Origin: Bacteroidota bacterium
GTDB taxonomy: Bacteria > Bacteroidota > Bacteroidia > NS11-12g > UBA955
NCBI GenBank assembly: GCA_027488835.1
Contig: JAIYAW010000009.1
Coordinates: 496,001 to 560,000 of the forward strand
Reading direction: 5' to 3'
Length of the DNA stretch: 64,000 nt
The position numbers and the translations under genes are program-made. Under the pieces are notes generated by a model, which did no database searches, had not been told where the DNA came from, and worked only from the letters and a program-made list of their open reading frames with translations. Shown here piece after piece: positions 1 to 64,000 of this stretch (within the stretch, counting starts at the first letter, position 1; each line of letters begins with the position of its first letter).

Positions 1-1417
1 AAAAAAACCTAGAGGTGAAGTCCAAATTCTCAAACCAATAATAAAGATAAAGTTATCAGAAGCTGAGGCCATACTTAACACAGAATTTGACAAAGCAATC
101 CAGTCCAATGATAACAATATTTATATTTTTTCTACTCAGACAGCAATTGGTAAAACAACCAAACTTACAAAGCTTAAAAAAACCACATTAGCATTTCCAA
201 CCCATGACCTGAAAAATGAAATAGGTTGTAAGATGAAGGCGGAGCATTTGGTGGTTCCTGAACTTCCATCCTTTGAAAACAAATCAGTTAATGAGAAGAT
301 AAAAGCACTTTATCAAATTGGGTTAAACGATGATGTTTATCAATTGCTCAATACAATTGCCTATTTTATGGATGTTGAGTATTCTGATCATGATAGAAAT
401 CTATCCAGAAAGTACATCAACCTAATTGCCGAGTCTAATAACACAAATAAAACGGTATTAACAACCCATTTAAGGGCATTATTTGATCAATACGCTCACA
501 ATACCGTTGTCTTTGACGAAGATCCAATAAACAGCTTGTTATCGATTAAGCAGTTTGAGCTATCGGATTTATTAACCCTTGAGCAAATGGCGAATAATCA
601 GCATCCAATTACTCAATTGATTAATTTGATTAGATCAACCCCCATTGGTGAAATAACCAATGTTGAATTTCAGGAAATAGATAGGCATGCAATTGCCAGC
701 TTGGTTTCTAATTTCCATACAAATTCAAACTTAGTTCAGTTCTTCAATGCAACATCTTTTTGCAAAGACAAAACTAACCCCAACATAATTCACTACCAGA
801 TAAAACGTGAAATACCACAAGGCAAGAAGGTGATTATAATGAGCGCTACTCCACAGATTGAAGTGTATAAATCCCTTTATGGTAATCGTGTCAAAGTAAT
901 TGATATTCCTCTAGCAGAGAACCAGGGTAATATTACACAATTCACCAAAAACGGGTTTTCTAGATCCTACTTAAAAAGCAACAACGTACCTGATTTAGTA
1001 GAACAAATCGGAGATCGAACTGTAATCACATTCCAAAAGTACAAGTACGTGTTTCCAACAGCTCATCCCCTGACACACTTTGGAAACTGCGAAGGTTATG
1101 ACTTTTTGAATGGTTCCGACCTTGCTGTGGTTGGCACACCCCATAAAAATGAATTGCATTATTTCTTCACCGCTCACGCTTTGGGAATTGATTTACAAGA
1201 AATCAACTGTGAATTGCAGGATTTAAAAATCGATTGGAAAGGCTTCCGATTTAGGTTCTCAACCTACGAAGATGAAAGACTCCGAAATATCCAGTTGGCC
1301 GCTATTGAAGCAGAGTTAGTTCAAGCTATTGGAAGAGCAAGAAGTTTGAGGACTGATGCAGATGTATTGGTATATTCTAATTTGCCGTTGCAGATTTGTA
1401 CCACTATACAACCATAG
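1..1417 (+). CDS. SF2 helicase-like ATPase, C-terminal part (cut by left edge)
   Basis: The reading frame is open from base 2, so the gene begins before the window; the first internal ATG is at 233 and is probably not the true start. Superfamily 2 helicase motifs are visible in order: a Walker A-like AIGKTT at about 142-159, a DEDP Walker B at 515-526, an SAT motif III at 842-850 and a QAIGRAR motif VI near 1322-1342. This supports an NTP-driven nucleic-acid helicase or translocase. No further domain is recognised. It lies at the far side of an integrated element, so a role in element replication or transfer is possible but is inference. It is transcribed in the same direction as the defence operon that follows. 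Confidence 0.7.
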   Translation, partial: KKPRGEVQILKPIIKIKLSEAEAILNTEFDKAIQSNDNNIYIFSTQTAIGKTTKLTKLKKTTLAFPTHDLKNEIGCKMKAEHLVVPELPSFENKSVNEKIKALYQIGLNDDVYQLLNTIAYFMDVEYSDHDRNLSRKYINLIAESNNTNKTVLTTHLRALFDQYAHNTVVFDEDPINSLLSIKQFELSDLLTLEQMANNQHPITQLINLIRSTPIGEITNVEFQEIDRHAIASLVSNFHTNSNLVQFFNATSFCKDKTNPNIIHYQIKREIPQGKKVIIMSATPQIEVYKSLYGNRVKVIDIPLAENQGNITQFTKNGFSRSYLKSNNVPDLVEQIGDRTVITFQKYKYVFPTAHPLTHFGNCEGYDFLNGSDLAVVGTPHKNELHYFFTAHALGIDLQEINCELQDLKIDWKGFRFRFSTYEDERLRNIQLAAIEAELVQAIGRARSLRTDADVLVYSNLPLQICTTIQP

Positions 1418-1426
1418 GCTAAAAAT

Positions 1427-1447
1427 AAGTTCATTTAATATGAACTT
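1427..1447. promoter_or_regulatory. Perfect palindrome upstream of the XRE regulator, probable operator
   Basis: AAGTTCAT, a 5-nt spacer and ATGAACTT form an inverted repeat with 8-bp perfect arms. It lies 35 bp before the ATG of the small HTH gene. A T-rich -7-like element (TAATTTTTG, 1468-1476) lies between, so the palindrome would cover the -33 region. This fits autorepression by the HTH protein, as in controller proteins of restriction systems. It could also act as a weak terminator for the preceding gene, since a few T residues follow. Confidence 0.5.
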
Positions 1448-1482
1448 TTATTTCTATCTTTCCAAACTAATTTTTGTATTAA

Positions 1483-1680
1483 ATGAACCGTATTTTAGAA
1501 GTACTTCAAACCAAAAAAATTAAACAAATCGATTTGGCTACGAAATTAGATGTTGCTAAATCTACTGTTTCACAATGGTGCTCTAACACAGCTCAACCAG
1601 CTGTTTCTACTTTGAATAAAATAGCTGATGTGCTTAATTGCGAGATAGCTGAATTACTTATTTCGAAAAAGAAAAAATAA
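1483..1680 (+). CDS. XRE/Cro-CI family transcriptional regulator
   Basis: A 65-residue protein that is almost entirely one Cro/CI-type helix-turn-helix. The segments QIDLATKLDVAKSTVSQW and TLNKIADVLNCEIAELL match the helix 2-3 and helix 4-5 parts of the fold. The C-terminus is a lysine run. It is the first gene of the defence operon, and the SNF2 helicase starts 2 nt after its stop. Small XRE proteins often time expression of restriction-modification genes, delaying nuclease relative to methylase. The palindrome at 1427-1447 is the obvious candidate binding site. The regulator identity is firm; its target is inference. Confidence 0.9.
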   Translation: MNRILEVLQTKKIKQIDLATKLDVAKSTVSQWCSNTAQPAVSTLNKIADVLNCEIAELLISKKKK

Positions 1681-1682
1681 TA

Positions 1683-4517
1683 ATGATTACATCCTATCAA
1701 GCAAAATATTTCGCCTACGAACTCTTAAAAAGAGCAAGCTCTGATTCGTCAGAAAAGTTTGGAGCAACTTTAATGGACGCTCAAGTTGAACTCAATCCCC
1801 ACCAGGTAGAAGCTGCACTGTTTGCTTTTAAATCACCATATTCAAAAGGAGCGATTTTAGCTGATGAAGTAGGACTTGGAAAAACGATTGAAGCAGGAAT
1901 TCTTTTAAGTCAACAGTGGGCAGAAAACAAAAAGCGAATACTAATTATTTGCCCTTCATCATTACGTAAACAATGGGTAAATGAATTAGCAGACAAGTTC
2001 TATTTGAAATCCGAAGTGTTGGAAAGCAAGAACTTTAATGCCAAATACAAAGCAGGTAATAAAAACCCATTCGATGATGGTAAAACAATTAAAATTTGTT
2101 CGTACCAGTTTGCAAGTATTAAATCCGAATTCATTCAACTTACTTCTTGGGATTTAATAGTACTAGATGAAGCGCATTATATGCGAAATGTTCACAAGAA
2201 TCCTGATAGTATAGCTGCTAAAATAAAGCATGCAATAAAAGATTACAAAAAAATATTACTTACCGCTACACCATTACAAAACAGATTGGATGAGCTGTTC
2301 GGTCTTGTAAGTATAATTGATCAAAATGTATTTGGTGACATCAAGACTTTTAGAAAGCAGTATGCAAATGGGGATTTAGACTTAATTGAACTTAAAGATA
2401 AGCTCAAGTCAATTATCCACCGAACTTTAAGAAAAGACGTGCGTGAGTTTGTGCCTTATAGAGAACGAATTCCTATTACACAACAATTTATCCCAACCAA
2501 AGAAGAGTCGTTACTATACAGCAACGTGTTAGAATATCTTCGTAATGAAACAATCTACGCATTGCCAAGGGCACAAAGGCACCTCATGGAGTCTGTAATG
2601 TTTAAATTGTTGGGATCTTCTTCTTTCGCAATCGGAAAAACACTAGAAGCCCTAATAAAGCGATTAAATGAATTGCTCAGTACTTCGAAGGTAGTAGAGC
2701 ATGAAATAATAACATGGTTTGAGGAAGAATATGAGAACTTTGACGATGAAAGAGATGAAGATGAAGAAGACAAAGAAGAACTACTCACAGAAATCACAGC
2801 TCAGGACAAAGAGAATATAAACAAAGAAATAGGCAAACTAACTGAATACCTTGTATTAGCCAATAGTATTGAACACAACGAGAAAGGAGAGAAACTGATA
2901 GTAGCTTTAGAAACTGGATTTTCAAAACTAAAAGACCTAGGTGCAAACCAAAAGGCCTTAATATTTACTGAATCTACTCGAACGCAAAAATATTTATTCG
3001 AGCGCCTTTCTAAAGAAAAGTACAACGGTAAAATTTTATTATTCAATGGAAGTAATAATGACGAGCTTTCAAGTTCTATTTACCAAAAATGGATCGCAGA
3101 TAAAAATAATTACGGTAAACTTTCCAATTCAAAAAGTATCGATATCAGGAATGCTTTAGTGGATGCATTTAAAAGCGATGACTATCAAATAATGATTGCT
3201 ACTGAAGCTGCGGCAGAGGGTATTAACTTGCAGTTTTGCAGCATGGTTGTAAACTATGATTTACCATGGAATCCGCAGCGAATTGAACAAAGAATTGGCA
3301 GATGTCACCGTTATGGTCAGTTACATGACGTTGTAGTGGTGAATTTTCTCAATAGCGAAAATGAAGTTGAAAACAGGGTGTTTGAATTACTTGAACAGAA
3401 ATATAATTTGTTCCAGGGTGTTTTTGGATCTTCAGATCATGTTTTAGGTGCAATTGAAAACGGTGTTGACTTTGAAAAACGTATGATTGAAGCATATAAA
3501 AAATGTAGATCAAAAGAAGAGATTGAAGTTTATTTTAAGGCGCTAGAGGAAGAATTTAAGGATGCAATTGACCAACGCATCAAAGAGGTACAAAGCGTCT
3601 TGTTTGAAAATTTTGAAGGTAGTGTTATCAACAAGTTACGTATTACCTATTCCGAAACAAAAACGTTTCTTGAAAAATTCGAGAAATGGCTTTGGGAAAT
3701 TACCAGATATTACCTTCAGACGTTGGCAGAATTTGAAGCTGAAGACTTCACTTTTACCCTAACGGAAAATGGAGATAGATACACTTTGAATAAAGAGCGC
3801 ACAGATGCCAAGCATTACCGCATTCAAAGTGATGTAGCACAAAAACTATTGGCACGAGCGAAAGCAGAGAAAACAGATAAAGCCCACTTAATATTTGACC
3901 TATCCTTATCACCTATCCGCTATAAAGAATTAGAATCACTAAGGGGAACAAAGGGATTACTTAAAATTAGTAACCTTGCTGTGCTATCTGAAATTGAAGA
4001 ACACGACACACTAATTCTAACTGGCACAACAAAGGATAAAAAGGTATTGTCTGAACAAAACGTGCGTAATCTTTTAAATGGCACTATTCAGACGGATAAA
4101 TTTGCGAAGTATGATACCGAAGAACTTGAAAAGCAGCATCAAAAAAACAAAAAACAGAAACTGGATTACCTTGAAAAATCTGATTCTGCATTTATGCAAC
4201 GTGAATTTACCAAGTTTGAACATTGGGCTGACGATAAAATACGTTCATTAGAAATTGATTTAAAAGATGAGCGCCAAAAAATGCGTGAACTTGAAAAAGA
4301 CCAACATAAAGAAAATATTTTGGCAGAAGAGTTGATTGAATTACAGGAAAAGATTTCCAAGATAAAACGAAAATACAATCGTTTAAGACAAGAAATTTAC
4401 GACCGTGAAGATGAAATAAACGAACAGCGTGACAACATGATTAAAGAAGCGAAGGGTAAACTAACCCGAACAATAAAAGAGGAAGAATTATTTACCGTAT
4501 CATTTGAAATTATCTAA
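1683..4517 (+). CDS. SNF2-family DEAD/DEAH helicase of the defence operon
   Basis: 944 residues. SNF2-type motifs are clear: DEVGLGKT (motif I, residues 61-68), DEAH (about 162-165), TATPLQNR (motif III, about 194), TEAAAEGINLQ (motif V) and QRIGRCHRYGQ (motif VI, about 535-545). The last roughly 130 residues are a lysine/glutamate-rich coiled coil. SNF2 enzymes of this type translocate on double-stranded DNA. Related helicases accompany methylases in DISARM class 1 (DrmD) and in other restriction-type systems. Here it is followed after one nucleotide by the methyltransferase gene. A role in sensing or remodelling phage DNA for the modification/restriction pair is inferred from context. Confidence 0.9.
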   Translation: MITSYQAKYFAYELLKRASSDSSEKFGATLMDAQVELNPHQVEAALFAFKSPYSKGAILADEVGLGKTIEAGILLSQQWAENKKRILIICPSSLRKQWVNELADKFYLKSEVLESKNFNAKYKAGNKNPFDDGKTIKICSYQFASIKSEFIQLTSWDLIVLDEAHYMRNVHKNPDSIAAKIKHAIKDYKKILLTATPLQNRLDELFGLVSIIDQNVFGDIKTFRKQYANGDLDLIELKDKLKSIIHRTLRKDVREFVPYRERIPITQQFIPTKEESLLYSNVLEYLRNETIYALPRAQRHLMESVMFKLLGSSSFAIGKTLEALIKRLNELLSTSKVVEHEIITWFEEEYENFDDERDEDEEDKEELLTEITAQDKENINKEIGKLTEYLVLANSIEHNEKGEKLIVALETGFSKLKDLGANQKALIFTESTRTQKYLFERLSKEKYNGKILLFNGSNNDELSSSIYQKWIADKNNYGKLSNSKSIDIRNALVDAFKSDDYQIMIATEAAAEGINLQFCSMVVNYDLPWNPQRIEQRIGRCHRYGQLHDVVVVNFLNSENEVENRVFELLEQKYNLFQGVFGSSDHVLGAIENGVDFEKRMIEAYKKCRSKEEIEVYFKALEEEFKDAIDQRIKEVQSVLFENFEGSVINKLRITYSETKTFLEKFEKWLWEITRYYLQTLAEFEAEDFTFTLTENGDRYTLNKERTDAKHYRIQSDVAQKLLARAKAEKTDKAHLIFDLSLSPIRYKELESLRGTKGLLKISNLAVLSEIEEHDTLILTGTTKDKKVLSEQNVRNLLNGTIQTDKFAKYDTEELEKQHQKNKKQKLDYLEKSDSAFMQREFTKFEHWADDKIRSLEIDLKDERQKMRELEKDQHKENILAEELIELQEKISKIKRKYNRLRQEIYDREDEINEQRDNMIKEAKGKLTRTIKEEELFTVSFEII

Positions 4518-4518
4518 G

Positions 4519-7488
4519 ATGAATAACTATAACCAATTAAAAGACGTACTAAACGATATATTCGAGCTAAATAAGGCAGATTTAGATTTTGGCATTTATC
4601 GTATCATAAATCAGAAACGGAAGCAAGTAAATGAGTTTATTGAAGTTCAACTTCCTGAAGACATAAAGAAGGCGTTGAGCGAAACGCAATCTGCTGACAA
4701 AACAGAGATTGAAAATGAAATAAAAACATTAAAAAAGAACCTTGATGATGCTGGTATTGTAGCCGAAGAAAGCCCCAAATACAAAACATTAAAAAATCGA
4801 TTATCTGGGATTGAAAATTCGGATGTTTTGGAACAGGAAGTGTTTTCACATTTGGCTAATTTCTTCCGTAGGTACTACAAAGACGGTGATTTTATTTCCA
4901 TGCGTAGGTATAAGAAAGATGTTTATTCAATACCTTATGAAGGTGAAGAAGTTAAATTGCATTGGGCAAATCATGATCAGTATTATATTAAATCATCCGA
5001 AAACTTTAAAAATTATAGCTTTAAAACATCGGATGACAAAAATGTATCTTTTCAATTAAAAGAAGTTAGCACTGAACAAAACAACAACAAAATTCAAGGT
5101 GATGCTGAACGAAGGTTTGCTATTTATAGTGATCTTCCAATAGAAGTGATTGAAGGGGAATTATTTATCAATTTTATTTACGAACCATTTTCTAAAACCA
5201 CAAAACAAGAAAGTCTATTAAGTGAAGCATTAGAAATGCTTATGGTTAAAATTCCTAGCGAATTTACAAAAGTATTTGTGCTTAGCCCAACTGAGAAAAA
5301 CACAAAAAGAACCTTGCTAGAGAAACATTTGAACGACTTTATATCAAAAAACAGCTTTGATTATTTTATACATAAAGATTTAGGTGGATTTCTTAATCGT
5401 GAGATAGATTTCTACATAAAAAACGAGGTATTATACATTGATGACATTAATTCAAAACAAACAGATTTTTTCGTTGCTCAACTCAGTAAGATTAAAGCAA
5501 TTAAAACAGTTGCTGCCAAGATAATTGACTTCTTAGCACAAATTGAAAATTTTCAGAAAAAACTATGGTTAAAGAAAAAGTTTGTATTAAAAACCGACTA
5601 TTGTATTACCCTAGATAAAATACCCAGTTCCTATTATCCTGAAATATTGCAAAATAAAGCCCAAATAGAGGAATGGAAAATACTTTTTGATTTCGAAATT
5701 CAAAATGTAGAGCAATTCATATTCGAGCAATACCTGGTGGTGGACACCAAGTTTTTTGATGATTCCTTTAAAGATAGATTAATTGCTGAATTTGACGATT
5801 TGCATATTCAAACAAATGGATTTATGATTAATTCGGATAATATCCAAGCATTGAATTTAATTCAAGATTTATTTAAAAATGACATAGACTTGATTCATAT
5901 AGATCCACCATACAATACAGCTACGAGCGGATTTCTATATAAAAATTCTTTTCAGCACTCTAGCTGGATTTCAATGATGGAAAATAGATTTTCAGCGTCA
6001 ATAAATTTGCTAGCAGAATCTTCTATCTACATGATTCATATCGATGAAAATGAATATGAAAATCTATTTAAACTTCTTGAGCAATTTCCAATTCAAAATT
6101 CAGGTACAATTATTTGGGACAAAAGGAATCCTGTTAGTGGTGCAAATAGAATAGCGACTCAACATGAATATATTTTAACATTTTCTAAAGGTCAGGTTAA
6201 ACTTAAAAAAGAAAAAGCTAATGGCTATTTGATTTTATCTAAGGCTAAATCTTTAATTAAAGAATTAGGTATAGATAAAGCAAGAATTGCATTAAAAAAA
6301 TGGATTGCGGAACAACAAGATTTTAGTGGGGGGGAAAGTGCCTATAATTTGATAGACGATGATGGTAGAGTATTTCAATCAGTTCATATGGGTGCACCAG
6401 AACAGAGAACACATGAAAAATTCTTTGTACCATTAATTCATCCAATAACAAAAAAACCATGTCCTGTGCCTTCCAGTGGCTGGGGTGGCACGCCTGATTT
6501 TATGAACGAATGCTTAAAAAATAATGAAATAATTTTTGGTGAAGATGAAAAAGCACAGCCAAGAAAAAAATATTTTTTAGAAAACAATCTAATAGGTGAA
6601 ATGAGTTCGTTAATTTACTCTGGTGCTAAAGGAAAAAAGCAAGCGAATGATTTGGGTTTCAATTTTCCGTATAACCACCCTGTTGAATTATACGAAAATT
6701 TAACATGGGCAGTCTTAAATGAAAAAGACGGTGTTGTATTAGACTACTTTGCAGGTTCAGGAACATCAGGTCATGCGGTTATCAACCTAAATAGAAAAGA
6801 TAAACTAAATCGAAAATACATCTTAATTGAAATGGGCAGTTATTTCAATACCGTTACGAAACCTCGAATTCAAAAAGTGATATATTCAGACAATTGGAAA
6901 AACGGCAAACCTCAGGACAAAAGTGGTATTTCGCAAATTGTAAAATATCAAGTTTTGGAGAGTTACGAAGACACATTAAACAACTTGTTTTTACAAAGTA
7001 AAACCGAGCTTGATTTTACTGGTAAAGCAAAAGAAGAATACTTATTGCAATATATGTTAGAAATGGAAAGTCGTGAGCATTTATTTAACCTTGAAATGTT
7101 CCGTAAACCTTTTGATTACCAATTAAAAGTAACCGAGAACAACGAACTTAAACCTACAAAAGTAGATTTAGTAGAAACCTTCAATTATTTAATTGGCTTA
7201 AAGGTGAACAAAGTGCAAAGGGTGAAAGATATCAAAGTAGTTGAGGGGGTTACCCGTAATGATATTAAAACATTGATTATTTGGAGAGATATGGAAACAA
7301 CCACGCATGACGAAGTGGAGAAACTATTACGAAGATTTTATGATAGCCAGCGCACCAAAGAGTTTCAACAGATATACATCAATGGTGACCATCACTTGGA
7401 AAACTTGCGATCTGAAGGCGATAGCTTTAAAATTAAATTAATTGAAGAAACATTCTTTAAGAAAATGTTCAACGAGACCGAATTATAA
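4519..7488 (+). CDS. Type III-like Mod DNA methyltransferase (adenine-specific type)
   Basis: 989 residues from the ATG at 4519, just after the helicase stop (TAAGATG); a TTG at 4504 is possible but less likely. Motif IV DPPYN (about residue 462) comes before motif I FAGSG (about residue 744), the order of the beta-class N6-adenine/N4-cytosine methylases that includes type III Mod subunits. The protein is longer than the usual Mod of roughly 600-700 residues. About 450 residues without a recognised motif precede DPPY, and the target-recognition region should lie between the two motifs. A run of seven G at 6328-6334 falls in that region. It overlaps the Res-like gene by one base (TAATG), so the two are probably translationally coupled. 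Confidence 0.9.
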   Translation: MNNYNQLKDVLNDIFELNKADLDFGIYRIINQKRKQVNEFIEVQLPEDIKKALSETQSADKTEIENEIKTLKKNLDDAGIVAEESPKYKTLKNRLSGIENSDVLEQEVFSHLANFFRRYYKDGDFISMRRYKKDVYSIPYEGEEVKLHWANHDQYYIKSSENFKNYSFKTSDDKNVSFQLKEVSTEQNNNKIQGDAERRFAIYSDLPIEVIEGELFINFIYEPFSKTTKQESLLSEALEMLMVKIPSEFTKVFVLSPTEKNTKRTLLEKHLNDFISKNSFDYFIHKDLGGFLNREIDFYIKNEVLYIDDINSKQTDFFVAQLSKIKAIKTVAAKIIDFLAQIENFQKKLWLKKKFVLKTDYCITLDKIPSSYYPEILQNKAQIEEWKILFDFEIQNVEQFIFEQYLVVDTKFFDDSFKDRLIAEFDDLHIQTNGFMINSDNIQALNLIQDLFKNDIDLIHIDPPYNTATSGFLYKNSFQHSSWISMMENRFSASINLLAESSIYMIHIDENEYENLFKLLEQFPIQNSGTIIWDKRNPVSGANRIATQHEYILTFSKGQVKLKKEKANGYLILSKAKSLIKELGIDKARIALKKWIAEQQDFSGGESAYNLIDDDGRVFQSVHMGAPEQRTHEKFFVPLIHPITKKPCPVPSSGWGGTPDFMNECLKNNEIIFGEDEKAQPRKKYFLENNLIGEMSSLIYSGAKGKKQANDLGFNFPYNHPVELYENLTWAVLNEKDGVVLDYFAGSGTSGHAVINLNRKDKLNRKYILIEMGSYFNTVTKPRIQKVIYSDNWKNGKPQDKSGISQIVKYQVLESYEDTLNNLFLQSKTELDFTGKAKEEYLLQYMLEMESREHLFNLEMFRKPFDYQLKVTENNELKPTKVDLVETFNYLIGLKVNKVQRVKDIKVVEGVTRNDIKTLIIWRDMETTTHDEVEKLLRRFYDSQRTKEFQQIYINGDHHLENLRSEGDSFKIKLIEETFFKKMFNETEL

Positions 7489-10400
7489 TGGCAAATTTTC
7501 ACGATAAAATAGTACTTAATAAGTTCCTTCTATCTTTATTTGGAATAGATGCCATAGGCTCTAAAATCTTATCTAAAGATGGGTTGGAAGTGTTTAAGGA
7601 ATTAAAACTTTCATCGAGCGAAGGCTATACTAAAGAAGGCAATACCAAGTTCCTGGAGCAGCTTAAAGCACATTTGTATTTAACTGATGATGTTACAGAA
7701 ATAATGTTACAGCAGTATGATGAAAACATAGTTCGATATACACAAGAGATATCAGCAGGGAGAGACGAAACTATTGTTTGGAAATATTTCCAATACCTGT
7801 CATTGCTATTCACTGAAATATATTTAGATAAATTCTTTGGCAATAAAAAACAGCTTCAGCACGATTTAAACCAATACGCAAAGAAGTTTAATAATCAGCA
7901 GGTTGAATTAAATCAAGGAAAAAAACTTGCAAGGGGGGAAACAATCTACCAGGTGTCTGCTTTTAAAGAAACGGATTTAAATAAGTTGGCATTTTGGAAT
8001 GCCACTGGCAGCGGTAAAACATTGTTGATGCATGTAAATATTAAGCAATATTTGCATTACGCTAAAAAACACAGTAAAGTTCATGATAGTAAGATATTAT
8101 TAATCACACCAAATGAACCCCTATCAAGGCAACATTTAGCGGACTTTTTAGTATCAGGTATACCAGCAAACATTTTTACAAAGAATCAATCTGGCATGTT
8201 CTCTGGTAAAGAGGTGGAGATTATTGAGGTCTCAAAATTATCGGAAGAAAGTAAAGAAAAAACAGTTGCGGTAGATAGTTTTGAAACGCATAATTTAGTG
8301 CTAGTGGATGAGGGGCACGGTGGTATGAGTGGAGATCAATGGAAACGATTTAGAGATCAACTAAGTACCACGGGATTTGCATTTGAATATTCAGCAACAT
8401 TTGGTCAAGCGATAAGTGCTGCGGCAAAAGGAAAAAAGGATGAACTAACACAAGAATATGCAAAGAGCATATTGTTTGACTATTCTTACAAATACTTTTA
8501 CGAGGATGGATATGGGAAAGATTACCGTATTCTCAATTTGAAGGAAGATAATGTTGATTTTAAGAACAAGTATCTTACAGCAAACTTGCTCTCGTTTTAC
8601 CAGCAACTATTACTATTCAAAAACAAGCCAGAATTAACAACACAATTTAGGTTATTTAAACCTTTATGGGTATTTGTAGGAAGTAGTGTAAATGCCGTAA
8701 GAAAAGAAAATGGAGTTGATACATCGGATGTATTAGATATTGTTCATTTCTTGTCGGATTTCCTTAAAAACCAAGATGATTACATAAAGTACATTGAATT
8801 AATTATAAATAATAAAGCTGGACTGCTTGACGCCAAAGGTTACGATATTTTTGATGGTAGTTTTGCTTTTTTAGAGGAACTTGAATTAACGCCCGTGCAA
8901 ATATTTGAGGGTATTAATAAAGAGATTTTTCATAATCATAACATTGGTGCTAACTTATACATTGATAACCTAAAGGGCGCAAATGGCGAACTAGGTTTGA
9001 GAGTTGGAGATACAGACAAATATTTTGGTGTTATTAATGTTGGTGATGAAAAGAAACTTCATGACCTCGCAATGAATAATGGCATACTCGGAACGGATAA
9101 AGATTTTTCCGAATCCTTATTCGCTCAAATCAATCATTTACAACCAAAACAGGAAATCAATATGCTTATTGGTTCCAAGAAATTCACAGAGGGTTGGTCT
9201 TCTTGGCGTGTGAGTTCAATGGGTTTAATGAACATTGGTAAATCAGAAGGCTCACAGATTATACAGTTATTTGGTAGAGGTGTGCGATTGCAGGGTTATG
9301 AGTTTAGCCTAAAGCGATCACTAGGTTTAGATGATTATCAAAGACCAGCAAACTTAAAACAGGTTCGTAAACACCTACGCCCTTTGGAGACATTGCAAAT
9401 ATTTGGTGTTAAAGCTAACTATATGGAGCGATTCAAAGAATTGCTTGAAGAAGAAGGCTTACCAACAAATTCAGGAGATTGGGTAACAATTACCATTCCA
9501 ACACAAAATAAGATTGATATCTCATCAAGTGATTTAAAGTTAATCCAGGTTAAAGAGTCTGAAAATTTTAAAAAGAAAGAAATATTAACCCTTGAGTTAA
9601 ATATTGATGTATTTAGGAACAAACAAGTAGAAGTTGACTGGTATCCTAAAATTGATACTTTAGAAAGCACCAAATCAAGCAGGGTGGAAACAATAAAGCA
9701 AGTTTGTTATTTGGAAGAAAATCATTTTGCGTTTATCGATTGGACTAAGTTGTACTTCGAAATTCAAAACTTTAAAGCGAATAAAGGATTTCCAAACTTG
9801 GAGATTGAATTGACGTTGTTGCAGGATATAGTTAAAAACAATTCATGGTACAGGGTTTTTATTCCAAAAGACAAGATGGAATTTAGTTCCTTTAAAAACG
9901 TTTCCGTTTGGCAGGAATTAGCTACGATACTTCTTAAAAAGTACATTGAGCAATACTATCTATATTTCAAAAATAGGTTTAATGCTGAAAATATAGAAAC
10001 CCGAAAACTGTTGCCCACAGATGATAATCTTATTTTACAGTATGACATTCGTTTAAACAAAAACGAAGATGTAGACGATATCGATAAAAAAATCAGAAAG
10101 TTAAAAACGGATTTTACAGACAGCGCATTCAAATCTATTCAAATAGCTACTCAGGTTGAAGCATTTGATAATTTAATGCATTTGTACAAACCTTTAATTT
10201 ATGTTGGAAAAGGCTATGAAAGCAAACTTCAGGTCTTCCCTATTGCACTTAACGAATCCGAACATCAATTTATGATAGATTTCGAAGTGCAAATTGCTAA
10301 AATAAAGGCTTCGAGGAAACTGGAAGAGGTCTTCTTGTTGCGTAACCAAAGTAAAAAGGGTATTGGTTTTTTTGCTGAAGGAAATAATTTTTACCCAGAT

Positions 10401-10706
10401 TTTATTCTTTGGATTAAGAAGGATGGCAAACAATACTTAACATTTATTGATCCAAAAGGTATTCGTAATTCCAAAGGAATGAATGACCCGAAAATTCAGT
10501 TTTATAAGTACCTAGCTGATAAGGTACAGCCACAAGTTATAAATGAGGATTTAATTCTAAACTCTTTCATTGTATCAAACACAAAATGGATCGAAGTGAA
10601 CTGGAAGGATAGTCACACAATCAGTGATTTCAATGATAACCATGTTTATTTTCAGGAAGAACAAAGTGGCGAATACATTACAAAGATGATAAACAAACTA
10701 TTTTAA
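7488..10706 (+). CDS. Type III restriction enzyme Res-like subunit (helicase plus nuclease)
   Basis: 1072 residues. ATGSGKT at residues 172-178 is the Walker A motif and DEGH near 274 is the DExH box. QLFGRGVRL is motif VI. Near the C-terminus a PD-(D/E)xK-type nuclease signature is visible: PD at about 970-971, then DPK at 988-990. This is the layout of type III Res subunits, which translocate and cleave after meeting unmodified sites with their Mod partner. The start codon overlaps the Mod stop. A G6 run lies at 7933-7938, shortly before the Walker A motif. No internal stop is seen, so the gene appears intact. Confidence 0.9.
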   Translation: MANFHDKIVLNKFLLSLFGIDAIGSKILSKDGLEVFKELKLSSSEGYTKEGNTKFLEQLKAHLYLTDDVTEIMLQQYDENIVRYTQEISAGRDETIVWKYFQYLSLLFTEIYLDKFFGNKKQLQHDLNQYAKKFNNQQVELNQGKKLARGETIYQVSAFKETDLNKLAFWNATGSGKTLLMHVNIKQYLHYAKKHSKVHDSKILLITPNEPLSRQHLADFLVSGIPANIFTKNQSGMFSGKEVEIIEVSKLSEESKEKTVAVDSFETHNLVLVDEGHGGMSGDQWKRFRDQLSTTGFAFEYSATFGQAISAAAKGKKDELTQEYAKSILFDYSYKYFYEDGYGKDYRILNLKEDNVDFKNKYLTANLLSFYQQLLLFKNKPELTTQFRLFKPLWVFVGSSVNAVRKENGVDTSDVLDIVHFLSDFLKNQDDYIKYIELIINNKAGLLDAKGYDIFDGSFAFLEELELTPVQIFEGINKEIFHNHNIGANLYIDNLKGANGELGLRVGDTDKYFGVINVGDEKKLHDLAMNNGILGTDKDFSESLFAQINHLQPKQEINMLIGSKKFTEGWSSWRVSSMGLMNIGKSEGSQIIQLFGRGVRLQGYEFSLKRSLGLDDYQRPANLKQVRKHLRPLETLQIFGVKANYMERFKELLEEEGLPTNSGDWVTITIPTQNKIDISSSDLKLIQVKESENFKKKEILTLELNIDVFRNKQVEVDWYPKIDTLESTKSSRVETIKQVCYLEENHFAFIDWTKLYFEIQNFKANKGFPNLEIELTLLQDIVKNNSWYRVFIPKDKMEFSSFKNVSVWQELATILLKKYIEQYYLYFKNRFNAENIETRKLLPTDDNLILQYDIRLNKNEDVDDIDKKIRKLKTDFTDSAFKSIQIATQVEAFDNLMHLYKPLIYVGKGYESKLQVFPIALNESEHQFMIDFEVQIAKIKASRKLEEVFLLRNQSKKGIGFFAEGNNFYPDFILWIKKDGKQYLTFIDPKGIRNSKGMNDPKIQFYKYLADKVQPQVINEDLILNSFIVSNTKWIEVNWKDSHTISDFNDNHVYFQEEQSGEYITKMINKLF

Positions 10707-10779
10707 AACACAGTTTTAATCTTTTTGGTCGCAAACATTAATTAAAAAACAATAGTAAAGAAAAATCGAAAAATAGCAT

Positions 10780-12426
10780 ATGGAAAAAATTATCGCACTG
10801 TACGAAAAAAGGAAAGATTCGTTTGCTTTTGACCAAGAAGCGAGAACCAGAGTCGATGAGGCTTGGCAGTATTTTAGGGATAAAATCGTCAATGAAACAT
10901 TTACATTGGAAGACTTTGCTAATACTATTCCGAATATTCAAGACCGAGCAATCATAGATAAAGGTGGTTATTTGATGAATTTCTTGGAGAGAACGAGCAG
11001 TAAATCATATGGTTCGTCAAAGCCAGGTAATGCCTTCAATTATGGCATTAAAATGAACAACGACAATACCACCTACACATTAGTAAGCAATCGTGAAGAA
11101 GAAGTAGATCATGCGACCGCTTTAGAGGCTTTCAATATAAACATCAAGTCATTTTTACATGGTTTATTAATGAATGAAGATGGCAGCCCAACTAGTATTG
11201 TAGAAAAAATACAAGCTATTGAATCAGATGATAATTATATTCCTGCAACGCAACTACTCAGAAAGATTGCAGCATTAGAACATCCAAAGGATTTAATGCC
11301 AATTTATCAAGATTCGACAATTGATAAATTATTTAAAATGTTTTGTGATAATGAAGATGCGACAACAAATCTTGGTAAAAATTATGCCATTGTACAGAAG
11401 TTAAAATCATTATTTAACGATGGTAATGAATTCCTGCCATCTGAACTATATATCCTATCTCAGTTTTTATGGAGACTTGAAAATGCTCAAACAATTTTTG
11501 ATCCAGCAAATAAAAACGTAATTCTTTATGGTGCACCAGGAACGGGTAAAACATTTACAGTATTAGAAGCACTTGAACTACTAACTAAAGGCGATAGTAA
11601 TTTTTATAAAGTTATTCAATTCCACCCATCTTACTCATATGAAGATTTCATTGAAGGTATTAGACCAACTGGAATTGTTGGTAGTAGTTTGAATTTGCAA
11701 GTAGTAAATGGCACATTTAAGGAGTTTTGTATCAAAGCAAAGAATGATTTGAGCAATGATTACTATTTCGTTATAGATGAAATTAACAGGGGTAATTTGT
11801 CTAGTATTTTTGGCGAACTATTATTCTGTCTAGAATATAGGTATAATCCTAATGACGACAGAAGTTTGAATCTTGTTCAAACGCAATATTCTAATCTTAT
11901 AAAGAATCTAACTGACGATAAGGAAAGACTGTCATTTATTATTCAAAATGACGAGGTCTATTTTGGAATTCCTGATAACGTATATGTAATTGGGATGATG
12001 AATGATGTAGACAAAAGTATTGACTCATTTGACTTAGCATTAAGAAGGCGTTTTAAATGGATTCGAAAAGAATGCGATTACGAGGTAATTACAGATGTCT
12101 TGTCCGATTATACGGAAATTGAGCAATATATTGATGCTTGCAAAAAGTTAAATCAAAAAATAAGTGCTTCAAGTGAATTAAACCTTGGTAAATCTTATGA
12201 ATTTGGACATGCTTTCTTTTTAAGAATAAAGGATATATCTAGAGGCAATAAGATAAAGCAAGGAGATATGGCTTTGCTTTTTGACAATTATTTACAACCA
12301 ACACTTAAAGAATACATGCGCTCTGTATATGCAGAAAGCGATATAGATGATAAGTTAAAAGAAATTAAGGAATCATTTATTAATCTTGTTCCCAAAAAGA
12401 CTAGGAAGAAACGTGATCAAAATTAA
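10780..12426 (+). CDS. mcrB: McrB-like AAA+ GTPase/ATPase
   Basis: 548 residues. The Walker A motif is GAPGTGKT (251-258). The Walker B is VIDEINRGN (D333, E334), the form typical of McrB. A sensor-type MMNDVDKS and an LALRRRF arginine-finger segment follow. McrB forms hexamers that drive DNA translocation for the McrC nuclease, classically on modified-cytosine DNA. The first 240 residues, where McrB proteins carry their target-reading domain, are not recognised, so the modification read cannot be predicted. There is a 73-bp spacer after the Res-like gene with no terminator in it, so it is probably in the same operon. McrC overlaps its 3' end. Confidence 0.9.
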   Translation: MEKIIALYEKRKDSFAFDQEARTRVDEAWQYFRDKIVNETFTLEDFANTIPNIQDRAIIDKGGYLMNFLERTSSKSYGSSKPGNAFNYGIKMNNDNTTYTLVSNREEEVDHATALEAFNINIKSFLHGLLMNEDGSPTSIVEKIQAIESDDNYIPATQLLRKIAALEHPKDLMPIYQDSTIDKLFKMFCDNEDATTNLGKNYAIVQKLKSLFNDGNEFLPSELYILSQFLWRLENAQTIFDPANKNVILYGAPGTGKTFTVLEALELLTKGDSNFYKVIQFHPSYSYEDFIEGIRPTGIVGSSLNLQVVNGTFKEFCIKAKNDLSNDYYFVIDEINRGNLSSIFGELLFCLEYRYNPNDDRSLNLVQTQYSNLIKNLTDDKERLSFIIQNDEVYFGIPDNVYVIGMMNDVDKSIDSFDLALRRRFKWIRKECDYEVITDVLSDYTEIEQYIDACKKLNQKISASSELNLGKSYEFGHAFFLRIKDISRGNKIKQGDMALLFDNYLQPTLKEYMRSVYAESDIDDKLKEIKESFINLVPKKTRKKRDQN

Positions 12427-13864
12427 GCTAACAGATAATTTTAATTTTTACAACGAGGTAAAACTTACTTATGCTAATCCAGATTTGGATTTATGGAATC
12501 GCTTTGTGTCTTATAATAATAAGAAAGTAACTAAAAGTATAATTGAAAAAATTAGAAAGATTAAAGATGATACCATAAAGGCTAAGGACATTGAAAAATC
12601 AAACATTAGGGTTGAAACTATCTGGGGTGCTAATAAAGGCAATACATCAAAAGATGATGATAACATTGTCCTTCAGATAATCAACAATAACGATGAATTG
12701 ATAATAAAGACAGGCAATTTTGTTGGTGTTATTTTTACACAAGGAATATCAGTCGAAATAGATTCAAGATTTGGCAAATACTTTTTACAACGAATGCTTA
12801 ATTTTGCAAATGATATTTTCTTAGGTGACATTGAGCAATCAGGCTATAAAAAATCATCTAATACAAATCCGTTTAAGTTTATTATTTCCTATTTGTTTAT
12901 TCAGTCTTTAGAAAAGGCTTGGGTCAAAGGATTCCCAAAATCTTACACCACCCAAAGTGATAGAAGCTTAAAGTTAAAAGGCAGTGTAGATATTAATGAA
13001 TTGATTAAAAAAGACATTCCATATTCTGGCAAGATCTCTTACAAATATCGAAATCAGCAAAACGTAAACGAAATTGTAAACGTGTTATACAAGGCAGTGA
13101 GTAAGGTTAAATCCTCTTACCCAAATGTAATCAATTCAAATATTCACAATATCACACAGGATTTGGCAATTGATCGCACACTTACTTTTGTAAACAGGGC
13201 ATTAATCCAAAAAGCACAGAAGCACAAATCGCTGCAAAATTCATTGTACTCTGATTATAAGATAGCTTTAAATTATGCGGAATTGATTATAGAGGATTTG
13301 AATGAAATAGATGAAACAGATACTGATTTTAAAACAACAGGCTTTCTAATTGACATTTCTAAATTGTACGAATTATACTTGGAGAAACTACTAAAAAACA
13401 ATCTACAAGAATTTAATGTTTCTGGGCAAACAAAAATTGTATCGTACCATCAATCTGCTTATATCCGCAATTTAATACCAGACTTAGTTTTAACCAATAA
13501 GGAAACTGGTGATGTTGCTGTTTTTGATTCTAAGTACAAGACATTAAGATTAAACAAAGAGTATTATGGTAAAGATATTGACAGAGCTGATTTTTTTCAA
13601 ATCCATACATACATGGGTTATTATGGCAATAACATTAAAATTGGCGGTTTAATTTATCCAACAATTGGTGCTGAGTCAGATGATCTTTTGCCAGTTGAAA
13701 AGTTATTTGGCAATAATAACAGTAACAATTGTTTTACTATCGATGGTATTAATACTGGTTTAAATAATGATGGAGATTTATTTATGAGCTATTCTAGTAT
13801 TTTAGAAAATGAACGTAGTTTTATAAATCGTTTTAAGAACAAACTCGAAAAAGCATTCGGATAG
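12413..13864 (+). CDS. mcrC: McrC-like nuclease subunit
   Basis: 483 residues from a GTG at 12413, chosen because AGGAAGAA (12403-12410) sits just before it as a ribosome-binding site; a TTG at 12386 is the longer alternative. The start lies inside the end of mcrB, so the subunits should be made in balance. The C-terminal half has the McrC nuclease signature: PDLVL with D357, followed by FDSKYK with D372 and K374, a PD-(D/E)xK arrangement. McrC binds the McrB hexamer and supplies DNA cleavage. It is the last gene of the operon and a terminator hairpin follows about 90 bp later. Confidence 0.9.
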   Translation: MIKIKLTDNFNFYNEVKLTYANPDLDLWNRFVSYNNKKVTKSIIEKIRKIKDDTIKAKDIEKSNIRVETIWGANKGNTSKDDDNIVLQIINNNDELIIKTGNFVGVIFTQGISVEIDSRFGKYFLQRMLNFANDIFLGDIEQSGYKKSSNTNPFKFIISYLFIQSLEKAWVKGFPKSYTTQSDRSLKLKGSVDINELIKKDIPYSGKISYKYRNQQNVNEIVNVLYKAVSKVKSSYPNVINSNIHNITQDLAIDRTLTFVNRALIQKAQKHKSLQNSLYSDYKIALNYAELIIEDLNEIDETDTDFKTTGFLIDISKLYELYLEKLLKNNLQEFNVSGQTKIVSYHQSAYIRNLIPDLVLTNKETGDVAVFDSKYKTLRLNKEYYGKDIDRADFFQIHTYMGYYGNNIKIGGLIYPTIGAESDDLLPVEKLFGNNNSNNCFTIDGINTGLNNDGDLFMSYSSILENERSFINRFKNKLEKAFG

Positions 13865-13881
13865 ATAGGAAAACTTAACAT

Positions 13882-13904
13882 GGATCCTATACAAGGATCC
13901 TATA
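13882..13904. repeat. Two direct copies of a 10-bp sequence after mcrC
   Basis: GGATCCTATA occurs at 13882-13891 and again at 13895-13904, separated by CAA. Each copy contains the self-complementary GGATCC, so the pair could also fold as a small hairpin. No role is evident. Confidence 0.5.
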
Positions 13905-13956
13905 AAATTCTTGCCGAGAAAATGTAATGGTTAATTTATTAAAGGCTATGAGAATG

Positions 13957-13978
13957 CCCAATTTTATTGGGTTTTATT
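13957..13978 (+). terminator. Rho-independent terminator of the defence operon
   Basis: CCCAAT, a TTT loop and ATTGGG form a 6-bp stem, followed by TTTTATT. It lies about 90 bp after the mcrC stop, before the convergent gene group that ends at 13999. Confidence 0.55.
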
Positions 13979-13998
13979 AAAAAGTATCTGACCCATGT

Positions 13999-14448
13999 TC
14001 AATATAAAGCTCTTTTTTTTTCTGGGAATTCTGAAATATATGGCTGCTTTAGATAAATCACTTTGCCACTAAGACCACTATTATACAAAACAATTGTATC
14101 GCTATGGGTAAAGGAGAATATGGCAGTGCCATAAGGCGCATTGCTAGGAATGATTATATCGTATTTCATATCCTTGAACCTTAATCTACCTTTAAGCAAA
14201 AGTACAGAATGCGCAGAATCCAATAGGTTCTGGAATTGAATGGTTTCAACCCTAGTATTAACGACCAACAAACCTGATTGATTTTCATTGTACATATCGA
14301 TGATGGGCTCATCATCTTTAGTTAAACAATGCGCCAAAGTTCTTCCCTCTAATTTTAATCCTGGGGAATATCTGGTTATTATGTTATCAAATGACCCAAG
14401 TTCATTTAATATCTTATCTGGTAATTGATATCCTTTATTTATTTGCAT
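13999..14448 (-). CDS. Uncharacterised protein resembling the C-terminal half of phage Dam
   Basis: 149 residues from the ATG at 14448, which overlaps the previous stop by 14 nt; an upstream ATG at 14478 is the alternative. The second half reads like the C-terminal part of phage-type DNA N6-adenine methyltransferases: a beta strand LLVV, then FQNLL, KGRLRF, and NAPYGTAIFSF. The catalytic DPPY motif that should precede this is absent both here and in the gene upstream. It is therefore a fragment, an inactivated relative or a chance resemblance. It is the last of three tightly spaced genes. Confidence 0.5.
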   Translation of the reverse strand: MQINKGYQLPDKILNELGSFDNIITRYSPGLKLEGRTLAHCLTKDDEPIIDMYNENQSGLLVVNTRVETIQFQNLLDSAHSVLLLKGRLRFKDMKYDIIIPSNAPYGTAIFSFTHSDTIVLYNSGLSGKVIYLKQPYISEFPEKKRALY

Positions 14449-15127
14449 TTTGTATGTCGGTTTTAGTTTTACGGTCAATGATTATTCTGGGTATTAGTGT
14501 TTGAAGCTGATCGAGTGTGATTTTAAATCGTTTTGGTTTGATAGATTGTTGTATTTCTTGGTCGAAATGAACTCCCAGCACTTTGTCGATGACTTCATTA
14601 ATCTTCCCCTTTGTTATTGGTTTGTTCTCTTGAAATATTTCATACTCATCTTTGAGCCTATCAACCATTGTTTCTATTTGTGTAGAATAAGATTCGAACT
14701 CATTTGGGTTGATATTGATTTCCAGCGCAATTCTATTAAGTACATGTTTCCATTCTGGATCTCCGTTGCCAATTAAACTTGTGAAGTATTGCTTGACCAA
14801 GCCTTCATCAAAATCACCTTTGTTCATTTGAAGAATTATTTTACCATACTTTGATTGCCAAAAGGTCAAAGGTTCTCTGTTCTCATTCTCATTAAGTGTG
14901 TATTTTGTTTTTAATTCATCCAGGTATTCTGCTCTGGCTTTCCCTGATACAGCCGATGCAAAGTTTTTCCTCTCTGCTTTTTGATCCTTGGAAAGGTCGT
15001 TGGCCAATTTCGCTGCATCAAGATTATGTGCCGCTAAAAAGTTCTTTACAGCTATCGCTCTAATTCCTGTATACTGCGCAATGGTATTGATATACTTTTC
15101 GTTTGATTGGTTGTTATTAGTTTGCAT
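14435..15127 (-). CDS. Uncharacterised protein
   Basis: 230 residues, hydrophilic and mostly helical, with no signal peptide, membrane segment or motif that I recognise. The N-terminus (IAQYTGIRAIAVKNFLAAHNL) could be a small helical DNA- or protein-binding unit. It starts 3 nt after the stop of the 68-residue gene and overlaps the next gene by 14 nt, so all three are likely co-expressed. The setting inside an island with recombinases suggests a phage or mobile origin. Confidence 0.6.
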   Translation of the reverse strand: MQTNNNQSNEKYINTIAQYTGIRAIAVKNFLAAHNLDAAKLANDLSKDQKAERKNFASAVSGKARAEYLDELKTKYTLNENENREPLTFWQSKYGKIILQMNKGDFDEGLVKQYFTSLIGNGDPEWKHVLNRIALEININPNEFESYSTQIETMVDRLKDEYEIFQENKPITKGKINEVIDKVLGVHFDQEIQQSIKPKRFKITLDQLQTLIPRIIIDRKTKTDIQNANK

Positions 15128-15130
15128 AAT

Positions 15131-15337
15131 TTATATTTTACTATAAATAGTAGGATCCTTAGCAAAGTTCAATAAAGGAATCCCCTCTCCCAAAAGCACT
15201 CCAGTACTAGGATCACCATTTCCTGGCATACAACGTATCAGACCCGTATGGGTTATGTAGGTATCAAAATATGGCTTGAATTTTAAAAATTCTGTTTCCA
15301 TAAGATTTGGAATAATTGATGTATTCCAAATTGACAT
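15131..15337 (-). CDS. Uncharacterised small protein
   Basis: 68 residues with no recognised domain; a glycine/proline-rich GNGDPSTGVLLGEG stretch lies in the C-terminal half. Support for it being real is its close spacing to the next gene (3 nt) and the copy of the CTATAAATAG motif at 15374-15383 upstream. It could be a fragment of a larger phage protein. Confidence 0.45.
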   Translation of the reverse strand: MSIWNTSIIPNLMETEFLKFKPYFDTYITHTGLIRCMPGNGDPSTGVLLGEGIPLLNFAKDPTIYSKI

Positions 15338-15807
15338 TGGTTTTTTTTGAAAAATTTTGGAATTGCCTTTTTCCTATAAATAGACTGTATCCCGAAAAGC
15401 TACAAGTTCTTTTTTACCTTGACCTTAGTGATGTCGGTGTCGGCATCGTAGGATACTTCCCCATAGTTATTGAGCTTGTTTGTAAGATCTAAAGATGCGG
15501 ATACAAACTTAACCTCACCGTCTTCAACATTATCCATTACAATTTTCCTAAGTACACCTGTTCCCTGGTATGCAGGTTTAAATTCGATGTAATCAATGCC
15601 ACCTAAATCCCAATGAATGCCACCTACCATTTGGTTATTTATGAATATTGGTTGCAATTCACCGCCAGAATAACTTTTTCTTCCTTTTTGCTCAAGCCAT
15701 TTTTGGTCTTCATCGCTAACATTGCCAAAATATTTTATTTCGTTGTTCTCTATTTCGTTGATCAGGTCAATCAATTTTCTCATTTCATTTATCATAACAA
15801 TAAATAG
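15141..15807 (-). repeat. CTATAAATAG motif, three copies at gene heads
   Basis: CTATAAATAG occurs at 15141-15150 and 15374-15383, and a one-mismatch copy CAATAAATAG at 15798-15807. Each lies upstream of one of the three minus-strand genes starting at 15127, 15337 and 15795. The motif is nearly self-complementary. A shared promoter or operator element is plausible but unproven. Confidence 0.4.
15400..15795 (-). CDS. Small GNAT-like protein, phage type
   Basis: 131 residues. The segment IEFKPAYQGTGVLRKIV resembles motif A of GNAT acetyltransferases (Q-x-x-G-x-G), and the strand before it (GGIHWDLGG) fits the preceding beta strands. It is shorter than typical GNAT enzymes and lacks a clear motif B, so activity is doubtful. 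Similar small proteins occur in large phages. It is transcribed in the same direction as the three genes that follow, with its own upstream CAATAAATAG motif. Confidence 0.5.
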   Translation of the reverse strand: MINEMRKLIDLINEIENNEIKYFGNVSDEDQKWLEQKGRKSYSGGELQPIFINNQMVGGIHWDLGGIDYIEFKPAYQGTGVLRKIVMDNVEDGEVKFVSASLDLTNKLNNYGEVSYDADTDITKVKVKKNL

Positions 15808-15871
15808 TTTTGGAGTACAAAAGAGGAGTGAAAACTATAATTAGTTAAAAATAACAAATTGGTAACTAGTG

Positions 15872-15901
15872 TTTGCAATATGTAAAATTTAATTATATTT
15901 G
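15872..15901 (+). promoter_or_regulatory. Promoter of the serine recombinase
   Basis: TTTG at 15872-15875, an 18-bp spacer and TATATTTG at 15894-15901 match the Bacteroidota -33/-7 consensus. The start codon follows 19 nt after the -7 box, which also argues that translation starts at 15921 and not at the upstream ATG at 15873. Confidence 0.7.
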
Positions 15902-15920
15902 CCTAATAAATATTTCAAAC

Positions 15921-16637
15921 ATGAAAAAATACGTTTGCTATTATAGGGTCTCCACCCAAAAACAAGGTGCGGAAGGTTTAGGCATTAATGCTCAAAAAAA
16001 CGCTGTTGTAAAATATATTGGCAATAACAAATCAGAAATTTTAGGGGAATTTATTGAAGTAGAAACAGGTACAAGGAAAAGAAAGAGAGTTGAAATATAT
16101 AATGCAATCGAACTTGCAAAAAAAAATAATGCAACACTGCTAGTTGCAAAATTAGATCGTCTTTCAAGAGACGTAGAGTTCACCAGTGCATTATATAATG
16201 CTGGCGTTGAATTTATTTGTTGTGATAATCCAACTGCAAACAAGTTGACAATACAATTACTTTCGGTAATAGCGGAAAATGAAGCTGAGGTAATTTCAAA
16301 TAGAATAAAAAGTGCATTGGCGGTAAAAAAAGAAAGGATCAAAAAAGGTATAATTGTAAATAAGGATGGTTCTGAAATGAAACCTGTAAATGGTAAATAC
16401 AGACTTGGTAATCCAAATGGTTTTGGTGTTTATCAGAAACTAGGCGCTCAAAAGATCAAGGAATTGGCAGCAACCAATAAATCCAATATTCAAGCTATGG
16501 ATATCATTTGCTCAGCAAGAAAGCAGAACATGACATTGCAGCAAATTGCGGATAAGTTAAATTCACTTCAATATGTAACTAGACGAGGAAAAACCTTTAC
16601 TCCAACACAAGTTTCTAGGTTATATTTGAAATGTTAG
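15921..16637 (+). CDS. Serine recombinase, resolvase/invertase family
   Basis: 238 residues. YYRVSTQKQ carries the catalytic serine (S11), and LDRLSR and the NRIKSAL helix are standard for the resolvase N-terminal domain. The C-terminal ~60 residues (TLQQIADKLNS, then RRGKTFTPTQVSRL) form a helix-turn-helix DNA-binding region. Such enzymes resolve, invert or integrate DNA between short sites. No inverted or repeated crossover site was found nearby, so its reaction is unknown. It is a second recombinase in an island that also carries a tyrosine integrase. Confidence 0.9.
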   Translation: MKKYVCYYRVSTQKQGAEGLGINAQKNAVVKYIGNNKSEILGEFIEVETGTRKRKRVEIYNAIELAKKNNATLLVAKLDRLSRDVEFTSALYNAGVEFICCDNPTANKLTIQLLSVIAENEAEVISNRIKSALAVKKERIKKGIIVNKDGSEMKPVNGKYRLGNPNGFGVYQKLGAQKIKELAATNKSNIQAMDIICSARKQNMTLQQIADKLNSLQYVTRRGKTFTPTQVSRLYLKC

Positions 16638-16710
16638 TAGATCTTGTTTCTATTTGCAAATAACTATATATCTATACTTTATGTATTAATAAAAAGTAAA
16701 AATAACGATA

Positions 16711-17094
16711 TTAATACGAGTTGGGAATTTTTAATAAATAGACCAAACGACCATAATCACCTGGAATATTGCCGTATGATGAGTAATCAATAAAAAGGTA
16801 TTTACAATTTATTTTCAAGGAATCAATCAATTTTGCACATTCTTCAATATCTTCTATTTCAGAAAACAAATCCATTTCAAAATCAAAATCACGTGAAGCG
16901 TAAAATAATTCATCCCAAGCAGATGTTTCTGGAGTCCATATTGCTAAAACTGTTTCAGGTAATTCATTTTCCGCTATTTCTATTTCTGGATTACTAGAAA
17001 TGATTTGTTTACCTGTAAAAGGACAAAACAATGATTGTTGCATACCATTTTCATGTTTATGCTCTAATCTAACAATTTGTGTGTTTAAATACAT
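16711..17094 (-). CDS. Uncharacterised protein
   Basis: 127 residues, acidic, with no recognised domain. The segments LFCPFTGKQI near the N-terminus and IWTPETSAWDEL are distinctive but I cannot assign them. A TAATTTTG -7 box lies only 4 nt before the ATG, which supports a genuine, probably leaderless gene. It is convergent with the serine recombinase. Confidence 0.65.
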   Translation of the reverse strand: MYLNTQIVRLEHKHENGMQQSLFCPFTGKQIISSNPEIEIAENELPETVLAIWTPETSAWDELFYASRDFDFEMDLFSEIEDIEECAKLIDSLKINCKYLFIDYSSYGNIPGDYGRLVYLLKIPNSY

Positions 17095-17098
17095 ATTA

Positions 17099-17106
17099 CA
17101 AAATTA
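17099..17106 (-). promoter_or_regulatory. -7 promoter box of the 127-residue gene
   Basis: On the minus strand the box reads TAATTTTG, a full match to TAnnTTTG. Four nucleotides separate it from the start codon, so the transcript would have little or no leader. No good -33 element is seen at the usual distance. Confidence 0.5.
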
Positions 17107-17154
17107 ATTTTTTTGCCCAATTTTTTTAAATTTTATAAAATTAAAGTTAAAATA

Positions 17155-17176
17155 AAGCCTGGATTTAACCAGGCTT
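17155..17176 (-). terminator. Terminator of the integrase-excisionase unit
   Basis: AAGCCTGG, a 6-nt loop and CCAGGCTT form a perfect 8-bp stem right after the stop of the excisionase-like gene, followed on the minus strand by an AT-rich stretch. Confidence 0.65.
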
Positions 17177-17180
17177 ACTT

Positions 17181-17420
17181 TTACTTAAACAACGCTTGTA
17201 AATCCGAAAGTGCAAAATAATTCAAACCGCTTATTTTCACTGGATAAATATTGTTGTGAACACAAATTTTCATAAGTGTATTTTCACTCACACTGAGGTA
17301 CTCACATGCATCTTTTGTTCTTAAATGTGTAATCTCAGGTTTCTGATTTTGTTTTTGCATAATACCTGATAACATTCTCTCAATAGAAATCAATCTTTCT
17401 TCGATTTTTTCAATAGACAT
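17181..17420 (-). CDS. Excisionase-like HTH protein (HTH_17/MerR type)
   Basis: 79 residues. The first 30 form a likely coiled-coil helix. The rest is a winged helix of the excisionase/HTH_17 type: LRTKDACEYLSVSENTLMKI, a wing with a tyrosine, and FALSDLQALF. Such proteins bend DNA at attachment sites and favour excision. It lies 35 bp downstream of the integrase on the same strand and is followed by a terminator, so int and xis form one unit. Confidence 0.8.
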   Translation of the reverse strand: MSIEKIEERLISIERMLSGIMQKQNQKPEITHLRTKDACEYLSVSENTLMKICVHNNIYPVKISGLNYFALSDLQALFK

Positions 17421-17455
17421 TAATTAAACTGTTAAACATATCTTTATCAGGGTAT

Positions 17456-18700
17456 TCAAGCTCCCTTCTTCGCCTGGTTACTAAATACCAAGCTAGCTTC
17501 TGATTTTACTTTTTCATCAGTTATTTGACCATATATTTCAGTCGTTTGAATTTTGCTGTGCCCTAACATACTTTGAAGTGATTCAAGCGATCCACCATTA
17601 TTTAACCAGTTTGTAGTGGCAAACGTATGTCTCGCAACGTGACTGGTTAAATTTTTATTTACTCCACACATCAAAGCAATCATTTTTAACAAATGGTTAA
17701 AATCATTGATGTGAATTACAGGGAGCAATAAATCTGTCCCAACAATATCCTGATGAAGTCTGTATTTTTCAATGATTGATAATGCTAATTTATTCAAAGG
17801 AACTAAAAACCGCACTTTTGTTTTGTCTCTATATTTTACAATAGACAAACTTCCATCTTTATCTCTTTCTAGATTGGACTTATTAAATGACCGCAAATCT
17901 GAAATTGCTAAACCAGTATTGCAAGCAAATAGAAAACAGTCTGCTGTTCTTTGAATGCGTTCATCGGCCTTTGAAAAATCAAAATTGGCTATTGACAAAT
18001 ACTCTTCATCTGTTAAATATTTAATTGTCTGTTCAACCTTTTCGAATTTGCAATCGTTGAAAGGGAATTTTTCTATGTGATTTGTATTACATGCATATCG
18101 TACAGCTGCATGTAGCACTTTAAGATAACCATTGATGGTACTTGGTTTATAATTAAAGCGATTCATCATGAATTGCTTAAACCCATCTCTCCATTCTTTG
18201 TTTAGCACCTTGACATCAACCTTTTTATTGCCCAGACGAACCAAATTGAAGTCATTTACACATGTTTGAACAAACCTATAACGTTTTATTCTAATTGCGC
18301 CTAAATCACTTCTATGCAGCTCTATATACCTATCAAATAGATCTGAAACAAGTACTTCTTTTGACTTCCCAGTCCCCTTGTTGAAAAGTACAAATTCAAT
18401 TTCAGATTTGAGATCCTTCATATTTGGATTTGCTACAACATTAATATACCGTTGAAATATATTTTGTGTTTCAACTTCCAATTGACTCAATTGGGTATTT
18501 AATCGATTGCTGTCAATCCCAGTGCCTGAAACTGATTTGGTTATTTTGTTCCATCGGTTTTCTGGAATTGTTATTTTAGTGGAGAAAGTAAAGTCTCTCC
18601 CATTTTCCCAGCTAGGGAATACCCTTAAGAAAATAGTTCTTTGGGTTTTGTCTGATTTTGTGGGGCGTGCCACCCTTGAGATTCTAATAAAATTTGGCAT
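17456..18700 (-). CDS. Tyrosine recombinase (integrase) lacking the usual first catalytic Arg
   Basis: 414 residues from the ATG at 18700; the longer frame to 18796 would add a hydrophobic tail not typical of the family. Domains are arm-binding (about 1-90), core-binding SAM-like (about 110-205) and catalytic (about 225-400). The H-x-x-R box is HVARHTF near 357, LGH lies near 380 and the nucleophile is Y390. At the Arg I position the sequence is TGLA (Ala265), whereas most integrases have TGLR. CTnDOT-type integrases of Bacteroidota are known to lack this arginine. The gene lies next to the 3' end of tRNA-Lys, the standard place for island integration. Confidence 0.9.
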   Translation of the reverse strand: MPNFIRISRVARPTKSDKTQRTIFLRVFPSWENGRDFTFSTKITIPENRWNKITKSVSGTGIDSNRLNTQLSQLEVETQNIFQRYINVVANPNMKDLKSEIEFVLFNKGTGKSKEVLVSDLFDRYIELHRSDLGAIRIKRYRFVQTCVNDFNLVRLGNKKVDVKVLNKEWRDGFKQFMMNRFNYKPSTINGYLKVLHAAVRYACNTNHIEKFPFNDCKFEKVEQTIKYLTDEEYLSIANFDFSKADERIQRTADCFLFACNTGLAISDLRSFNKSNLERDKDGSLSIVKYRDKTKVRFLVPLNKLALSIIEKYRLHQDIVGTDLLLPVIHINDFNHLLKMIALMCGVNKNLTSHVARHTFATTNWLNNGGSLESLQSMLGHSKIQTTEIYGQITDEKVKSEASLVFSNQAKKGA

Positions 18701-18813
18701 TTTTCTTTTTTCATTTTTTAAAATTATTTTAGATGTGTAACATGTTAACGTTATAATAGTGAGAAAAAAAAATCCAAGAGTCAAGTTTTGGAACACAAAT
18801 TTTTAAAAATAAT

Positions 18814-18847
18814 TGCGGTTCACAGTCCAAAAAGGTGCGGTTCACAG
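18814..18847. repeat. Two direct 12-bp repeats 22 bp apart, likely integrase arm sites
   Basis: TGCGGTTCACAG occurs at 18814-18825 and 18836-18847. The 22-bp period puts both copies on the same face of the helix. They lie between the integrase start and the tRNA, where arm-type binding sites of tyrosine recombinases are expected. The stretch 18701-18961 holds no gene; apart from these repeats and the terminator at 18898 I see nothing in it. Confidence 0.6.
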
Positions 18848-18897
18848 AATATTCACAAAAAGTTTGAGTTTGTTTGAGGCGATATGAATTGCCTAAA

Positions 18898-18934
18898 AAC
18901 AAAAAAGCCGCTCTAGTTCTGTAACTTGAGCGAC
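18898..18934 (-). terminator. Terminator downstream of tRNA-Lys
   Basis: On the minus strand GTCGCTCAAGTT, a 4-nt loop and AACTAGAGCGGC form a long stem with one mismatch and one G-T pair, followed by a T run. It sits about 28 bp after the tRNA 3' end. Confidence 0.75.
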
Positions 18935-18961
18935 TTTGATGTCTTTTGACTTTCGTCTCTG

Positions 18962-19034
18962 TGATCCCGCTGGGACTCGAACCCAGGACCCATACATTAA
19001 AAGTGTATTGCTCTACCAACTGAGCTACGGAATC
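18962..19034 (-). tRNA. tRNA-Lys (anticodon TTT)
   Basis: 73 nt. The acceptor arms GATTCCG and CGGGATC pair (one G-T), with discriminator A; the CCA tail is not encoded. The D arm holds AGCTCAGTTGGTAGAGC, the anticodon loop is CTTTTAA on an ATACA/TGTAT stem, and the T arm holds GGTTCGAGTCC. Its 3' end faces the island, and the integrase gene lies 260 bp away, so it is the probable attachment locus. Confidence 0.95.
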
Positions 19035-19117
19035 TTGTTTTATTTGATTCTTGGCGTGTGCCTTGTTTCAAACGTGGGTGCAAAATTAAGGATATTATTT
19101 ACTTTTGCAAGTAGTTT

Positions 19118-20227
19118 TTAAAATAAATTTTTAAAATACGTGTGGTGCGTTTTGGTGTGGCGCGCACTCATCGACTTTAACATACTCAACATCTTGGGAT
19201 TAAAGTCACCAATCCACGCCAATTCCATCGAATCAATTTTATTATTTTTTCTCATTCCCTCATAACTTTTCATAATCAACCCAGTATCTATCCCCATTTT
19301 TTGAAACTCAGGCACTATCCCAAAGATAATTGCCTTCGCTTTTCTTATCCTTCCCCTGCCCAGTAAAAACCGAATCTTATTCCAAACATTCAACTTCCCT
19401 CCGAAATCCTTAAAAAGTTGATTCAATTCTAAAATGCTCACAAAAAATCCTATCGGACGCTCATTGCAATAAGCAAAAACAGCAAACTCTGGATACATAG
19501 CCATTTTCATCGATTGAAAGCGCTTTAACAATGTTTCAGTATTCAAGGCAACAAAATCATCATGGAACGACCATGCTTCGTTGTAAATACATACAAAATC
19601 ATTTGCGTACTTTTCTAATTGACCGAAATCTATGTACTCAAATCGATAATCAGTATTTCCAATCGCCCTTTTCGCAATTGCACTAAATCGCTCGTAATTA
19701 AATTCATCAAACGTAATGTCATACGTTGTTTGCTCAATCTCCCGCTCATACCCATTTCCCTCAATAAATTGCTGATAATAAGGCGGATTATAATTCTCTA
19801 AATACGACGGATTTTTAACCCCATCTACAAACAATCCCCAAAAACTATCCCTATCTCCAAAATTTACCGGAGCCTGAATTTTTTTACACCCTTGTACCAA
19901 TAACCAAGTTTCTGCCGTTTGAATGAGCATATTCGCATATTCAACGTTTTCTAAAACTTCAAAAAAACCCCACGCCCCTGTAATTTTTTCATTTTTGTTT
20001 TCATAAAACGCGGCAATTCTTCCCACACATTCACCCTTGTCAAACAACAACCACCGTTCTGCATTTCCACTTTTAAACCTTTTGTTTTTTGAGGGATCAA
20101 AAACAGCCTCAACATCTTCAACCATCGGCATTACAAAATGCGTATCACTTTGATATACTTTTTTTACCAATTCATGGAATTGAGAAACATGATTGGAATT
20201 ATTGCTGCTAATTTTAACGATTTCCAT
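19118..20227 (-). CDS. GNAT-fold acyltransferase-like protein
   Basis: 369 residues. This belongs to a long GNAT-like family common in Bacteroidota. An N-terminal segment around VYQSDTHFVMPMVED is followed by a GRIAAFYENKN strand-turn. A C-terminal acetyltransferase half carries FAVFAYCNERPIGFFVSI and an IFGIVPEFQKMGIDTGLI motif A-like segment. The substrate is unknown. It overlaps the upstream cytochrome-type gene by 14 nt and is the last gene of a four-gene minus-strand operon. Confidence 0.75.
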   Translation of the reverse strand: MEIVKISSNNSNHVSQFHELVKKVYQSDTHFVMPMVEDVEAVFDPSKNKRFKSGNAERWLLFDKGECVGRIAAFYENKNEKITGAWGFFEVLENVEYANMLIQTAETWLLVQGCKKIQAPVNFGDRDSFWGLFVDGVKNPSYLENYNPPYYQQFIEGNGYEREIEQTTYDITFDEFNYERFSAIAKRAIGNTDYRFEYIDFGQLEKYANDFVCIYNEAWSFHDDFVALNTETLLKRFQSMKMAMYPEFAVFAYCNERPIGFFVSILELNQLFKDFGGKLNVWNKIRFLLGRGRIRKAKAIIFGIVPEFQKMGIDTGLIMKSYEGMRKNNKIDSMELAWIGDFNPKMLSMLKSMSARHTKTHHTYFKNLF

Positions 20228-21620
20228 GTTCTAAAGAAAATTCTTCATCGCCGGGCTGATACCCAACATAGGTAATAATAAACTGAAACATTTCATCTGT
20301 AGCACGCATGCTCGAACCTCCATATTCAAGTCTTTCAGCCACTTGCTTTGGTGGTTGATTCGGATTGTTCGGATTATTTACGGTATTATCAAACTCTGCA
20401 ATGGCATAAATGGTACTTCCCCTCGGTACATGAACCATCTTTTTAAACGTATAAAAATATTGCCATCTAAAGTTCCATTTTGGAATATGAATTAACCGAA
20501 TGGTATCGCCATTAGGCTTAATCGCGTATGCCAAGAACGTTTTTCCAAGTAAATGTAAGTGCGGATTAATGGTCAAAATGGAAATATCGTCGGTAACGGT
20601 ATATTGCGTTACGTGTTTGGTGATTTTGTTTGCTGGAACCACCAAAGGTGGCACAATTTTACTCACCCCATTCGTACCCAACATGAGTTCACCCGAACCC
20701 CTTTTGGGAGGTGTATTGGTAAAGAAAATATTAATTTTACTATTATCTATCAATGTTTTGCGGGATGGACCGTAATGCACATCGTTTCCAATGATGCTAA
20801 ATTTTTCAGCTACTGCATACGTTCCAATTCCATCGGGATACATCACTCCCTTGACACCCGGCAAATAATTTACAACCGAATGTAATCGCTCGGGAATACT
20901 TCTATCATCGTTTAACAATTCCCTTTGAAATGCAAGTGTTTTAGATGTTTCTCTCAGATTCTCAAATTTGTTTACGGGTGTTATTTCTATTTTCGAGGGA
21001 CGAGATTCAAGGTTCTGCTTTGAAGTTCCGTGGTAATTGATCAAATGTCCATTAAAATGATGCAAAAGTTTAGGTTGCCCTGGAATAAACTCAATGGCCC
21101 GAATGTATTTTCCGTGAGGCACCGTGCAGTTCACTTTCGATAAGAAAAACCGATCTAAATCTCCCTCATTTAATAAAACGGTATCTAACGATAAAACCAA
21201 ATCAGGCTTTCCTATATTGCTTTTTTCAGATGATACATTTGCAAATATTTTTTCAGATGAGCCACCTTCGGGACAACCATTTTTTACCCAACGAGAAATG
21301 GCATTTATTTGTGATTGCGTTAAAATGTTTTCGTCAATGAAATGAGCGTAGTTTGGATCAGCAGGCCACGGCGGCATGATGCGCATTGAGGTTACTTTTG
21401 CTATTGTTTTTGCCTTTTGTTTTACTTTGTCGTAGGATGTCAATTCAAAAGGTGCTCCTCCTCCATTTCTATGACAACGCACACAATGATTCAGTATTAT
21501 CGGCGCAATGTGTTTTGCAAAATTGGGCTGATCAACTGAATCAAGTTTATCTACTTGGTTGCTTTGCGTGCAAGCAAAAATTCCAACAAATAGCAAAAAC
21601 GCAAAATAGACCCTTTTCAT
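20214..21620 (-). CDS. Lipoprotein with cytochrome c motif and copper monooxygenase-like domain
   Basis: 468 residues from the ATG at 21620, which begins a lipoprotein signal (FLLFVGIFAC); the frame is open further upstream but that adds no signal-like sequence. A CVRCH haem-binding motif near residue 45 with MPPWP downstream indicates a cytochrome c-type unit. The C-terminal half has NPHLHLLGK, RWQYFYTFKK and ATDEMF, which resemble copper type II ascorbate-dependent monooxygenases. The protein should be anchored outside the cytoplasmic membrane. It follows the thioredoxin-like lipoprotein by 10 nt; such pairs recur in Bacteroidota. The substrate is unknown. Confidence 0.75.
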   Translation of the reverse strand: MKRVYFAFLLFVGIFACTQSNQVDKLDSVDQPNFAKHIAPIILNHCVRCHRNGGGAPFELTSYDKVKQKAKTIAKVTSMRIMPPWPADPNYAHFIDENILTQSQINAISRWVKNGCPEGGSSEKIFANVSSEKSNIGKPDLVLSLDTVLLNEGDLDRFFLSKVNCTVPHGKYIRAIEFIPGQPKLLHHFNGHLINYHGTSKQNLESRPSKIEITPVNKFENLRETSKTLAFQRELLNDDRSIPERLHSVVNYLPGVKGVMYPDGIGTYAVAEKFSIIGNDVHYGPSRKTLIDNSKINIFFTNTPPKRGSGELMLGTNGVSKIVPPLVVPANKITKHVTQYTVTDDISILTINPHLHLLGKTFLAYAIKPNGDTIRLIHIPKWNFRWQYFYTFKKMVHVPRGSTIYAIAEFDNTVNNPNNPNQPPKQVAERLEYGGSSMRATDEMFQFIITYVGYQPGDEEFSLEHGNR

Positions 21621-21630
21621 TTGCTCAAAA

Positions 21631-22164
21631 TTAAGGATTTTTATTGTATTCAATAAAACAGCCCTTTGCAATTGTTGAAGGCATTTTGATTTGCTGTTTT
21701 TGGCGAAGTTGCGTCAGCGCGTTGTTCAAATACATTTCACTCGGCAAAGGCTTAAAATGCGTATTGCCAATTTCTTTCACCCGGCCATCAATGGCACCTA
21801 TGTAAATTACTTTTCCTTCAGAATTCATCACTGCCACCTCCGGAAACACTTTAAATCCAATTGCTTGCGCCATTTCTAGCGCTCCACTGTCAATCACATT
21901 GAAACGATTCATAGAAATATCCCAGTTTTCATTGGCATTCACTTTTAATAATAAACATTGAAAACTATCCAATGGCAAAGATGCTGAAATGTCCTTCAAA
22001 ACTGATGTATATAATTGAGAAACAGGACAATCAACTGAATAAGTTACAACCATGGCAAATGGTTTTTTCTCTAAAATTTTATTGAATTCTGAGGGATATT
22101 TACTTTCCACCCGGCTTGAACATCCTACAACAGCAAAAGCGAATAATGCAAAGAATAACCTCAT
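21631..22164 (-). CDS. Thioredoxin-fold lipoprotein
   Basis: 177 residues with a lipoprotein signal (FALFAFAVVGC). The fold matches redoxin/AhpC-TSA proteins, with a strand MVVTYS followed by the single cysteine of DCPVS where CxxC would normally stand. A later GFKVFPEVAVMNSEGKVIY contains the cis-proline region. The C-terminus carries another cysteine in AKGCFIEY. It begins immediately at the trmH-type stop codon and precedes the cytochrome-type lipoprotein, so a redox partnership at the cell envelope is inferred. Confidence 0.7.
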   Translation of the reverse strand: MRLFFALFAFAVVGCSSRVESKYPSEFNKILEKKPFAMVVTYSVDCPVSQLYTSVLKDISASLPLDSFQCLLLKVNANENWDISMNRFNVIDSGALEMAQAIGFKVFPEVAVMNSEGKVIYIGAIDGRVKEIGNTHFKPLPSEMYLNNALTQLRQKQQIKMPSTIAKGCFIEYNKNP

Positions 22165-22692
22165 TTACAATTGTTTGGCTTTTGCATAATCCCACAAAAT
22201 CATTCCACATGTCACTGCAACATTGAAAGAATGCTTGGTTCCAAGTTGAGGAATTTCCAAACAGGCGTCGCAGTTATCAATCACTTCTTGTTGTACCCCA
22301 TCAATTTCATTCCCCATTACAAAAGCAATGGGTTGATTCGGATATTCAATATCCCTTAAAGAAACTGAACCAATTGCTTGTTCAATGGCGTATATAAAGT
22401 ATCCTTCGTTTTTCAATTGCTGAATAACATCCATTGTATTTTTATGGTATTCCCAATTCACAGAGTTTTCGGCACCGATGGCAGTTTTGGTGATATCACG
22501 GTGCGGTGGACAAGCGGTTATGCCGCATAAAAACATGGTATTAACCAAAAAAGCGTCTGAAGTGCGAAACATAGAACCAACATTATTCATACTGCGTATG
22601 TTATCCAAAACCAAGCAGATAGGCCATTTTTCTGCCGATTTAAACTCGGTTACCGACATTCTACCAAGCTCTGTGGTTTTTAATTTTCGCAT
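22165..22692 (-). CDS. SpoU/TrmH-family RNA methyltransferase
   Basis: 175 residues from the ATG at 22692; the upstream extension to 22752 is unlikely because a -7 promoter box lies within it. SpoU motifs are clear: LDNIRSMNNVGSMFRTSDAF (motif 1), FVMGNEIDGV (motif 2) and IPQLGTKHSFNVAVTCGMIL (motif 3, part of the knot and SAM site). Such enzymes 2'-O-methylate tRNA or rRNA; the exact target cannot be read. It is the first gene of the operon and divergent from mutS. Confidence 0.9.
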   Translation of the reverse strand: MRKLKTTELGRMSVTEFKSAEKWPICLVLDNIRSMNNVGSMFRTSDAFLVNTMFLCGITACPPHRDITKTAIGAENSVNWEYHKNTMDVIQQLKNEGYFIYAIEQAIGSVSLRDIEYPNQPIAFVMGNEIDGVQQEVIDNCDACLEIPQLGTKHSFNVAVTCGMILWDYAKAKQL

Positions 22693-22697
22693 AATTG

Positions 22698-22705
22698 CAA
22701 ATATA
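22698..22705 (-). promoter_or_regulatory. -7 promoter box of the trmH-type operon
   Basis: On the minus strand the box reads TATATTTG, a full TAnnTTTG match, 5 nt before the start codon, implying a leaderless or nearly leaderless transcript. Confidence 0.55.
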
Positions 22706-22782
22706 CGGAGGGAAATTTGTTGAATAAAGGGGGAAAACTGATAGTTTTTCATCTACCTTCCGGTATTATTTTCGTATTTTAT

Positions 22783-25392
22783 ATGTCTGGAAAAACTGCC
22801 TCTGATAAAGAAACCCCGTTGATGAAACAATACAACCAAATTAAAGCCCAATATCCGGGTGCAATTTTGTTGTTTAGAGTGGGTGATTTTTACGAAACCT
22901 TTAGCGATGATGCAAAAATCGCAAGCAAGGTTTTGGGAATTATTCTTACCAAAAGAAGCAACGGTTCTGCTTCAGAAATGGAACTTGCAGGTTTTCCTCA
23001 CCATTCTTTAGATACCTACTTGCCAAAATTGGTTAAAGCTGGTTACAGGGTTGCTGTCTGTGACCAACTCGAAGACCCAAAAGCAACCAAAACTATTGTA
23101 AAACGAGGCGTTACAGAATTGGTAACTCCCGGTGTGAGTTATAACGACAAAGTACTCGAATCAAAAGAAAGTAACTATTTGGCATCCGTTTCAAGGGTAA
23201 ATGATGTTTGGGGATTGTCGTTGCTAGATATCAGTACCGGCGATTTTCAGTGCACTCAAGGAGATCCGATGTTCATCCAAAAAATGTTATCCGGATTTAG
23301 ACCAGCCGAATGGGTTTTACCCAAAAAAATTAGTCAAGATGCATTTGACACATTTGGGAAACCAAGCTCATTTCAATTTTTAGAAGATTGGGTTTACCAA
23401 TCGGAATACTGCGAAGAAAAACTTAACAGACAGTTCAATACAAAGACTTTAAAAGGTTTTGGAATTGCCGATTTGCCGAGTGCCATTCTTTCGGCGGGTG
23501 CGGCTTTGCAATACCTCGACATTACCCACCACCACCACACAGGGCATATTCAAAAAGTTTCACGTTTAGATGAATCGAATTATGTTTGGCTCGATGGATT
23601 TACCATTCGAAATTTAGAATTGGTTCGTCCAATTTATCCTGAGGGAAAAAGTTTGATGGAAATAATTGACCAAACTTCAACCCCAATGGGCGCAAGGCTT
23701 CTGAGAAATTGGGTCTTGTTGCCATTGAAAACCCAAAATGCCATTGAAAACAGATTAAACTTGGTTGAAACCTTTGTTAAAAATCAAAAATTATTATCGC
23801 ATAGTGCCAATAAATTAAAAGACATTGGCGATTTGCAACGTTTGATTTCTAAGGTAGCTTTGAAACGTGTGAATGCAAGAGAGTTGCTTCATTTGTCGCG
23901 AAGCATGGCAGCGGTTACCAATTTAAAGGAATCGTTTTTAGAAAGTGGGTTCCCCGCGTTGGCCGAAGCGGCTCTAAAAATCTCTGACCACAGCGCGTTA
24001 CGCCAAATCATAGATAGCCAAATTTCACCAGATGCACCCATGGTTCTCAGCAAAGGCGGTGTTTTCTTGTCGTCGGTGAATGAAGAATTGGCAGAGCTTC
24101 GCGATTTGACAACCAATGGCAAAGACAAGCTTATTGAAATTCAACACCGTGAAAGTGAGGAAACCGGCATCCAGTCCCTCAAAATTGGATTCAACAATGT
24201 GTTTGGATATTATTTGGAAGTAACCAATGTTCACAAAGACAAAGTGCCTGAAACTTGGATCAGAAAGCAAACGTTAAGCAATGCTGAACGTTATATTACT
24301 CCTGAACTAAAAACCTATGAGGAAAAAATCCTATCTGCCGAAGATAAATCTCTTGCCCTTGAAGCGCAGCTTTGGGAAGCATTAATTGAAAGTATTTCTT
24401 CTATGGTACAACCCATCCAAAATGATGCACAAATTGTTGCAGAATGGGATGTTTTGATTGGTTTTGCCCAATTGGCTGTTGATAGAAATTATTGCAAACC
24501 TGTTGTTCATGAGGGACTTGGCTTAGAATTGAAAAATTGCAGACATCCTGTTATTGAAAGTCAAATGCCACCTGATCAAAGTTATATTCCCAATGATATT
24601 TCGTTGAACAATAACGACCAACGCATGGTCATTCTAACGGGCCCAAATATGAGTGGTAAAAGTGCAATTTTGCGTCAAACTGCATTGTCTGTGCTATTGG
24701 CTCAAATTGGATGTTTTGTTCCTTGTTCGAAAGCTGAAATTGGTTTGGTAGATAAAATCTATACCAGAGTGGGTGCCAGCGATAACATCAGTTTGGGAGA
24801 AAGTACTTTTATGGTTGAAATGAGTGAAACTGCAAGCATTTTGAATAATATTAGCGAACGCAGTTTGGTACTTCTTGATGAAATTGGCAGAGGAACCAGC
24901 ACTTATGATGGGGTAAGCTTGGCTTGGAGTATTGCAGAATACTTACAAAGTCATAATTTCAAGCCAAAAACCTTATTCGCGACGCATTACCACGAGTTAA
25001 ATGAACTTGAAGGAAAGCTTGAAGGAATAAAAAACTTCCACATTGAAATTCGAGAGCAAGGCAATCAGATTGTTTTCCTTAGAAAGCTAAAACGCGGTGG
25101 CAGCGAACATAGTTTTGGTATTCACGTAGCACAATTGGCTGGAATACCAAATCCTGTATTAATCAGGGCAAGTGAAATTTTGACAGAGTTAGAAAAATCA
25201 AGAACACAGCAAAACCAACGCCAATCATTTAAACAAATGGAATCAAAACCAGTTTATCAAATGAACATGTTTCAAACTGAAGATCCCATTTTTATGGAAT
25301 TAAAGAAATTATTGAAGCAAATTGACATCAACGCAATTACCCCTGTTGAAGCATTATTAAAGCTTCAAAACATGAAAAAGGTGGTAGAATAA
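22783..25392 (+). CDS. mutS: DNA mismatch repair protein MutS
   Basis: 869 residues from the ATG at 22783 (MSGKTASD); the frame extends upstream but only through sequence unlike the family. MutS recognises base mismatches and small loops and recruits MutL. The N-terminal mismatch-binding domain has GAILLFRVGDFYETF with the mismatch-contacting Phe and Glu of the F-x-E motif. The ATPase domain has GPNMSGKS (about 619-626), the DEIGRGTSTYDG Walker B and the ATHYHEL segment. The length is normal for bacterial MutS1. It is divergent from the trmH-type gene and convergent with mazEF. Confidence 0.97.
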   Translation: MSGKTASDKETPLMKQYNQIKAQYPGAILLFRVGDFYETFSDDAKIASKVLGIILTKRSNGSASEMELAGFPHHSLDTYLPKLVKAGYRVAVCDQLEDPKATKTIVKRGVTELVTPGVSYNDKVLESKESNYLASVSRVNDVWGLSLLDISTGDFQCTQGDPMFIQKMLSGFRPAEWVLPKKISQDAFDTFGKPSSFQFLEDWVYQSEYCEEKLNRQFNTKTLKGFGIADLPSAILSAGAALQYLDITHHHHTGHIQKVSRLDESNYVWLDGFTIRNLELVRPIYPEGKSLMEIIDQTSTPMGARLLRNWVLLPLKTQNAIENRLNLVETFVKNQKLLSHSANKLKDIGDLQRLISKVALKRVNARELLHLSRSMAAVTNLKESFLESGFPALAEAALKISDHSALRQIIDSQISPDAPMVLSKGGVFLSSVNEELAELRDLTTNGKDKLIEIQHRESEETGIQSLKIGFNNVFGYYLEVTNVHKDKVPETWIRKQTLSNAERYITPELKTYEEKILSAEDKSLALEAQLWEALIESISSMVQPIQNDAQIVAEWDVLIGFAQLAVDRNYCKPVVHEGLGLELKNCRHPVIESQMPPDQSYIPNDISLNNNDQRMVILTGPNMSGKSAILRQTALSVLLAQIGCFVPCSKAEIGLVDKIYTRVGASDNISLGESTFMVEMSETASILNNISERSLVLLDEIGRGTSTYDGVSLAWSIAEYLQSHNFKPKTLFATHYHELNELEGKLEGIKNFHIEIREQGNQIVFLRKLKRGGSEHSFGIHVAQLAGIPNPVLIRASEILTELEKSRTQQNQRQSFKQMESKPVYQMNMFQTEDPIFMELKKLLKQIDINAITPVEALLKLQNMKKVVE

Positions 25393-25393
25393 G

Positions 25394-25717
25394 TTAAAGT
25401 TTGAAATATTCTAAAATCATTGAAATAATGGGTTGTTGATAATCAGCTGGCAAATCTATCATTTTTGATTTTAGTCTGATTTTATCAATACTTCTTAATT
25501 GGTCAACTACCAATTGGCTCTGTTTGCCTTGAATGATGCAATTTAATCTTGTGGGATATAACTTCAAAGTAGAAGTCAATGGAATCACTGTAACCGTATT
25601 TAAATACTGATTCACTTCATTGGGAGATACGATTAAACAAGGTCTAATCTTTTTTACCTCACTGCCAATTGTAGTGTCTAAATTCACCCACCAAATTTCG
25701 AACCGCTGAACTACCAT
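25394..25717 (-). CDS. mazF: MazF/PemK-family endoribonuclease toxin
   Basis: 107 residues from the ATG at 25717, preceded by AGGAG at 5-nt spacing; a GTG at 25723 is the alternative. The sequence FEIWWVNLDTTIGSEVKKIRPCLIVSP matches the MazF beta-barrel with the conserved R-P-C-(L/V)-I-V-S-P core. Conserved Thr in VIPLTST and VDQLRSID complete the family pattern. MazF toxins cleave mRNA at short sites. The start overlaps the end of the antitoxin gene by 7 nt, so synthesis is coupled. The gene abuts the mutS stop codon (1 bp between them). Confidence 0.9.
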   Translation of the reverse strand: MVVQRFEIWWVNLDTTIGSEVKKIRPCLIVSPNEVNQYLNTVTVIPLTSTLKLYPTRLNCIIQGKQSQLVVDQLRSIDKIRLKSKMIDLPADYQQPIISMILEYFKL

Positions 25718-25980
25718 GTCCACTCCTGCTCATCAAATTCATTGGAAAGTTCAATAAACTCATCTTTGTGAACTTCAGGCTTTTCATAATCGGCTTGCGC
25801 TTCTTGAAATTGAGAGATCCAATTATTTCTTGGATAATTTTTGGGTTTTAATATGATACTACCATTTTGGGTATCCATTTCTATTTCGGAATTTTCATCT
25901 AAATCAAATTCTTCCAATACTTGTTTGGGAATTCTAATGCCTTTTGAATTGCCAATTTGAATAATTTTCACAACCACCAC
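25711..25980 (-). CDS. mazE: MazE-like AbrB-fold antitoxin
   Basis: 89 residues. KIIQIGNSKGIRIPKQVLEEF is a typical AbrB/SpoVT swapped-hairpin DNA-binding domain. The acidic C-terminal tail (about residues 55-89, ending EQEWTW) is the expected toxin-wrapping part. The start is a GTG; the N-terminus reads as GTG-GTG-GTT-GTG, so any of three GTG codons could be used. A strong palindrome covering the -7 box lies directly upstream. Confidence 0.88.
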   Translation of the reverse strand: MVVVKIIQIGNSKGIRIPKQVLEEFDLDENSEIEMDTQNGSIILKPKNYPRNNWISQFQEAQADYEKPEVHKDEFIELSNEFDEQEWTW

Positions 25981-26006
25981 AATTACAAAGTTATTACTTT
26001 GTAATT
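25981..26006 (-). promoter_or_regulatory. mazEF operator overlapping its -7 box
   Basis: AATTACAAAGT, a 4-nt spacer and ACTTTGTAATT form a perfect 11-bp inverted repeat. Within it, on the minus strand, is TAACTTTG (25986-25993), a full TAnnTTTG -7 box 5 nt before the GTG start. Binding of MazE or MazEF would block polymerase, which is the usual autoregulation of this module. Confidence 0.75.
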
Positions 26007-26031
26007 ACATTTGCAATTAAATAAAAATTTT

Positions 26032-28368
26032 TTAGAAACTATAATTCACACCCATTGCCGGTAGAATTGGCAATTGGTCTACACGAATGTTTTTGATACG
26101 GTCGTAATAAAAAATATTGCTACGATTGTAGACATTGGTAACACTAAAAATCAAATTAAACTCGCGCTTATCAACCAATTTCCAAGTTCGTTTTATGGAG
26201 AAATCTAAACGGTGGTAATAAGGCAAGCGGCCTTGATTTAAACCCGCATACACAATTCCAAGACTTCCATTTCCCGAGGTATAGTCTGTACTAATTCCAC
26301 CGTTAAATGAATTCTTCTCATAATAACCTTGGGTTTGGGTGAAAGGAAATCCTGAACCAAAATTCCAACGTAATGAAACCTCAGTTGGGTTTTTCTTGTC
26401 AAACTCATAAGAAACCATGGCATTGGCATTGTGGCGGCGATCAAACGTGGGTTGATAGGTATTTACTCCATCAAAACGGGTAACCCAGGTTAGTGAATAC
26501 ACCATCCAAACATACCAACCTTTGTGGCTGTACTTGTATGAAATGTCCCCACCGTAAGCTTTTCCCGTTTCTATAACAAAATCTTCTCGCAAATTTGCAG
26601 GCTTGTCAAGATTAAACTCATCGTTATCGAACAATTTATCGCGGTTGATATTGGTAATCTGGGTGAAATCCTTCAAGAATATTTCAGAATTGAACGTAGA
26701 ATGTTTTTTAACCACATAATCAAATCCAAAAACAAAATGATTGGCAGTTTGAAGTTTGTGGATCAAATCTTTCCCATTAAACGATTTCGGTAAATTATCT
26801 GGGCCAGATAAGAATCCGTAGAATAAGTTTACCACATCCCTATCACTAATTGCCGACAATAAGTTTTGCGAATATTGACCCGCCGCGAATTTGATTCCCA
26901 ATCCACCAAATGGGTTATATCTGATTTGAAAACGAGGTTCTAAACTCTGATTGCTCAATGAAGCATAATATTGACCTCTCAAGCCTAGGTTGGCAACGAA
27001 ACGCTTTCTCACAAACTTGTAGTTCGCAAAACCATTGATTTCGGTGGTACTTTCGTCTTGTGAAATAAATCGGTCGTTTGAATTATAAATAGAGAAAATG
27101 GTTCTAAAGCCATTGATTTCCATTCCGAATTTCAATTCATCTTTCTTGAAATTATAAGAGAAATTCATACCCATATTAAAACCGCCAATGCTACTGCTTC
27201 TTGGTTTGCCATCGAGTTCCTTTTGCTCTATATCGTAATTGCTGTATAGAAAGTAACCGTCTACTTTGGTTTTTGATTGCTCAGGAACAACCAAAAACTT
27301 CCCTCCAAAACCATACGAGTTCCAAGCATAACTGGTAGATGTTGGAAAATCTACATTGTCGCTGAAGTTAAATGCATACAATTTGGTATACCCTCCACTT
27401 GCTGAGTTTGATCCGTATTTTACGAATAAATCACCAAAAGTATAGGGCAACTTACTTGGATTGGCATAATTATAAAACAACCTCGATGATTGTTTCAAGA
27501 ACGAATTCTTGTATGAAACTACCAATGTGCTGTTATCTTCTCCAGCTTTGAATTTTTTCAATGGAAATTCAAGCAGCATTTTGGTTGAAAACGTGCTTAA
27601 TCCTACTTTTCCTTTGAATTTCTTTTTATCTCCATCTCGGGTTTTGATATCCACAACCGCCGAAATTCTACCTCCGTATTCTGCTCCAAAACCTGCAGAA
27701 TAGACATCTGCGGTTTGTATCAAATCAGTTTCAAATACTGAAAACAATCCAATTGAGTGAAACGGGTTGTAAATAGTCATACCATCAAGCATCACTTTGT
27801 TCATTACTGGAGAACCTCCTCTAATGTATAGTTGACCTCCCTGATCCCCACTAAAAACAACTCCAGGTAACACTTGCAAATATTGAATAATATCCGGCTC
27901 AGCTCCTACCGCTGGCATTTTGTAAATAGTTTTTGCATCTACAGATTGAACTGATATGTTGGGATTTTTATTTTTTGATTTCGCAATAATATCTACTTGG
28001 TCAATTTTGCCAATATTTTCTTCTTTATTTGAGGGACTTAAAAAGAAATCTTTCTTAACATTAGAACCAGGAAAAACGGTTAAATTGGGAATTAATATGG
28101 TATCATATCCTGCTGCGTAACAAATTACATGAACGTTTCCTGTTTTGATATTGGTGAGGGCATAAAACCCATCTTGGTCTGAAACAGCTGCACGGTTGGC
28201 TTCAACAATATAAACCGTTGCACCAGGCATACGGTCTCCACTTTGTTCATTATAAATGAATCCACGCACATCACCATAGTAAACCTCATCCTTGTTTTCA
28301 GCACTTTTTTGCGCGCTCAACTGACCAATTAAGCCCATGAACACCAAAACCACCAACCATTTTTTCAT
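26032..28368 (-). CDS. TonB-dependent outer membrane receptor with CarboxypepD-like domain
   Basis: 778 residues with a signal peptide ending near SAQ. Residues about 33-110 form a carboxypeptidase-regulatory-like beta domain (RGFIYNEQSGDRMPGATVYI). The plug follows at about 130-245, with IRGGSPVMNKVMLDGMTIYN and AGFGAEYGGRISAVVDI typical of this group. The rest is a 22-strand-type barrel rich in aromatic residues, ending in PAMGVNYSF with a terminal phenylalanine. It imports a ligand across the outer membrane using TonB energy; the ligand is unknown. The gene stands alone, without a SusD partner. Confidence 0.92.
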   Translation of the reverse strand: MKKWLVVLVFMGLIGQLSAQKSAENKDEVYYGDVRGFIYNEQSGDRMPGATVYIVEANRAAVSDQDGFYALTNIKTGNVHVICYAAGYDTILIPNLTVFPGSNVKKDFFLSPSNKEENIGKIDQVDIIAKSKNKNPNISVQSVDAKTIYKMPAVGAEPDIIQYLQVLPGVVFSGDQGGQLYIRGGSPVMNKVMLDGMTIYNPFHSIGLFSVFETDLIQTADVYSAGFGAEYGGRISAVVDIKTRDGDKKKFKGKVGLSTFSTKMLLEFPLKKFKAGEDNSTLVVSYKNSFLKQSSRLFYNYANPSKLPYTFGDLFVKYGSNSASGGYTKLYAFNFSDNVDFPTSTSYAWNSYGFGGKFLVVPEQSKTKVDGYFLYSNYDIEQKELDGKPRSSSIGGFNMGMNFSYNFKKDELKFGMEINGFRTIFSIYNSNDRFISQDESTTEINGFANYKFVRKRFVANLGLRGQYYASLSNQSLEPRFQIRYNPFGGLGIKFAAGQYSQNLLSAISDRDVVNLFYGFLSGPDNLPKSFNGKDLIHKLQTANHFVFGFDYVVKKHSTFNSEIFLKDFTQITNINRDKLFDNDEFNLDKPANLREDFVIETGKAYGGDISYKYSHKGWYVWMVYSLTWVTRFDGVNTYQPTFDRRHNANAMVSYEFDKKNPTEVSLRWNFGSGFPFTQTQGYYEKNSFNGGISTDYTSGNGSLGIVYAGLNQGRLPYYHRLDFSIKRTWKLVDKREFNLIFSVTNVYNRSNIFYYDRIKNIRVDQLPILPAMGVNYSF

Positions 28369-28428
28369 ATAAACACACGAAAATAAGTGAAATCTATGAT
28401 ATTTCGGGTAAAATTCAAACGGAATAAC

Positions 28429-28436
28429 TAATTTTG
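28429..28436 (+). promoter_or_regulatory. -7 promoter box before the pRiA4-like gene
   Basis: TAATTTTG is a full TAnnTTTG match, 6 nt before the ATG at 28443, implying a leaderless or very short leader transcript for the downstream gene and miaA. Confidence 0.55.
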
Positions 28437-28442
28437 CATCAA

Positions 28443-29087
28443 ATGGTTTATCGCTTTAAAATTTGGTTTGAAAACCAAGAGGATATCATTAGATGGATTG
28501 ACGCAAAGCCATCTACTACTTTTATTGACTTTCATAACGCTATTCAAGATGCTATTGGTTTTGACAAAAAAGAACTTGCAAGTTTTTATGTAAGTGATGC
28601 AAAATGGAAGCGCTTGTTTGAAATCATGTTAGAAGACATGAGCGACAATGACGGTTCTGAAGATGAAATTCCAGTAATTTTGATGCATAATGCGAAGTTG
28701 AGAGAGTATGTAAACGATCCACACCAAAGGTTTATTTACGTTACTGATTATTTAGCAAATTGGACCTTGAATATTGAATTGTTGTCGATTGCCGATTCTG
28801 ACCCTAAGCTTAGCTACCCTAATTTATTCAAATCTGAGGGAAAAGCACCGCGTCAGAGAGAAGATAGCAAATTCAAATTGCTCGATGACAATGAATTCGA
28901 CGCTTTGGCCGCGAAAATATTGGCAACAAAAGGCATTAAAAATGAATTAACTGCCGAATTAAGCGAACTCGAAGTTGATGAGGACGATAGCGAAGATGAG
29001 GACGAAGATGAATTGGGCTTCAATTCATACGGTGACAGTACCGATGAAATGGACATGGATGGTTTTGTTGAAGACAAACAACCTTAA
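28443..29087 (+). CDS. pRiA4b ORF-3-like (IS1096 TnpR-type) domain protein
   Basis: 214 residues from the ATG at 28443; a TTG at 28434 lies inside the promoter box. The first 150 residues match the plasmid pRiA4b ORF-3-like family: RFKIWFEN, FIDFHNAIQDAIGF, SDAKWKRL and IYVTDYLANWTLNIEL. The C-terminus is very acidic (residues about 180-214). The family's biochemical role is not established despite its transposon-associated name; it occurs as a chromosomal gene in many Bacteroidota. Its stop overlaps the start of miaA by one base. Confidence 0.85.
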   Translation: MVYRFKIWFENQEDIIRWIDAKPSTTFIDFHNAIQDAIGFDKKELASFYVSDAKWKRLFEIMLEDMSDNDGSEDEIPVILMHNAKLREYVNDPHQRFIYVTDYLANWTLNIELLSIADSDPKLSYPNLFKSEGKAPRQREDSKFKLLDDNEFDALAAKILATKGIKNELTAELSELEVDEDDSEDEDEDELGFNSYGDSTDEMDMDGFVEDKQP

Positions 29088-29986
29088 TGTCGGCAACTAG
29101 GCGAATTATTGTTATTGGAGGTGCTACTGCATCTGGAAAAACACAACTTGCCATTGACGTTGCAAAAAAACTAGGTACTGAAATTATCAATGCCGATAGC
29201 CGTCAAATTTATAAAGAACTGAACATTGGCGTAGCCAAACCTACACCCACTGAGCTTGATGCTGTGAAACATCATTTTGTTTCTTGTACTTCTATTCATG
29301 AGCATTACAATGCAGGTGACTTTCAAAAGCAAGGCCAACTTGTTCTCAATCAATTACTCGATAGTTTTGGCTCTGCCGTAATTTGTGGAGGTACAGGCTT
29401 ATATATCAAAGCTTTATTGGAGGGACTTGATGAATTTCCAGAAACAGACGTAGTGCTCAGAGATTCAATTGAGTTAAAATTTAAAGAAATTGGATTGTGG
29501 GGAGTAAGAGAGCAACTTTTAGCCATTGACCCGAACGCTGCAGATTTTGTAAAGCTCGACAATCCCTCAAGAGTAAAGAGAGCGTTAGAATTGGTTTTGC
29601 TTTGCGGAAAGCCGCTAAGTGAAATATACAAAAAAACAAGCACAATTCCAAGTGACGCCCGAGTTGATTTCTATTGCATTGATTACCAGAGGGAATCACT
29701 TTACCGCAGAATTAATGACCGGGTTGACAAGATGGTTTCAGATGGATTGGTGGCGGAAGCGAGAGAATTAATTCCATTTCAGGAATTAAAAGCGCTTCAA
29801 ACTGTGGGTTATTCTGAGTTATTTGAAAGTTTCAAGAACCTTTACAGCCAAGAGAAGGCCATCGAAAATATCAAGCAACACACAAGAAATTACGCCAAAA
29901 GACAAATTACGTGGTTTAAAAATCAATTTTCATCTAATTGGATTTCACCAAAACAACCAATTCAATCTATATTTGCAACACAATGA
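29087..29986 (+). CDS. miaA: tRNA dimethylallyltransferase MiaA
   Basis: 299 residues. MiaA adds a dimethylallyl group to A37 of tRNAs that read codons starting with U. IGGATASGKTQLAI is the P-loop, NADSRQIYKELNIGVAKPT is the family hallmark with the catalytic Asp, and CGGTGLYIKALLEG and GYSELFE follow as expected. Length is normal. It starts at the TAATG junction with the upstream gene, and its last codons overlap the ATG of the TerC gene. Confidence 0.96.
   Translation: MSATRRIIVIGGATASGKTQLAIDVAKKLGTEIINADSRQIYKELNIGVAKPTPTELDAVKHHFVSCTSIHEHYNAGDFQKQGQLVLNQLLDSFGSAVICGGTGLYIKALLEGLDEFPETDVVLRDSIELKFKEIGLWGVREQLLAIDPNAADFVKLDNPSRVKRALELVLLCGKPLSEIYKKTSTIPSDARVDFYCIDYQRESLYRRINDRVDKMVSDGLVAEARELIPFQELKALQTVGYSELFESFKNLYSQEKAIENIKQHTRNYAKRQITWFKNQFSSNWISPKQPIQSIFATQ
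29968..29975 (+). promoter_or_regulatory. -7 promoter box inside the end of miaA, serving the TerC gene
   Basis: TATATTTG is a full TAnnTTTG match 7 nt before the TerC start, within the last codons of miaA. It allows the TerC gene to be transcribed separately; no convincing -33 element is seen. Confidence 0.4.
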
Positions 29987-30690
29987 ACGAGTCACTAATT
30001 AGTTTATTCACCCTTACGATTTTAGAAATCGTATTGGGAATTGATAACATCATTTTCATTTCCATTTTAGCGGCGAAAGTACCTGAGAAAGATCAAAGCA
30101 AAGCCAGAACTATGGGTTTGGTTTTGGGTATGGTTGTTCGAATCATTTTGTTGTTTTGCTTGAACTTTATACAACGCCAAGAAGCTCCTTTGTTTAATCT
30201 ATTCAATCATCCAATCAGCGGAAAGGACCTATTATTGATTGTTGGAGGATTATTTTTACTATACCAAAGTGTTCATGAAATTCATGAAAAAATGAAAGGT
30301 GTTGAAGAAGAAATCAAAGACCGAACTTCCGCAAAAGGTTGGTCAAGCATTATTGTGCAAATGATTTTAATCAACGTTGTTTTTAGTTTAGACAGTGTAA
30401 TTACGGCTGTTGGGATGGCAAAAGATCTTTGGGTAATGATTGCGGCAGTGGTTATTTCTATGATTATTATGCTTATTGCGAGCAAACCAATATCAAATTT
30501 TGTAAATAACAACCCTTCAATAAAAATCCTTGCTCTTTCTTTCCTAGTAATGATTGGTATGTCACTTTTGGCTGAAGGATTCCACCAACACATTAACAAA
30601 GGGTACATTTATTTTGCAATGGCATTTTCATTTTCTATCGAAATTATCAATTTACGCATTGATAAAAAATCTGCAAAACGACCTAAATAA
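29983..30690 (+). CDS. TerC-family integral membrane protein
   Basis: 235 residues from the ATG at 29983, which overlaps the miaA stop (ATGA). About seven hydrophobic helices are seen. The family-defining ILEIVLGIDNIIFISILA in helix 1 and VFSLDSVITAVGMA in the second half carry the conserved acidic residues that bind or pass metal ions. Members are linked to manganese export and metal loading of exported proteins; the name from tellurite resistance is historical. Which metal is used here cannot be told. Confidence 0.9.
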   Translation: MNESLISLFTLTILEIVLGIDNIIFISILAAKVPEKDQSKARTMGLVLGMVVRIILLFCLNFIQRQEAPLFNLFNHPISGKDLLLIVGGLFLLYQSVHEIHEKMKGVEEEIKDRTSAKGWSSIIVQMILINVVFSLDSVITAVGMAKDLWVMIAAVVISMIIMLIASKPISNFVNNNPSIKILALSFLVMIGMSLLAEGFHQHINKGYIYFAMAFSFSIEIINLRIDKKSAKRPK

Positions 30691-30705
30691 TAATAGAGTT
30701 ATAAC

Positions 30706-31338
30706 TTACAGATTATCGAATCTGTAGGTTTCGTCAATTGGTGACTCATGATTGAGTTCAATCACTGAATTTAGCAATCCAGTTTGCATATCATATACCC
30801 AACCGTGAATTTTTGGCCCTTGTCGGTGCATCCATGCCTTTTGAACAACACTTGTTTTAACTAGGTTGTTTACTTGTTCAATAACGTTTATTTCAACCAA
30901 TTTATTCACCCTATCAATTTCATTTTCAATTTGATCAATTTCGGATCTATGGTGGAAATAAATATCCTTCAAATTACGCAACCATTTATTTAGCAAATCG
31001 AAGTTGGTTTGAGTCATTGATGCTTTTACCCCTCCACAGCCGGTATGACCGCAAACAATGATATGCTTCACCCCCAAATGCGTAACTGCATATTCCAATA
31101 CACTCAATAGGTTTAAATCTGTGTGAACCACCAAATTGGCAATATTTCTATGCACAAACAATTCCCCTGGTTGCGCTCCAATGATTTCGTTTGCAGGCAC
31201 CCTACTATCACTGCAACCTATCCACAAATAATCTGGCTCTTGATCTTTGGCAAGATTGGTGAAATAGTCGCTATCTACATCTAATTTCTCTTTAGCCCAA
31301 GCGCGATTACTGAGCATCAATTTAATTTTATCTTCCAT
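30706..31338 (-). CDS. can: Beta-class carbonic anhydrase
   Basis: 210 residues. Interconverts CO2 and bicarbonate. The zinc ligands of the beta class are present: C42 and D44 in GCSDSR, H98 and C101 in CGHTGCGG; R46 pairs with D44. There is no signal peptide, so it should be cytosolic. It starts 3 nt after the stop of the SulP-type anion transporter, which suggests a joint role in bicarbonate supply. Confidence 0.95.
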   Translation of the reverse strand: MEDKIKLMLSNRAWAKEKLDVDSDYFTNLAKDQEPDYLWIGCSDSRVPANEIIGAQPGELFVHRNIANLVVHTDLNLLSVLEYAVTHLGVKHIIVCGHTGCGGVKASMTQTNFDLLNKWLRNLKDIYFHHRSEIDQIENEIDRVNKLVEINVIEQVNNLVKTSVVQKAWMHRQGPKIHGWVYDMQTGLLNSVIELNHESPIDETYRFDNL

Positions 31339-31341
31339 GAT

Positions 31342-32934
31342 TTATGGTATATTTAAATTTTTCAGTATTGTTAATTCTTGAGTTTCACTTACAAATTGCA
31401 TTTCAACCTTTATTTGGTTCATTGCAGAATGAATTAGGAAATCATTGAGTATGTCTGTAACATCGGCATCCATGAAGGTGCAATTTGCAAAATCTAACAG
31501 CACTGTATCTCCTTGTTGAATTAAATTTAATTTATTTTTAAGAACCGATTTATTTAAAAAAGTGGCTTGATGGTGAAACCTTACAAGGACGTTTTTTTCT
31601 TCCCGTACAATACTAAACGATTCATGAAAATTTGATTTTATTACGAAATAAAACCCAATTATCATACCAATTGTGATTCCTATTAATAAATCAGTCAACA
31701 AGATGGCAATAATTGTAATTACAAAAGGATAAAACGCAATATTTCCCTTCTTCTTTTGTTCGATAAATAGGCTAGGCTTAGCCAACTTATATCCAACAAA
31801 AATCAATACCGCTGCCAACGCCGACAATGGAATTTTATTTATTAACTGGGGCGCGAACAAAACAAATGTCAAAAGCCAAAAGCCATGAAAAATGGTGCTC
31901 AATTTGGTTTTAGAACCCGCATTTACGTTTGCAGAAGTTCTGATAATTACAGCTGTAACAGGCAGAGCTCCAACTAAACCCGCAATTACATTGCCAAAAC
32001 CTTGTGCAAACAACTCTCTATTTGCAGGGGATGTGCGCTTTTCAGGATCTAATTTGTCACCTGCTTCTATACTCAATAGCGATTCTATGCTTGCAACGAC
32101 AGCAATGACTATAGCTATTTTCCAAACTATGGGTGAAGTTATATAACTAAAATTAGGAAATGTGAATGAATGAAACAAACCTACAAATGATTCAGAGATA
32201 TTACCAGTTGATGAAAATATTGGAACCCTCACCATATGCTCTGCTTTGATGGCATACATTGGATTTATGTTTGTAACAATGTCATTAATCAATACACCAA
32301 ACACAACTGTTATCAATGATGCCGGTATAAAAGAAAATATTTTATTGTTTTTGATGAATTTAGTTTCCCAAATGAGATGAATTAAAATCCCAACAAAACC
32401 AACCAATAGAGCAAAAAAACTCAACTGTTTGAATGAAAAAAAGATTTCTGAAAATGTATTGTGACCATCATTTTGTATAAACCCTACTTCACCCATTGCA
32501 TCTTTATCGTACCCCACCAAATGTGGAATTTGTTTTAAAATCATGATGATACCAATGGCCGCTAACATTCCTTTGATTACAGATACGGGAATAAAGTTTG
32601 CAATCATGCCCAATTTTAAAACTCCCATTAATAATTGAATAATTCCAGCTAAAAATATTGTCAATGCAAATGCACCCAAATAATGTTCAGGTGTCAATAC
32701 TTTCAAATCACTAAACGCCGCAATTACTATGGTGATTAAACCAGCTGCTGGTCCAGATACACTCACTTGTGAGCCACTGATTAATCCAACCACAATACCG
32801 CCAATTATACCAGCCAAAATACCCTGAATGACATTTCCTCCAGAGGCCATTGCAACACCCATACACAAAGGCAAAGCCACTAAAAAAACAACCAATGATG
32901 CAGGTATGTCTTTTGAAATGTAGTTTTTAGTCAT
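31342..32934 (-). CDS. SulP-family anion transporter with STAS domain, possible bicarbonate importer
   Basis: 530 residues. About 10-14 membrane helices; the N-terminus (PASLVVFLVALPLCMGVAMASG) and SGSQVSVSGPAAGL are typical of SulP carriers. The C-terminal ~100 residues form a cytosolic STAS domain with VLLDFANCTFMDAD. SulP members carry sulfate, bicarbonate or other anions. Pairing with carbonic anhydrase in one operon, as seen for BicA-like systems, favours bicarbonate, but sequence alone does not settle this. Confidence 0.9.
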   Translation of the reverse strand: MTKNYISKDIPASLVVFLVALPLCMGVAMASGGNVIQGILAGIIGGIVVGLISGSQVSVSGPAAGLITIVIAAFSDLKVLTPEHYLGAFALTIFLAGIIQLLMGVLKLGMIANFIPVSVIKGMLAAIGIIMILKQIPHLVGYDKDAMGEVGFIQNDGHNTFSEIFFSFKQLSFFALLVGFVGILIHLIWETKFIKNNKIFSFIPASLITVVFGVLINDIVTNINPMYAIKAEHMVRVPIFSSTGNISESFVGLFHSFTFPNFSYITSPIVWKIAIVIAVVASIESLLSIEAGDKLDPEKRTSPANRELFAQGFGNVIAGLVGALPVTAVIIRTSANVNAGSKTKLSTIFHGFWLLTFVLFAPQLINKIPLSALAAVLIFVGYKLAKPSLFIEQKKKGNIAFYPFVITIIAILLTDLLIGITIGMIIGFYFVIKSNFHESFSIVREEKNVLVRFHHQATFLNKSVLKNKLNLIQQGDTVLLDFANCTFMDADVTDILNDFLIHSAMNQIKVEMQFVSETQELTILKNLNIP

Positions 32935-32993
32935 TTCGCAAATCTATAACACTTTAAACAAATTAACATTTTTTTATGATTGATTCTAATCAA

Positions 32994-34583
32994 TTAATTT
33001 AACCCGGCAAATTGAATGAATGAAATATACTCTGATTTCGAAATGTGTGAATTGTAAAGAACTCCTTTTAAATATAATTCCAACCAAAACAAGCGTCTTT
33101 CTTGGGCATTTTGAACATCAAAATATACGTTTTTAATGGCTTTTGCAGTACTTAAATCTTTTGATAGCTTACTATTATTCTCAGTACTATTTTTGAATTC
33201 AACTGAAATCTTCTTCAATCCTTTCAACATCTCTTCTTGCTGCTTTTTAATTTCCTTTAACTGCATCGATTTAACTTCATATAGCGATTGACGCACATTT
33301 TCAAAACTCTCATTTAACTTCTCAATATTGGCATCCAAAGTAAAAGTTTCCTCATGTTTTTGAATGACCTTCGATTCAATTTCCTCCCAAGATTGCCACA
33401 TGTCATTTGTGGTCAGATTTAATTTATGAAGCTTTTTTAAAATAGCAGATGGAAGATAAACACTACTAAACCTTAATTGAATTCTTGGAGCTGGAATACC
33501 ACAAACTTCAAAAGAATTTGCACATTGCATCCAATATGCAAACTCTGCTGGACCACCAATGTAAACCACATTGGGTAATATACTCTGCTGATAAAGAGGA
33601 CGCAACAACACATTCGGACTAATGTGCTCTGGTGAATTATCAATGAGTTGTTCCATTTCTTCCAAGGTAAATTCTCGTTTTGAATCTACCAAAGTGAATT
33701 TCTCATTTGAATATTCAATACGTTCCCTTTGTACCTTATCAATATAAAAACAATTTACTTCTCTTGCATAAGCTGGCGTTGAATAATCGGCTTTTTGTAG
33801 TACGCTATTCTGCGCTAAATATGCTGGATAAACACTTCTATTTAGAATATCTTGTTTCCATAAATTTCTGCTCATTGCCTTTAACTGAGAATCATCAGGA
33901 TCCAAAACCAACAATCCAGTTTCTCCGTAAATAAATTGAACCAACAACCGGGTAGCTTTAGACAACGTTATTTGCTCTTTCAAGTAAATAACTTCTATTG
34001 CTTGCAACCTATCCAACGCATCTAAGTCGTTTGCAAATTTTAACTTAATTGATTCAAAAACCGCTTTTAATTCAGCTGTTTCAAAATTCCCAACAGGACC
34101 TTTTTGATTGGTTTCCCAAGTGTACTTTTCTCCGAAAAGAATCACATCTTTGATTTCTTCAAAGTCGTGGTCTTCTGTAGCCATCCAAAAGACGGGCACA
34201 TAATTACAAGCTTGATTTTCCAACTTTAAAACATCAACCGTATTTAAAACTGATTCTATTTTATTCCACACATACATGGGTCCCAATCCAACATGAATTT
34301 GTTGACCCGTAGTGACTGTAAATGTGTTTTCTTGAAGAATTAGTTCAATATTATCGCGTTGCTTTTGTGTTAATTCAATAGTCGCATTTTGATTCAAAAG
34401 AATACTATGCAATTCTTTACGTTTTGAATTATCGTAAAAATTTCGTATATTATTCTCTACAGCAGCAATGTTGGCAGATATACCTGTGAATGGATATAAA
34501 TGGGTAATATCCTTTCCCCAAGCAATATTGATAAGTCTTTCCGATAAAAAGTTAATAGGATAATCGGAAGCTGTAAAATTCAT
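32994..34583 (-). CDS. bshC: Bacillithiol biosynthesis cysteine-adding enzyme BshC
   Basis: 529 residues. Adds cysteine to glucosaminyl-malate in the last step of bacillithiol synthesis. Hallmarks are TVTTGQQIHVGLGPMYVWNKI, VFWMATEDHDFEEIKDV and VVYIGGPAEFAYWMQC. A long coiled-coil segment lies at about 415-480. It indicates that the organism uses bacillithiol as a low-molecular-weight thiol. It starts 1 nt after the rimO stop, and forms an operon with ftsY and rimO. Confidence 0.95.
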   Translation of the reverse strand: MNFTASDYPINFLSERLINIAWGKDITHLYPFTGISANIAAVENNIRNFYDNSKRKELHSILLNQNATIELTQKQRDNIELILQENTFTVTTGQQIHVGLGPMYVWNKIESVLNTVDVLKLENQACNYVPVFWMATEDHDFEEIKDVILFGEKYTWETNQKGPVGNFETAELKAVFESIKLKFANDLDALDRLQAIEVIYLKEQITLSKATRLLVQFIYGETGLLVLDPDDSQLKAMSRNLWKQDILNRSVYPAYLAQNSVLQKADYSTPAYAREVNCFYIDKVQRERIEYSNEKFTLVDSKREFTLEEMEQLIDNSPEHISPNVLLRPLYQQSILPNVVYIGGPAEFAYWMQCANSFEVCGIPAPRIQLRFSSVYLPSAILKKLHKLNLTTNDMWQSWEEIESKVIQKHEETFTLDANIEKLNESFENVRQSLYEVKSMQLKEIKKQQEEMLKGLKKISVEFKNSTENNSKLSKDLSTAKAIKNVYFDVQNAQERRLFWLELYLKGVLYNSHISKSEYISFIQFAGLN

Positions 34584-34584
34584 A

Positions 34585-35895
34585 TTAAACCAATTTGCCG
34601 TTCAAATCGTAATGGGTTGCCTCTGTAATCAATACGTTTGCAAAATCTCCCATTCGCACGTAATTACCGTCTACGGGAACCCAAACTTCATTATCTACTT
34701 CAGGACTGTCATATTGGGTTCTTCCCACAAAATGATCATTTTCAAGTCTATCGAATAAAACCTTTTGGGTTGTTCCAACCAATGATTGGTTATATGCCCA
34801 ACTAATATCCATTTGCTTTTCCATGACCCTGTTTGCACGTTCTTGTTTTTCTTCTTGAGGGATAATATCTTCCATGGTATACGCATGGGTGTTATCCTCA
34901 TGAGAATAGGTAAACACGCCCAAACGTTGAAACTTAATTTCATCTAACGCATTTAACAAGTCAACAATGTCTTCTTCTGTTTCACCAGGGTGACCCACAA
35001 GCATGGTTGTTCTCAATGCAATTTCAGGCACCATTTGACGAATTTCGTTGATTACCTCAATGGTTCTGCGACGCGTAATTCCGCGGCGCATAGCCTTTAA
35101 CATATTATCAGAGATATGCTGAATAGGCATATCTAAATATTTACAGATATTGTCTCTCTCAGCCATTACTTTGATGGCATCCATAGGAAATTGTGAAGGA
35201 TAAGCATAATGCAAACGAATCCATTCTAATCCCTCAATATCACTCAAATTCCTCAACAAATCGGCAAGCTTTCTTTCCCCGTAATTATCTAATCCGTAAT
35301 AGGTTAAATCCTGGGCAATGAGCATAATTTCTTTGGTGCCATTTTTAACCAAATTTTTAGTTTCTTGAACCAAAAACTCAATCGACTTACTCACGTGATT
35401 GCCACGCATCAATGGAATCGCACAAAAAGAACAAGGACGGTTACATCCTTCGGCTATTTTCAAATAGGCATAATGCTTAGGCGTTGTTTGCAAACGCTCA
35501 CCCAAAAGGTTGTGCTTATAATCTGCACCAACCGTTTTTAATAAGTTTGGCAGCTCTAACGTTCCAAACCAGGCATCCACCTCAGGAATTTCGCCCATCA
35601 AATCGTCTTTATAACGATGAGACAAACAACCTGTTACATATAATTTTTCGATTTGACCATTTGCTTTTGCATCTGCAAATCGCAAAATGGTGTCAATACT
35701 TTCTTGTTTTGCATTTTCAATAAAACCACAGGTATTGATAATAACAATATCTGAATCTTCTGTTTTGCTTTCATGAGCCACATCAAACTTACTCGCTTGC
35801 AATTGTGCCATTAATACTTCAGAATCGACAGTATTCTTGCTGCAACCCAAAGTAATTACATTTACTTTAGGGGTATGAATTGATTTGGTTCTCAT
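34585..35895 (-). CDS. rimO: Ribosomal protein S12 methylthiotransferase RimO
   Basis: 436 residues. Radical SAM enzyme that adds a methylthio group to an aspartate of ribosomal protein S12. The N-terminal UPF0004 domain has the three cysteines of LGCSKNTVDSE, NTCGFI and VTGCLSHRYK. The radical SAM cluster is CNRPCSFC. The C-terminal TRAM domain follows. IPLMRGNHVSK after the cluster distinguishes RimO from MiaB. The start codon overlaps the ftsY stop (ATGA). Confidence 0.95.
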   Translation of the reverse strand: MRTKSIHTPKVNVITLGCSKNTVDSEVLMAQLQASKFDVAHESKTEDSDIVIINTCGFIENAKQESIDTILRFADAKANGQIEKLYVTGCLSHRYKDDLMGEIPEVDAWFGTLELPNLLKTVGADYKHNLLGERLQTTPKHYAYLKIAEGCNRPCSFCAIPLMRGNHVSKSIEFLVQETKNLVKNGTKEIMLIAQDLTYYGLDNYGERKLADLLRNLSDIEGLEWIRLHYAYPSQFPMDAIKVMAERDNICKYLDMPIQHISDNMLKAMRRGITRRRTIEVINEIRQMVPEIALRTTMLVGHPGETEEDIVDLLNALDEIKFQRLGVFTYSHEDNTHAYTMEDIIPQEEKQERANRVMEKQMDISWAYNQSLVGTTQKVLFDRLENDHFVGRTQYDSPEVDNEVWVPVDGNYVRMGDFANVLITEATHYDLNGKLV

Positions 35896-36863
35896 GACTG
35901 GAAAATAGATGCTATAAATGAATATTTATCAAACAATTTAAGATCTTTGGCCTGTTCGCCTAAACCTATGTATTTTACTGGAATATTTTGTGAGTGACTC
36001 ACACCAATAACAACCCCCCCTTTGGCGGTGCCATCTAATTTAGTAACTGCCAACGCATTTACTTTCGTAGCGAAGGTAAATTCCTTAGCTTGTTCAAAAG
36101 CGTTTTGTCCTGTAGTTGCATCAATTACCAAAATAATTTCGTTAGGCGCATCGGGTTTAAATTTCTGAATCACGCGGTTAATTTTGGCAAGTTCATTCAT
36201 CAATCCCACCTTGTTATGCAATCTACCTGCTGTATCAATGATGATTACATCGGCATTTTGTTCTACACCTTGTTTCACAGCATCAAAAGCTACAGAAGCT
36301 GGGTCGGCGTTCATTCCATGAGAAACGATTTCTACGCCTGCCCTATCTTTCCAAATATTCAATTGATCAACCGCTGCTGCACGAAAGGTATCGGCTGCAC
36401 CAAGAATTACTTTATGACCTGCTTGCGCATATTGATAAGCCATCTTGCCAATTGTAGTTGTTTTACCCACCCCATTTACACCAACCACCAAAACCACATA
36501 CGGGCGAGGAATTCCTTCAAGCGTAAAATCAGGGGCAACAGGAGCCGTTATTTCAGGCATTAAGTTGGCAATAACTTCAGCCAACCAACTATTCAATTCT
36601 TCAATATTTAAGAACCCGGTTTCTTTTGCCTTGGCCTCAAGTGCATTGATAATTTCAATAGTGGTATCAACACCTACATCAGACGTTAATAATGCTTCTT
36701 CAATTTCATCGAGGAAAGAAGCATCAATTTCACGTTTACCCGCTACAATACGACTTAGTTTAGAGAAAATATTCTCTCTGGTTTTACCCAAGGCCGATTT
36801 GGTTTCCTGAATTTGTTCTTCTGGAACGTTATTTTTCTTGTTAAACCAATTAAAAAATGCCAT
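35892..36863 (-). CDS. ftsY: Signal recognition particle receptor FtsY
   Basis: 323 residues. SRP-receptor GTPase that docks ribosome-nascent chain complexes at the membrane. The four-helix N domain occupies about 20-100. The G domain has GVNGVGKTTTIGK (P-loop), DTFRAAAVDQL, DTAGRLHNK and TKLDGTAKGG. The acidic A domain found in some proteobacteria is absent, as is usual in this phylum. It lies downstream of the rpmB-rpmG-DUF4295 terminator and leads the ftsY-rimO-bshC operon. Confidence 0.97.
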   Translation of the reverse strand: MAFFNWFNKKNNVPEEQIQETKSALGKTRENIFSKLSRIVAGKREIDASFLDEIEEALLTSDVGVDTTIEIINALEAKAKETGFLNIEELNSWLAEVIANLMPEITAPVAPDFTLEGIPRPYVVLVVGVNGVGKTTTIGKMAYQYAQAGHKVILGAADTFRAAAVDQLNIWKDRAGVEIVSHGMNADPASVAFDAVKQGVEQNADVIIIDTAGRLHNKVGLMNELAKINRVIQKFKPDAPNEIILVIDATTGQNAFEQAKEFTFATKVNALAVTKLDGTAKGGVVIGVSHSQNIPVKYIGLGEQAKDLKLFDKYSFIASIFQS

Positions 36864-36940
36864 AGTTAAATTATAGTGTAAAGATAAACTGAATGGAACA
36901 ATAAAATATTGTTTTGTTTTGTTTTAGTTCTGAATATATA

Positions 36941-36963
36941 AAAAAAAAGCCCCTAATGGGGCT
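36941..36963 (-). terminator. Terminator after the rpmB-rpmG-DUF4295 operon
   Basis: AGCCCC, a 4-nt loop and GGGGCT form a strong stem; on the minus strand it is followed by eight T. It separates the ribosomal protein genes from ftsY. Confidence 0.85.
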
Positions 36964-36985
36964 GTATAAAATATTTTTAAAAGTA

Positions 36986-37141
36986 TTACTTAGCTAATAC
37001 GTCTTTTACTCTGTCAGCAGGAACAATTTCCTCTTTGAAGCTATAAGCACCAGTTTTTGGTGATTTTACAGTTCTGATAACTTTTACTACTTCGTTACCA
37101 GCGCCTTCTTTTTTCAATGTTGCAACAACCTTCTTAGCCAT
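36986..37141 (-). CDS. DUF4295 family small protein
   Basis: 51 residues, beginning [19 protein letters not shown] and ending ADRVKDVLAK. This small basic protein is a Bacteroidota-specific family nearly always found directly after rpmG, as here, where its ATG overlaps the rpmG stop (TAATG). A ribosome-associated role is suspected from this position but is not established. It is short enough to be missed by automated calls. Confidence 0.9.
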   Translation of the reverse strand: MAKKVVATLKKEGAGNEVVKVIRTVKSPKTGAYSFKEEIVPADRVKDVLAK

Positions 37142-37323
37142 TATTTAATCTCCTTATGTAAAGTTACTTTGCGCATGTAAGGATTGTATTTTTTCAATTC
37201 AATTCTTTCAGCGGTATTTTTTTTGTTTTTAGTCGTAATGTAACGACTCATTCCAGCTACTCCAGAACCTTTTTGTTCTGTGCATTCAAGAATTACTTGA
37301 ACACGATTACCTTTTTTTGCCAT
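37141..37323 (-). CDS. rpmG: 50S ribosomal protein L33
   Basis: 60 residues, matching L33: [24 protein letters not shown] and [17 protein letters not shown]. The cysteine pairs of the zinc-binding form are absent, leaving a single C. It starts 2 nt after the rpmB stop and overlaps the DUF4295 start. Confidence 0.96.
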
Positions 37324-37325
37324 GA

Positions 37326-37559
37326 TTAGATTTTTCCTTTCTTAAACAAATTGTTGATGCATGCAGTGATGCCTTTTTTATCGATGGTCTTTATAGTTGA
37401 CGCCGCAACTTTCAAAGTTATCCATTCTCCAGTTTCAGCAATGAAGAACTTCTTTGTTTGAAGGTTAGGATAAAATCTGCGTTTCGTTTTCTTGTTAGAA
37501 TGCGAAACTCTATTTCCTTTTAAGGCCTTTTTTCCGGTTAAATCACAAACGCGAGACAT
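37326..37559 (-). CDS. rpmB: 50S ribosomal protein L28
   Basis: 77 residues, matching L28: [21 protein letters not shown], then [14 protein letters not shown]. Length is normal. It is the first gene of the unit, with a good promoter 14 nt upstream of its start. Confidence 0.97.
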
Positions 37560-37573
37560 AGTTTTTGGGGTTG

Positions 37574-37605
37574 CAAATATAGATTTTTATTTATTTAAAT
37601 CCAAA
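37574..37605 (-). promoter_or_regulatory. rpmB promoter
   Basis: On the minus strand: TTTG (-33), a 20-bp spacer and TATATTTG (-7, 37574-37581). The -7 box is a full consensus match and lies 14 nt before the ATG. Confidence 0.65.
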
Positions 37606-37636
37606 CCTTTTGCAAAAAATCATTAAAAAATAATTC

Positions 37637-38875
37637 TTATGCATCCATTTTGGGGTTAGTTATTAATTTATTACTCGAAATCAAGCACAAAGATACGATA
37701 ATTGCGAGTATTCCCGCCTGTCTTTCAAATAAACTCTCAAACATTATACTCATACCAATAGCCAAAGCAATTGAAAAAATAAACAAGGGTATCTCCCATT
37801 TCCTTGCGGTATATACTGTAAATGCCATGGCAACAATCCAAAGCACCATTCCTATCAATCCTAATTCAATAAACCATTGTAAATACTGATTGTGCGGCGA
37901 AATCCTATTTTCAGCATCCAAATTGGACTTTAATTCATCAAACGACTGTTGCATGGTGTTTTCTATATTACACTGCCCAACGCCAAATAAAGGGTTTTTT
38001 TTACCTGCATAAATGATGGCTCCCCATGCTTCCCAGCGTTGACCAAAACTTTTGTCGTTTAAATCTTCTTTGTGCGTTACTGCACGCAAATCTTCAACGG
38101 TATTTACAATTCTGTTTTTAACCGAGGGAACAAACGCTATGGCCACCATTACAGCGGCAACCACCAATATATATTTAAGTGACAATCTACGCCTATAATT
38201 CCAAACCATGAACATTACACCTGACCAGAAGCCCAATAGTCCTGTTCTCGCCGACAAAACATGCAAAGCGATAAACAATCCCCCAAAAATCAAATAAAAG
38301 TAAAAATGAGTTCCTCCCATTTTCAATTCATGATTTTCAATTTTCCAACTGAGCAAAACCAACAAAACGAGTGAAATAATGACACTAAATTCAATGTGAT
38401 ACACGTTGCTATAAATGGGCAATGGCTTGCTTTCTAATACCATTTGCGATAAAAAGTTATAGTGCAAGGCATAGTTTAATACACTTGCAATTGACAGCCA
38501 AAAAATGGGCAAAGCAAATACATACCAATACTTTGAAAGTACGAGGTTTCTATGTTTCACAAACGACATAAGCGACGGCAGAAAAACTACGGGTAATCGA
38601 ACAAGAAATTTTGGCATCAGCTGATTTAACGCACAACCATGTGCCATTGAAATACCCATTGAAACAAAAAAGACACTGATAAACAGTGTCTGCGCGATAG
38701 ATAATGATTTTATATGAATATTTTCATTGAAATGCCAAGCGGCATTGATCAACAATAAAATTGAAGCTATGGATGCAATACTTGGTGAAAAATGAATGGC
38801 CCCTAAATAAAGTGCCAAACTTCCAATAAAAATGGAATTCCTTATGCCACTTATTGAATTACTTGGCTGTTGCAT
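37637..38875 (-). CDS. O-antigen ligase-like membrane protein
   Basis: 412 residues with about 10-12 membrane helices. The Wzy_C/O-antigen ligase signature region is visible: LSARTGLLGFWSG, then a periplasmic loop containing RWEAWG, FGVGQCNIEN and SPHNQYLQWFIELGLIG. Such proteins join or polymerise surface glycans; which glycan is unknown. It overlaps the 3' end of the LysM gene by 17 nt, so the two are probably co-transcribed. Confidence 0.85.
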   Translation of the reverse strand: MQQPSNSISGIRNSIFIGSLALYLGAIHFSPSIASIASILLLINAAWHFNENIHIKSLSIAQTLFISVFFVSMGISMAHGCALNQLMPKFLVRLPVVFLPSLMSFVKHRNLVLSKYWYVFALPIFWLSIASVLNYALHYNFLSQMVLESKPLPIYSNVYHIEFSVIISLVLLVLLSWKIENHELKMGGTHFYFYLIFGGLFIALHVLSARTGLLGFWSGVMFMVWNYRRRLSLKYILVVAAVMVAIAFVPSVKNRIVNTVEDLRAVTHKEDLNDKSFGQRWEAWGAIIYAGKKNPLFGVGQCNIENTMQQSFDELKSNLDAENRISPHNQYLQWFIELGLIGMVLWIVAMAFTVYTARKWEIPLFIFSIALAIGMSIMFESLFERQAGILAIIVSLCLISSNKLITNPKMDA

Positions 38876-39824
38876 ACTTCACGCGAACAACGGTTTTTTC
38901 ATCGAAAATCCCTAATTTATCAGCAACAAATTTGGAAACACCCACAGCGGCGCCACCATTTTTATTTTTACCTTTCACCACACACCAAACCAAATTGTTG
39001 TTTTTGGTATTCACCACTGCAACTACTTCGTTTTCTTGGGCATCGTTGAACAAAACCCAAGCCCTATCTTCACTTCCTGGTTCAACAAACTGATCTGAAG
39101 CCAATACCAAAACACCCTTTTTCTCATTTTCTTTCAATCCAGTTTCAGCATTTGGTTTCACCAATTTCTCGGGCATACCGCCTTGGTTTCTTCCTTTGTC
39201 TTCAATCTTAATCATTGCTGGTTTCGTTGGAACTACAACTGCAACTCCTTTTCCATCTTCTGGTTTGGTTTCAATTTTGGGTCTATCTTCAATTGGTTTA
39301 GCAGGCGCATTTTCAAACACCTTAACTGGCTCTACTTTTCCAGTTGAAGGATTACCATCATTCATATCACCTAAAGGATTCACCACTGGAACTTTAATTG
39401 TTTGGCCCAATGACAATCCTGCATCTCCCAAATTATTCCATTTGCGAATAATATCAACGGATGTATGGTATTTCTTAGCTATGCTATACAAAGTTTCTCC
39501 CTTTACAACAACATGGTCTGCTGTATTTTGAGTAGGGACATTTACCGTTGTGTTTCTATTGTTACCAACCGGCATATTTCTCACCACGTGAATTGACATT
39601 CCAGGCTTAATTACTGTCATTTGTGGATTAAGCGCCTGAATTTGGGGAACGGTCATCTTGTACATTTTCGCAATTTTGTATACTGTTTCCCCTTTTTTCA
39701 CCTTGTGCAAAAGGGTCAATCCAAGGGTATCTGACGATGCAGCTGGCTTAGCTACATTGACTTGAGCGCGAGCAACACTGCTAACCGCAAAAACAGCGAT
39801 AAATGCAAAAAACTTCATACTCAA
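38859..39824 (-). CDS. Secreted protein with two LysM domains
   Basis: 321 residues with a signal peptide (cleavage near ARA, residue 20). Two LysM repeats: about 37-83 (KVKKGETVYKIAKMYKMT) and about 105-150 (VVVKGETLYSIAKKYHTS). A proline/lysine-rich linker follows, then an RlpA-like/beta-rich C-terminal region of about 90 residues ending VRVKYATAK. LysM modules bind peptidoglycan, so it should act in the periplasm. No catalytic domain is recognised. Confidence 0.85.
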   Translation of the reverse strand: MSMKFFAFIAVFAVSSVARAQVNVAKPAASSDTLGLTLLHKVKKGETVYKIAKMYKMTVPQIQALNPQMTVIKPGMSIHVVRNMPVGNNRNTTVNVPTQNTADHVVVKGETLYSIAKKYHTSVDIIRKWNNLGDAGLSLGQTIKVPVVNPLGDMNDGNPSTGKVEPVKVFENAPAKPIEDRPKIETKPEDGKGVAVVVPTKPAMIKIEDKGRNQGGMPEKLVKPNAETGLKENEKKGVLVLASDQFVEPGSEDRAWVLFNDAQENEVVAVVNTKNNNLVWCVVKGKNKNGGAAVGVSKFVADKLGIFDEKTVVRVKYATAK

Positions 39825-39910
39825 AAGTACGGAGTTGCGATGTGCTATTTACAGGGTGATTTCCACAAGAAAAGGGGTGTATATAATATTAGATTAAGAG
39901 GGTAATTAGA

Positions 39911-39954
39911 GGGTTTATAAAAGTTTATGAGAGATTATAAGGGTTTATAAAGGT
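39911..39954 (+). repeat. 10-bp repeat array, locus A
   Basis: Four consecutive 10-bp units (GGGTTTATAA, AAGTTTATGA, GAGATTATAA, GGGTTTATAA) and a partial fifth. The same family recurs at 40915, 49599 and 56591. The surrounding gap, 39825-40040, otherwise shows nothing I can name. Confidence 0.75.
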
Positions 39955-40040
39955 GACTATTCTCCTATCATAAAATTGAACAACACAAAAAATAATTATT
40001 TTTTAGATAAATCAACAAGCCTTACTTTTTTTTCTAATTC

Positions 40041-40874
40041 TCATTGAACAGATAATCTAATTGGAACCTCTCTATAAGATTTAATGAATCGGCCATTGTT
40101 TTGACCTGGAACCCATTTTGGTGATTTTCGAAGAATACGAATTGCCTCAGTTGTAAATTCAGGACAAGTTTTGGTTTCTGTAATTACTTTAATATCGGAA
40201 ATTTGACCTTTTGAATCTACAATGAATCGCAATACAACAGATCCGCTGATACCATAGTCTTGGCAACGAACAGGATATTGGAAAGCACGCTGAATATACT
40301 CTCTAAATTTAACTTCACCCCCTGGGAAAGATGCTTTTACATTTGGTTTTAATTCAATTATCTCAGAATCATTATCAAAATAATCTAATGGTAAGCCAAT
40401 TGTTTCTCCAACTTGATTCTTTGGCTCATCTCCCTTTAAATTTGAAATCTCATTCCCTGTTCTTTTATTCTGTTCATCAATATCACCTACGTTATTTATT
40501 GTTTTACTATCTCCTAATTGATACATTTTAATTGTATCTGAATCTACCTCTTCCTTTATAACAGGTGGAATAAAATACATTTGTGGTTTTGTTTTGGTTC
40601 TTGCCTTCGCTTTTCCTTTTGCGTTTTTCGCGGGTAATTTTGGTTGATTTTTAGTTGTAGTTTTTGAAACTTGCTTACTTTTTGAATTTGTATCAAATGC
40701 TCCCCAATTCCCACGAGGAGTTGGAACACTTTCATCGGATGAACTTATCATTTGCAATGAAATTTGCTTCACTTTCGTTTCCGAAGTATTTGTACTAAGC
40801 TTATCCCCATTCGATTGAGCATATAGCAAGTTCACCATTACCACAAGTCCAACTATAAAAATTTTCTTAGTCAT
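40041..40874 (-). CDS. TonB C-terminal domain protein with signal peptide
   Basis: 277 residues. The C-terminal ~90 residues are a TonB_C domain nearly identical to that of the tonB gene at 42507. Shared blocks include FPGGE-KFREY-QR-FQYPVRCQD and GRFIKSYRE-PI-LSVQ. Unlike true TonB there is no cytoplasmic leader plus membrane anchor; the N-terminus looks like a cleavable signal peptide (VVMVNLLYAQ). The middle is a lysine/proline-rich linker. It may be an anchorless periplasmic relative whose job is unknown, and looks like a partial duplication of tonB. Confidence 0.85.
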   Translation of the reverse strand: MTKKIFIVGLVVMVNLLYAQSNGDKLSTNTSETKVKQISLQMISSSDESVPTPRGNWGAFDTNSKSKQVSKTTTKNQPKLPAKNAKGKAKARTKTKPQMYFIPPVIKEEVDSDTIKMYQLGDSKTINNVGDIDEQNKRTGNEISNLKGDEPKNQVGETIGLPLDYFDNDSEIIELKPNVKASFPGGEVKFREYIQRAFQYPVRCQDYGISGSVVLRFIVDSKGQISDIKVITETKTCPEFTTEAIRILRKSPKWVPGQNNGRFIKSYREVPIRLSVQ

Positions 40875-40914
40875 ATTTTCAAACTATAGTTTTTAATATC
40901 ATTAGTCTAATCAA

Positions 40915-40955
40915 TCTAAACCTTTATAACTCTTATAAACCTTTATAAACCTTTT
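40915..40955 (-). repeat. 10-bp repeat array, locus B
   Basis: On the minus strand, units AAGGTTTATA, AAGGTTTATA and AGAGTTATAA. The array reaches into the 3' end of the ABC ATPase gene and encodes its last residues and stop codon. Confidence 0.75.
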
Positions 40956-42454
40956 TTACCCATTACCATCCACTCTGCCGGAATCTCCTTCTCTACCCCG
41001 TTATCCAAATAACACCATTTATCGGCCAATGATTTGGCAACATCCAAATTATGGGTAATGAAGATATATATCAATTTCTTAGATAATTGAATGTCCCTCA
41101 ATAAATCTAAAATTTGTTTTTGAATTAAGGGATCTAATGCCGCAACTGCTTCATCAAGAATAAGCACCTCTGGTTTGGTAGACAATGCTTTGGCGATGCA
41201 CAAACGCTGTCTTTGTCCACCGCTCATTTGATCTGGTTTCGCATTCATTAATCGCTCATCAAATCCAACATCGTTTAACACTTTGATGGCTTGTTCATTC
41301 AACTCTTTCTTGGCGATAGATGGATTTTTAAATGCAATTATTTCCGAGACGGCATATAATGCGGTGTGATTTCTATTCAACGATGCAAATGGATCTTGAA
41401 ACACCATTTGAATTCCCGTTGGAGGTTTTGAGGTAATATTTTTTCCATGCAATTGAATTTCTCCATTGCTTGGTTTCTCTAGTGCAACCAATAATTTAGC
41501 TAACGTTGACTTACCAGAACCTGAAGTTCCAATCACCGCCAAAGTTTCACCCGGTGACAAACTCACCGAATAATTATTCAATGCATTTACCTGATTTTTT
41601 CCCTTACCGTAATATTTGAAAACATTTTTTACAAGTAAAACAGGATTATGAGGGATATTTATCTGAAGTTTCGGCTTTGGAACAGCGTCGAGTAATTCAA
41701 TAACATAAGGATGTTGGGGATTATTGATCAGTGAATTTGCGATACCTTGTTCTATGAGTTCTCCTTTTTTTAGGACTGTAATCTGATTTGCAAAATTGGC
41801 AACCAAATCCAATTCATGGCTCACCCAAATTAATGCACAATTCATTTCTAAGGCCAAACGGGTAAAATCTTCCATTACCTGCTTTCTTGAAAAAGAATCT
41901 AAGGCTGTGGTAGGTTCATCTGCCAATAACACCAAAGGATTGTGCAATGAGGCCATTGCTATCATCACGCGTTGTCGTTGTCCTCCACTTAATTGATGGG
42001 GATAAGAATCCATGATACGTTCAATCATTTGTCCCAATCCAACTTTTTCCAACTTATTTGAAATGGTTGCTTGGGCTTCAGCTTTATTTCCATGCACCAA
42101 AAATGATTCAAGTAACTGTTTGCCACATTTGATTTGAGGATTTAAAGCCGACATTGGTTCTTGGAAAACCATTCCAATTAATTTTCCTCGGTAAGTTTGA
42201 AATTCTTTATCTGAAAGTTTTAATAAATCTACAAATCCGTTGTTTTGCCATAACAATACTTCTCCCGACACATCAAGATTTTTGGAAAGTAATCCAATTA
42301 TTGTTAGGAGTGTTAATGATTTACCGCTTCCACTTTCGCCAATAATGGCATGGATTTCACCGGCATTGCAACAAATGCTTTCAATAAAAAGAAGCGTTTT
42401 GTTATTGGCTTGTATCCGCAGTTTGTTTATTTGAATGATGGGCTGAAGGCTCAT
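40943..42454 (-). CDS. ABC transporter ATPase with two nucleotide-binding domains (peptide type)
   Basis: 503 residues made of two fused ATPase domains of the DppD/DppF-OppF type, as in YejF. First: GESGSGKS, QEPMSALNP, LSGGQRQRV, LADEPTTALD. Second: GTSGSGKS, QDPFASLN, MSGGQRQRL, LDEAVAALD. Both halves have complete Walker A, signature and Walker B motifs. It would power uptake of peptides or similar solutes. No permease or binding protein gene lies next to it, so the rest of the transporter must be elsewhere. Confidence 0.93.
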   Translation of the reverse strand: MSLQPIIQINKLRIQANNKTLLFIESICCNAGEIHAIIGESGSGKSLTLLTIIGLLSKNLDVSGEVLLWQNNGFVDLLKLSDKEFQTYRGKLIGMVFQEPMSALNPQIKCGKQLLESFLVHGNKAEAQATISNKLEKVGLGQMIERIMDSYPHQLSGGQRQRVMIAMASLHNPLVLLADEPTTALDSFSRKQVMEDFTRLALEMNCALIWVSHELDLVANFANQITVLKKGELIEQGIANSLINNPQHPYVIELLDAVPKPKLQINIPHNPVLLVKNVFKYYGKGKNQVNALNNYSVSLSPGETLAVIGTSGSGKSTLAKLLVALEKPSNGEIQLHGKNITSKPPTGIQMVFQDPFASLNRNHTALYAVSEIIAFKNPSIAKKELNEQAIKVLNDVGFDERLMNAKPDQMSGGQRQRLCIAKALSTKPEVLILDEAVAALDPLIQKQILDLLRDIQLSKKLIYIFITHNLDVAKSLADKWCYLDNGVEKEIPAEWMVMGKKGL

Positions 42455-42472
42455 TACATTGCAATGTTACAT

Positions 42473-42501
42473 AAAAAAAGGGTGGCAAGCCACCCTTTTT
42501 T
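42473..42501. terminator. Strong bidirectional terminator after tonB
   Basis: GGGTGGC, an AA loop and GCCACCC form a perfect 7-bp GC-rich stem with an A run before and a T run after. It lies 5 bp beyond the tonB stop codon and separates the Exb/TonB operon from the ABC ATPase gene. Confidence 0.9.
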
Positions 42502-42506
42502 ATGAA

Positions 42507-43337
42507 TTATTCTTGAACAGATAATTTAATAGGAATCTCTCGATAAGATTTAATGAATCGGCCGTTATTTTGACCTGGCACCCATCTTGGAGACTTTTGA
42601 AGAATACGAATTGCTTCAGTTGTAAATTCAGGACAAGTTTTGGTTTCTTCGATTACTTTGATATCAGAAATTTTACCTTTTGAATCAACAATAAATCTTA
42701 AAACAACTGATCCGTTAATCCCTTCATCTTGACAACGAACTGGATATTGGAATTCACGTTGAACATATTCTCTAAACTTCGATTCACCGCCTGGGAAAGA
42801 AGCTTTCACTTGAGCTGTTTTAGCCTCGCCTTTATCATCTTCTCCGCTACCAGTTGGCCCACCAGTTTCGTTAGGATCTGGGAAGGTTGGATCTTTTTCA
42901 CCTTTCACGCTTTTATCGCTAGGGTTGTCAATCAAGTCTGGAGGCAAAATGTCTGCTTCTTTGGTCGCTTCAGGATTAATTCGTGGAGCTACATAAGCAT
43001 CTTGTTGCATTTCAGGCTCTTTTGGTTTTGGAAGATCTTTTGGTTTTTCAATTTCTTCTTCCGGATCTTTGATATCATCGATATTTTCAACCACGAAAAC
43101 CACTTTTTTCTTTGGCTTAGTATCTTTACCTACTTTGTCCATAATGATGGGCAAAGAAGACAAAAACAAAGAGAACACGCAAGCAATGATTGTTGCAATA
43201 ATGATACGAGAACGGTAACTTTTTCTAATTTGATAAGCACCATACTCCTTAAATCGGTCGTTAAATACCAACTCTAATCGAGAATCTGATTCAGGTTGGT
43301 TCCAACTGTTTGCTAATTGATTAAATGAATTTTCCAT
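42507..43337 (-). CDS. tonB: Energy transducer TonB
   Basis: 276 residues. A cytoplasmic N-terminus of about 45 residues (RFKEYGAYQIRKSYRSR) precedes a single membrane helix at about 46-66, a long Pro/Glu/Lys-rich periplasmic linker and a TonB_C domain at about 185-276. The layout is that of Bacteroidota TonB. It couples the ExbB/ExbD proton motor to outer membrane receptors such as the one at 26032. It is the last gene of the operon; the exbD stop is 5 bp upstream. Confidence 0.95.
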   Translation of the reverse strand: MENSFNQLANSWNQPESDSRLELVFNDRFKEYGAYQIRKSYRSRIIIATIIACVFSLFLSSLPIIMDKVGKDTKPKKKVVFVVENIDDIKDPEEEIEKPKDLPKPKEPEMQQDAYVAPRINPEATKEADILPPDLIDNPSDKSVKGEKDPTFPDPNETGGPTGSGEDDKGEAKTAQVKASFPGGESKFREYVQREFQYPVRCQDEGINGSVVLRFIVDSKGKISDIKVIEETKTCPEFTTEAIRILQKSPRWVPGQNNGRFIKSYREIPIKLSVQE

Positions 43338-43342
43338 AGCGT

Positions 43343-43972
43343 TTACAATTTAAGTTTATCAGCAACGAGTTTTTTCTCAAGGGGCATCATACCTTCATCA
43401 ATTGGGAAGTATTTAGCAATTTGAGTAATCAAAAACTCATCCATTACATCGATCATATTGGCATAAGTAGCTTTTTCATCGGCTTTAACGAGCACAACAA
43501 GTGATGCTTTTGTTTGAGCTTCATTTACTTTGTTCAATACTTTATTTTTCGCTGCAGTATCTCTTTCTGGAATTTTTGACAATTCCATCTGAAGCGAACT
43601 TAATTCTTTCAACAATGGAGAGTTGCGCTCAATTAAAATTTTACGCAATCCATCTTTTGTAAAATCGGTTTCTTCCAAAACAGTTTTATCATTAAGGGCT
43701 CCGTTGTAATAGAAAACTCTATTATTTTCGGTTAAAAGTATAGTTAAACCATTTTTTACTTCTGGTTGATCAATTTTACTTAAATCCTTAATTTTTTCTG
43801 GAAAAATCATACGCAAAACCTTAGGTTTTGAAAATGTTGAGGTTAAGACGAAGAAGGTAAGTAGCAAAAAAGCCAAATCTACCAAGGGAGTCATATCTAC
43901 CCTGGTACTCTGTTTCTTGGCCCTTTTTTTACCGCCTTTACCGCCGTCACCACCTGTGTTTAATTCTGCCAT
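43343..43972 (-). CDS. exbD: ExbD/TolR-family biopolymer transporter (second copy)
   Basis: 209 residues. A short basic cytoplasmic tail is followed by VDMTPLVDLAFLLLTFFVLTSTF, the ExbD membrane helix with the proton-carrying Asp. The rest is periplasmic. It differs clearly from the other ExbD of the operon outside the helix, so the two probably have distinct positions in the motor. Confidence 0.93.
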   Translation of the reverse strand: MAELNTGGDGGKGGKKRAKKQSTRVDMTPLVDLAFLLLTFFVLTSTFSKPKVLRMIFPEKIKDLSKIDQPEVKNGLTILLTENNRVFYYNGALNDKTVLEETDFTKDGLRKILIERNSPLLKELSSLQMELSKIPERDTAAKNKVLNKVNEAQTKASLVVLVKADEKATYANMIDVMDEFLITQIAKYFPIDEGMMPLEKKLVADKLKL

Positions 43973-43986
43973 TTCTTTTTCCTTTC

Positions 43987-44664
43987 TTAATTTGAAGGAC
44001 TTTTTTCAAGCCCGGTAATCATTTGAAACTTCTTTTCTTTAGCATCTCTAAAGACTTGGATAACAGATTTAACAACGTTATATTTTGCTCCGGCTTCAGC
44101 CTTAATTGCAAATTGAATATAATTGGTTTTGTCAAATTCCATGTTTTTCATCTTAGCCTCTTCCTCACGTGATTTGTAATCGTTGTGCGCTTCAATACGG
44201 GTATTGTAAGCCCAGTTGTACAATTCACTTGCAGAACCTCCTTTTGTAGAATCTTTAGGAATACCTTTTTGGAAATAGGCAGTTCTTTCGTTGGTTTCGA
44301 GTTCCATAAATTGTGGAATTTCTCTAACACTTATTCCAAAAGAACCAATTCCTGCAAATTTCTTGCAATCTTCTTCCGACAACATAGGAACATTATATAA
44401 TTTCAACATTTTTTTCAATACTTTTATTTTTACAGTATTGTTTGTAATGTCAATAAATGTTCTGCCACTTGAATCAATATTTACCAAAAAAGTTTGTTTC
44501 GGTATTTGAATTTCAGTAGTAGAAGAAGGTGGATCTACAATTACAGGTTCTGGAGACCTGAAACTAGAGGTTAACATGAAAAACGTTACCAATAGAAACG
44601 CCAAATCCACCATTGGAGTCATATCCAATGCAGGCGTTGAGCTAGGCATTTTTACTTTTGGCAT
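43987..44664 (-). CDS. exbD: ExbD/TolR-family biopolymer transporter (first copy)
   Basis: 225 residues. ALDMTPMVDLAFLLVTFFMLTSSF is the membrane helix with the conserved Asp. The periplasmic part is longer than in Escherichia coli ExbD and contains an extra charged helical segment around residues 155-185. It lies between exbB and the second exbD; tandem unequal exbD genes are usual in this phylum. Confidence 0.93.
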   Translation of the reverse strand: MPKVKMPSSTPALDMTPMVDLAFLLVTFFMLTSSFRSPEPVIVDPPSSTTEIQIPKQTFLVNIDSSGRTFIDITNNTVKIKVLKKMLKLYNVPMLSEEDCKKFAGIGSFGISVREIPQFMELETNERTAYFQKGIPKDSTKGGSASELYNWAYNTRIEAHNDYKSREEEAKMKNMEFDKTNYIQFAIKAEAGAKYNVVKSVIQVFRDAKEKKFQMITGLEKSPSN

Positions 44665-44711
44665 AACGTTTTATTGTTTTTAATACGCATTCAATTTAAA
44701 AAGTAAATGAA

Positions 44712-45542
44712 TTATGCGTGGGTTGATTGAAAATTTGAAACGATTGAATAACTAGCCTCATCCATTGCATGAGTCATGCTATCAATTCTATTTGAAAAAT
44801 AGTTATAACTAATAATTGCTAAAGTAGAACCAATGATACCAAATGCAGTATTTACCAAGGCTTCAGAAATACCTGTTGCCAAAGCAGCCGTATCTGGAGC
44901 ACCCGCATTTGCCAATGCCGCAAACGCCTTGATCATACCCAATACTGTTCCAATCAAACCTACCAATGTACCAATCGAAGCCATTGTAGAAACAATTACT
45001 AAGTTTTTCGACATCATAGGCAATTCTAAACCTGTTGCTTCTTCTAATTCTTTTTCAATTGCTGCTTTCTTCTCATCGCGACTCAATTTGTCATTCCCTG
45101 TAACAGACTTATAACGAACCAAACCACTTTTAACAACATTTGCCAATGAACCTTGTTGAACATCACACGCTTTGATAGCGCCGTCGAAATCACCTTTTGT
45201 TAACATTCCTTGCATGTTTCTCACAAAAGTTTCAGCATTTCCTTTTCCATTTGCTGCTGATAATGTGATAAAACGCTCTAAGCTAATCAAAATTACAGTA
45301 ATGTTTACCGCAATCAACAAAGGAACAATAAATCCACCTTTGTGAATGATACCCAAAATGTTTTTTGGATGTCCTTTTTCAACAATTTCTTCTGGTTTTA
45401 ATCCAGCACCTTCAAAGTTAGCAGGATCTCCCATTACCAAATTGAAAATTAATACTCCCGTAAGTAAGGCAAACAATAAAGCTGCCCCAGCGAAATAAGC
45501 TTTAAAAACGCTGCTTCCTGATTTTTTTGTGTTATTGCTCAT
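44712..45542 (-). CDS. exbB: ExbB/MotA/TolQ-family proton channel
   Basis: 276 residues with an extra N-terminal helix (about 14-32), then the ExbB core. The core has a helix at about 68-90, a cytoplasmic loop with EKELEEATGLELPMMSKNL, and two closing helices containing IASIGTLVGLIGTVLGMI and GISEALVNTAFGIIGSTLAI. It forms the pentameric stator of the TonB energising motor. It is the first gene of the exbB-exbD-exbD-tonB operon. Confidence 0.95.
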   Translation of the reverse strand: MSNNTKKSGSSVFKAYFAGAALLFALLTGVLIFNLVMGDPANFEGAGLKPEEIVEKGHPKNILGIIHKGGFIVPLLIAVNITVILISLERFITLSAANGKGNAETFVRNMQGMLTKGDFDGAIKACDVQQGSLANVVKSGLVRYKSVTGNDKLSRDEKKAAIEKELEEATGLELPMMSKNLVIVSTMASIGTLVGLIGTVLGMIKAFAALANAGAPDTAALATGISEALVNTAFGIIGSTLAIISYNYFSNRIDSMTHAMDEASYSIVSNFQSTHA

Positions 45543-45879
45543 AATAAAATGTTTCTTTGTTTGTGAATATGTCTAAAAAATGTTGCAATAATACGGCCCT
45601 ATTCCATTAATTGCAAGTGTGTGTATTAATTCAAGTTTAAATAATAAAACTTAAAATCTCTGCCTTTATTCTATTAACCCTCCGTTGATGTCGTAAATTG
45701 TTTGAAAATTAACCATTTCATTTGGGCTTAAAGAGATAATAAATGCACAAATAATTTACAAGTAATTAAAATTCAATGCGATATAAAACAAAAAAAGACG
45801 CCAACCACAGCGTCATTTTTTTGTCATTGATCGTTCGCTTTGAAAGACAACGATCATCGATACTATATTGATTTAACAA
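45543..45879 (-). other. Intergenic region with exbB promoter and upstream terminator
   Basis: No gene is seen. A promoter-like pair for exbB reads TTG, about 20 bp, then TATTATTG (45586-45593), one mismatch from TAnnTTTG. At 45791-45822 GACGC...GCGTC flanked by A and T runs is a terminator for the gene ending at 45880. A second inverted repeat, TGATCGTT/AACGATCA, spans 45828-45856 without a T run. Confidence 0.55.
45791..45822 (-). terminator. Terminator of the sigma factor operon
   Basis: GACGC, an 8-nt loop and GCGTC, with a T run on the minus strand, 58 bp after the stop of the last operon gene. Confidence 0.7.
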
Positions 45880-46380
45880 TTACTTAATATTTGATTCGCT
45901 TTCTAATTTTGGTTTAGACTTTACTCTTTTAACCTTCATTTTATCGGCTTTTTCAATTAATTTCAATCTTACTTCTCTTTCCACTTTTGAAATTAAAATA
46001 ATTTTTGTCATTGGCATCACCAACTTCAGTTTTTCGCAAGCGTCTTTAAACAAGTCAATTTCTTTCTGCTGCAGTAAAAGTGCATCATTGTAATACTCCA
46101 TGGCATCTGATTCAGATAAAGATTCAATACTTGTCTTTTTCCATTTGTTTCTAAAGACCTTCTTTGCCTTTTTCAACTCACTCATATACAAATCATATAC
46201 AGGAAAAAACTCCTTCGATTCAATTGCTGTAAGTTTTAACTTATCATTGAACAAAGTTTCGCGGTAATCTTTCAAAGCATCTATTTGAGCTTCTCTTGCT
46301 GAATCAAGCGTTTGAGCTTTTGTTTGACAATGTATGAATACAATGACAAGAAATACGATAAATTTAATTTTCACTTGCAT
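45880..46380 (-). CDS. Periplasmic Spy/CpxP-like helical protein
   Basis: 166 residues with a signal peptide (cleavage near TKAQ, about residue 22). The mature part is all-helical and charged, with KLKLTAIESKEFFPVYDLYMSEL resembling the LTxxQ-type helices of periplasmic heavy-metal sensor/chaperone proteins. It ends in a basic tail. It follows the anti-sigma-like gene by 1 nt, so it probably belongs to the same envelope-stress unit. The functional name is tentative. Confidence 0.65.
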   Translation of the reverse strand: MQVKIKFIVFLVIVFIHCQTKAQTLDSAREAQIDALKDYRETLFNDKLKLTAIESKEFFPVYDLYMSELKKAKKVFRNKWKKTSIESLSESDAMEYYNDALLLQQKEIDLFKDACEKLKLVMPMTKIILISKVEREVRLKLIEKADKMKVKRVKSKPKLESESNIK

Positions 46381-46381
46381 A

Positions 46382-48163
46382 TTATAATCCTAAATCTTCA
46401 AAAAAGCCATCTTCCAAATCCAGAGTAGTTAAACCATTGCTTTCTAAAACAACGGCACTAATTTTAGACTGATCAGACAAATTCACGAAGTTGAAATTAT
46501 TTTCTTTTGTTGAGGGATTTTCAACTTCTGATAATATTTCATTCACAATAAAATCAGCCGGAGCCATCGACAAAGTGTTATCAACGTTCTCAACTGCAGT
46601 GGATGTTTTGACTTGGCTAACAATTGGAGCTATTTTACTATCAATAAATTCATCGATTGCAATTGGTTTTTGAATACTATTCCAAATAAACCATGCGGAA
46701 GCAATTGCCATTAACGATGCTAAAATACCAAATACACTCGACCATGGAATCATCTCCATGATTGAAGGCTTTACTTCTAATATTGGCTCGTAAACTGTTT
46801 TATTTGACTCTACATTATTTTGATACGCGATTGGTTTTGTTGCAACATTCACAGGATCAGCTACTCTTGGCTTAGATGCCTCAATTTCTTTCGATAATTG
46901 TTCGTGTAGCATATCCAATTCTGCGTCTGTATATTCCCTTTCTGGATCAATTGCAATTTCATTTGTGCTAAAATCAACAAATGTTATTGCATGATTTTCC
47001 GATTGTTTATTTATCACAACCTGTTGTTCTGAATGAATTGTTTCAACTTGTTGCGACATTTGCTCATGCAAATTATCTAATTCAGCATCGCTGAATGAAT
47101 ATTCAATTTCGGCTACGATTGGTGCAACTTCAATCGATTCTATTTCATTTACTATTGGTGCAACTTCAATCGATTCAACTTCATTTACGATTGGTGCAAC
47201 TTCAATCGATTCAACTTCGTTTACGATTGGTGCAACTTCAATTGATTCAACTTCATTTACTGTTGGTGCAACTTCAATCGATACTACTTCGTTTACGATT
47301 GGTGCAACTTCAATTGATTCAACTTCATTTACGATTGGTGCAACTTCAATCGATTCAACTTCATTTACAACGGGTTCACATTTATAGGATATTGTAATCT
47401 CAGGTGTAAATGAAAAACTAAAAAAAGTTTCTTCACTAGAATTATTATCTACAACTGAAGGTGTTTCGTTCGCAATTGTTTCGAATTCATTTACAACTAT
47501 TAATGTATCATTTTCTAAAAATTCATCGCCAATTACAACTACTGATGTATTATCTAGGTCAATTTGAGATTCAATACTTGTAATGGTAGATAATTCATTA
47601 TCGACAAGCACTACTTCTGAAACCTCATTGGTTACTTCAGGAAGCTCATCTATAACGATTTCAGATTTGTCTTTTTGAAAGAAATGCTGATCTATATCAA
47701 ACATGGCATCGCCATTTATTGTAATATCAGACATCTCTTGTCCCTCAGAATCTAAAACCAAACCTTCTAATTCGTCATCTGAATTAAAATTGTGCCAATA
47801 AGGATTAGGATTGGCAGACAATTGAATAGGCTCAATATGTATTTGCCCAATTTCATCGTCTTTCACCAGATTATTTGGTGAGTCAATAACTTGATTTGAT
47901 ACAATGTTTGAATCTTCAATTACGGAAACCTCGTTATTATCTGAATCAATTGCATCATTTTTTTCTGTAGATAATGGAAAACCAAATTCAACGGTGAGTT
48001 GAATGGGCTTCTGCTGTTTATTATTATCAATTTTAGGTGCTTTGGTTTCGACAATATTTTTTATCTCAATTCCTACACGGTTTTGAATGTTATTTGACAA
48101 TCCTTGGAAATAATTTGAGCTAGGATTGAATGGTTGGCCAATTTTGTTTGTTTGAAAATCCAT
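46382..48163 (-). CDS. Probable anti-sigma-like membrane protein with 12-residue repeats
   Basis: 593 residues from the ATG at 48163, preceded by GGAGGG; a TTG at 48175 is possible. The N-terminal PFNPSSNYFQGLSNNIQNRV resembles the short motif at the start of many Bacteroidota anti-sigma-like proteins. A long acidic linker follows, with seven tandem copies of VNEVESIEVAPI. Then come two related YSDAELDNLHEQ-type segments and one membrane helix at about residue 480. It lies directly after the ECF sigma factor gene, so binding of that sigma factor is inferred. No zinc-binding anti-sigma motif is seen. Confidence 0.6.
   Translation of the reverse strand: MDFQTNKIGQPFNPSSNYFQGLSNNIQNRVGIEIKNIVETKAPKIDNNKQQKPIQLTVEFGFPLSTEKNDAIDSDNNEVSVIEDSNIVSNQVIDSPNNLVKDDEIGQIHIEPIQLSANPNPYWHNFNSDDELEGLVLDSEGQEMSDITINGDAMFDIDQHFFQKDKSEIVIDELPEVTNEVSEVVLVDNELSTITSIESQIDLDNTSVVVIGDEFLENDTLIVVNEFETIANETPSVVDNNSSEETFFSFSFTPEITISYKCEPVVNEVESIEVAPIVNEVESIEVAPIVNEVVSIEVAPTVNEVESIEVAPIVNEVESIEVAPIVNEVESIEVAPIVNEIESIEVAPIVAEIEYSFSDAELDNLHEQMSQQVETIHSEQQVVINKQSENHAITFVDFSTNEIAIDPEREYTDAELDMLHEQLSKEIEASKPRVADPVNVATKPIAYQNNVESNKTVYEPILEVKPSIMEMIPWSSVFGILASLMAIASAWFIWNSIQKPIAIDEFIDSKIAPIVSQVKTSTAVENVDNTLSMAPADFIVNEILSEVENPSTKENNFNFVNLSDQSKISAVVLESNGLTTLDLEDGFFEDLGL
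47118..47369 (-). repeat. Seven 36-bp in-frame tandem repeats
   Basis: Seven contiguous 36-bp units encode VNEVESIEVAPI with few changes, some synonymous (AATCGA versus AATTGA). The array can expand or contract by recombination without breaking the frame, altering the length of the linker. Confidence 0.9.
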
Positions 48164-48175
48164 AATTCCCTCCAA

Positions 48176-48781
48176 TTATCCTAAAACTTTGATATAAATT
48201 TCTAATTTTTTTACCGCATGCTGATAAGTTGCCACAATACTTGTTTCGGTAGTTTGTGTTAATTCAGCAATTTCATCAAATGACAATCCATCGAAGTAAT
48301 TCAATGTGAAAACCAATTTTTGTTTATACGTTAAATAGCACATGGCTTTCTGGAATTTCACTTCTTCAGCACTACTTAAAAGAAAGTCATCTGTATTTAA
48401 AAAATCGGCAAATTCGGGCTGTGCCTCATCAAAATCAATTTGAGGGAAATTTTTTCTTAAATACCCAATAGTTTCATTCGAAGAAATTCTATAGAGATCT
48501 GCTTTCAAATTTTCAGAACGAAATGAATTTAATCCTTCCCAAATTTTTATAAAAACGTTTTGAATAATTTCATCTGAAGCAGTATGACTTACTACCATAG
48601 ATCGAACATGGTTATATAGAGGCAATTGAAAACGGCGAATTAACTCTCTGAACGCAGATTCTAAATGTTCTGCTTTTGAGAAATAAGAAATAAGCTGAAA
48701 ATCGTCAAGGCGCAAGAAGTTGATTGAAACTTCTGCTTTTTGCATTTTTTCATTCTTTACTTTTAGATTGATAACATTCAT
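48176..48781 (-). CDS. ECF-type RNA polymerase sigma factor
   Basis: 201 residues. Region 2 is at about 45-110 (FRELIRRFQLPLYNHVRSMV, then DEIIQNVFIKIWEGL). Region 4 is at about 145-200 (LTYKQKLVFTLNYFDGLSFDEIAELTQTTETSIVATYQHAVKKL). Regions 1 and 3 are missing, as expected for ECF factors. The first 12 residues may be an upstream extension, since a second ATG begins MQKAEVS. It is the first gene of the three-gene operon with the anti-sigma-like and Spy-like genes. Confidence 0.9.
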   Translation of the reverse strand: MNVINLKVKNEKMQKAEVSINFLRLDDFQLISYFSKAEHLESAFRELIRRFQLPLYNHVRSMVVSHTASDEIIQNVFIKIWEGLNSFRSENLKADLYRISSNETIGYLRKNFPQIDFDEAQPEFADFLNTDDFLLSSAEEVKFQKAMCYLTYKQKLVFTLNYFDGLSFDEIAELTQTTETSIVATYQHAVKKLEIYIKVLG

Positions 48782-49034
48782 AATTGTGTGGTTGGTGATG
48801 CGAAGATGAATGCATTTCTGTTAAAACGTAACATTTGGTATTTGAAAGTTTAAGACATTGAATGTGAATAGCGAAAAAAGTGTACATTTTTGTGTACTCC
48901 GTATTTTTAAATAATTAATATGATGCTATTTGGCTTTATTTCCATTTTATGGAACTGAACCATGAATGTTCGCTGTTTGCGGCTGCGGCGGTTGACTGTT
49001 CCATGTTACACCTGCAGCAATCAGATAGAATATC

Positions 49035-49088
49035 CGTCTAATCTTTCTAATCTTTCTAATCTTTCTAATCCGTCTAATCCGTCTAACC
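49035..49088 (+). repeat. Six tandem 9-bp units
   Basis: CGTCTAATC, three copies of TTTCTAATC, CGTCTAATC and CGTCTAACC follow one another exactly. The array ends where the rplS terminator begins. Confidence 0.9.
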
Positions 49089-49122
49089 AAAAAAAAAGAC
49101 CTTCTCTCGAAGGTCTTTTTTA
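49089..49122 (-). terminator. rplS terminator
   Basis: AAGACCTTC, a 4-nt loop and GAAGGTCTT form a perfect 9-bp stem, with a T run following on the minus strand. Confidence 0.9.
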
Positions 49123-49140
49123 ATATGTTCTGCGTAAATA

Positions 49141-49491
49141 TTATCTACGACGTAGTTCTTTAATACGTGCAGCTTTACCAATTTGTTCGCGTAGATAGAA
49201 AATACGTGCACGACGTACTTTACCTTTACGGTTAACATCGATTTTATCGATGAATGGGCTATTGAATGGGAAAATACGTTCTACACCTACACCATTAGAA
49301 ATTTTACGAACAGTGAAAGTTTCGTCAATACCTGAATTACGACGTTGAATAACATCGCCTTGGTACTGCTGGATACGTTCTTTGTTTCCTTCTTTAATCT
49401 TATAGTGAACGGTAATACGATCGCCCGCCTTGAAATTAGGAAGGTCTTTTCTTAAAAATTCTTGCGAGATGCTATTTACAATCGAGTTCAT
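49141..49491 (-). CDS. rplS: 50S ribosomal protein L19
   Basis: 116 residues, matching L19: [57 protein letters not shown] and [12 protein letters not shown]. Length is normal. It is a single-gene unit with its own promoter and terminator. Confidence 0.97.
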
Positions 49492-49514
49492 GACTTTGGT
49501 CCAAAATTGGGTTG

Positions 49515-49545
49515 CAAAAATAACATTTTATTTTACAATCTCAAA
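49515..49545 (-). promoter_or_regulatory. rplS promoter
   Basis: On the minus strand: TTTG, a 19-bp spacer and TATTTTTG, a full match to the Bacteroidota consensus in both boxes and spacing. The ATG follows 23 nt after the -7 box. Confidence 0.75.
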
Positions 49546-49598
49546 CCTTTTCTGAAGATTTTTTAAAATCATGCTAAATTACAGTGATTAATGAAAAT

Positions 49599-49725
49599 CG
49601 TTTATAAAAGATTATAAGGGTTTATGAAGGTTTATAAAGGTTGTGGTTTCTTTACGAAAACATAATAATCAATAGTGTTAAACATTTATAAACGATGATA
49701 AACTTTCATAAACACTTATAAACCT
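49599..49725. repeat. 10-bp repeat arrays, locus C (two arrays in opposite orientation)
   Basis: At 49599-49644 units CGTTTATAAA, AGATTATAAG, GGTTTATGAA, GGTTTATAAA run on the plus strand. At 49680-49725 the same family runs on the minus strand (GGTTTATAAG, TGTTTATGAA, AGTTTATCAT, CGTTTATAAA). The second array touches the stop codon of the glycosyltransferase gene. About 35 bp separates the two. Confidence 0.8.
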
Positions 49726-51166
49726 AAAAGACGTACCAATAATATTTCCCTATATTTCCAATACACTTAGGATTCATTTTTAATTCACGAAAATATTGCT
49801 TGGCATGAAAGGTGTCGCTTGTGATTAATCCTTCCGCCCCATCTCTAATAAATTTATCGAACAAATCCGATTTCTCTTCCAACTTATACCAAGGAAATCC
49901 TTTTGCCTGCAAATAATAGAAATCCACACAACCCGATTGATCCGGACCAACCATCCAGTATTTTCTTTGACCAGATAAATGCCTGATTTTTTCTTGATTT
50001 TGAGGGACAATTAACTCCTTGGCAACCCTGAAATTCTGCTCCTGCCAATTTCTATTGATTCGCGCCCATGCCCAAACCGGAGACAATATGAGTAAAACAA
50101 GCATAAATTGCTTCACAAGGCCTTTTTGCAGTTGATTCCAACCCCATATACCAATAATCAAAACAAATGGCGCAAATAGCAGCGTATAGTAACCATGGAC
50201 TTTCAATTGATATTGCATTGCAACATAAAATAAAAATATCCCGAAAAATAAAAACAGAACCCTTAAATCGCGCATTCGTTTTTTTGCAACAAAATACAAA
50301 CCGGTAACAAACATCAACAAAAAGCCATATCCCACCCAAGTTTCAGGAATATCTTTAAAAACGTTGTCTAACAAAGTTCCGAACCTATTTCCCCATCCCT
50401 CAATAAATCTCACTTCATGAACAAACTCATAAATTCCATTCAATGAAGTTAATATTTTTGCCCAGTAATACCAACCAAAACTAACCGAAGCAACGATTAA
50501 TCCCATTACCAATATTGGAACAATAGCAAATTCACGATAAATTTTTCGCTGTATAATATCCCCCAAAAAAATAAAACCTGGAATTAAGAACATAATTTTC
50601 GTCATTCCTGCCAAGGCCAACAACAAAACAGTAAGAAATGCCCATAAAAATTTACCCGATTTTAAGAAATTCTGATATCCATACCAGCCCCAAATCATGG
50701 TTGCTAATGCCAATAAATCCGGAACTGCGTTGATTGAATGGTAATAAAATTCAGGAATTCCAATGAGTGCATAAGCACATAAAAATGCCAATTGTTTGTC
50801 TCTAAAATAATGCAATCCAAGAAAGAACATACCCAAAATGGCAAAAATACCTATGATTAAACTCAAATACCTGTGGGCATTTTGAGAAAATCCAAAAACC
50901 TTGTACACCAATGCCAACGTATAATCATAGGAAGTAAATTGTGGACCCGTAATTCCGTTGGTATGGTATCGTTTGTCGATTCTAGGATATAAAATATTCA
51001 TATCCTCTTGGTAGTAATTTCGGGCAACCGCTAAGGTATTACATTGCCTCCAAACGTGATTCCCTACTGCAGGCAATTTCAAATACGCCGCGTGCGAAAG
51101 CACTTGAATCAAAATCAATACAAGAAGCAGGTGCCAAATTTTAAGCTTTAGAAGAAAGGCCCTCAT
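49724..51166 (-). CDS. GT39/ArnT-like membrane glycosyltransferase
   Basis: 480 residues with about 10-12 membrane helices. The first periplasmic loop (NHVWRQCNTLAVARNYYQED, with TSYDYTLALVYKVFG) has the acidic residue and layout of PMT/ArnT-type GT-C enzymes, which move sugars from polyprenyl phosphates. The C-terminal ~90 residues form a soluble domain. The acceptor is unknown. It starts immediately at the stop of the NTF2-like lipoprotein gene. Confidence 0.8.
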   Translation of the reverse strand: MRAFLLKLKIWHLLLVLILIQVLSHAAYLKLPAVGNHVWRQCNTLAVARNYYQEDMNILYPRIDKRYHTNGITGPQFTSYDYTLALVYKVFGFSQNAHRYLSLIIGIFAILGMFFLGLHYFRDKQLAFLCAYALIGIPEFYYHSINAVPDLLALATMIWGWYGYQNFLKSGKFLWAFLTVLLLALAGMTKIMFLIPGFIFLGDIIQRKIYREFAIVPILVMGLIVASVSFGWYYWAKILTSLNGIYEFVHEVRFIEGWGNRFGTLLDNVFKDIPETWVGYGFLLMFVTGLYFVAKKRMRDLRVLFLFFGIFLFYVAMQYQLKVHGYYTLLFAPFVLIIGIWGWNQLQKGLVKQFMLVLLILSPVWAWARINRNWQEQNFRVAKELIVPQNQEKIRHLSGQRKYWMVGPDQSGCVDFYYLQAKGFPWYKLEEKSDLFDKFIRDGAEGLITSDTFHAKQYFRELKMNPKCIGNIGKYYWYVF

Positions 51167-51661
51167 TTACCAAGTGTGATCAATTACAATTCTTGGTTTT
51201 CCTTGTATGGCTTTGAATACCAGAGAAAAATAACCTGAACCTGATTTGGGACTTGAACTTTCATCGATATGCCATTTACCCAAAACCTCACAAACACTAG
51301 CATCTTCTTGTATCCATTGCATTTTTACGATTTCAAATCGCAACGTTCCCATTGCCTCTTTTGTTGGGTAATTTTTCTTGTAACTATCTGAAACAGCTTG
51401 ATAACCATATCGTGGACCTTTAGAAGTAATAAACAACATAGAATCTGACTTCCAATATCCCTTCATAAAACCATCTATGCTCCCATTATTCCATTGTGTA
51501 ATTTGTTCATCTAAAACTTTTTGAACATCAACAAATGAATATTTAGGCATTTGGTTAAATTTTCGGTGAAACTCTTTATGGTGAATTCTATCCCCATAGC
51601 CACAGCCATTCACTCCAATTGTAATTACAACTCCTAGTAATATACGAAAAAATACGCTCAT
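51167..51661 (-). CDS. NTF2-like (SnoaL/DUF4440) lipoprotein
   Basis: 164 residues from the ATG at 51661; an ATG at 51682 would overlap the upstream gene. The N-terminus is a lipoprotein signal (LLGVVITIGVNGC). The mature part fits the SnoaL-like/DUF4440 cone fold: VLDEQITQWNNGSIDGFMKGYWKSDSM, GYQAVSDSYKKNY and KWHIDE. Family members include isomerases and binding proteins; no catalytic assignment is possible. Confidence 0.8.
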   Translation of the reverse strand: MSVFFRILLGVVITIGVNGCGYGDRIHHKEFHRKFNQMPKYSFVDVQKVLDEQITQWNNGSIDGFMKGYWKSDSMLFITSKGPRYGYQAVSDSYKKNYPTKEAMGTLRFEIVKMQWIQEDASVCEVLGKWHIDESSSPKSGSGYFSLVFKAIQGKPRIVIDHTW

Positions 51662-51669
51662 TTTCAAAT

Positions 51670-52299
51670 TTATAATATCCATGCTATTCCCAAACCCAAT
51701 ACATTGTGATATACCCCTGCTCCTTGATAAAACGTTGGATTGCTTACTGTTGTTTTCAACAAACTCAACAAACTGTAATTAAACGAAGCTGTAACTGCGA
51801 AGTTCTTACCCACTGGATATTTGGTATTTACATCAAGCAGCAGTCCAAACTTTTCATAATCCAATTCTAAATTATTTGAGAATCCCTCCGATTCAGTTAT
51901 CGACAATAAATATTGACCATGTAAGCCGGTACTCACATGCAGTTTGTTGTCAAATACCCAACCGTAAAAAAATCCCAAGTCAACCGCATTATAATGCAAA
52001 TGAAAGGCGGTAATGGAGGGGTCATCAATGTTGTAAGATCTCCTACTCCCTCGCTCCGAAATTCCCATCATCATTTCTATGGTTCTATTTTTTTCTAATT
52101 TCAAACCGCTGTGAAGTGAAAATTGATATCCCAATTTGTTATACCCAGAAGAATTATCACCATCAATTTGACAGGCTAGCAATTGAAATGAAGGATAATA
52201 ATAGAATTTACCCGCTCTTAATTCACTTGGATAATTTTTTGATTGGCCAAACAGGCCAGAAATAGTGAGGGCAAAAAGACTTATTACAACTGATTTCAC
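51670..52299 (-). CDS. Outer membrane beta-barrel protein
   Basis: 209 residues with a signal peptide (SGLFGQ). The mature part alternates hydrophobic and polar residues in strands ending with Gly-rich turns, e.g. GYQFSLHSGLKL, VDLGFFYGWVF and VLGLGIAWIL, as in small porin-like proteins. It precedes the lipoprotein gene by 8 nt. Function unknown. Confidence 0.75.
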   Translation of the reverse strand: MKSVVISLFALTISGLFGQSKNYPSELRAGKFYYYPSFQLLACQIDGDNSSGYNKLGYQFSLHSGLKLEKNRTIEMMMGISERGSRRSYNIDDPSITAFHLHYNAVDLGFFYGWVFDNKLHVSTGLHGQYLLSITESEGFSNNLELDYEKFGLLLDVNTKYPVGKNFAVTASFNYSLLSLLKTTVSNPTFYQGAGVYHNVLGLGIAWIL

Positions 52300-52324
52300 T
52301 CTAGAAAACTTATTTTTGTAGCAA

Positions 52325-52332
52325 TATCTTTG
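52325..52332 (+). promoter_or_regulatory. -7 promoter box of the FAD oxidoreductase gene
   Basis: TATCTTTG is a full TAnnTTTG match only 3 nt before the ATG at 52336, implying a leaderless transcript. Confidence 0.5.
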
Positions 52333-52335
52333 ATA

Positions 52336-53412
52336 ATGATCGAAAAAACAATTAATGTGGATTTTTTAATCGTAGGTGCTGGAATTGCGGGAACCACATT
52401 GGCATTGGAATTAAGCAAACTGAACCAGACTGTTTTGGTAATCGACAACAATTATCCATTAAGCAGTTCTCGCGTTGCCGCTGGTTTAATTAGTCCTATG
52501 GTGCCGCGCAATGTGCGCAAAACATGGAAATGCGATGAAATTTTCCCTCATGTATTTGAATATTATCAGGAGTACGAAAAAGAATGGAATACTTCATTCA
52601 TGCAAGTGATTCCAAGTTTACAAATACATAAAAATTTACGTCAGGTTCATAATTGGACCATACGGGCTGGAGAACCTGGCTTTGAGAAGTATTTAAATAT
52701 TCATGCACCTCAACTTCCCGATTGCATGAAACCCTTGAATTTCGATTGCATTGAAGTGCTTCAAACAGGACGATTAGATGTCTTGAAATTCTTGGAAACT
52801 GCAAAATCGCATTTTAACAATAAAAACATACAATACACAGAAGATGCGTTCGATTATAATGAATTGAAACAATCTAATTTGGTATTGAATTACAAACATA
52901 TTCAAGCTTCAAAAGTGATTTTTGCAGAAGGAATTGGTGTATTGAACAATCCCTTTTTTCAATACTTACCTTTCAACCCCTCGGGCGGTGACATTGTAAT
53001 CGTTGAAATACAAAATATCCCTCAAACCCATATTTTAAAAAAGAAAGAATGGCTAATACCAATTGGAAATAATCAATGGATTGGTGGAAGCACCTATCAT
53101 TCTGACGATTTATCGGTAAATCCCGAACAAAACGATGCCGATTGGTTGATTGGAGAATTCGAATCTTGGGTGGGACAACCTGTAAAGTTATTGTCTCATG
53201 TAAAAGGAATCAGACCAACTGTGGCAGAAAGAAGACCATATTTGGGAAAACACCCATACATGAACAATTTATTTATTTACAATGGTTTGGGAAGCAAAGG
53301 AAGTTCACTTGCCAGTATTCTGAGCAAGCATTATGCCGAATATTTAACTCAACAATCGGAGCTCAATGCTGAATTAGACATCAATCAATTTGACTATTTA
53401 ACTTCGAAATAA
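52336..53412 (+). CDS. FAD-dependent oxidoreductase (DAO family)
   Basis: 358 residues from the ATG at 52336; a TTG at 52330 lies inside the promoter box. FLIVGAGIAGTTLALEL is the Rossmann FAD site and SSRVAAGLISPMVPR follows as in D-amino acid/glycine oxidase-type enzymes. KGIRPTVAERRPYLG and YNGLGSKGSSLAS are the C-terminal FAD contacts. The substrate is probably an amine or amino acid but cannot be assigned. It is convergent with the MerR gene, overlapping its end by 32 bp. Confidence 0.85.
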   Translation: MIEKTINVDFLIVGAGIAGTTLALELSKLNQTVLVIDNNYPLSSSRVAAGLISPMVPRNVRKTWKCDEIFPHVFEYYQEYEKEWNTSFMQVIPSLQIHKNLRQVHNWTIRAGEPGFEKYLNIHAPQLPDCMKPLNFDCIEVLQTGRLDVLKFLETAKSHFNNKNIQYTEDAFDYNELKQSNLVLNYKHIQASKVIFAEGIGVLNNPFFQYLPFNPSGGDIVIVEIQNIPQTHILKKKEWLIPIGNNQWIGGSTYHSDDLSVNPEQNDADWLIGEFESWVGQPVKLLSHVKGIRPTVAERRPYLGKHPYMNNLFIYNGLGSKGSSLASILSKHYAEYLTQQSELNAELDINQFDYLTSK

Positions 53413-54346
53413 ACTCGATAAAATCATCCGGATTCGCTATAATTCTACAATTCGGCGGCGTTTTTAAATCTTTTCGTTTTGTAACCTGACCTCCGGTTAA
53501 ACAAATTGTGGTTGTTGGCCATTTCCTTGTAATGGTATTGATGTACACTTGAATAGGCATACTACTATTGGCATTTGTAATGGCACAAAACAGCACATCT
53601 GGCTTATGCACCTTGAACATTTGATCTAAATCATCAATTGGAGTAGATGAGCCGATGTAAATTACCATGTGCCCACGTGATTTTAGTATGTAGGAAGCGA
53701 ATAACAAACTCAACTCATGATTTTCACCGTTGGGCAAGAACAAAATAAATTTTTTGGCATTTGGCAACAAAGGAGTTGTAATCTGATCTATTGCAGAATA
53801 CATTCTTTGCTTGATGAGATTGGTTATGAAATGTTCATGGGCAATATTTGTTGATCCACTTAACCACAGTATCCCAACATGTTGAAGCAAAGGAAATATA
53901 ATTCGACCTGTAGTTTCCTCAATTCCCAGCTTTAATATGTTAATCGAAAGAACTTTAATAAACTCTTTTTCATCAAAGGCAAACATTGCCGCTGTGAGTG
54001 CTTGAATTTGACTTTGGTAGGTGGAATTACTTTCAGAAATAGTTAACGTACGGCGTTGTACTTCTTCACGTGACATTTCAGCAATTTTGCTAATTTTATG
54101 ACCATGTGAATTTAATAAAGCGACATTCATCATGTATTTCAAATCGTCCTCCTCGTAATATCGAATGTTTGTATCGGTACGCTTAGGAACCAACATACCA
54201 TAGCGTTGTTCCCAAATTCTGAGGGTGAAAGCTTTGATTCCAGTAATATTTTCTACATCTTTTATGAAGTACTTATCTCTAAAATCTCTTTTAGATTTTA
54301 GAGTCGTCCGACTTTTTTTCGTTTCGATTGTTATATTGTCGTTCAT
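53381..54346 (-). CDS. MerR-family regulator with cobalamin-binding domain
   Basis: 321 residues. A MerR winged helix at about 27-95 (YFIKDVENITGIKAFTLRIWEQRYG) is followed by a four-helix B12-cap region (about 115-195) and a Rossmann-like B12-binding domain (about 200-310). NGENHELSLLF in this domain matches the E/D-x-H-x-x-G motif that supplies the lower cobalamin ligand, with Ser replacing Gly. CarH/LitR proteins of this build are light sensors that de-repress photoprotective genes. The divergent epimerase-photolyase pair beginning 5 nt away makes the same role likely here. Confidence 0.87.
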   Translation of the reverse strand: MNDNITIETKKSRTTLKSKRDFRDKYFIKDVENITGIKAFTLRIWEQRYGMLVPKRTDTNIRYYEEDDLKYMMNVALLNSHGHKISKIAEMSREEVQRRTLTISESNSTYQSQIQALTAAMFAFDEKEFIKVLSINILKLGIEETTGRIIFPLLQHVGILWLSGSTNIAHEHFITNLIKQRMYSAIDQITTPLLPNAKKFILFLPNGENHELSLLFASYILKSRGHMVIYIGSSTPIDDLDQMFKVHKPDVLFCAITNANSSMPIQVYINTITRKWPTTTICLTGGQVTKRKDLKTPPNCRIIANPDDFIEFISKLNSQID

Positions 54347-54351
54347 AAGTT

Positions 54352-55275
54352 ATGAAAATAGTTATTTGTGGTAGTTCCGGTCTAATTGGCAAAGTGCTAA
54401 TTAATGAGTTAAAAAAGCGAAATCATTCAATTGTTCCGTTGATTCACGAGAGTAACAATCAAAGTGACAAAAAAGATTTTACTTGGAACATTTTTTCCAA
54501 AAAAATTGATATTCAAGCGTTTTCAGATGCTGATTGCGTTGTGAATTTGGCAGGAAGTAACATCGCTCAACAATGGTCAAAGAAGAATAAAGAAAGTATT
54601 TACCATTCGCGAATTGATGGAAATAATTTATTATTTGAAACTTTACAAAAATTACCTTCAAAACCAAAGCGCTTCATTTCGGCTTCAGGTATTGGTTATT
54701 ACAACGACCCTCTGCTTGAAAAAACAGACGAATCAGGGAGTCATGGTTCTGGTTTTTTGGCAGATGTATGCATCGATTGGGAAAAATCAGCTCAGCAAAT
54801 AAATACACTCGGTATTGAAACAAGCATTGTTCGAACTGGATTGGTGCTTGCCAATGAAGGTGGAGTCTATCCCGTAATTGCAAAATTTAAAAAAATTGGC
54901 TTGATTCCTACAACTGGAAGTTCAAAAAATATGTGGAGCTGGATCCATGTTATCGATTTGGTAAACATGTATGTTCAGCTTATTGAAGGAACGCTACCCC
55001 AAGGAGTTTACAACGGAGTTTCACCTAATTGTTGCTCCCAAGGCGAAATTGCCAAACGTATTATTTCCGAAATGAAAAATGCCCACAAATTGGCATTAAA
55101 TTTAAATTTCACACCCAACGTCCCTCAATTTGTTTTAAAACTGATTATGGGAGAACAAAGCATATTAGCCCTAACCAATCAAAATATTTACCCAGCTGCA
55201 GCATTAAATAACGGTTTCGTTTTCCATTACGAAAATATTGAAAAAGCCATTCATCAATTGATTCATGAAAAATAA
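54352..55275 (+). CDS. TIGR01777-family epimerase-like protein
   Basis: 307 residues. An NAD(P)-binding Rossmann fold (CGSSGLIGKVLINEL) is followed by NLAGSNIAQQWSKKNKESIYHSRI and SASGIGYY, typical of the SDR-related TIGR01777/YfcH group. WSWIHVIDLVNMYVQLI and a C-terminal DUF1731-like segment follow. The reaction is unknown. It begins 5 nt from the divergent MerR start and overlaps the photolyase gene by 11 nt, so the two are co-expressed. Confidence 0.9.
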   Translation: MKIVICGSSGLIGKVLINELKKRNHSIVPLIHESNNQSDKKDFTWNIFSKKIDIQAFSDADCVVNLAGSNIAQQWSKKNKESIYHSRIDGNNLLFETLQKLPSKPKRFISASGIGYYNDPLLEKTDESGSHGSGFLADVCIDWEKSAQQINTLGIETSIVRTGLVLANEGGVYPVIAKFKKIGLIPTTGSSKNMWSWIHVIDLVNMYVQLIEGTLPQGVYNGVSPNCCSQGEIAKRIISEMKNAHKLALNLNFTPNVPQFVLKLIMGEQSILALTNQNIYPAAALNNGFVFHYENIEKAIHQLIHEK

Positions 55276-56590
55276 ATTTGTGTATTTTTGGTTTCGGAGG
55301 GACTTAAGAGTTGCCGACAATCATGGTTTTTACCAAGCATTAATGAGTGGTTACGCGGTAAAGCCTATCTTTATTTTTGACACTATAATTTTAGATAGAC
55401 TTACTGACAAATGCGACGCTAGATTGCAATTCATTCACAATCAAATTTCTATTTTGAAGGATATTTTCAATGGGAAATCAAGTGAATACCCAAATTTACA
55501 GAGCGACATTGAAGTTTGGCATGGCAATCCCATTGATGTTTGGAAAGAGATTCTGAACACCAACGAAGTTGAAGGAATATACACCAATACCGATTATGAG
55601 CCATCTGCCATTGAGCGCGATGCGAATATTGCAAATCTTTGTGCAGAATTGAATTGCAGTTTTTCCAGTTTCAAAGACCAAGTAGTCTTTGAAAAAAGTG
55701 AAGTTACAAAGGACGATGGATTACCTTACACGGTATTTACCCCTTACATGAAAAAGTGGAAAGCCCGATATTTGGAGTATCCCCCAACAAATTATCCCTC
55801 AGAAAAAAACCTAGACAAATTGGCAAACTTTACCTATGGCGAAATGCCAAGTTTGAAAGATTTGGGATTTTCTCCTTCACCAATAGAAATACCATCATCA
55901 ATTGTGGAGCAAGGCAGAATTAAAAATTACGAACAAACCCGCGACATTCCTTCGGTGTTAGGAACCAGTAGGTTAAGTGTGCATTTGAGGTTTGGAACCA
56001 TTAGTGTAAGAGAAAAAGTGAGTAAAGGTTTCAAACTGAGTGATAAATGGGTTAACGAATTGATTTGGAGGGAATTTTACATGCAAATTTTGTATCACTT
56101 CCCAAGGGTTATAAAGGAATCGTTTAAAACGCAATACGATAGAATCCAATGGATCAACAACGAAAGCGATTTCGAAAACTGGAAAGCGGGAACAACGGGT
56201 TATCCCATTGTTGATGCGGGAATGAGGGAATTGAATGCAACAGGTTTCATGCACAACAGGGTTCGTATGATTGTTGCGAGTTTCTTAACCAAACATTTGC
56301 TCATTGATTGGCGTTGGGGAGAATCGTACTTTGCCGATAAACTACTGGATTTTGAACTTGCGAGCAATAACGGTGGTTGGCAATGGGCATCAGGAAGCGG
56401 CGTTGATGCTGCACCCTATTTTAGGGTATTCAATCCTACCCTACAAACCCAAAAATTTGATTCAGAATTCAAATACATCAAACAATGGGTGCCTGAATAC
56501 GGCACCAAAGATTACCCTCAACCCATTGTTGAGCATGGTTTTGCCAGGGACCGGTGTTTGGCAGTTTATAAGGAAGCTTTGAACCGGTAA
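55265..56590 (+). CDS. phr: Deoxyribodipyrimidine photolyase (cryptochrome/photolyase family)
   Basis: 441 residues. Uses blue light and FAD to split pyrimidine dimers. The N-terminal antenna domain begins YFWFRRDLRVADNHGF. The C-terminal FAD domain carries WREFYMQILYHFPRV, GYPIVDAGMRELNATGFMHN and ELASNNGGWQWASGSGVDAA, the latter containing the FAD-contacting residues. Length is normal. Co-transcription with the epimerase gene and divergence from a B12-type MerR fit light-induced expression. Confidence 0.95.
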   Translation: MKNKFVYFWFRRDLRVADNHGFYQALMSGYAVKPIFIFDTIILDRLTDKCDARLQFIHNQISILKDIFNGKSSEYPNLQSDIEVWHGNPIDVWKEILNTNEVEGIYTNTDYEPSAIERDANIANLCAELNCSFSSFKDQVVFEKSEVTKDDGLPYTVFTPYMKKWKARYLEYPPTNYPSEKNLDKLANFTYGEMPSLKDLGFSPSPIEIPSSIVEQGRIKNYEQTRDIPSVLGTSRLSVHLRFGTISVREKVSKGFKLSDKWVNELIWREFYMQILYHFPRVIKESFKTQYDRIQWINNESDFENWKAGTTGYPIVDAGMRELNATGFMHNRVRMIVASFLTKHLLIDWRWGESYFADKLLDFELASNNGGWQWASGSGVDAAPYFRVFNPTLQTQKFDSEFKYIKQWVPEYGTKDYPQPIVEHGFARDRCLAVYKEALNR

Positions 56591-56630
56591 GGTTTATAAT
56601 GGTTTATGAGCGTTTATAAAGGTTTAGACT
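56591..56630 (+). repeat. 10-bp repeat array, locus D
   Basis: GGTTTATAAT, GGTTTATGAG, CGTTTATAAA and GGTTTAGACT follow the phr stop codon without a gap. A looser set of GCTTCTAAA-like units continues to about 56690. Confidence 0.8.
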
Positions 56631-56699
56631 CAACTGCGTAGCGTCTAAATGCTTCGCAAAGCTTCTAAAATCACGAAATGCTTCTAAACCCTAAAACCT

Positions 56700-56715
56700 C
56701 CCGAAAGCTTTCGGG
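56700..56715 (-). terminator. Palindrome after prfB, possible terminator
   Basis: CCCGAAAGCTTTCGGG is a perfect 16-bp palindrome 5 bp after the prfB stop. The T run that follows on the minus strand is short and interrupted, so termination may be weak. Confidence 0.45.
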
Positions 56716-56720
56716 TTAAA

Positions 56721-57813
56721 CTATTTACCTGGTTTGAGAGCCAACAAATAACTCTTAATGAATGGCCACAAATCTCCGTCCATTACGTTTTGAACGTTGC
56801 TTGTTTCCGTTTCAGTTCTAACGTCTTTAATGAGTTTGTATGGATGGAAAACGTAGTTTCTAATTTGAGAACCCCATTCGTTTTTCATTTTCCCAGATTC
56901 AATTTCTTCGCGGGCAGCATTTCTTTTTTGAACTTCCAATTCATACAAACGGCTTTTCAGCATTTGCATGGCTCGTTCTCTGTTACCTAACTGACTTCTA
57001 TCTACCTGACAAACAACCACAATACCGGAAGGTATATGTGTTAACTGAACTTTGGTTTCAACCTTATTTACGTTTTGTCCTCCAGCACCACCACTTCGCG
57101 AGGTATGAAGTTCAACATCGTTGGGTTTGATTTCAATTTCGATGGTATCATCAACAAGAGGATAAACATATACACTTGCAAAAGAAGTATGTCGGCGTGC
57201 GCTACTATCGAAAGGAGAAATACGCACCATGCGGTGTACGCCGTTTTCGCCTTTTAAATAGCCGAAAGCGAATTCTCCACCTGTAAATTCTAATGAAATA
57301 CTTTTTATACCAGCAACGTCACCATCGGTTCTATCGAGTTCATTGACTTTAAAGCCATTTTTCTCACCCCACATGATGTACATGCGCGACAAAATTTGTG
57401 CCCAGTCACAACTTTCAGTTCCACCGGCACCTGCATTAATTTCGAGTACACATCCTAAGTGATCTTCTTCACTTTGGAGCATATTTTTAAACTCCAAATT
57501 TTCAATGGCTTCAACTGATTTGGCAAATTGCTCATCAACTTCGGCTGCCGTACTTTCGCCAATTTCTTGGAATTCAACAAGAATTTCAAGGTCATCGAGC
57601 AACGCTTGAACTTTGGCAAAGCCATCTGTCCAAACTTTTTTATCTTTAATTTTCCTTAGGTGGGCTTCAGCTTTTTTCGGATCGTTCCAAAAGCTAGGAT
57701 CTAAGGTTTGTTCCTCTTCGTCTGCAATCTCTGCTAGTTTTCTATCGAGGTCAAAGATACCTCCTCAAAGCCTCTGCACGGCCTTTTATATCTTTATGCT
57801 GTTCTGCATTCAT
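56721..57813 (-). CDS. prfB: Peptide chain release factor 2, with programmed +1 frameshift
   Basis: The gene is read in two frames. Frame 1 runs from the ATG at 57813 for 20 codons to an in-frame TGA at 57753-57751. After a +1 shift at CTT-TGA-C the second frame continues to 56721, giving about 363 residues, the normal RF2 length. The join reads ...RRYL then [13 protein letters not shown]2 hallmarks are the stop-codon reader SPF (in [12 protein letters not shown]) and the catalytic GGQ (in [10 protein letters not shown]). The frameshift senses RF2 level, because slow TGA decoding favours shifting. It is a single gene convergent with phr. Confidence 0.96.
57750..57765 (-). promoter_or_regulatory. 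prfB programmed frameshift site
   Basis: On the minus strand: an internal Shine-Dalgarno AGGAGG (57765-57760), TAT, then the slippery CTT-TGA-C (57756-57750). Spacing and sequence match the classical autoregulatory prfB element. Confidence 0.95.
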
Positions 57814-57980
57814 GGTGCAAAGGTAAGGAAAATTAATAAAAAGGTTATAATCTAATCGTAGTAATCAATAGGAAAACTTACATTTCCTGAGGGACAAACT
57901 GAATTTCTGTGACAAATCCAACTTCAGACACTCACTAAAAAATAGCCCCAGCAATCACCCAAAAGAAATTCTGGCCACAT

Positions 57981-58496
57981 TTACCAAATAAATGTAACAA
58001 TGGGCTTGGAATGTGTCAATTGTTCGCTTTTTCTTACATCATTGCGCTTGCAATGCACAATATGTATTTGACTTGGAATATTTTCAAACAACATTTCGTT
58101 GTTCACAGCAATTTGTTTTGCATTTTTTGTAGGTTTTGAACCTGCATGCTCTAAATAAATCCATGTTGCTTCCTCTTCTACTTCCCAACCAAGCATATTA
58201 TATTCGACAGCCTTAAACTTTCCATTTTTATCTAGGATTTTTAATGTAAAATGCTTTTTCACATATTTGTTCAGCGCCAATTTGTTAACTTCATTTTGAG
58301 CTGTAGATTGAAATTTAACTGACTCAGATTTGTAAATAGCCTCTTGAATATCGTCGGTGAATACTTTTATACTCACGCCAATTTTTCCAGATTTGCTATT
58401 CCATGCAATTTCTGTGACTCCCACAAAAAATGGATGCACGAACGACATTGTCGTTAAAATCAAAATACAAAGCAGCCATTTATTGAAGTTTTTCAA
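57981..58496 (-). CDS. DUF6702 family protein
   Basis: 171 residues with a signal peptide (ILILTTMSFVHPF). The N-terminal FVGVTEIAWN and later VSIKVFTDDIQEAI are the landmarks of this Bacteroidota family, as is YLEHAGSKPTK-like sequence before the end. Periplasmic; function unknown. It is divergent from the HupE gene, a neighbour also seen in related genomes, and both may serve the M1 peptidase operon. Confidence 0.85.
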   Translation of the reverse strand: MKNFNKWLLCILILTTMSFVHPFFVGVTEIAWNSKSGKIGVSIKVFTDDIQEAIYKSESVKFQSTAQNEVNKLALNKYVKKHFTLKILDKNGKFKAVEYNMLGWEVEEEATWIYLEHAGSKPTKNAKQIAVNNEMLFENIPSQIHIVHCKRNDVRKSEQLTHSKPIVTFIW

Positions 58497-58545
58497 TTTT
58501 TAAATTATTTAGAATTAAATTGCGTTCCCACAAATTTAAACAAAG

Positions 58546-59229
58546 ATGTCAGACTTTTTGCTTTGGTTTCAACTTGGATTAAATCACATCACCGATTTAC
58601 AAGGTTACGACCATATGCTTTTCTTACTTGTAACAACTTGCGTCTTTGTTTTGAGGGATTTTAGAAAGGTGTTAATCCTTGTTACAGGATTTACGCTAGG
58701 CCACACAATCACATTGGCATTAAGTACGTTAAACATCATTTCACTCAATTCAAATATCATTGAATTGTCCATTGCAATAACCATTTATATTGCTGCAGTT
58801 TATCAAATTCTACAATTGAAATTTAAATCCGAAAAGCTTTCGCTGAAATTTGAGTTTGCAGTAATTTCATTGTTTGGCTTGATTCATGGACTCGGCTTTT
58901 CGAATATGTTAAAGTCAATGTTAGGATCCGAAGAGAATATTATCTTGCCATTGTTCTATTTTAATTTGGGAATTGAAGCAGGACAAATATTGATAGTTTG
59001 TTTGATTTTGACAATGAATACGCTCATTATCAATAAATTGAAATTGAATCGAATAATATATATCGCCATCCTCTCTGTGATTGTGTTGATCATCAGCGGA
59101 AATATGATCAAAAACAGGTTTCGAATTTGTACAAAACCGGAAAATAAAACTACCCAAATCCCTCAAAAAGAATCTATTTTTGTAACCTATACAATCAAAT
59201 CATACATTGAAAATATATCAAATGCGTAA
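58546..59229 (+). CDS. HupE/UreJ-family membrane protein
   Basis: 227 residues with about six membrane helices. GLNHITDLQGYDHMLFLLV carries the conserved His/Asp cluster, and TGFTLGHTITLALS and FGLIHGLGFSNML supply further conserved histidines, suggesting metal handling. Relatives transport nickel or cobalt, but no nickel enzyme genes are nearby. Its 3' end overlaps the M1 peptidase start by 8 nt. Confidence 0.85.
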   Translation: MSDFLLWFQLGLNHITDLQGYDHMLFLLVTTCVFVLRDFRKVLILVTGFTLGHTITLALSTLNIISLNSNIIELSIAITIYIAAVYQILQLKFKSEKLSLKFEFAVISLFGLIHGLGFSNMLKSMLGSEENIILPLFYFNLGIEAGQILIVCLILTMNTLIINKLKLNRIIYIAILSVIVLIISGNMIKNRFRICTKPENKTTQIPQKESIFVTYTIKSYIENISNA

Positions 59230-61780
59230 ACTTATATTTATCCTTTCCATTGCATTCAATACTGCGGTATTTGGACAAAATTTAAAAAACAATCCTACAT
59301 CAAATCATGGAAACAAATTTGAACAATTAGGCACCATTTTGCCCGATGGAAATCAATACAGAACTTCTTCCGGTGCGCCTGGAAAAGAATATTGGCAGCA
59401 AAAAGCCAATTACAAAATTACGGCTTATTTGAATGAAAACACCCGATATCTTCATGGATATGAGGAAATTACATACATTAACAATTCTCCTGATAACCTA
59501 ACCTATATTTGGTTGCAACTCGATGAAAACGAGCACAATCCCAATGGAGAAAGCAATTACTTTAACGAGAGCAACAAGTCAAATCCCAGCAATCCGGGTG
59601 AATTAGACAACCTAGATGTGAAAAAGAAATTGGATGGTTATGGCATGCAAATTTTAGAAGTAACCGACATGGCTGGAAAAGCGTTGACTTACACTATCAA
59701 TAACACCATGATGCGCATTGATTTAAAACAAACCTTGATATCGAAATTAAGTGTTTCTTTTAAAGTAAAATGGACATATAAAATTCCAGAGAAAAAACGC
59801 ATTGGCGGTCGCGGTGGATATGAATTCTTTGAAAAAGACGGCAGTGATTTATTCACCATTTCACAATGGTACCCAAGAATGTGTGTTTATTCAGACTACC
59901 AAGGTTGGAACCACAAACAGTTTACGGGTCGCGGTGAATTCTCATTGGTATTCGGAGATTTCGATGTAACCATGATTACCCCCAAAGACCACATCGTGGC
60001 CTCCACAGGCGAATGTCAGAATTACAGCAGTGTTTTGACTGCAGAGCAAATAAAACGTTGGCAAGAAGCACAAAATTGTGCAAATCCTAAAATGGTGGTA
60101 ACACTTGAAGAAGCGGTTCAAAGCGAAAAAAATCCACAACGCGTAAAAGATGAACTTACTTCAGATGTATTTTTACAGCGTTATCTTTCTTACGAACCAA
60201 TTAAACAAGCTGCAATCAGTGGTGGTTGGATGCAAAAATTCCCAGAGTTCATGAAACAACTTTCAAATGTGAAAACTTGGAAATATCAGGCCAAAAACGT
60301 GAGAGATTTTGCTTGGGGTAGTTCTCGTAAATTTACTTGGGATGCCATGCCAGTTACCGTTGAAGGTAAGAAAATCATGTGTATGAGTTATTACCCTAAA
60401 GAATCTTACTATTTATATAGCAAATACTCAACAAAGGTTGTTGCGCATACTATTAAAACATATTCAAAATACACGATTCCTTACGCCTACCCTGTTGCAA
60501 TTAGCGTTGAAGCAGCAAGTGGCATGGAATATCCTATGATTTGTTTCAACTATGGCCGTACCGAAGATGATGGCACTTATACTTCTGGAACCAAATACGG
60601 AATGATCGGTGTAATTATTCACGAGGTTGGACATAATTTCTTCCCTATGATCATCAACAGCGACGAAAGAAACTGGAGTTGGATGGATGAAGGATTGAAC
60701 ACTTTTGTGCAGTTTTTAACTGAACAAGAGTTCGATAACAATTATCCCTCAAGAAGAGGACCAGCCCACAAAATTGTAGATTACATGAAATTGCCAAAAG
60801 ATCGCTTGGAACCAATTATGACAAACTCTGAGGAGATCATTGAATTTGGACCAAACGCTTATGCAAAGCCAGCAACAGCTTTAAACATTTTGAGGGAAAC
60901 GGTAATGGGTCGAGAATTGTTTGACTATGCCTTCAAAGAATATTGTCGTCGTTGGGCCTATAAACACCCTTCGCCTTCCGATTTATTTAGAACCATGGAA
61001 GATGCTTCAGGCGTCGATTTAGATTGGTTTTGGAGAGCTTGGTTTTACGACATTGAACCTGTAGATATTTCTTTAGATTCGGTTACAGCATACAAGGTTT
61101 ATGCGCCGAACCCAGTACCAGAAAAAATAGATACAATTAGAAGAGGTCAATATTCAAAAACCATTGGAGCACCTGTTGTTCCAAATATGAAATCATCTAA
61201 AAATGCACCTTCGGTAAAAACTACAGGAGAATATTTGCACGTTTCAAGATTGAGAAACAAAGCAAGCGGAATGAAATTCGCCGTTGATACTGACACTACT
61301 TTGAGAGACTTTTATTTCTACTACGATGAAGAAAAAGATACTTTTGAGGGATGGAAAACAAAGAGAGATTTGGACCCAAGTGTGCCAAGAGTAATCAACA
61401 GATACCGCAATTTTGATGTGGTTCCAACCGACGATGCCAAGAAATACGAAAATCGTTATTACTATGAATTGACATTGAAAAATTTAGGCGGCGCAGTAAC
61501 TCCAGTTATCGTTCAATGGACGTTCACCGATGGAACCACTGAAGTTGATTATATAAATGCCTATATCTGGCGTAAAAACGAGAATCGCATTACCAAGAAT
61601 TTCGTAAAAGACAAAGAAGTAAAGAGCATATTGGTTGACCCATTCAAAGAAACCGCCGACATTGACGAAAGCAACAATGTTTGGCCTAAAGGCGATAACA
61701 TTCCTGTTTCAAGAATTGAGTTATTCAAAGCCAAAGAAGGCAAAGAAATTCCGAACCCAATGCAAAGAGCTAAGAAATAA
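59222..61780 (+). CDS. M1-family zinc metallopeptidase
   Basis: 852 residues from the ATG at 59222, with a signal peptide ending near FGQ. The zinc site is HEVGH (467-471) with E490 18 residues after the second His, in WMDEGLNTF. An M1-type N-terminal beta domain precedes (about 60-260). The GAMEN-type motif is seen as AASGMEYP, the exopeptidase substrate-binding segment. The C-terminal part (about 640-852) is not helical HEAT-like but beta-rich. Likely periplasmic aminopeptidase; substrate unknown. Confidence 0.9.
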   Translation: MRKLIFILSIAFNTAVFGQNLKNNPTSNHGNKFEQLGTILPDGNQYRTSSGAPGKEYWQQKANYKITAYLNENTRYLHGYEEITYINNSPDNLTYIWLQLDENEHNPNGESNYFNESNKSNPSNPGELDNLDVKKKLDGYGMQILEVTDMAGKALTYTINNTMMRIDLKQTLISKLSVSFKVKWTYKIPEKKRIGGRGGYEFFEKDGSDLFTISQWYPRMCVYSDYQGWNHKQFTGRGEFSLVFGDFDVTMITPKDHIVASTGECQNYSSVLTAEQIKRWQEAQNCANPKMVVTLEEAVQSEKNPQRVKDELTSDVFLQRYLSYEPIKQAAISGGWMQKFPEFMKQLSNVKTWKYQAKNVRDFAWGSSRKFTWDAMPVTVEGKKIMCMSYYPKESYYLYSKYSTKVVAHTIKTYSKYTIPYAYPVAISVEAASGMEYPMICFNYGRTEDDGTYTSGTKYGMIGVIIHEVGHNFFPMIINSDERNWSWMDEGLNTFVQFLTEQEFDNNYPSRRGPAHKIVDYMKLPKDRLEPIMTNSEEIIEFGPNAYAKPATALNILRETVMGRELFDYAFKEYCRRWAYKHPSPSDLFRTMEDASGVDLDWFWRAWFYDIEPVDISLDSVTAYKVYAPNPVPEKIDTIRRGQYSKTIGAPVVPNMKSSKNAPSVKTTGEYLHVSRLRNKASGMKFAVDTDTTLRDFYFYYDEEKDTFEGWKTKRDLDPSVPRVINRYRNFDVVPTDDAKKYENRYYYELTLKNLGGAVTPVIVQWTFTDGTTEVDYINAYIWRKNENRITKNFVKDKEVKSILVDPFKETADIDESNNVWPKGDNIPVSRIELFKAKEGKEIPNPMQRAKK

Positions 61781-61801
61781 GCTCAAAAAATATTGATTAA
61801 A

Positions 61802-61831
61802 AAAGAAAGGGAGCAATTGCTCCCTTTCTTT
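61802..61831. terminator. Bidirectional terminator between convergent genes
   Basis: AAAGAAAGGGAGCAA and its exact complement TTGCTCCCTTTCTTT form a 30-bp perfect palindrome with A and T flanks. It serves the M1 peptidase gene and the minus-strand omega-amidase gene. Confidence 0.9.
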
Positions 61832-61844
61832 TTGTTTAAATGTA

Positions 61845-62600
61845 TTATAAAGCACGATCCTTTAAAAAAGGAAACCTTTCTCTGAATTGCTGCATTGGGA
61901 ATTTTTCAATTACGGCATGCACCATTTTTTCTATATTTTCAATGGGTTCAACGCGGTGTTCACCAGAGAAATCAATAAGCTGAGAATGTCCAGCGTGCTT
62001 GATTCCGTTTCCATCGTCACCTACCCTATTTACACCCAACACATAACATTGGTTTTCTATGGCCCTTGCCAAAAGCAATGTATTCCAAGCCTTCATTCGG
62101 GCAGCAGGCCAATTTGCAACAAATAACATTAAATCGGCATCCGCTGATTTTCTTATCCATTCAGGAAACCGTAAGTCGTAACAAATAAACGGAGCAATTT
62201 TCCAACCGTTAAATTCAAATGTTCCACATTCATTTCCTGCCGTGTAGTGGTCATTTTCATGTCCATAAGAAAACAAATGCTTCTTGTTGTATTGAAAAAC
62301 AATTTCTCCATTGTAAACCGCCAAAAAGCGGTTGTAAAATTGACGGTTTTCAGAAATTGCCAAACTACCACAAATCATCTTGTTTGCACTGGCTAATTTC
62401 ATCCAATCAAGCGCTTCGCCATCCATTGTTTGGGCATGTTCCTCAGGGTTCATGGTAAATCCTGTGGCGAACATTTCTGGCAAGACCACCAAGCTACCTT
62501 CGTGCGCCTGTTGAATCAACCAATTCAATCGATTCAAGTTGGCATTAGAACTTTCCCAAATTAAATTGGTTTGTAAAAAATAGATATCTAAAGATTGCAT
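61845..62600 (-). CDS. Nitrilase-family amidohydrolase, likely omega-amidase
   Basis: 251 residues from the ATG at 62600; the longer frame to 62648 would run further into the aminotransferase gene. The Glu-Lys-Cys triad is in LPEMFATGF, YNKKHLFSYG and PFICYDLRFPEW. These features match YafV-like omega-amidases, which hydrolyse alpha-ketoglutaramate or ketosuccinamate. It overlaps the aminotransferase gene by 13 nt. The pair forms the transamination-plus-omega-amidase route that makes glutamine-dependent transamination irreversible. Confidence 0.85.
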   Translation of the reverse strand: MQSLDIYFLQTNLIWESSNANLNRLNWLIQQAHEGSLVVLPEMFATGFTMNPEEHAQTMDGEALDWMKLASANKMICGSLAISENRQFYNRFLAVYNGEIVFQYNKKHLFSYGHENDHYTAGNECGTFEFNGWKIAPFICYDLRFPEWIRKSADADLMLFVANWPAARMKAWNTLLLARAIENQCYVLGVNRVGDDGNGIKHAGHSQLIDFSGEHRVEPIENIEKMVHAVIEKFPMQQFRERFPFLKDRAL

Positions 62601-63736
62601 AAGATATTGGCAGCTTGAATAATGGTATCGTCGTTTTTCGCAAAACAAAACCTCAACAAATTGGTTTTTTCGCGATTATTGCAAAAAGCACTGATGGGAA
62701 TACTTGCAATTTTCGACAATTTAGTTAATTGAACTGCATAATCCATATCGTTTAAGGCCGTATGTCCCTCAAAACTCAATACTTGAAAATAGGAACCATT
62801 GCATGGCAACATTTTCCAAATTGAACCTTGTAAATGCGATCTGAATAAATTTCTTTTTTGCTCGTAAAATTTAGAAAGTTCAACTTCCCAATTATTGTCA
62901 ATTTTCATGAAAGACTCTATTCCCGCTTGGGCAGCACTATTACACGCAAATGCAAGAAATTGATATACCTTTCTGAGTTCAGCTGTTATTTCGGCATTTG
63001 CCGATAAATATCCCATTTTCCAGCCGGTACAATGGTATGTCTTTCCAAAAGAAGATACTTTGATGGAGCGGTCCTTTAGTCCCTCAATATTCAAAACAGA
63101 AATATGGTTATTGCCATCAAAAACCATGTGTTCGTATACTTCATCGGAAATCACAAATGCATTTGATTGTTGCACAATATTGTTCAGGTTTTGCCAATCG
63201 TCATGTGTAAATACCGTTCCCAAAGGATTGTGAGGGGTATTCACGATGATGAGTTTGGTTTTTGAATTCACTTTTGATTTAAGCTCATCCCATGGAATTT
63301 GGAAGGTATTCAAGTCCATTGAAACACGAATTGTTTTACCCCCAGCAAGGGTAATTGCGGGTTCATAACAATCGTAAGCAGGTTCTATGATAATCACTTC
63401 ATCGCCAAGATTCACTAATGTTTGAATAGCTACAAACAATCCAACGGTTGCACCTGGCACAACGGTAATTTCGGTTTCAGGATTAAGTGATAATTGATGT
63501 AAATCGCGTTCTTTTAAAGCAATTTGCTCTCTAAACGACAGATAACCAGGCATTGGGGCATATTGATTCTTATTATTCAGCATGGCCGAATGAACTGCTT
63601 CTATCAATGCTGAAGGTGGATTAAATTCAGGGAAGCCTTGTGCCAAATTTAGTGCATTTTCTGTGGCTGCCATTTGCGACATAACAGAAAAAATGGACTG
63701 ATTCACTTTTGGAAGTTTAGATTGAAATGAAATCAT
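62588..63736 (-). CDS. Class I aminotransferase (methionine/glutamine-type, YbdL-like)
   Basis: 382 residues. PLP fold type I: NLAQGFPEF at the start, NTPHNPLGTV with the conserved Asn-Pro, SDEVYEHMVF with the Asp-Tyr pair and SFGKTYHCTGWKMGY carrying the PLP lysine. The LAQGFP start and the SFGKT segment match YbdL/glutamine transaminase K-type enzymes that act on methionine, glutamine and aromatic amino acids. The linked omega-amidase supports use of glutamine as amino donor. Confidence 0.88.
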   Translation of the reverse strand: MISFQSKLPKVNQSIFSVMSQMAATENALNLAQGFPEFNPPSALIEAVHSAMLNNKNQYAPMPGYLSFREQIALKERDLHQLSLNPETEITVVPGATVGLFVAIQTLVNLGDEVIIIEPAYDCYEPAITLAGGKTIRVSMDLNTFQIPWDELKSKVNSKTKLIIVNTPHNPLGTVFTHDDWQNLNNIVQQSNAFVISDEVYEHMVFDGNNHISVLNIEGLKDRSIKVSSFGKTYHCTGWKMGYLSANAEITAELRKVYQFLAFACNSAAQAGIESFMKIDNNWEVELSKFYEQKRNLFRSHLQGSIWKMLPCNGSYFQVLSFEGHTALNDMDYAVQLTKLSKIASIPISAFCNNREKTNLLRFCFAKNDDTIIQAANILCNL

Positions 63737-63885
63737 TGCTTTTGCGAAGTTAATAATTTTAGGGAATTTAGGTCAATCTAATTCATTTTGCTTTTTACCA
63801 ATATTGTAAAATTCACAATAACCTCGCTGCGTAATTTTGAGTTTCACATAAATTTACTTTTATTTGTTAATTATTAAAACCAACA

Positions 63886-64000
63886 ATGAGTAACAATATC
63901 AAACCTACCAATTACGGAGCACTTTCAACATTAACCACAGTATTTTTCTTTTGGGGATTTATTGCAGCAGGCAACAGTGTTTTCATTCCATTTTGTAAAC
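63886..64000 (+). CDS. Sugar MFS transporter, N-terminus (cut by right edge)
   Basis: Only 38 codons are present. After a 12-residue leader, LTTVFFFWGFIAAGNSVFIP matches the first membrane helix of FucP/GluP-type sugar:proton symporters, where FFxWGF is a hallmark. A TAATTTTG box at 63832-63839 is a possible -7 element. The gene is divergent from the aminotransferase. Confidence 0.75.
   Translation, partial: MSNNIKPTNYGALSTLTTVFFFWGFIAAGNSVFIPFCK

What the first reader, a model, noticed from the sequence alone, without database searches (positions are those of the whole stretch)
1483..13864. Helicase, methylase, Res-like and McrBC genes in one defence operon
Seen: six same-strand genes with TAATG or near-zero junctions across the first four, a 73-bp gap before mcrB with no terminator, and a terminator only after mcrC. 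Known: SNF2 helicase plus methylase occurs in DISARM class 1, helicase-methylase-ATPase sets have been described as HMA, type III Mod-Res and McrBC are separate classical systems. Inference: here a modification-dependent nuclease (McrBC) and a modification-requiring nuclease (Res) share one promoter and one regulator, which could block both unmodified and differently modified phage DNA. No DrmA, DrmB or DrmC gene is present, so it is not DISARM.
Basis: partly seen in the sequence, partly recalled or inferred. Interest (0 to 1): 0.6.

Follow-up and report, generated by a model that had tools for sequence, protein, structure and literature searches.

The report
Type III restriction island carrying McrBC
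A 22-kb mobile DNA island in a bacterium of the Bacteroidota phylum carries a widespread helicase-assisted restriction-modification system, with a second DNA-cutting system (McrBC, apparently without its usual sensor domain) attached behind it in a pairing not found in any other genome examined.

Summary
The six genes are real and intact: an HTH regulator, a DrmD/RapA-like SNF2 helicase, Mod, Res, McrB and McrC. They are two units. HTH-SNF2-Mod-Res is a widespread helicase-associated type III restriction-modification module. Relatives were found in Bacteroidota, Bacillota, Proteobacteria, Planctomycetota and archaea. McrBC is cargo placed behind it. No McrBC follows Res in any of the other 69 Mod-Res loci with at least 3.2 kb downstream, and none of the McrBC loci found had SNF2, Mod or Res nearby. 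In the closest relative of the core (89-92% DNA identity), homology runs from the end of the HTH gene to the end of Res. McrBC is absent there, Mod is doubled, and its target-recognition region is exchanged. Related loci carry other defence genes in comparable positions (GmrSD, PARIS-like, Schlafen), so mixing a type IV enzyme with this core recurs with a different enzyme. The operon sits on a 22-kb tRNA-Lys integrative element that is absent from two congeners. This McrB lacks the N-terminal EVE-type reader present in its three closest relatives, so 'modification-dependent' is unproven here. The most likely reading is two restriction systems expressed together from one mobile island, a new variant of a known kind.

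The parts
1427..1447 (.). Palindrome AAGTTCAT-TTAAT-ATGAACTT upstream of the HTH gene: possible operator, or terminator of the upstream gene
   Evidence: sequence read directly; function inferred only
1483..1680 (+). XRE/Cro-CI type HTH regulator, 65 aa
   Evidence: Pfam HTH_26 3.3e-13, HTH_3 2.6e-12; similar HTH upstream of SNF2 in L040, L053, L068, L087
1683..4517 (+). SNF2-family helicase, DrmD/RapA-like, 944 aa
   Evidence: PADLOC DrmD 665 bits; NCBIfam DISARM_DrmD_b 671 bits against cutoff 950; best PDB sequence match RapA
4519..7488 (+). Type III-like Mod, N6/N4 DNA methyltransferase, 989 aa
   Evidence: PADLOC MTase_III 883 bits; Pfam N6_N4_Mtase; PDB EcoP15I Mod 5.6e-35; DPPYN and FAGSGT motifs conserved
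5915..6736 (+). Target-recognition region of Mod, exchanged in the close relative L042
   Evidence: 89-92% DNA identity to L042 on both sides, none across this stretch; conservation minimum at Mod residues 541-720 of 81 aligned sequences
7488..10706 (+). Type III-like Res: helicase plus C-terminal PD-(D/E)XK-like motif, 1072 aa
   Evidence: PADLOC REase_III 619 bits; Pfam ResIII; motifs ATGSGKT, YPDF and DPKG conserved in 81 sequences
10780..12426 (+). McrB-like AAA+ GTPase with NxxD signature and no N-terminal EVE domain, 548 aa
   Evidence: Pfam AAA_5; Foldseek to E. coli McrB 1.2e-15; alignment A2; EVE domain present in L130, L180, L221 only
12413..13864 (+). McrC nuclease (DUF2357 / PD-(D/E)XK), 483 aa from GTG
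   Evidence: Pfam McrBC PF10117 2.7e-38; PD and DSK motif residues conserved
13956..13972 (+). Terminator-like hairpin with T-rich tail after mcrC
   Evidence: number of such sites near chance
17456..18796 (-). Tyrosine integrase of the 22-kb element
   Evidence: PHROG integrase 1.1e-41; XerD/XerC profiles
18960..18975 (.). Right attachment repeat TGTGATCCCGCTGGGA at the 3' end of tRNA-Lys; the left copy lies 3.1 kb before the window (contig C5:492868)
   Evidence: empty site in G010 and G008
18961..19034 (-). tRNA-Lys(TTT), the integration target

Best explanation
A mobile 22-kb tRNA-Lys integrative element carries two DNA-restriction systems in tandem. The first is a helicase-associated type III restriction-modification module: Mod recognises and methylates an asymmetric site, Res is the sliding helicase-nuclease that cuts DNA lacking that mark, and the DrmD/RapA-like SNF2 protein probably helps translocation, protein displacement or target discrimination. 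The second is an McrBC GTPase-nuclease pair added behind Res as exchangeable cargo, probably transcribed at least partly by read-through from the core. Shown: gene content, intact motifs, module boundaries, exchange of the target-recognition region, cargo replacement in relatives, and the mobile element with its empty site. Inferred: co-transcription, anti-phage function, the helicase's role, and what McrBC senses.
For: SNF2-Mod-Res recurs across phyla: 47 of 96 Mod-Res loci have SNF2 within 6 kb upstream, mostly abutting, and it occurs on plasmids of Enterobacteria and Alphaproteobacteria. L042 shows 89-92% DNA identity from window 1634 to 10700 only, with a different regulator upstream, a 756-aa gene in place of McrBC, and two Mods with a swapped target-recognition region. 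Cargo of other defence types lies between Mod and Res or just after Res: GmrSD_N in 8 of 117 neighbouring proteins, DUF4276 in 4, AriA/Old-like ATPases in 8-9, Schlafen AlbA in one. McrBC relatives stand alone. Integration: 16-bp direct repeat and empty sites in G010 and G008.
Against: No expression or phage data. The 73-bp gap may hold a promoter the scans cannot see. McrB lacks a recognisable reader, so the second system might be non-functional or dependent on something else. 30 Mod-Res loci with at least 3.5 kb upstream lack a detectable SNF2, so the helicase is not obligatory.
Confidence: 0.72

Rival explanations
1. One integrated system: McrBC has lost its own reader and serves as an extra nuclease effector directed or licensed by Mod, Res or the SNF2 helicase. 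This would be analogous to LlaJI, where an McrBC-related pair acts on an unmodified site alongside two methyltransferases.
For: The EVE-type reader present in the three closest McrB relatives is absent here, with in-frame stops just upstream of the start. NxxD-clade McrB is often associated with methyltransferases (PMC11090510). The LlaJI precedent is reviewed in PMC12707154.
Against: The pairing was seen once only. The core occurs without McrBC in relatives such as L042. There is a 73-bp gap rather than tight coupling, and no fused or shared domain.
Confidence: 0.1
2. Degraded or regulatory McrBC: acquisition behind Res deleted the reader, leaving an inactive remnant or a product resembling the short McrB form, which withdraws McrC from active assemblies.
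For: Reader missing. The short McrB precedent is reviewed in PMC12707154.
Against: Both genes are full-length otherwise, with intact Walker, NxxD and PD-(D/E)XK motifs. No second close McrB was found in the genome with this query.
Confidence: 0.13
3. A DISARM or Hma variant: the helicase and methylase belong to one of those systems.
For: The SNF2 protein hits DrmD profiles strongly and HmaA weakly.
Against: No DrmA, DrmB, DrmC or HmaC; DrmD_b score 671 is below the cutoff 950; Mod is type III-like and is followed by Res.
Confidence: 0.03

Closest known systems
Type III restriction-modification (EcoP15I Mod-Res)
   Same: Mod has the DPPY-then-FxGxG motif order with the target-recognition region between; the best PDB match is EcoP15I Mod. 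Res has SF2 helicase motifs and a C-terminal PD-(D/E)XK-like motif.
   Different: Mod is about 345 residues longer than EcoP15I Mod (989 against 644), with a long N-terminal extension. Res has no PDB sequence match at E 0.01. A SNF2 helicase gene precedes Mod.
DISARM class 1
   Same: A DrmD-like SNF2 helicase next to an adenine-type methylase.
   Different: No DrmA, DrmB or DrmC; the methylase is type III-like; a Res is present; the DrmD score is below cutoff.
Hma (helicase, methylase, ATPase)
   Same: Helicase plus methylase operon; embedded cargo genes are known for Hma as well (as cited in PMC11411939).
   Different: No HmaC ATPase; HmaB is described as an m5C methylase (PMC8565338), whereas this Mod is N6/N4 type.
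McrBC type IV restriction
   Same: McrB AAA+ GTPase with NxxD motif and overlapping McrC nuclease gene.
TgvAB inside a type I operon of Vibrio cholerae; BrxU with BREX
   Same: A type IV enzyme accompanies a methylating restriction system (PMC11411939).
   Different: Those are GmrSD-family enzymes; here it is McrBC, downstream rather than embedded, with a type III core.

Membership tests
Type III restriction-modification | Beta-class Mod with target-recognition region between DPPY and FxGxG motifs | tested here: met
   DPPYN at residue 462, FAGSGT at 744, conserved in 81 sequences; exchanged region between them; MTase_III 883 bits
Type III restriction-modification | Res with SF2 helicase motifs and PD-(D/E)XK nuclease | tested here: met
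   REase_III 619 bits, Pfam ResIII, YPDF/DPKG motif conserved; nuclease fold not modelled
Type III restriction-modification | Asymmetric site, one-strand methylation, cleavage needing two unmodified sites | not testable with these tools
   needs methylome sequencing and biochemistry
DISARM | DrmA, DrmB and DrmC present | tested here: not met
   the six proteins show no DrmB or DrmC family match among the rows listed; the only DrmA match is the SNF2 protein at 103 bits, through its helicase region
DISARM | DrmD above curated cutoff | tested here: not met
   671 bits against 950
Hma | HmaC ATPase gene with helicase and m5C methylase | tested here: not met
   no HmaC match among the rows listed; the methylase is N6_N4_Mtase type
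McrBC type IV restriction | McrB AAA+ GTPase plus McrC nuclease in adjacent genes | tested here: met
McrBC type IV restriction | N-terminal modified-base reader on McrB | tested here: inconclusive
   the EVE-type domain of the closest relatives is absent; residues 1-240 are modelled as helices at low confidence, so an unknown reader is not excluded
Conserved six-gene system | Same gene order in other genomes | tested here: not met
   0 of 69 other Mod-Res loci with at least 3.2 kb downstream have McrBC

The most novel reading that the evidence does not exclude
McrBC has lost its own reader and become a second nuclease under the control of the SNF2-Mod-Res complex, so that a type III methylase or helicase, not a modified-base reader, decides when McrBC cuts.
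Probability: 0.08. Interest if true: 0.7.

Novelty: new variant of a known kind. Interest (0 to 1): 0.38.

Why it matters
The locus shows a widespread but little-described helicase-associated type III module acting as a platform that carries varied extra defence genes (GmrSD, PARIS-like, Schlafen, McrBC).

Tried and rejected
DISARM and Hma were tested and rejected on missing genes and scores. BREX-related helicase-methylase systems were checked in PMC12839542, without a match to this gene set in the passages read. Promoter scans, both sigma-70 type and the TTTG/TANNTTTG pattern used for Bacteroidota (that consensus is from my own knowledge), gave counts at chance level and no call in the 73-bp gap. 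Viral-contig scans gave one McrBC locus only. The McrB model had low confidence in residues 1-240. No Rfam family other than the tRNA was found. A literature search in the open-access library found no named system for SNF2-Mod-Res; absence there is weak evidence.

Full report
Observation. The window holds six closely spaced + strand genes: HTH 1483-1680, SNF2 helicase 1683-4517, Mod 4519-7488, Res 7488-10706, McrB 10780-12426 and McrC 12413-13864. The first four are separated by -1 to +2 bp; a 73-bp gap precedes mcrB; mcrC overlaps mcrB by 14 bp if its GTG start is used. No terminator-like site lies in the gap, and the first one after mcrC is at 13956-13972, though the number of such sites is near chance.

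Identity of the parts. Against PADLOC the helicase matches DrmD (665 bits), Mod matches MTase_III (883 bits) and Res matches REase_III (619 bits). Pfam gives SNF2, N6_N4_Mtase, ResIII, AAA_5 and McrBC. NCBIfam DrmD_b scores 671 against a cutoff of 950, so the helicase looks like a sister of DrmD rather than a member. By sequence the nearest solved structures are EcoP15I Mod and RapA; Res has no solved relative at E 0.01. Motifs for ATP binding, methylation and PD-(D/E)XK cleavage are intact and conserved.

The core is widespread. A scan of genome contigs with Mod gave 79 loci from many bacterial phyla and from archaea, and a scan with Res gave further Bacteroidota loci. Annotating all of them with profiles built here gave 96 Mod-Res loci including the window; 47 have SNF2 upstream within 6 kb, most of them abutting. 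Plasmids of Escherichia and Blastomonas carry SNF2-Mod-Res, close Mod relatives occur on many Klebsiella plasmids, and Conchiformibius carries Mod-Res-SNF2. An HTH gene like the window's lies upstream of SNF2 in L040, L053, L068 and L087. Thirty Mod-Res loci with at least 3.5 kb upstream have no detectable SNF2, so the helicase is a frequent but not obligatory partner.

McrBC is not part of the core. Among the other 69 Mod-Res loci with at least 3.2 kb of sequence after Res, none has McrB or McrC by profile search. The McrBC relatives found in Bacteroidota and in one viral contig had no SNF2, Mod or Res in the stretch read (some of those contigs are short). McrB relatives of this type are rare: none at E 1e-40 among 197 relatives apart from the window's own genome, and one in 395 genomes of the class. 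These are samples, so rare recurrences cannot be excluded.

Module boundaries. In L042, from a freshwater-lake Bacteroidetes metagenome genome, DNA identity of 89-92% runs from window 1634 to 5915 and from 6736 to 10700, that is, from the end of the HTH gene to the end of Res. Upstream is a different gene set that includes a 309-aa HTH/WYL-like regulator (read from its sequence), and downstream a 756-aa protein without Pfam match replaces McrBC. The break at 5915-6736 lies between the DPPY and FxGxG motifs of Mod, the place of the target-recognition region, which is also the conservation minimum across 81 Mod proteins. L042 has two tandem Mods.

Cargo in relatives. In 35 of 96 loci more than 500 bp separate Mod and Res. 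Proteins in such gaps or just after Res include GmrSD-family proteins (L045, L059, L087), AAA_21 plus DUF4276 pairs that resemble PARIS (L050, L070, L076, L086), a Schlafen AlbA protein (L061) and a PHP-SMC protein (L082). Over 117 neighbouring proteins, 8 carry GmrSD_N, 4 carry DUF4276, and 8-9 match AriA/Old/Gabija-type ATPase profiles, many of which overlap. Precedents are TgvAB inside a type I operon and GmrSD-like genes inside Hma clusters (PMC11411939).

A McrB without its reader. The three closest McrB relatives (L130, L180, L221; 44-49% identity) have about 165-190 extra N-terminal residues. A model of that domain (mean pLDDT 79, two sequences in the alignment) matches EVE and YTH structures, among them the EVE-containing enzyme VcaM4I at E 1e-5 and PH1033 at 1e-4. 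The window's McrB starts after this domain, with in-frame stop codons just upstream, and no window ORF matches it. The genome's one EVE gene over the Pfam cutoff lies elsewhere on the contig. Residues 1-240 of the window's McrB are modelled as helices at low confidence, so another reader cannot be excluded.

Mobile element. A tyrosine integrase (17456-18796) abuts tRNA-Lys (18961-19034). The 16-bp sequence TGTGATCCCGCTGGGA at the tRNA 3' end recurs 22.1 kb to the left, outside the window. In two congeners the flanking genes lie close together, and the left and right homologies meet at this repeat, which is the empty site. The whole operon is therefore cargo of an integrative element.

Mechanism. 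The most likely reading is two restriction systems carried together: Mod-Res with a helpful SNF2 motor against DNA lacking the host mark, and McrBC as a second nuclease whose trigger is unknown. Co-expression is plausible from spacing but unproven. The integrated reading, in which McrBC is directed by the type III proteins, has a distant parallel in LlaJI (PMC12707154) and stays possible at low probability.

Noticed in passing
L042:4870-10868: Two tandem full-length Mod genes share most of their sequence with the window's Mod but differ across the target-recognition region, suggesting duplication to gain a second specificity.
   Followed up: partly
L042:14143-16413: A 756-aa protein with no Pfam or PHROG match sits directly after Res in the place that McrBC occupies in the window: a candidate unknown defence gene.
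   Followed up: partly
window 13999-15127, - strand: Two overlapping genes (159 and 230 aa) without any Pfam, NCBIfam or PHROG match lie behind mcrC on the opposite strand within the element.
   Followed up: partly
window 15873-16637: A serine recombinase/DNA invertase-like gene lies inside the same element as the tyrosine integrase.
   Followed up: no
L050, L070, L076, L086 between Mod and Res: An AAA_21 ATPase plus DUF4276 pair (PARIS-like) is inserted between Mod and Res in four loci.
   Followed up: partly
L034:6998-9943: In Priestia megaterium a different, 982-aa helicase not matched by the SNF2 profile takes the place of SNF2 before Mod-Res, so the helicase partner may be exchangeable.
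   Followed up: no
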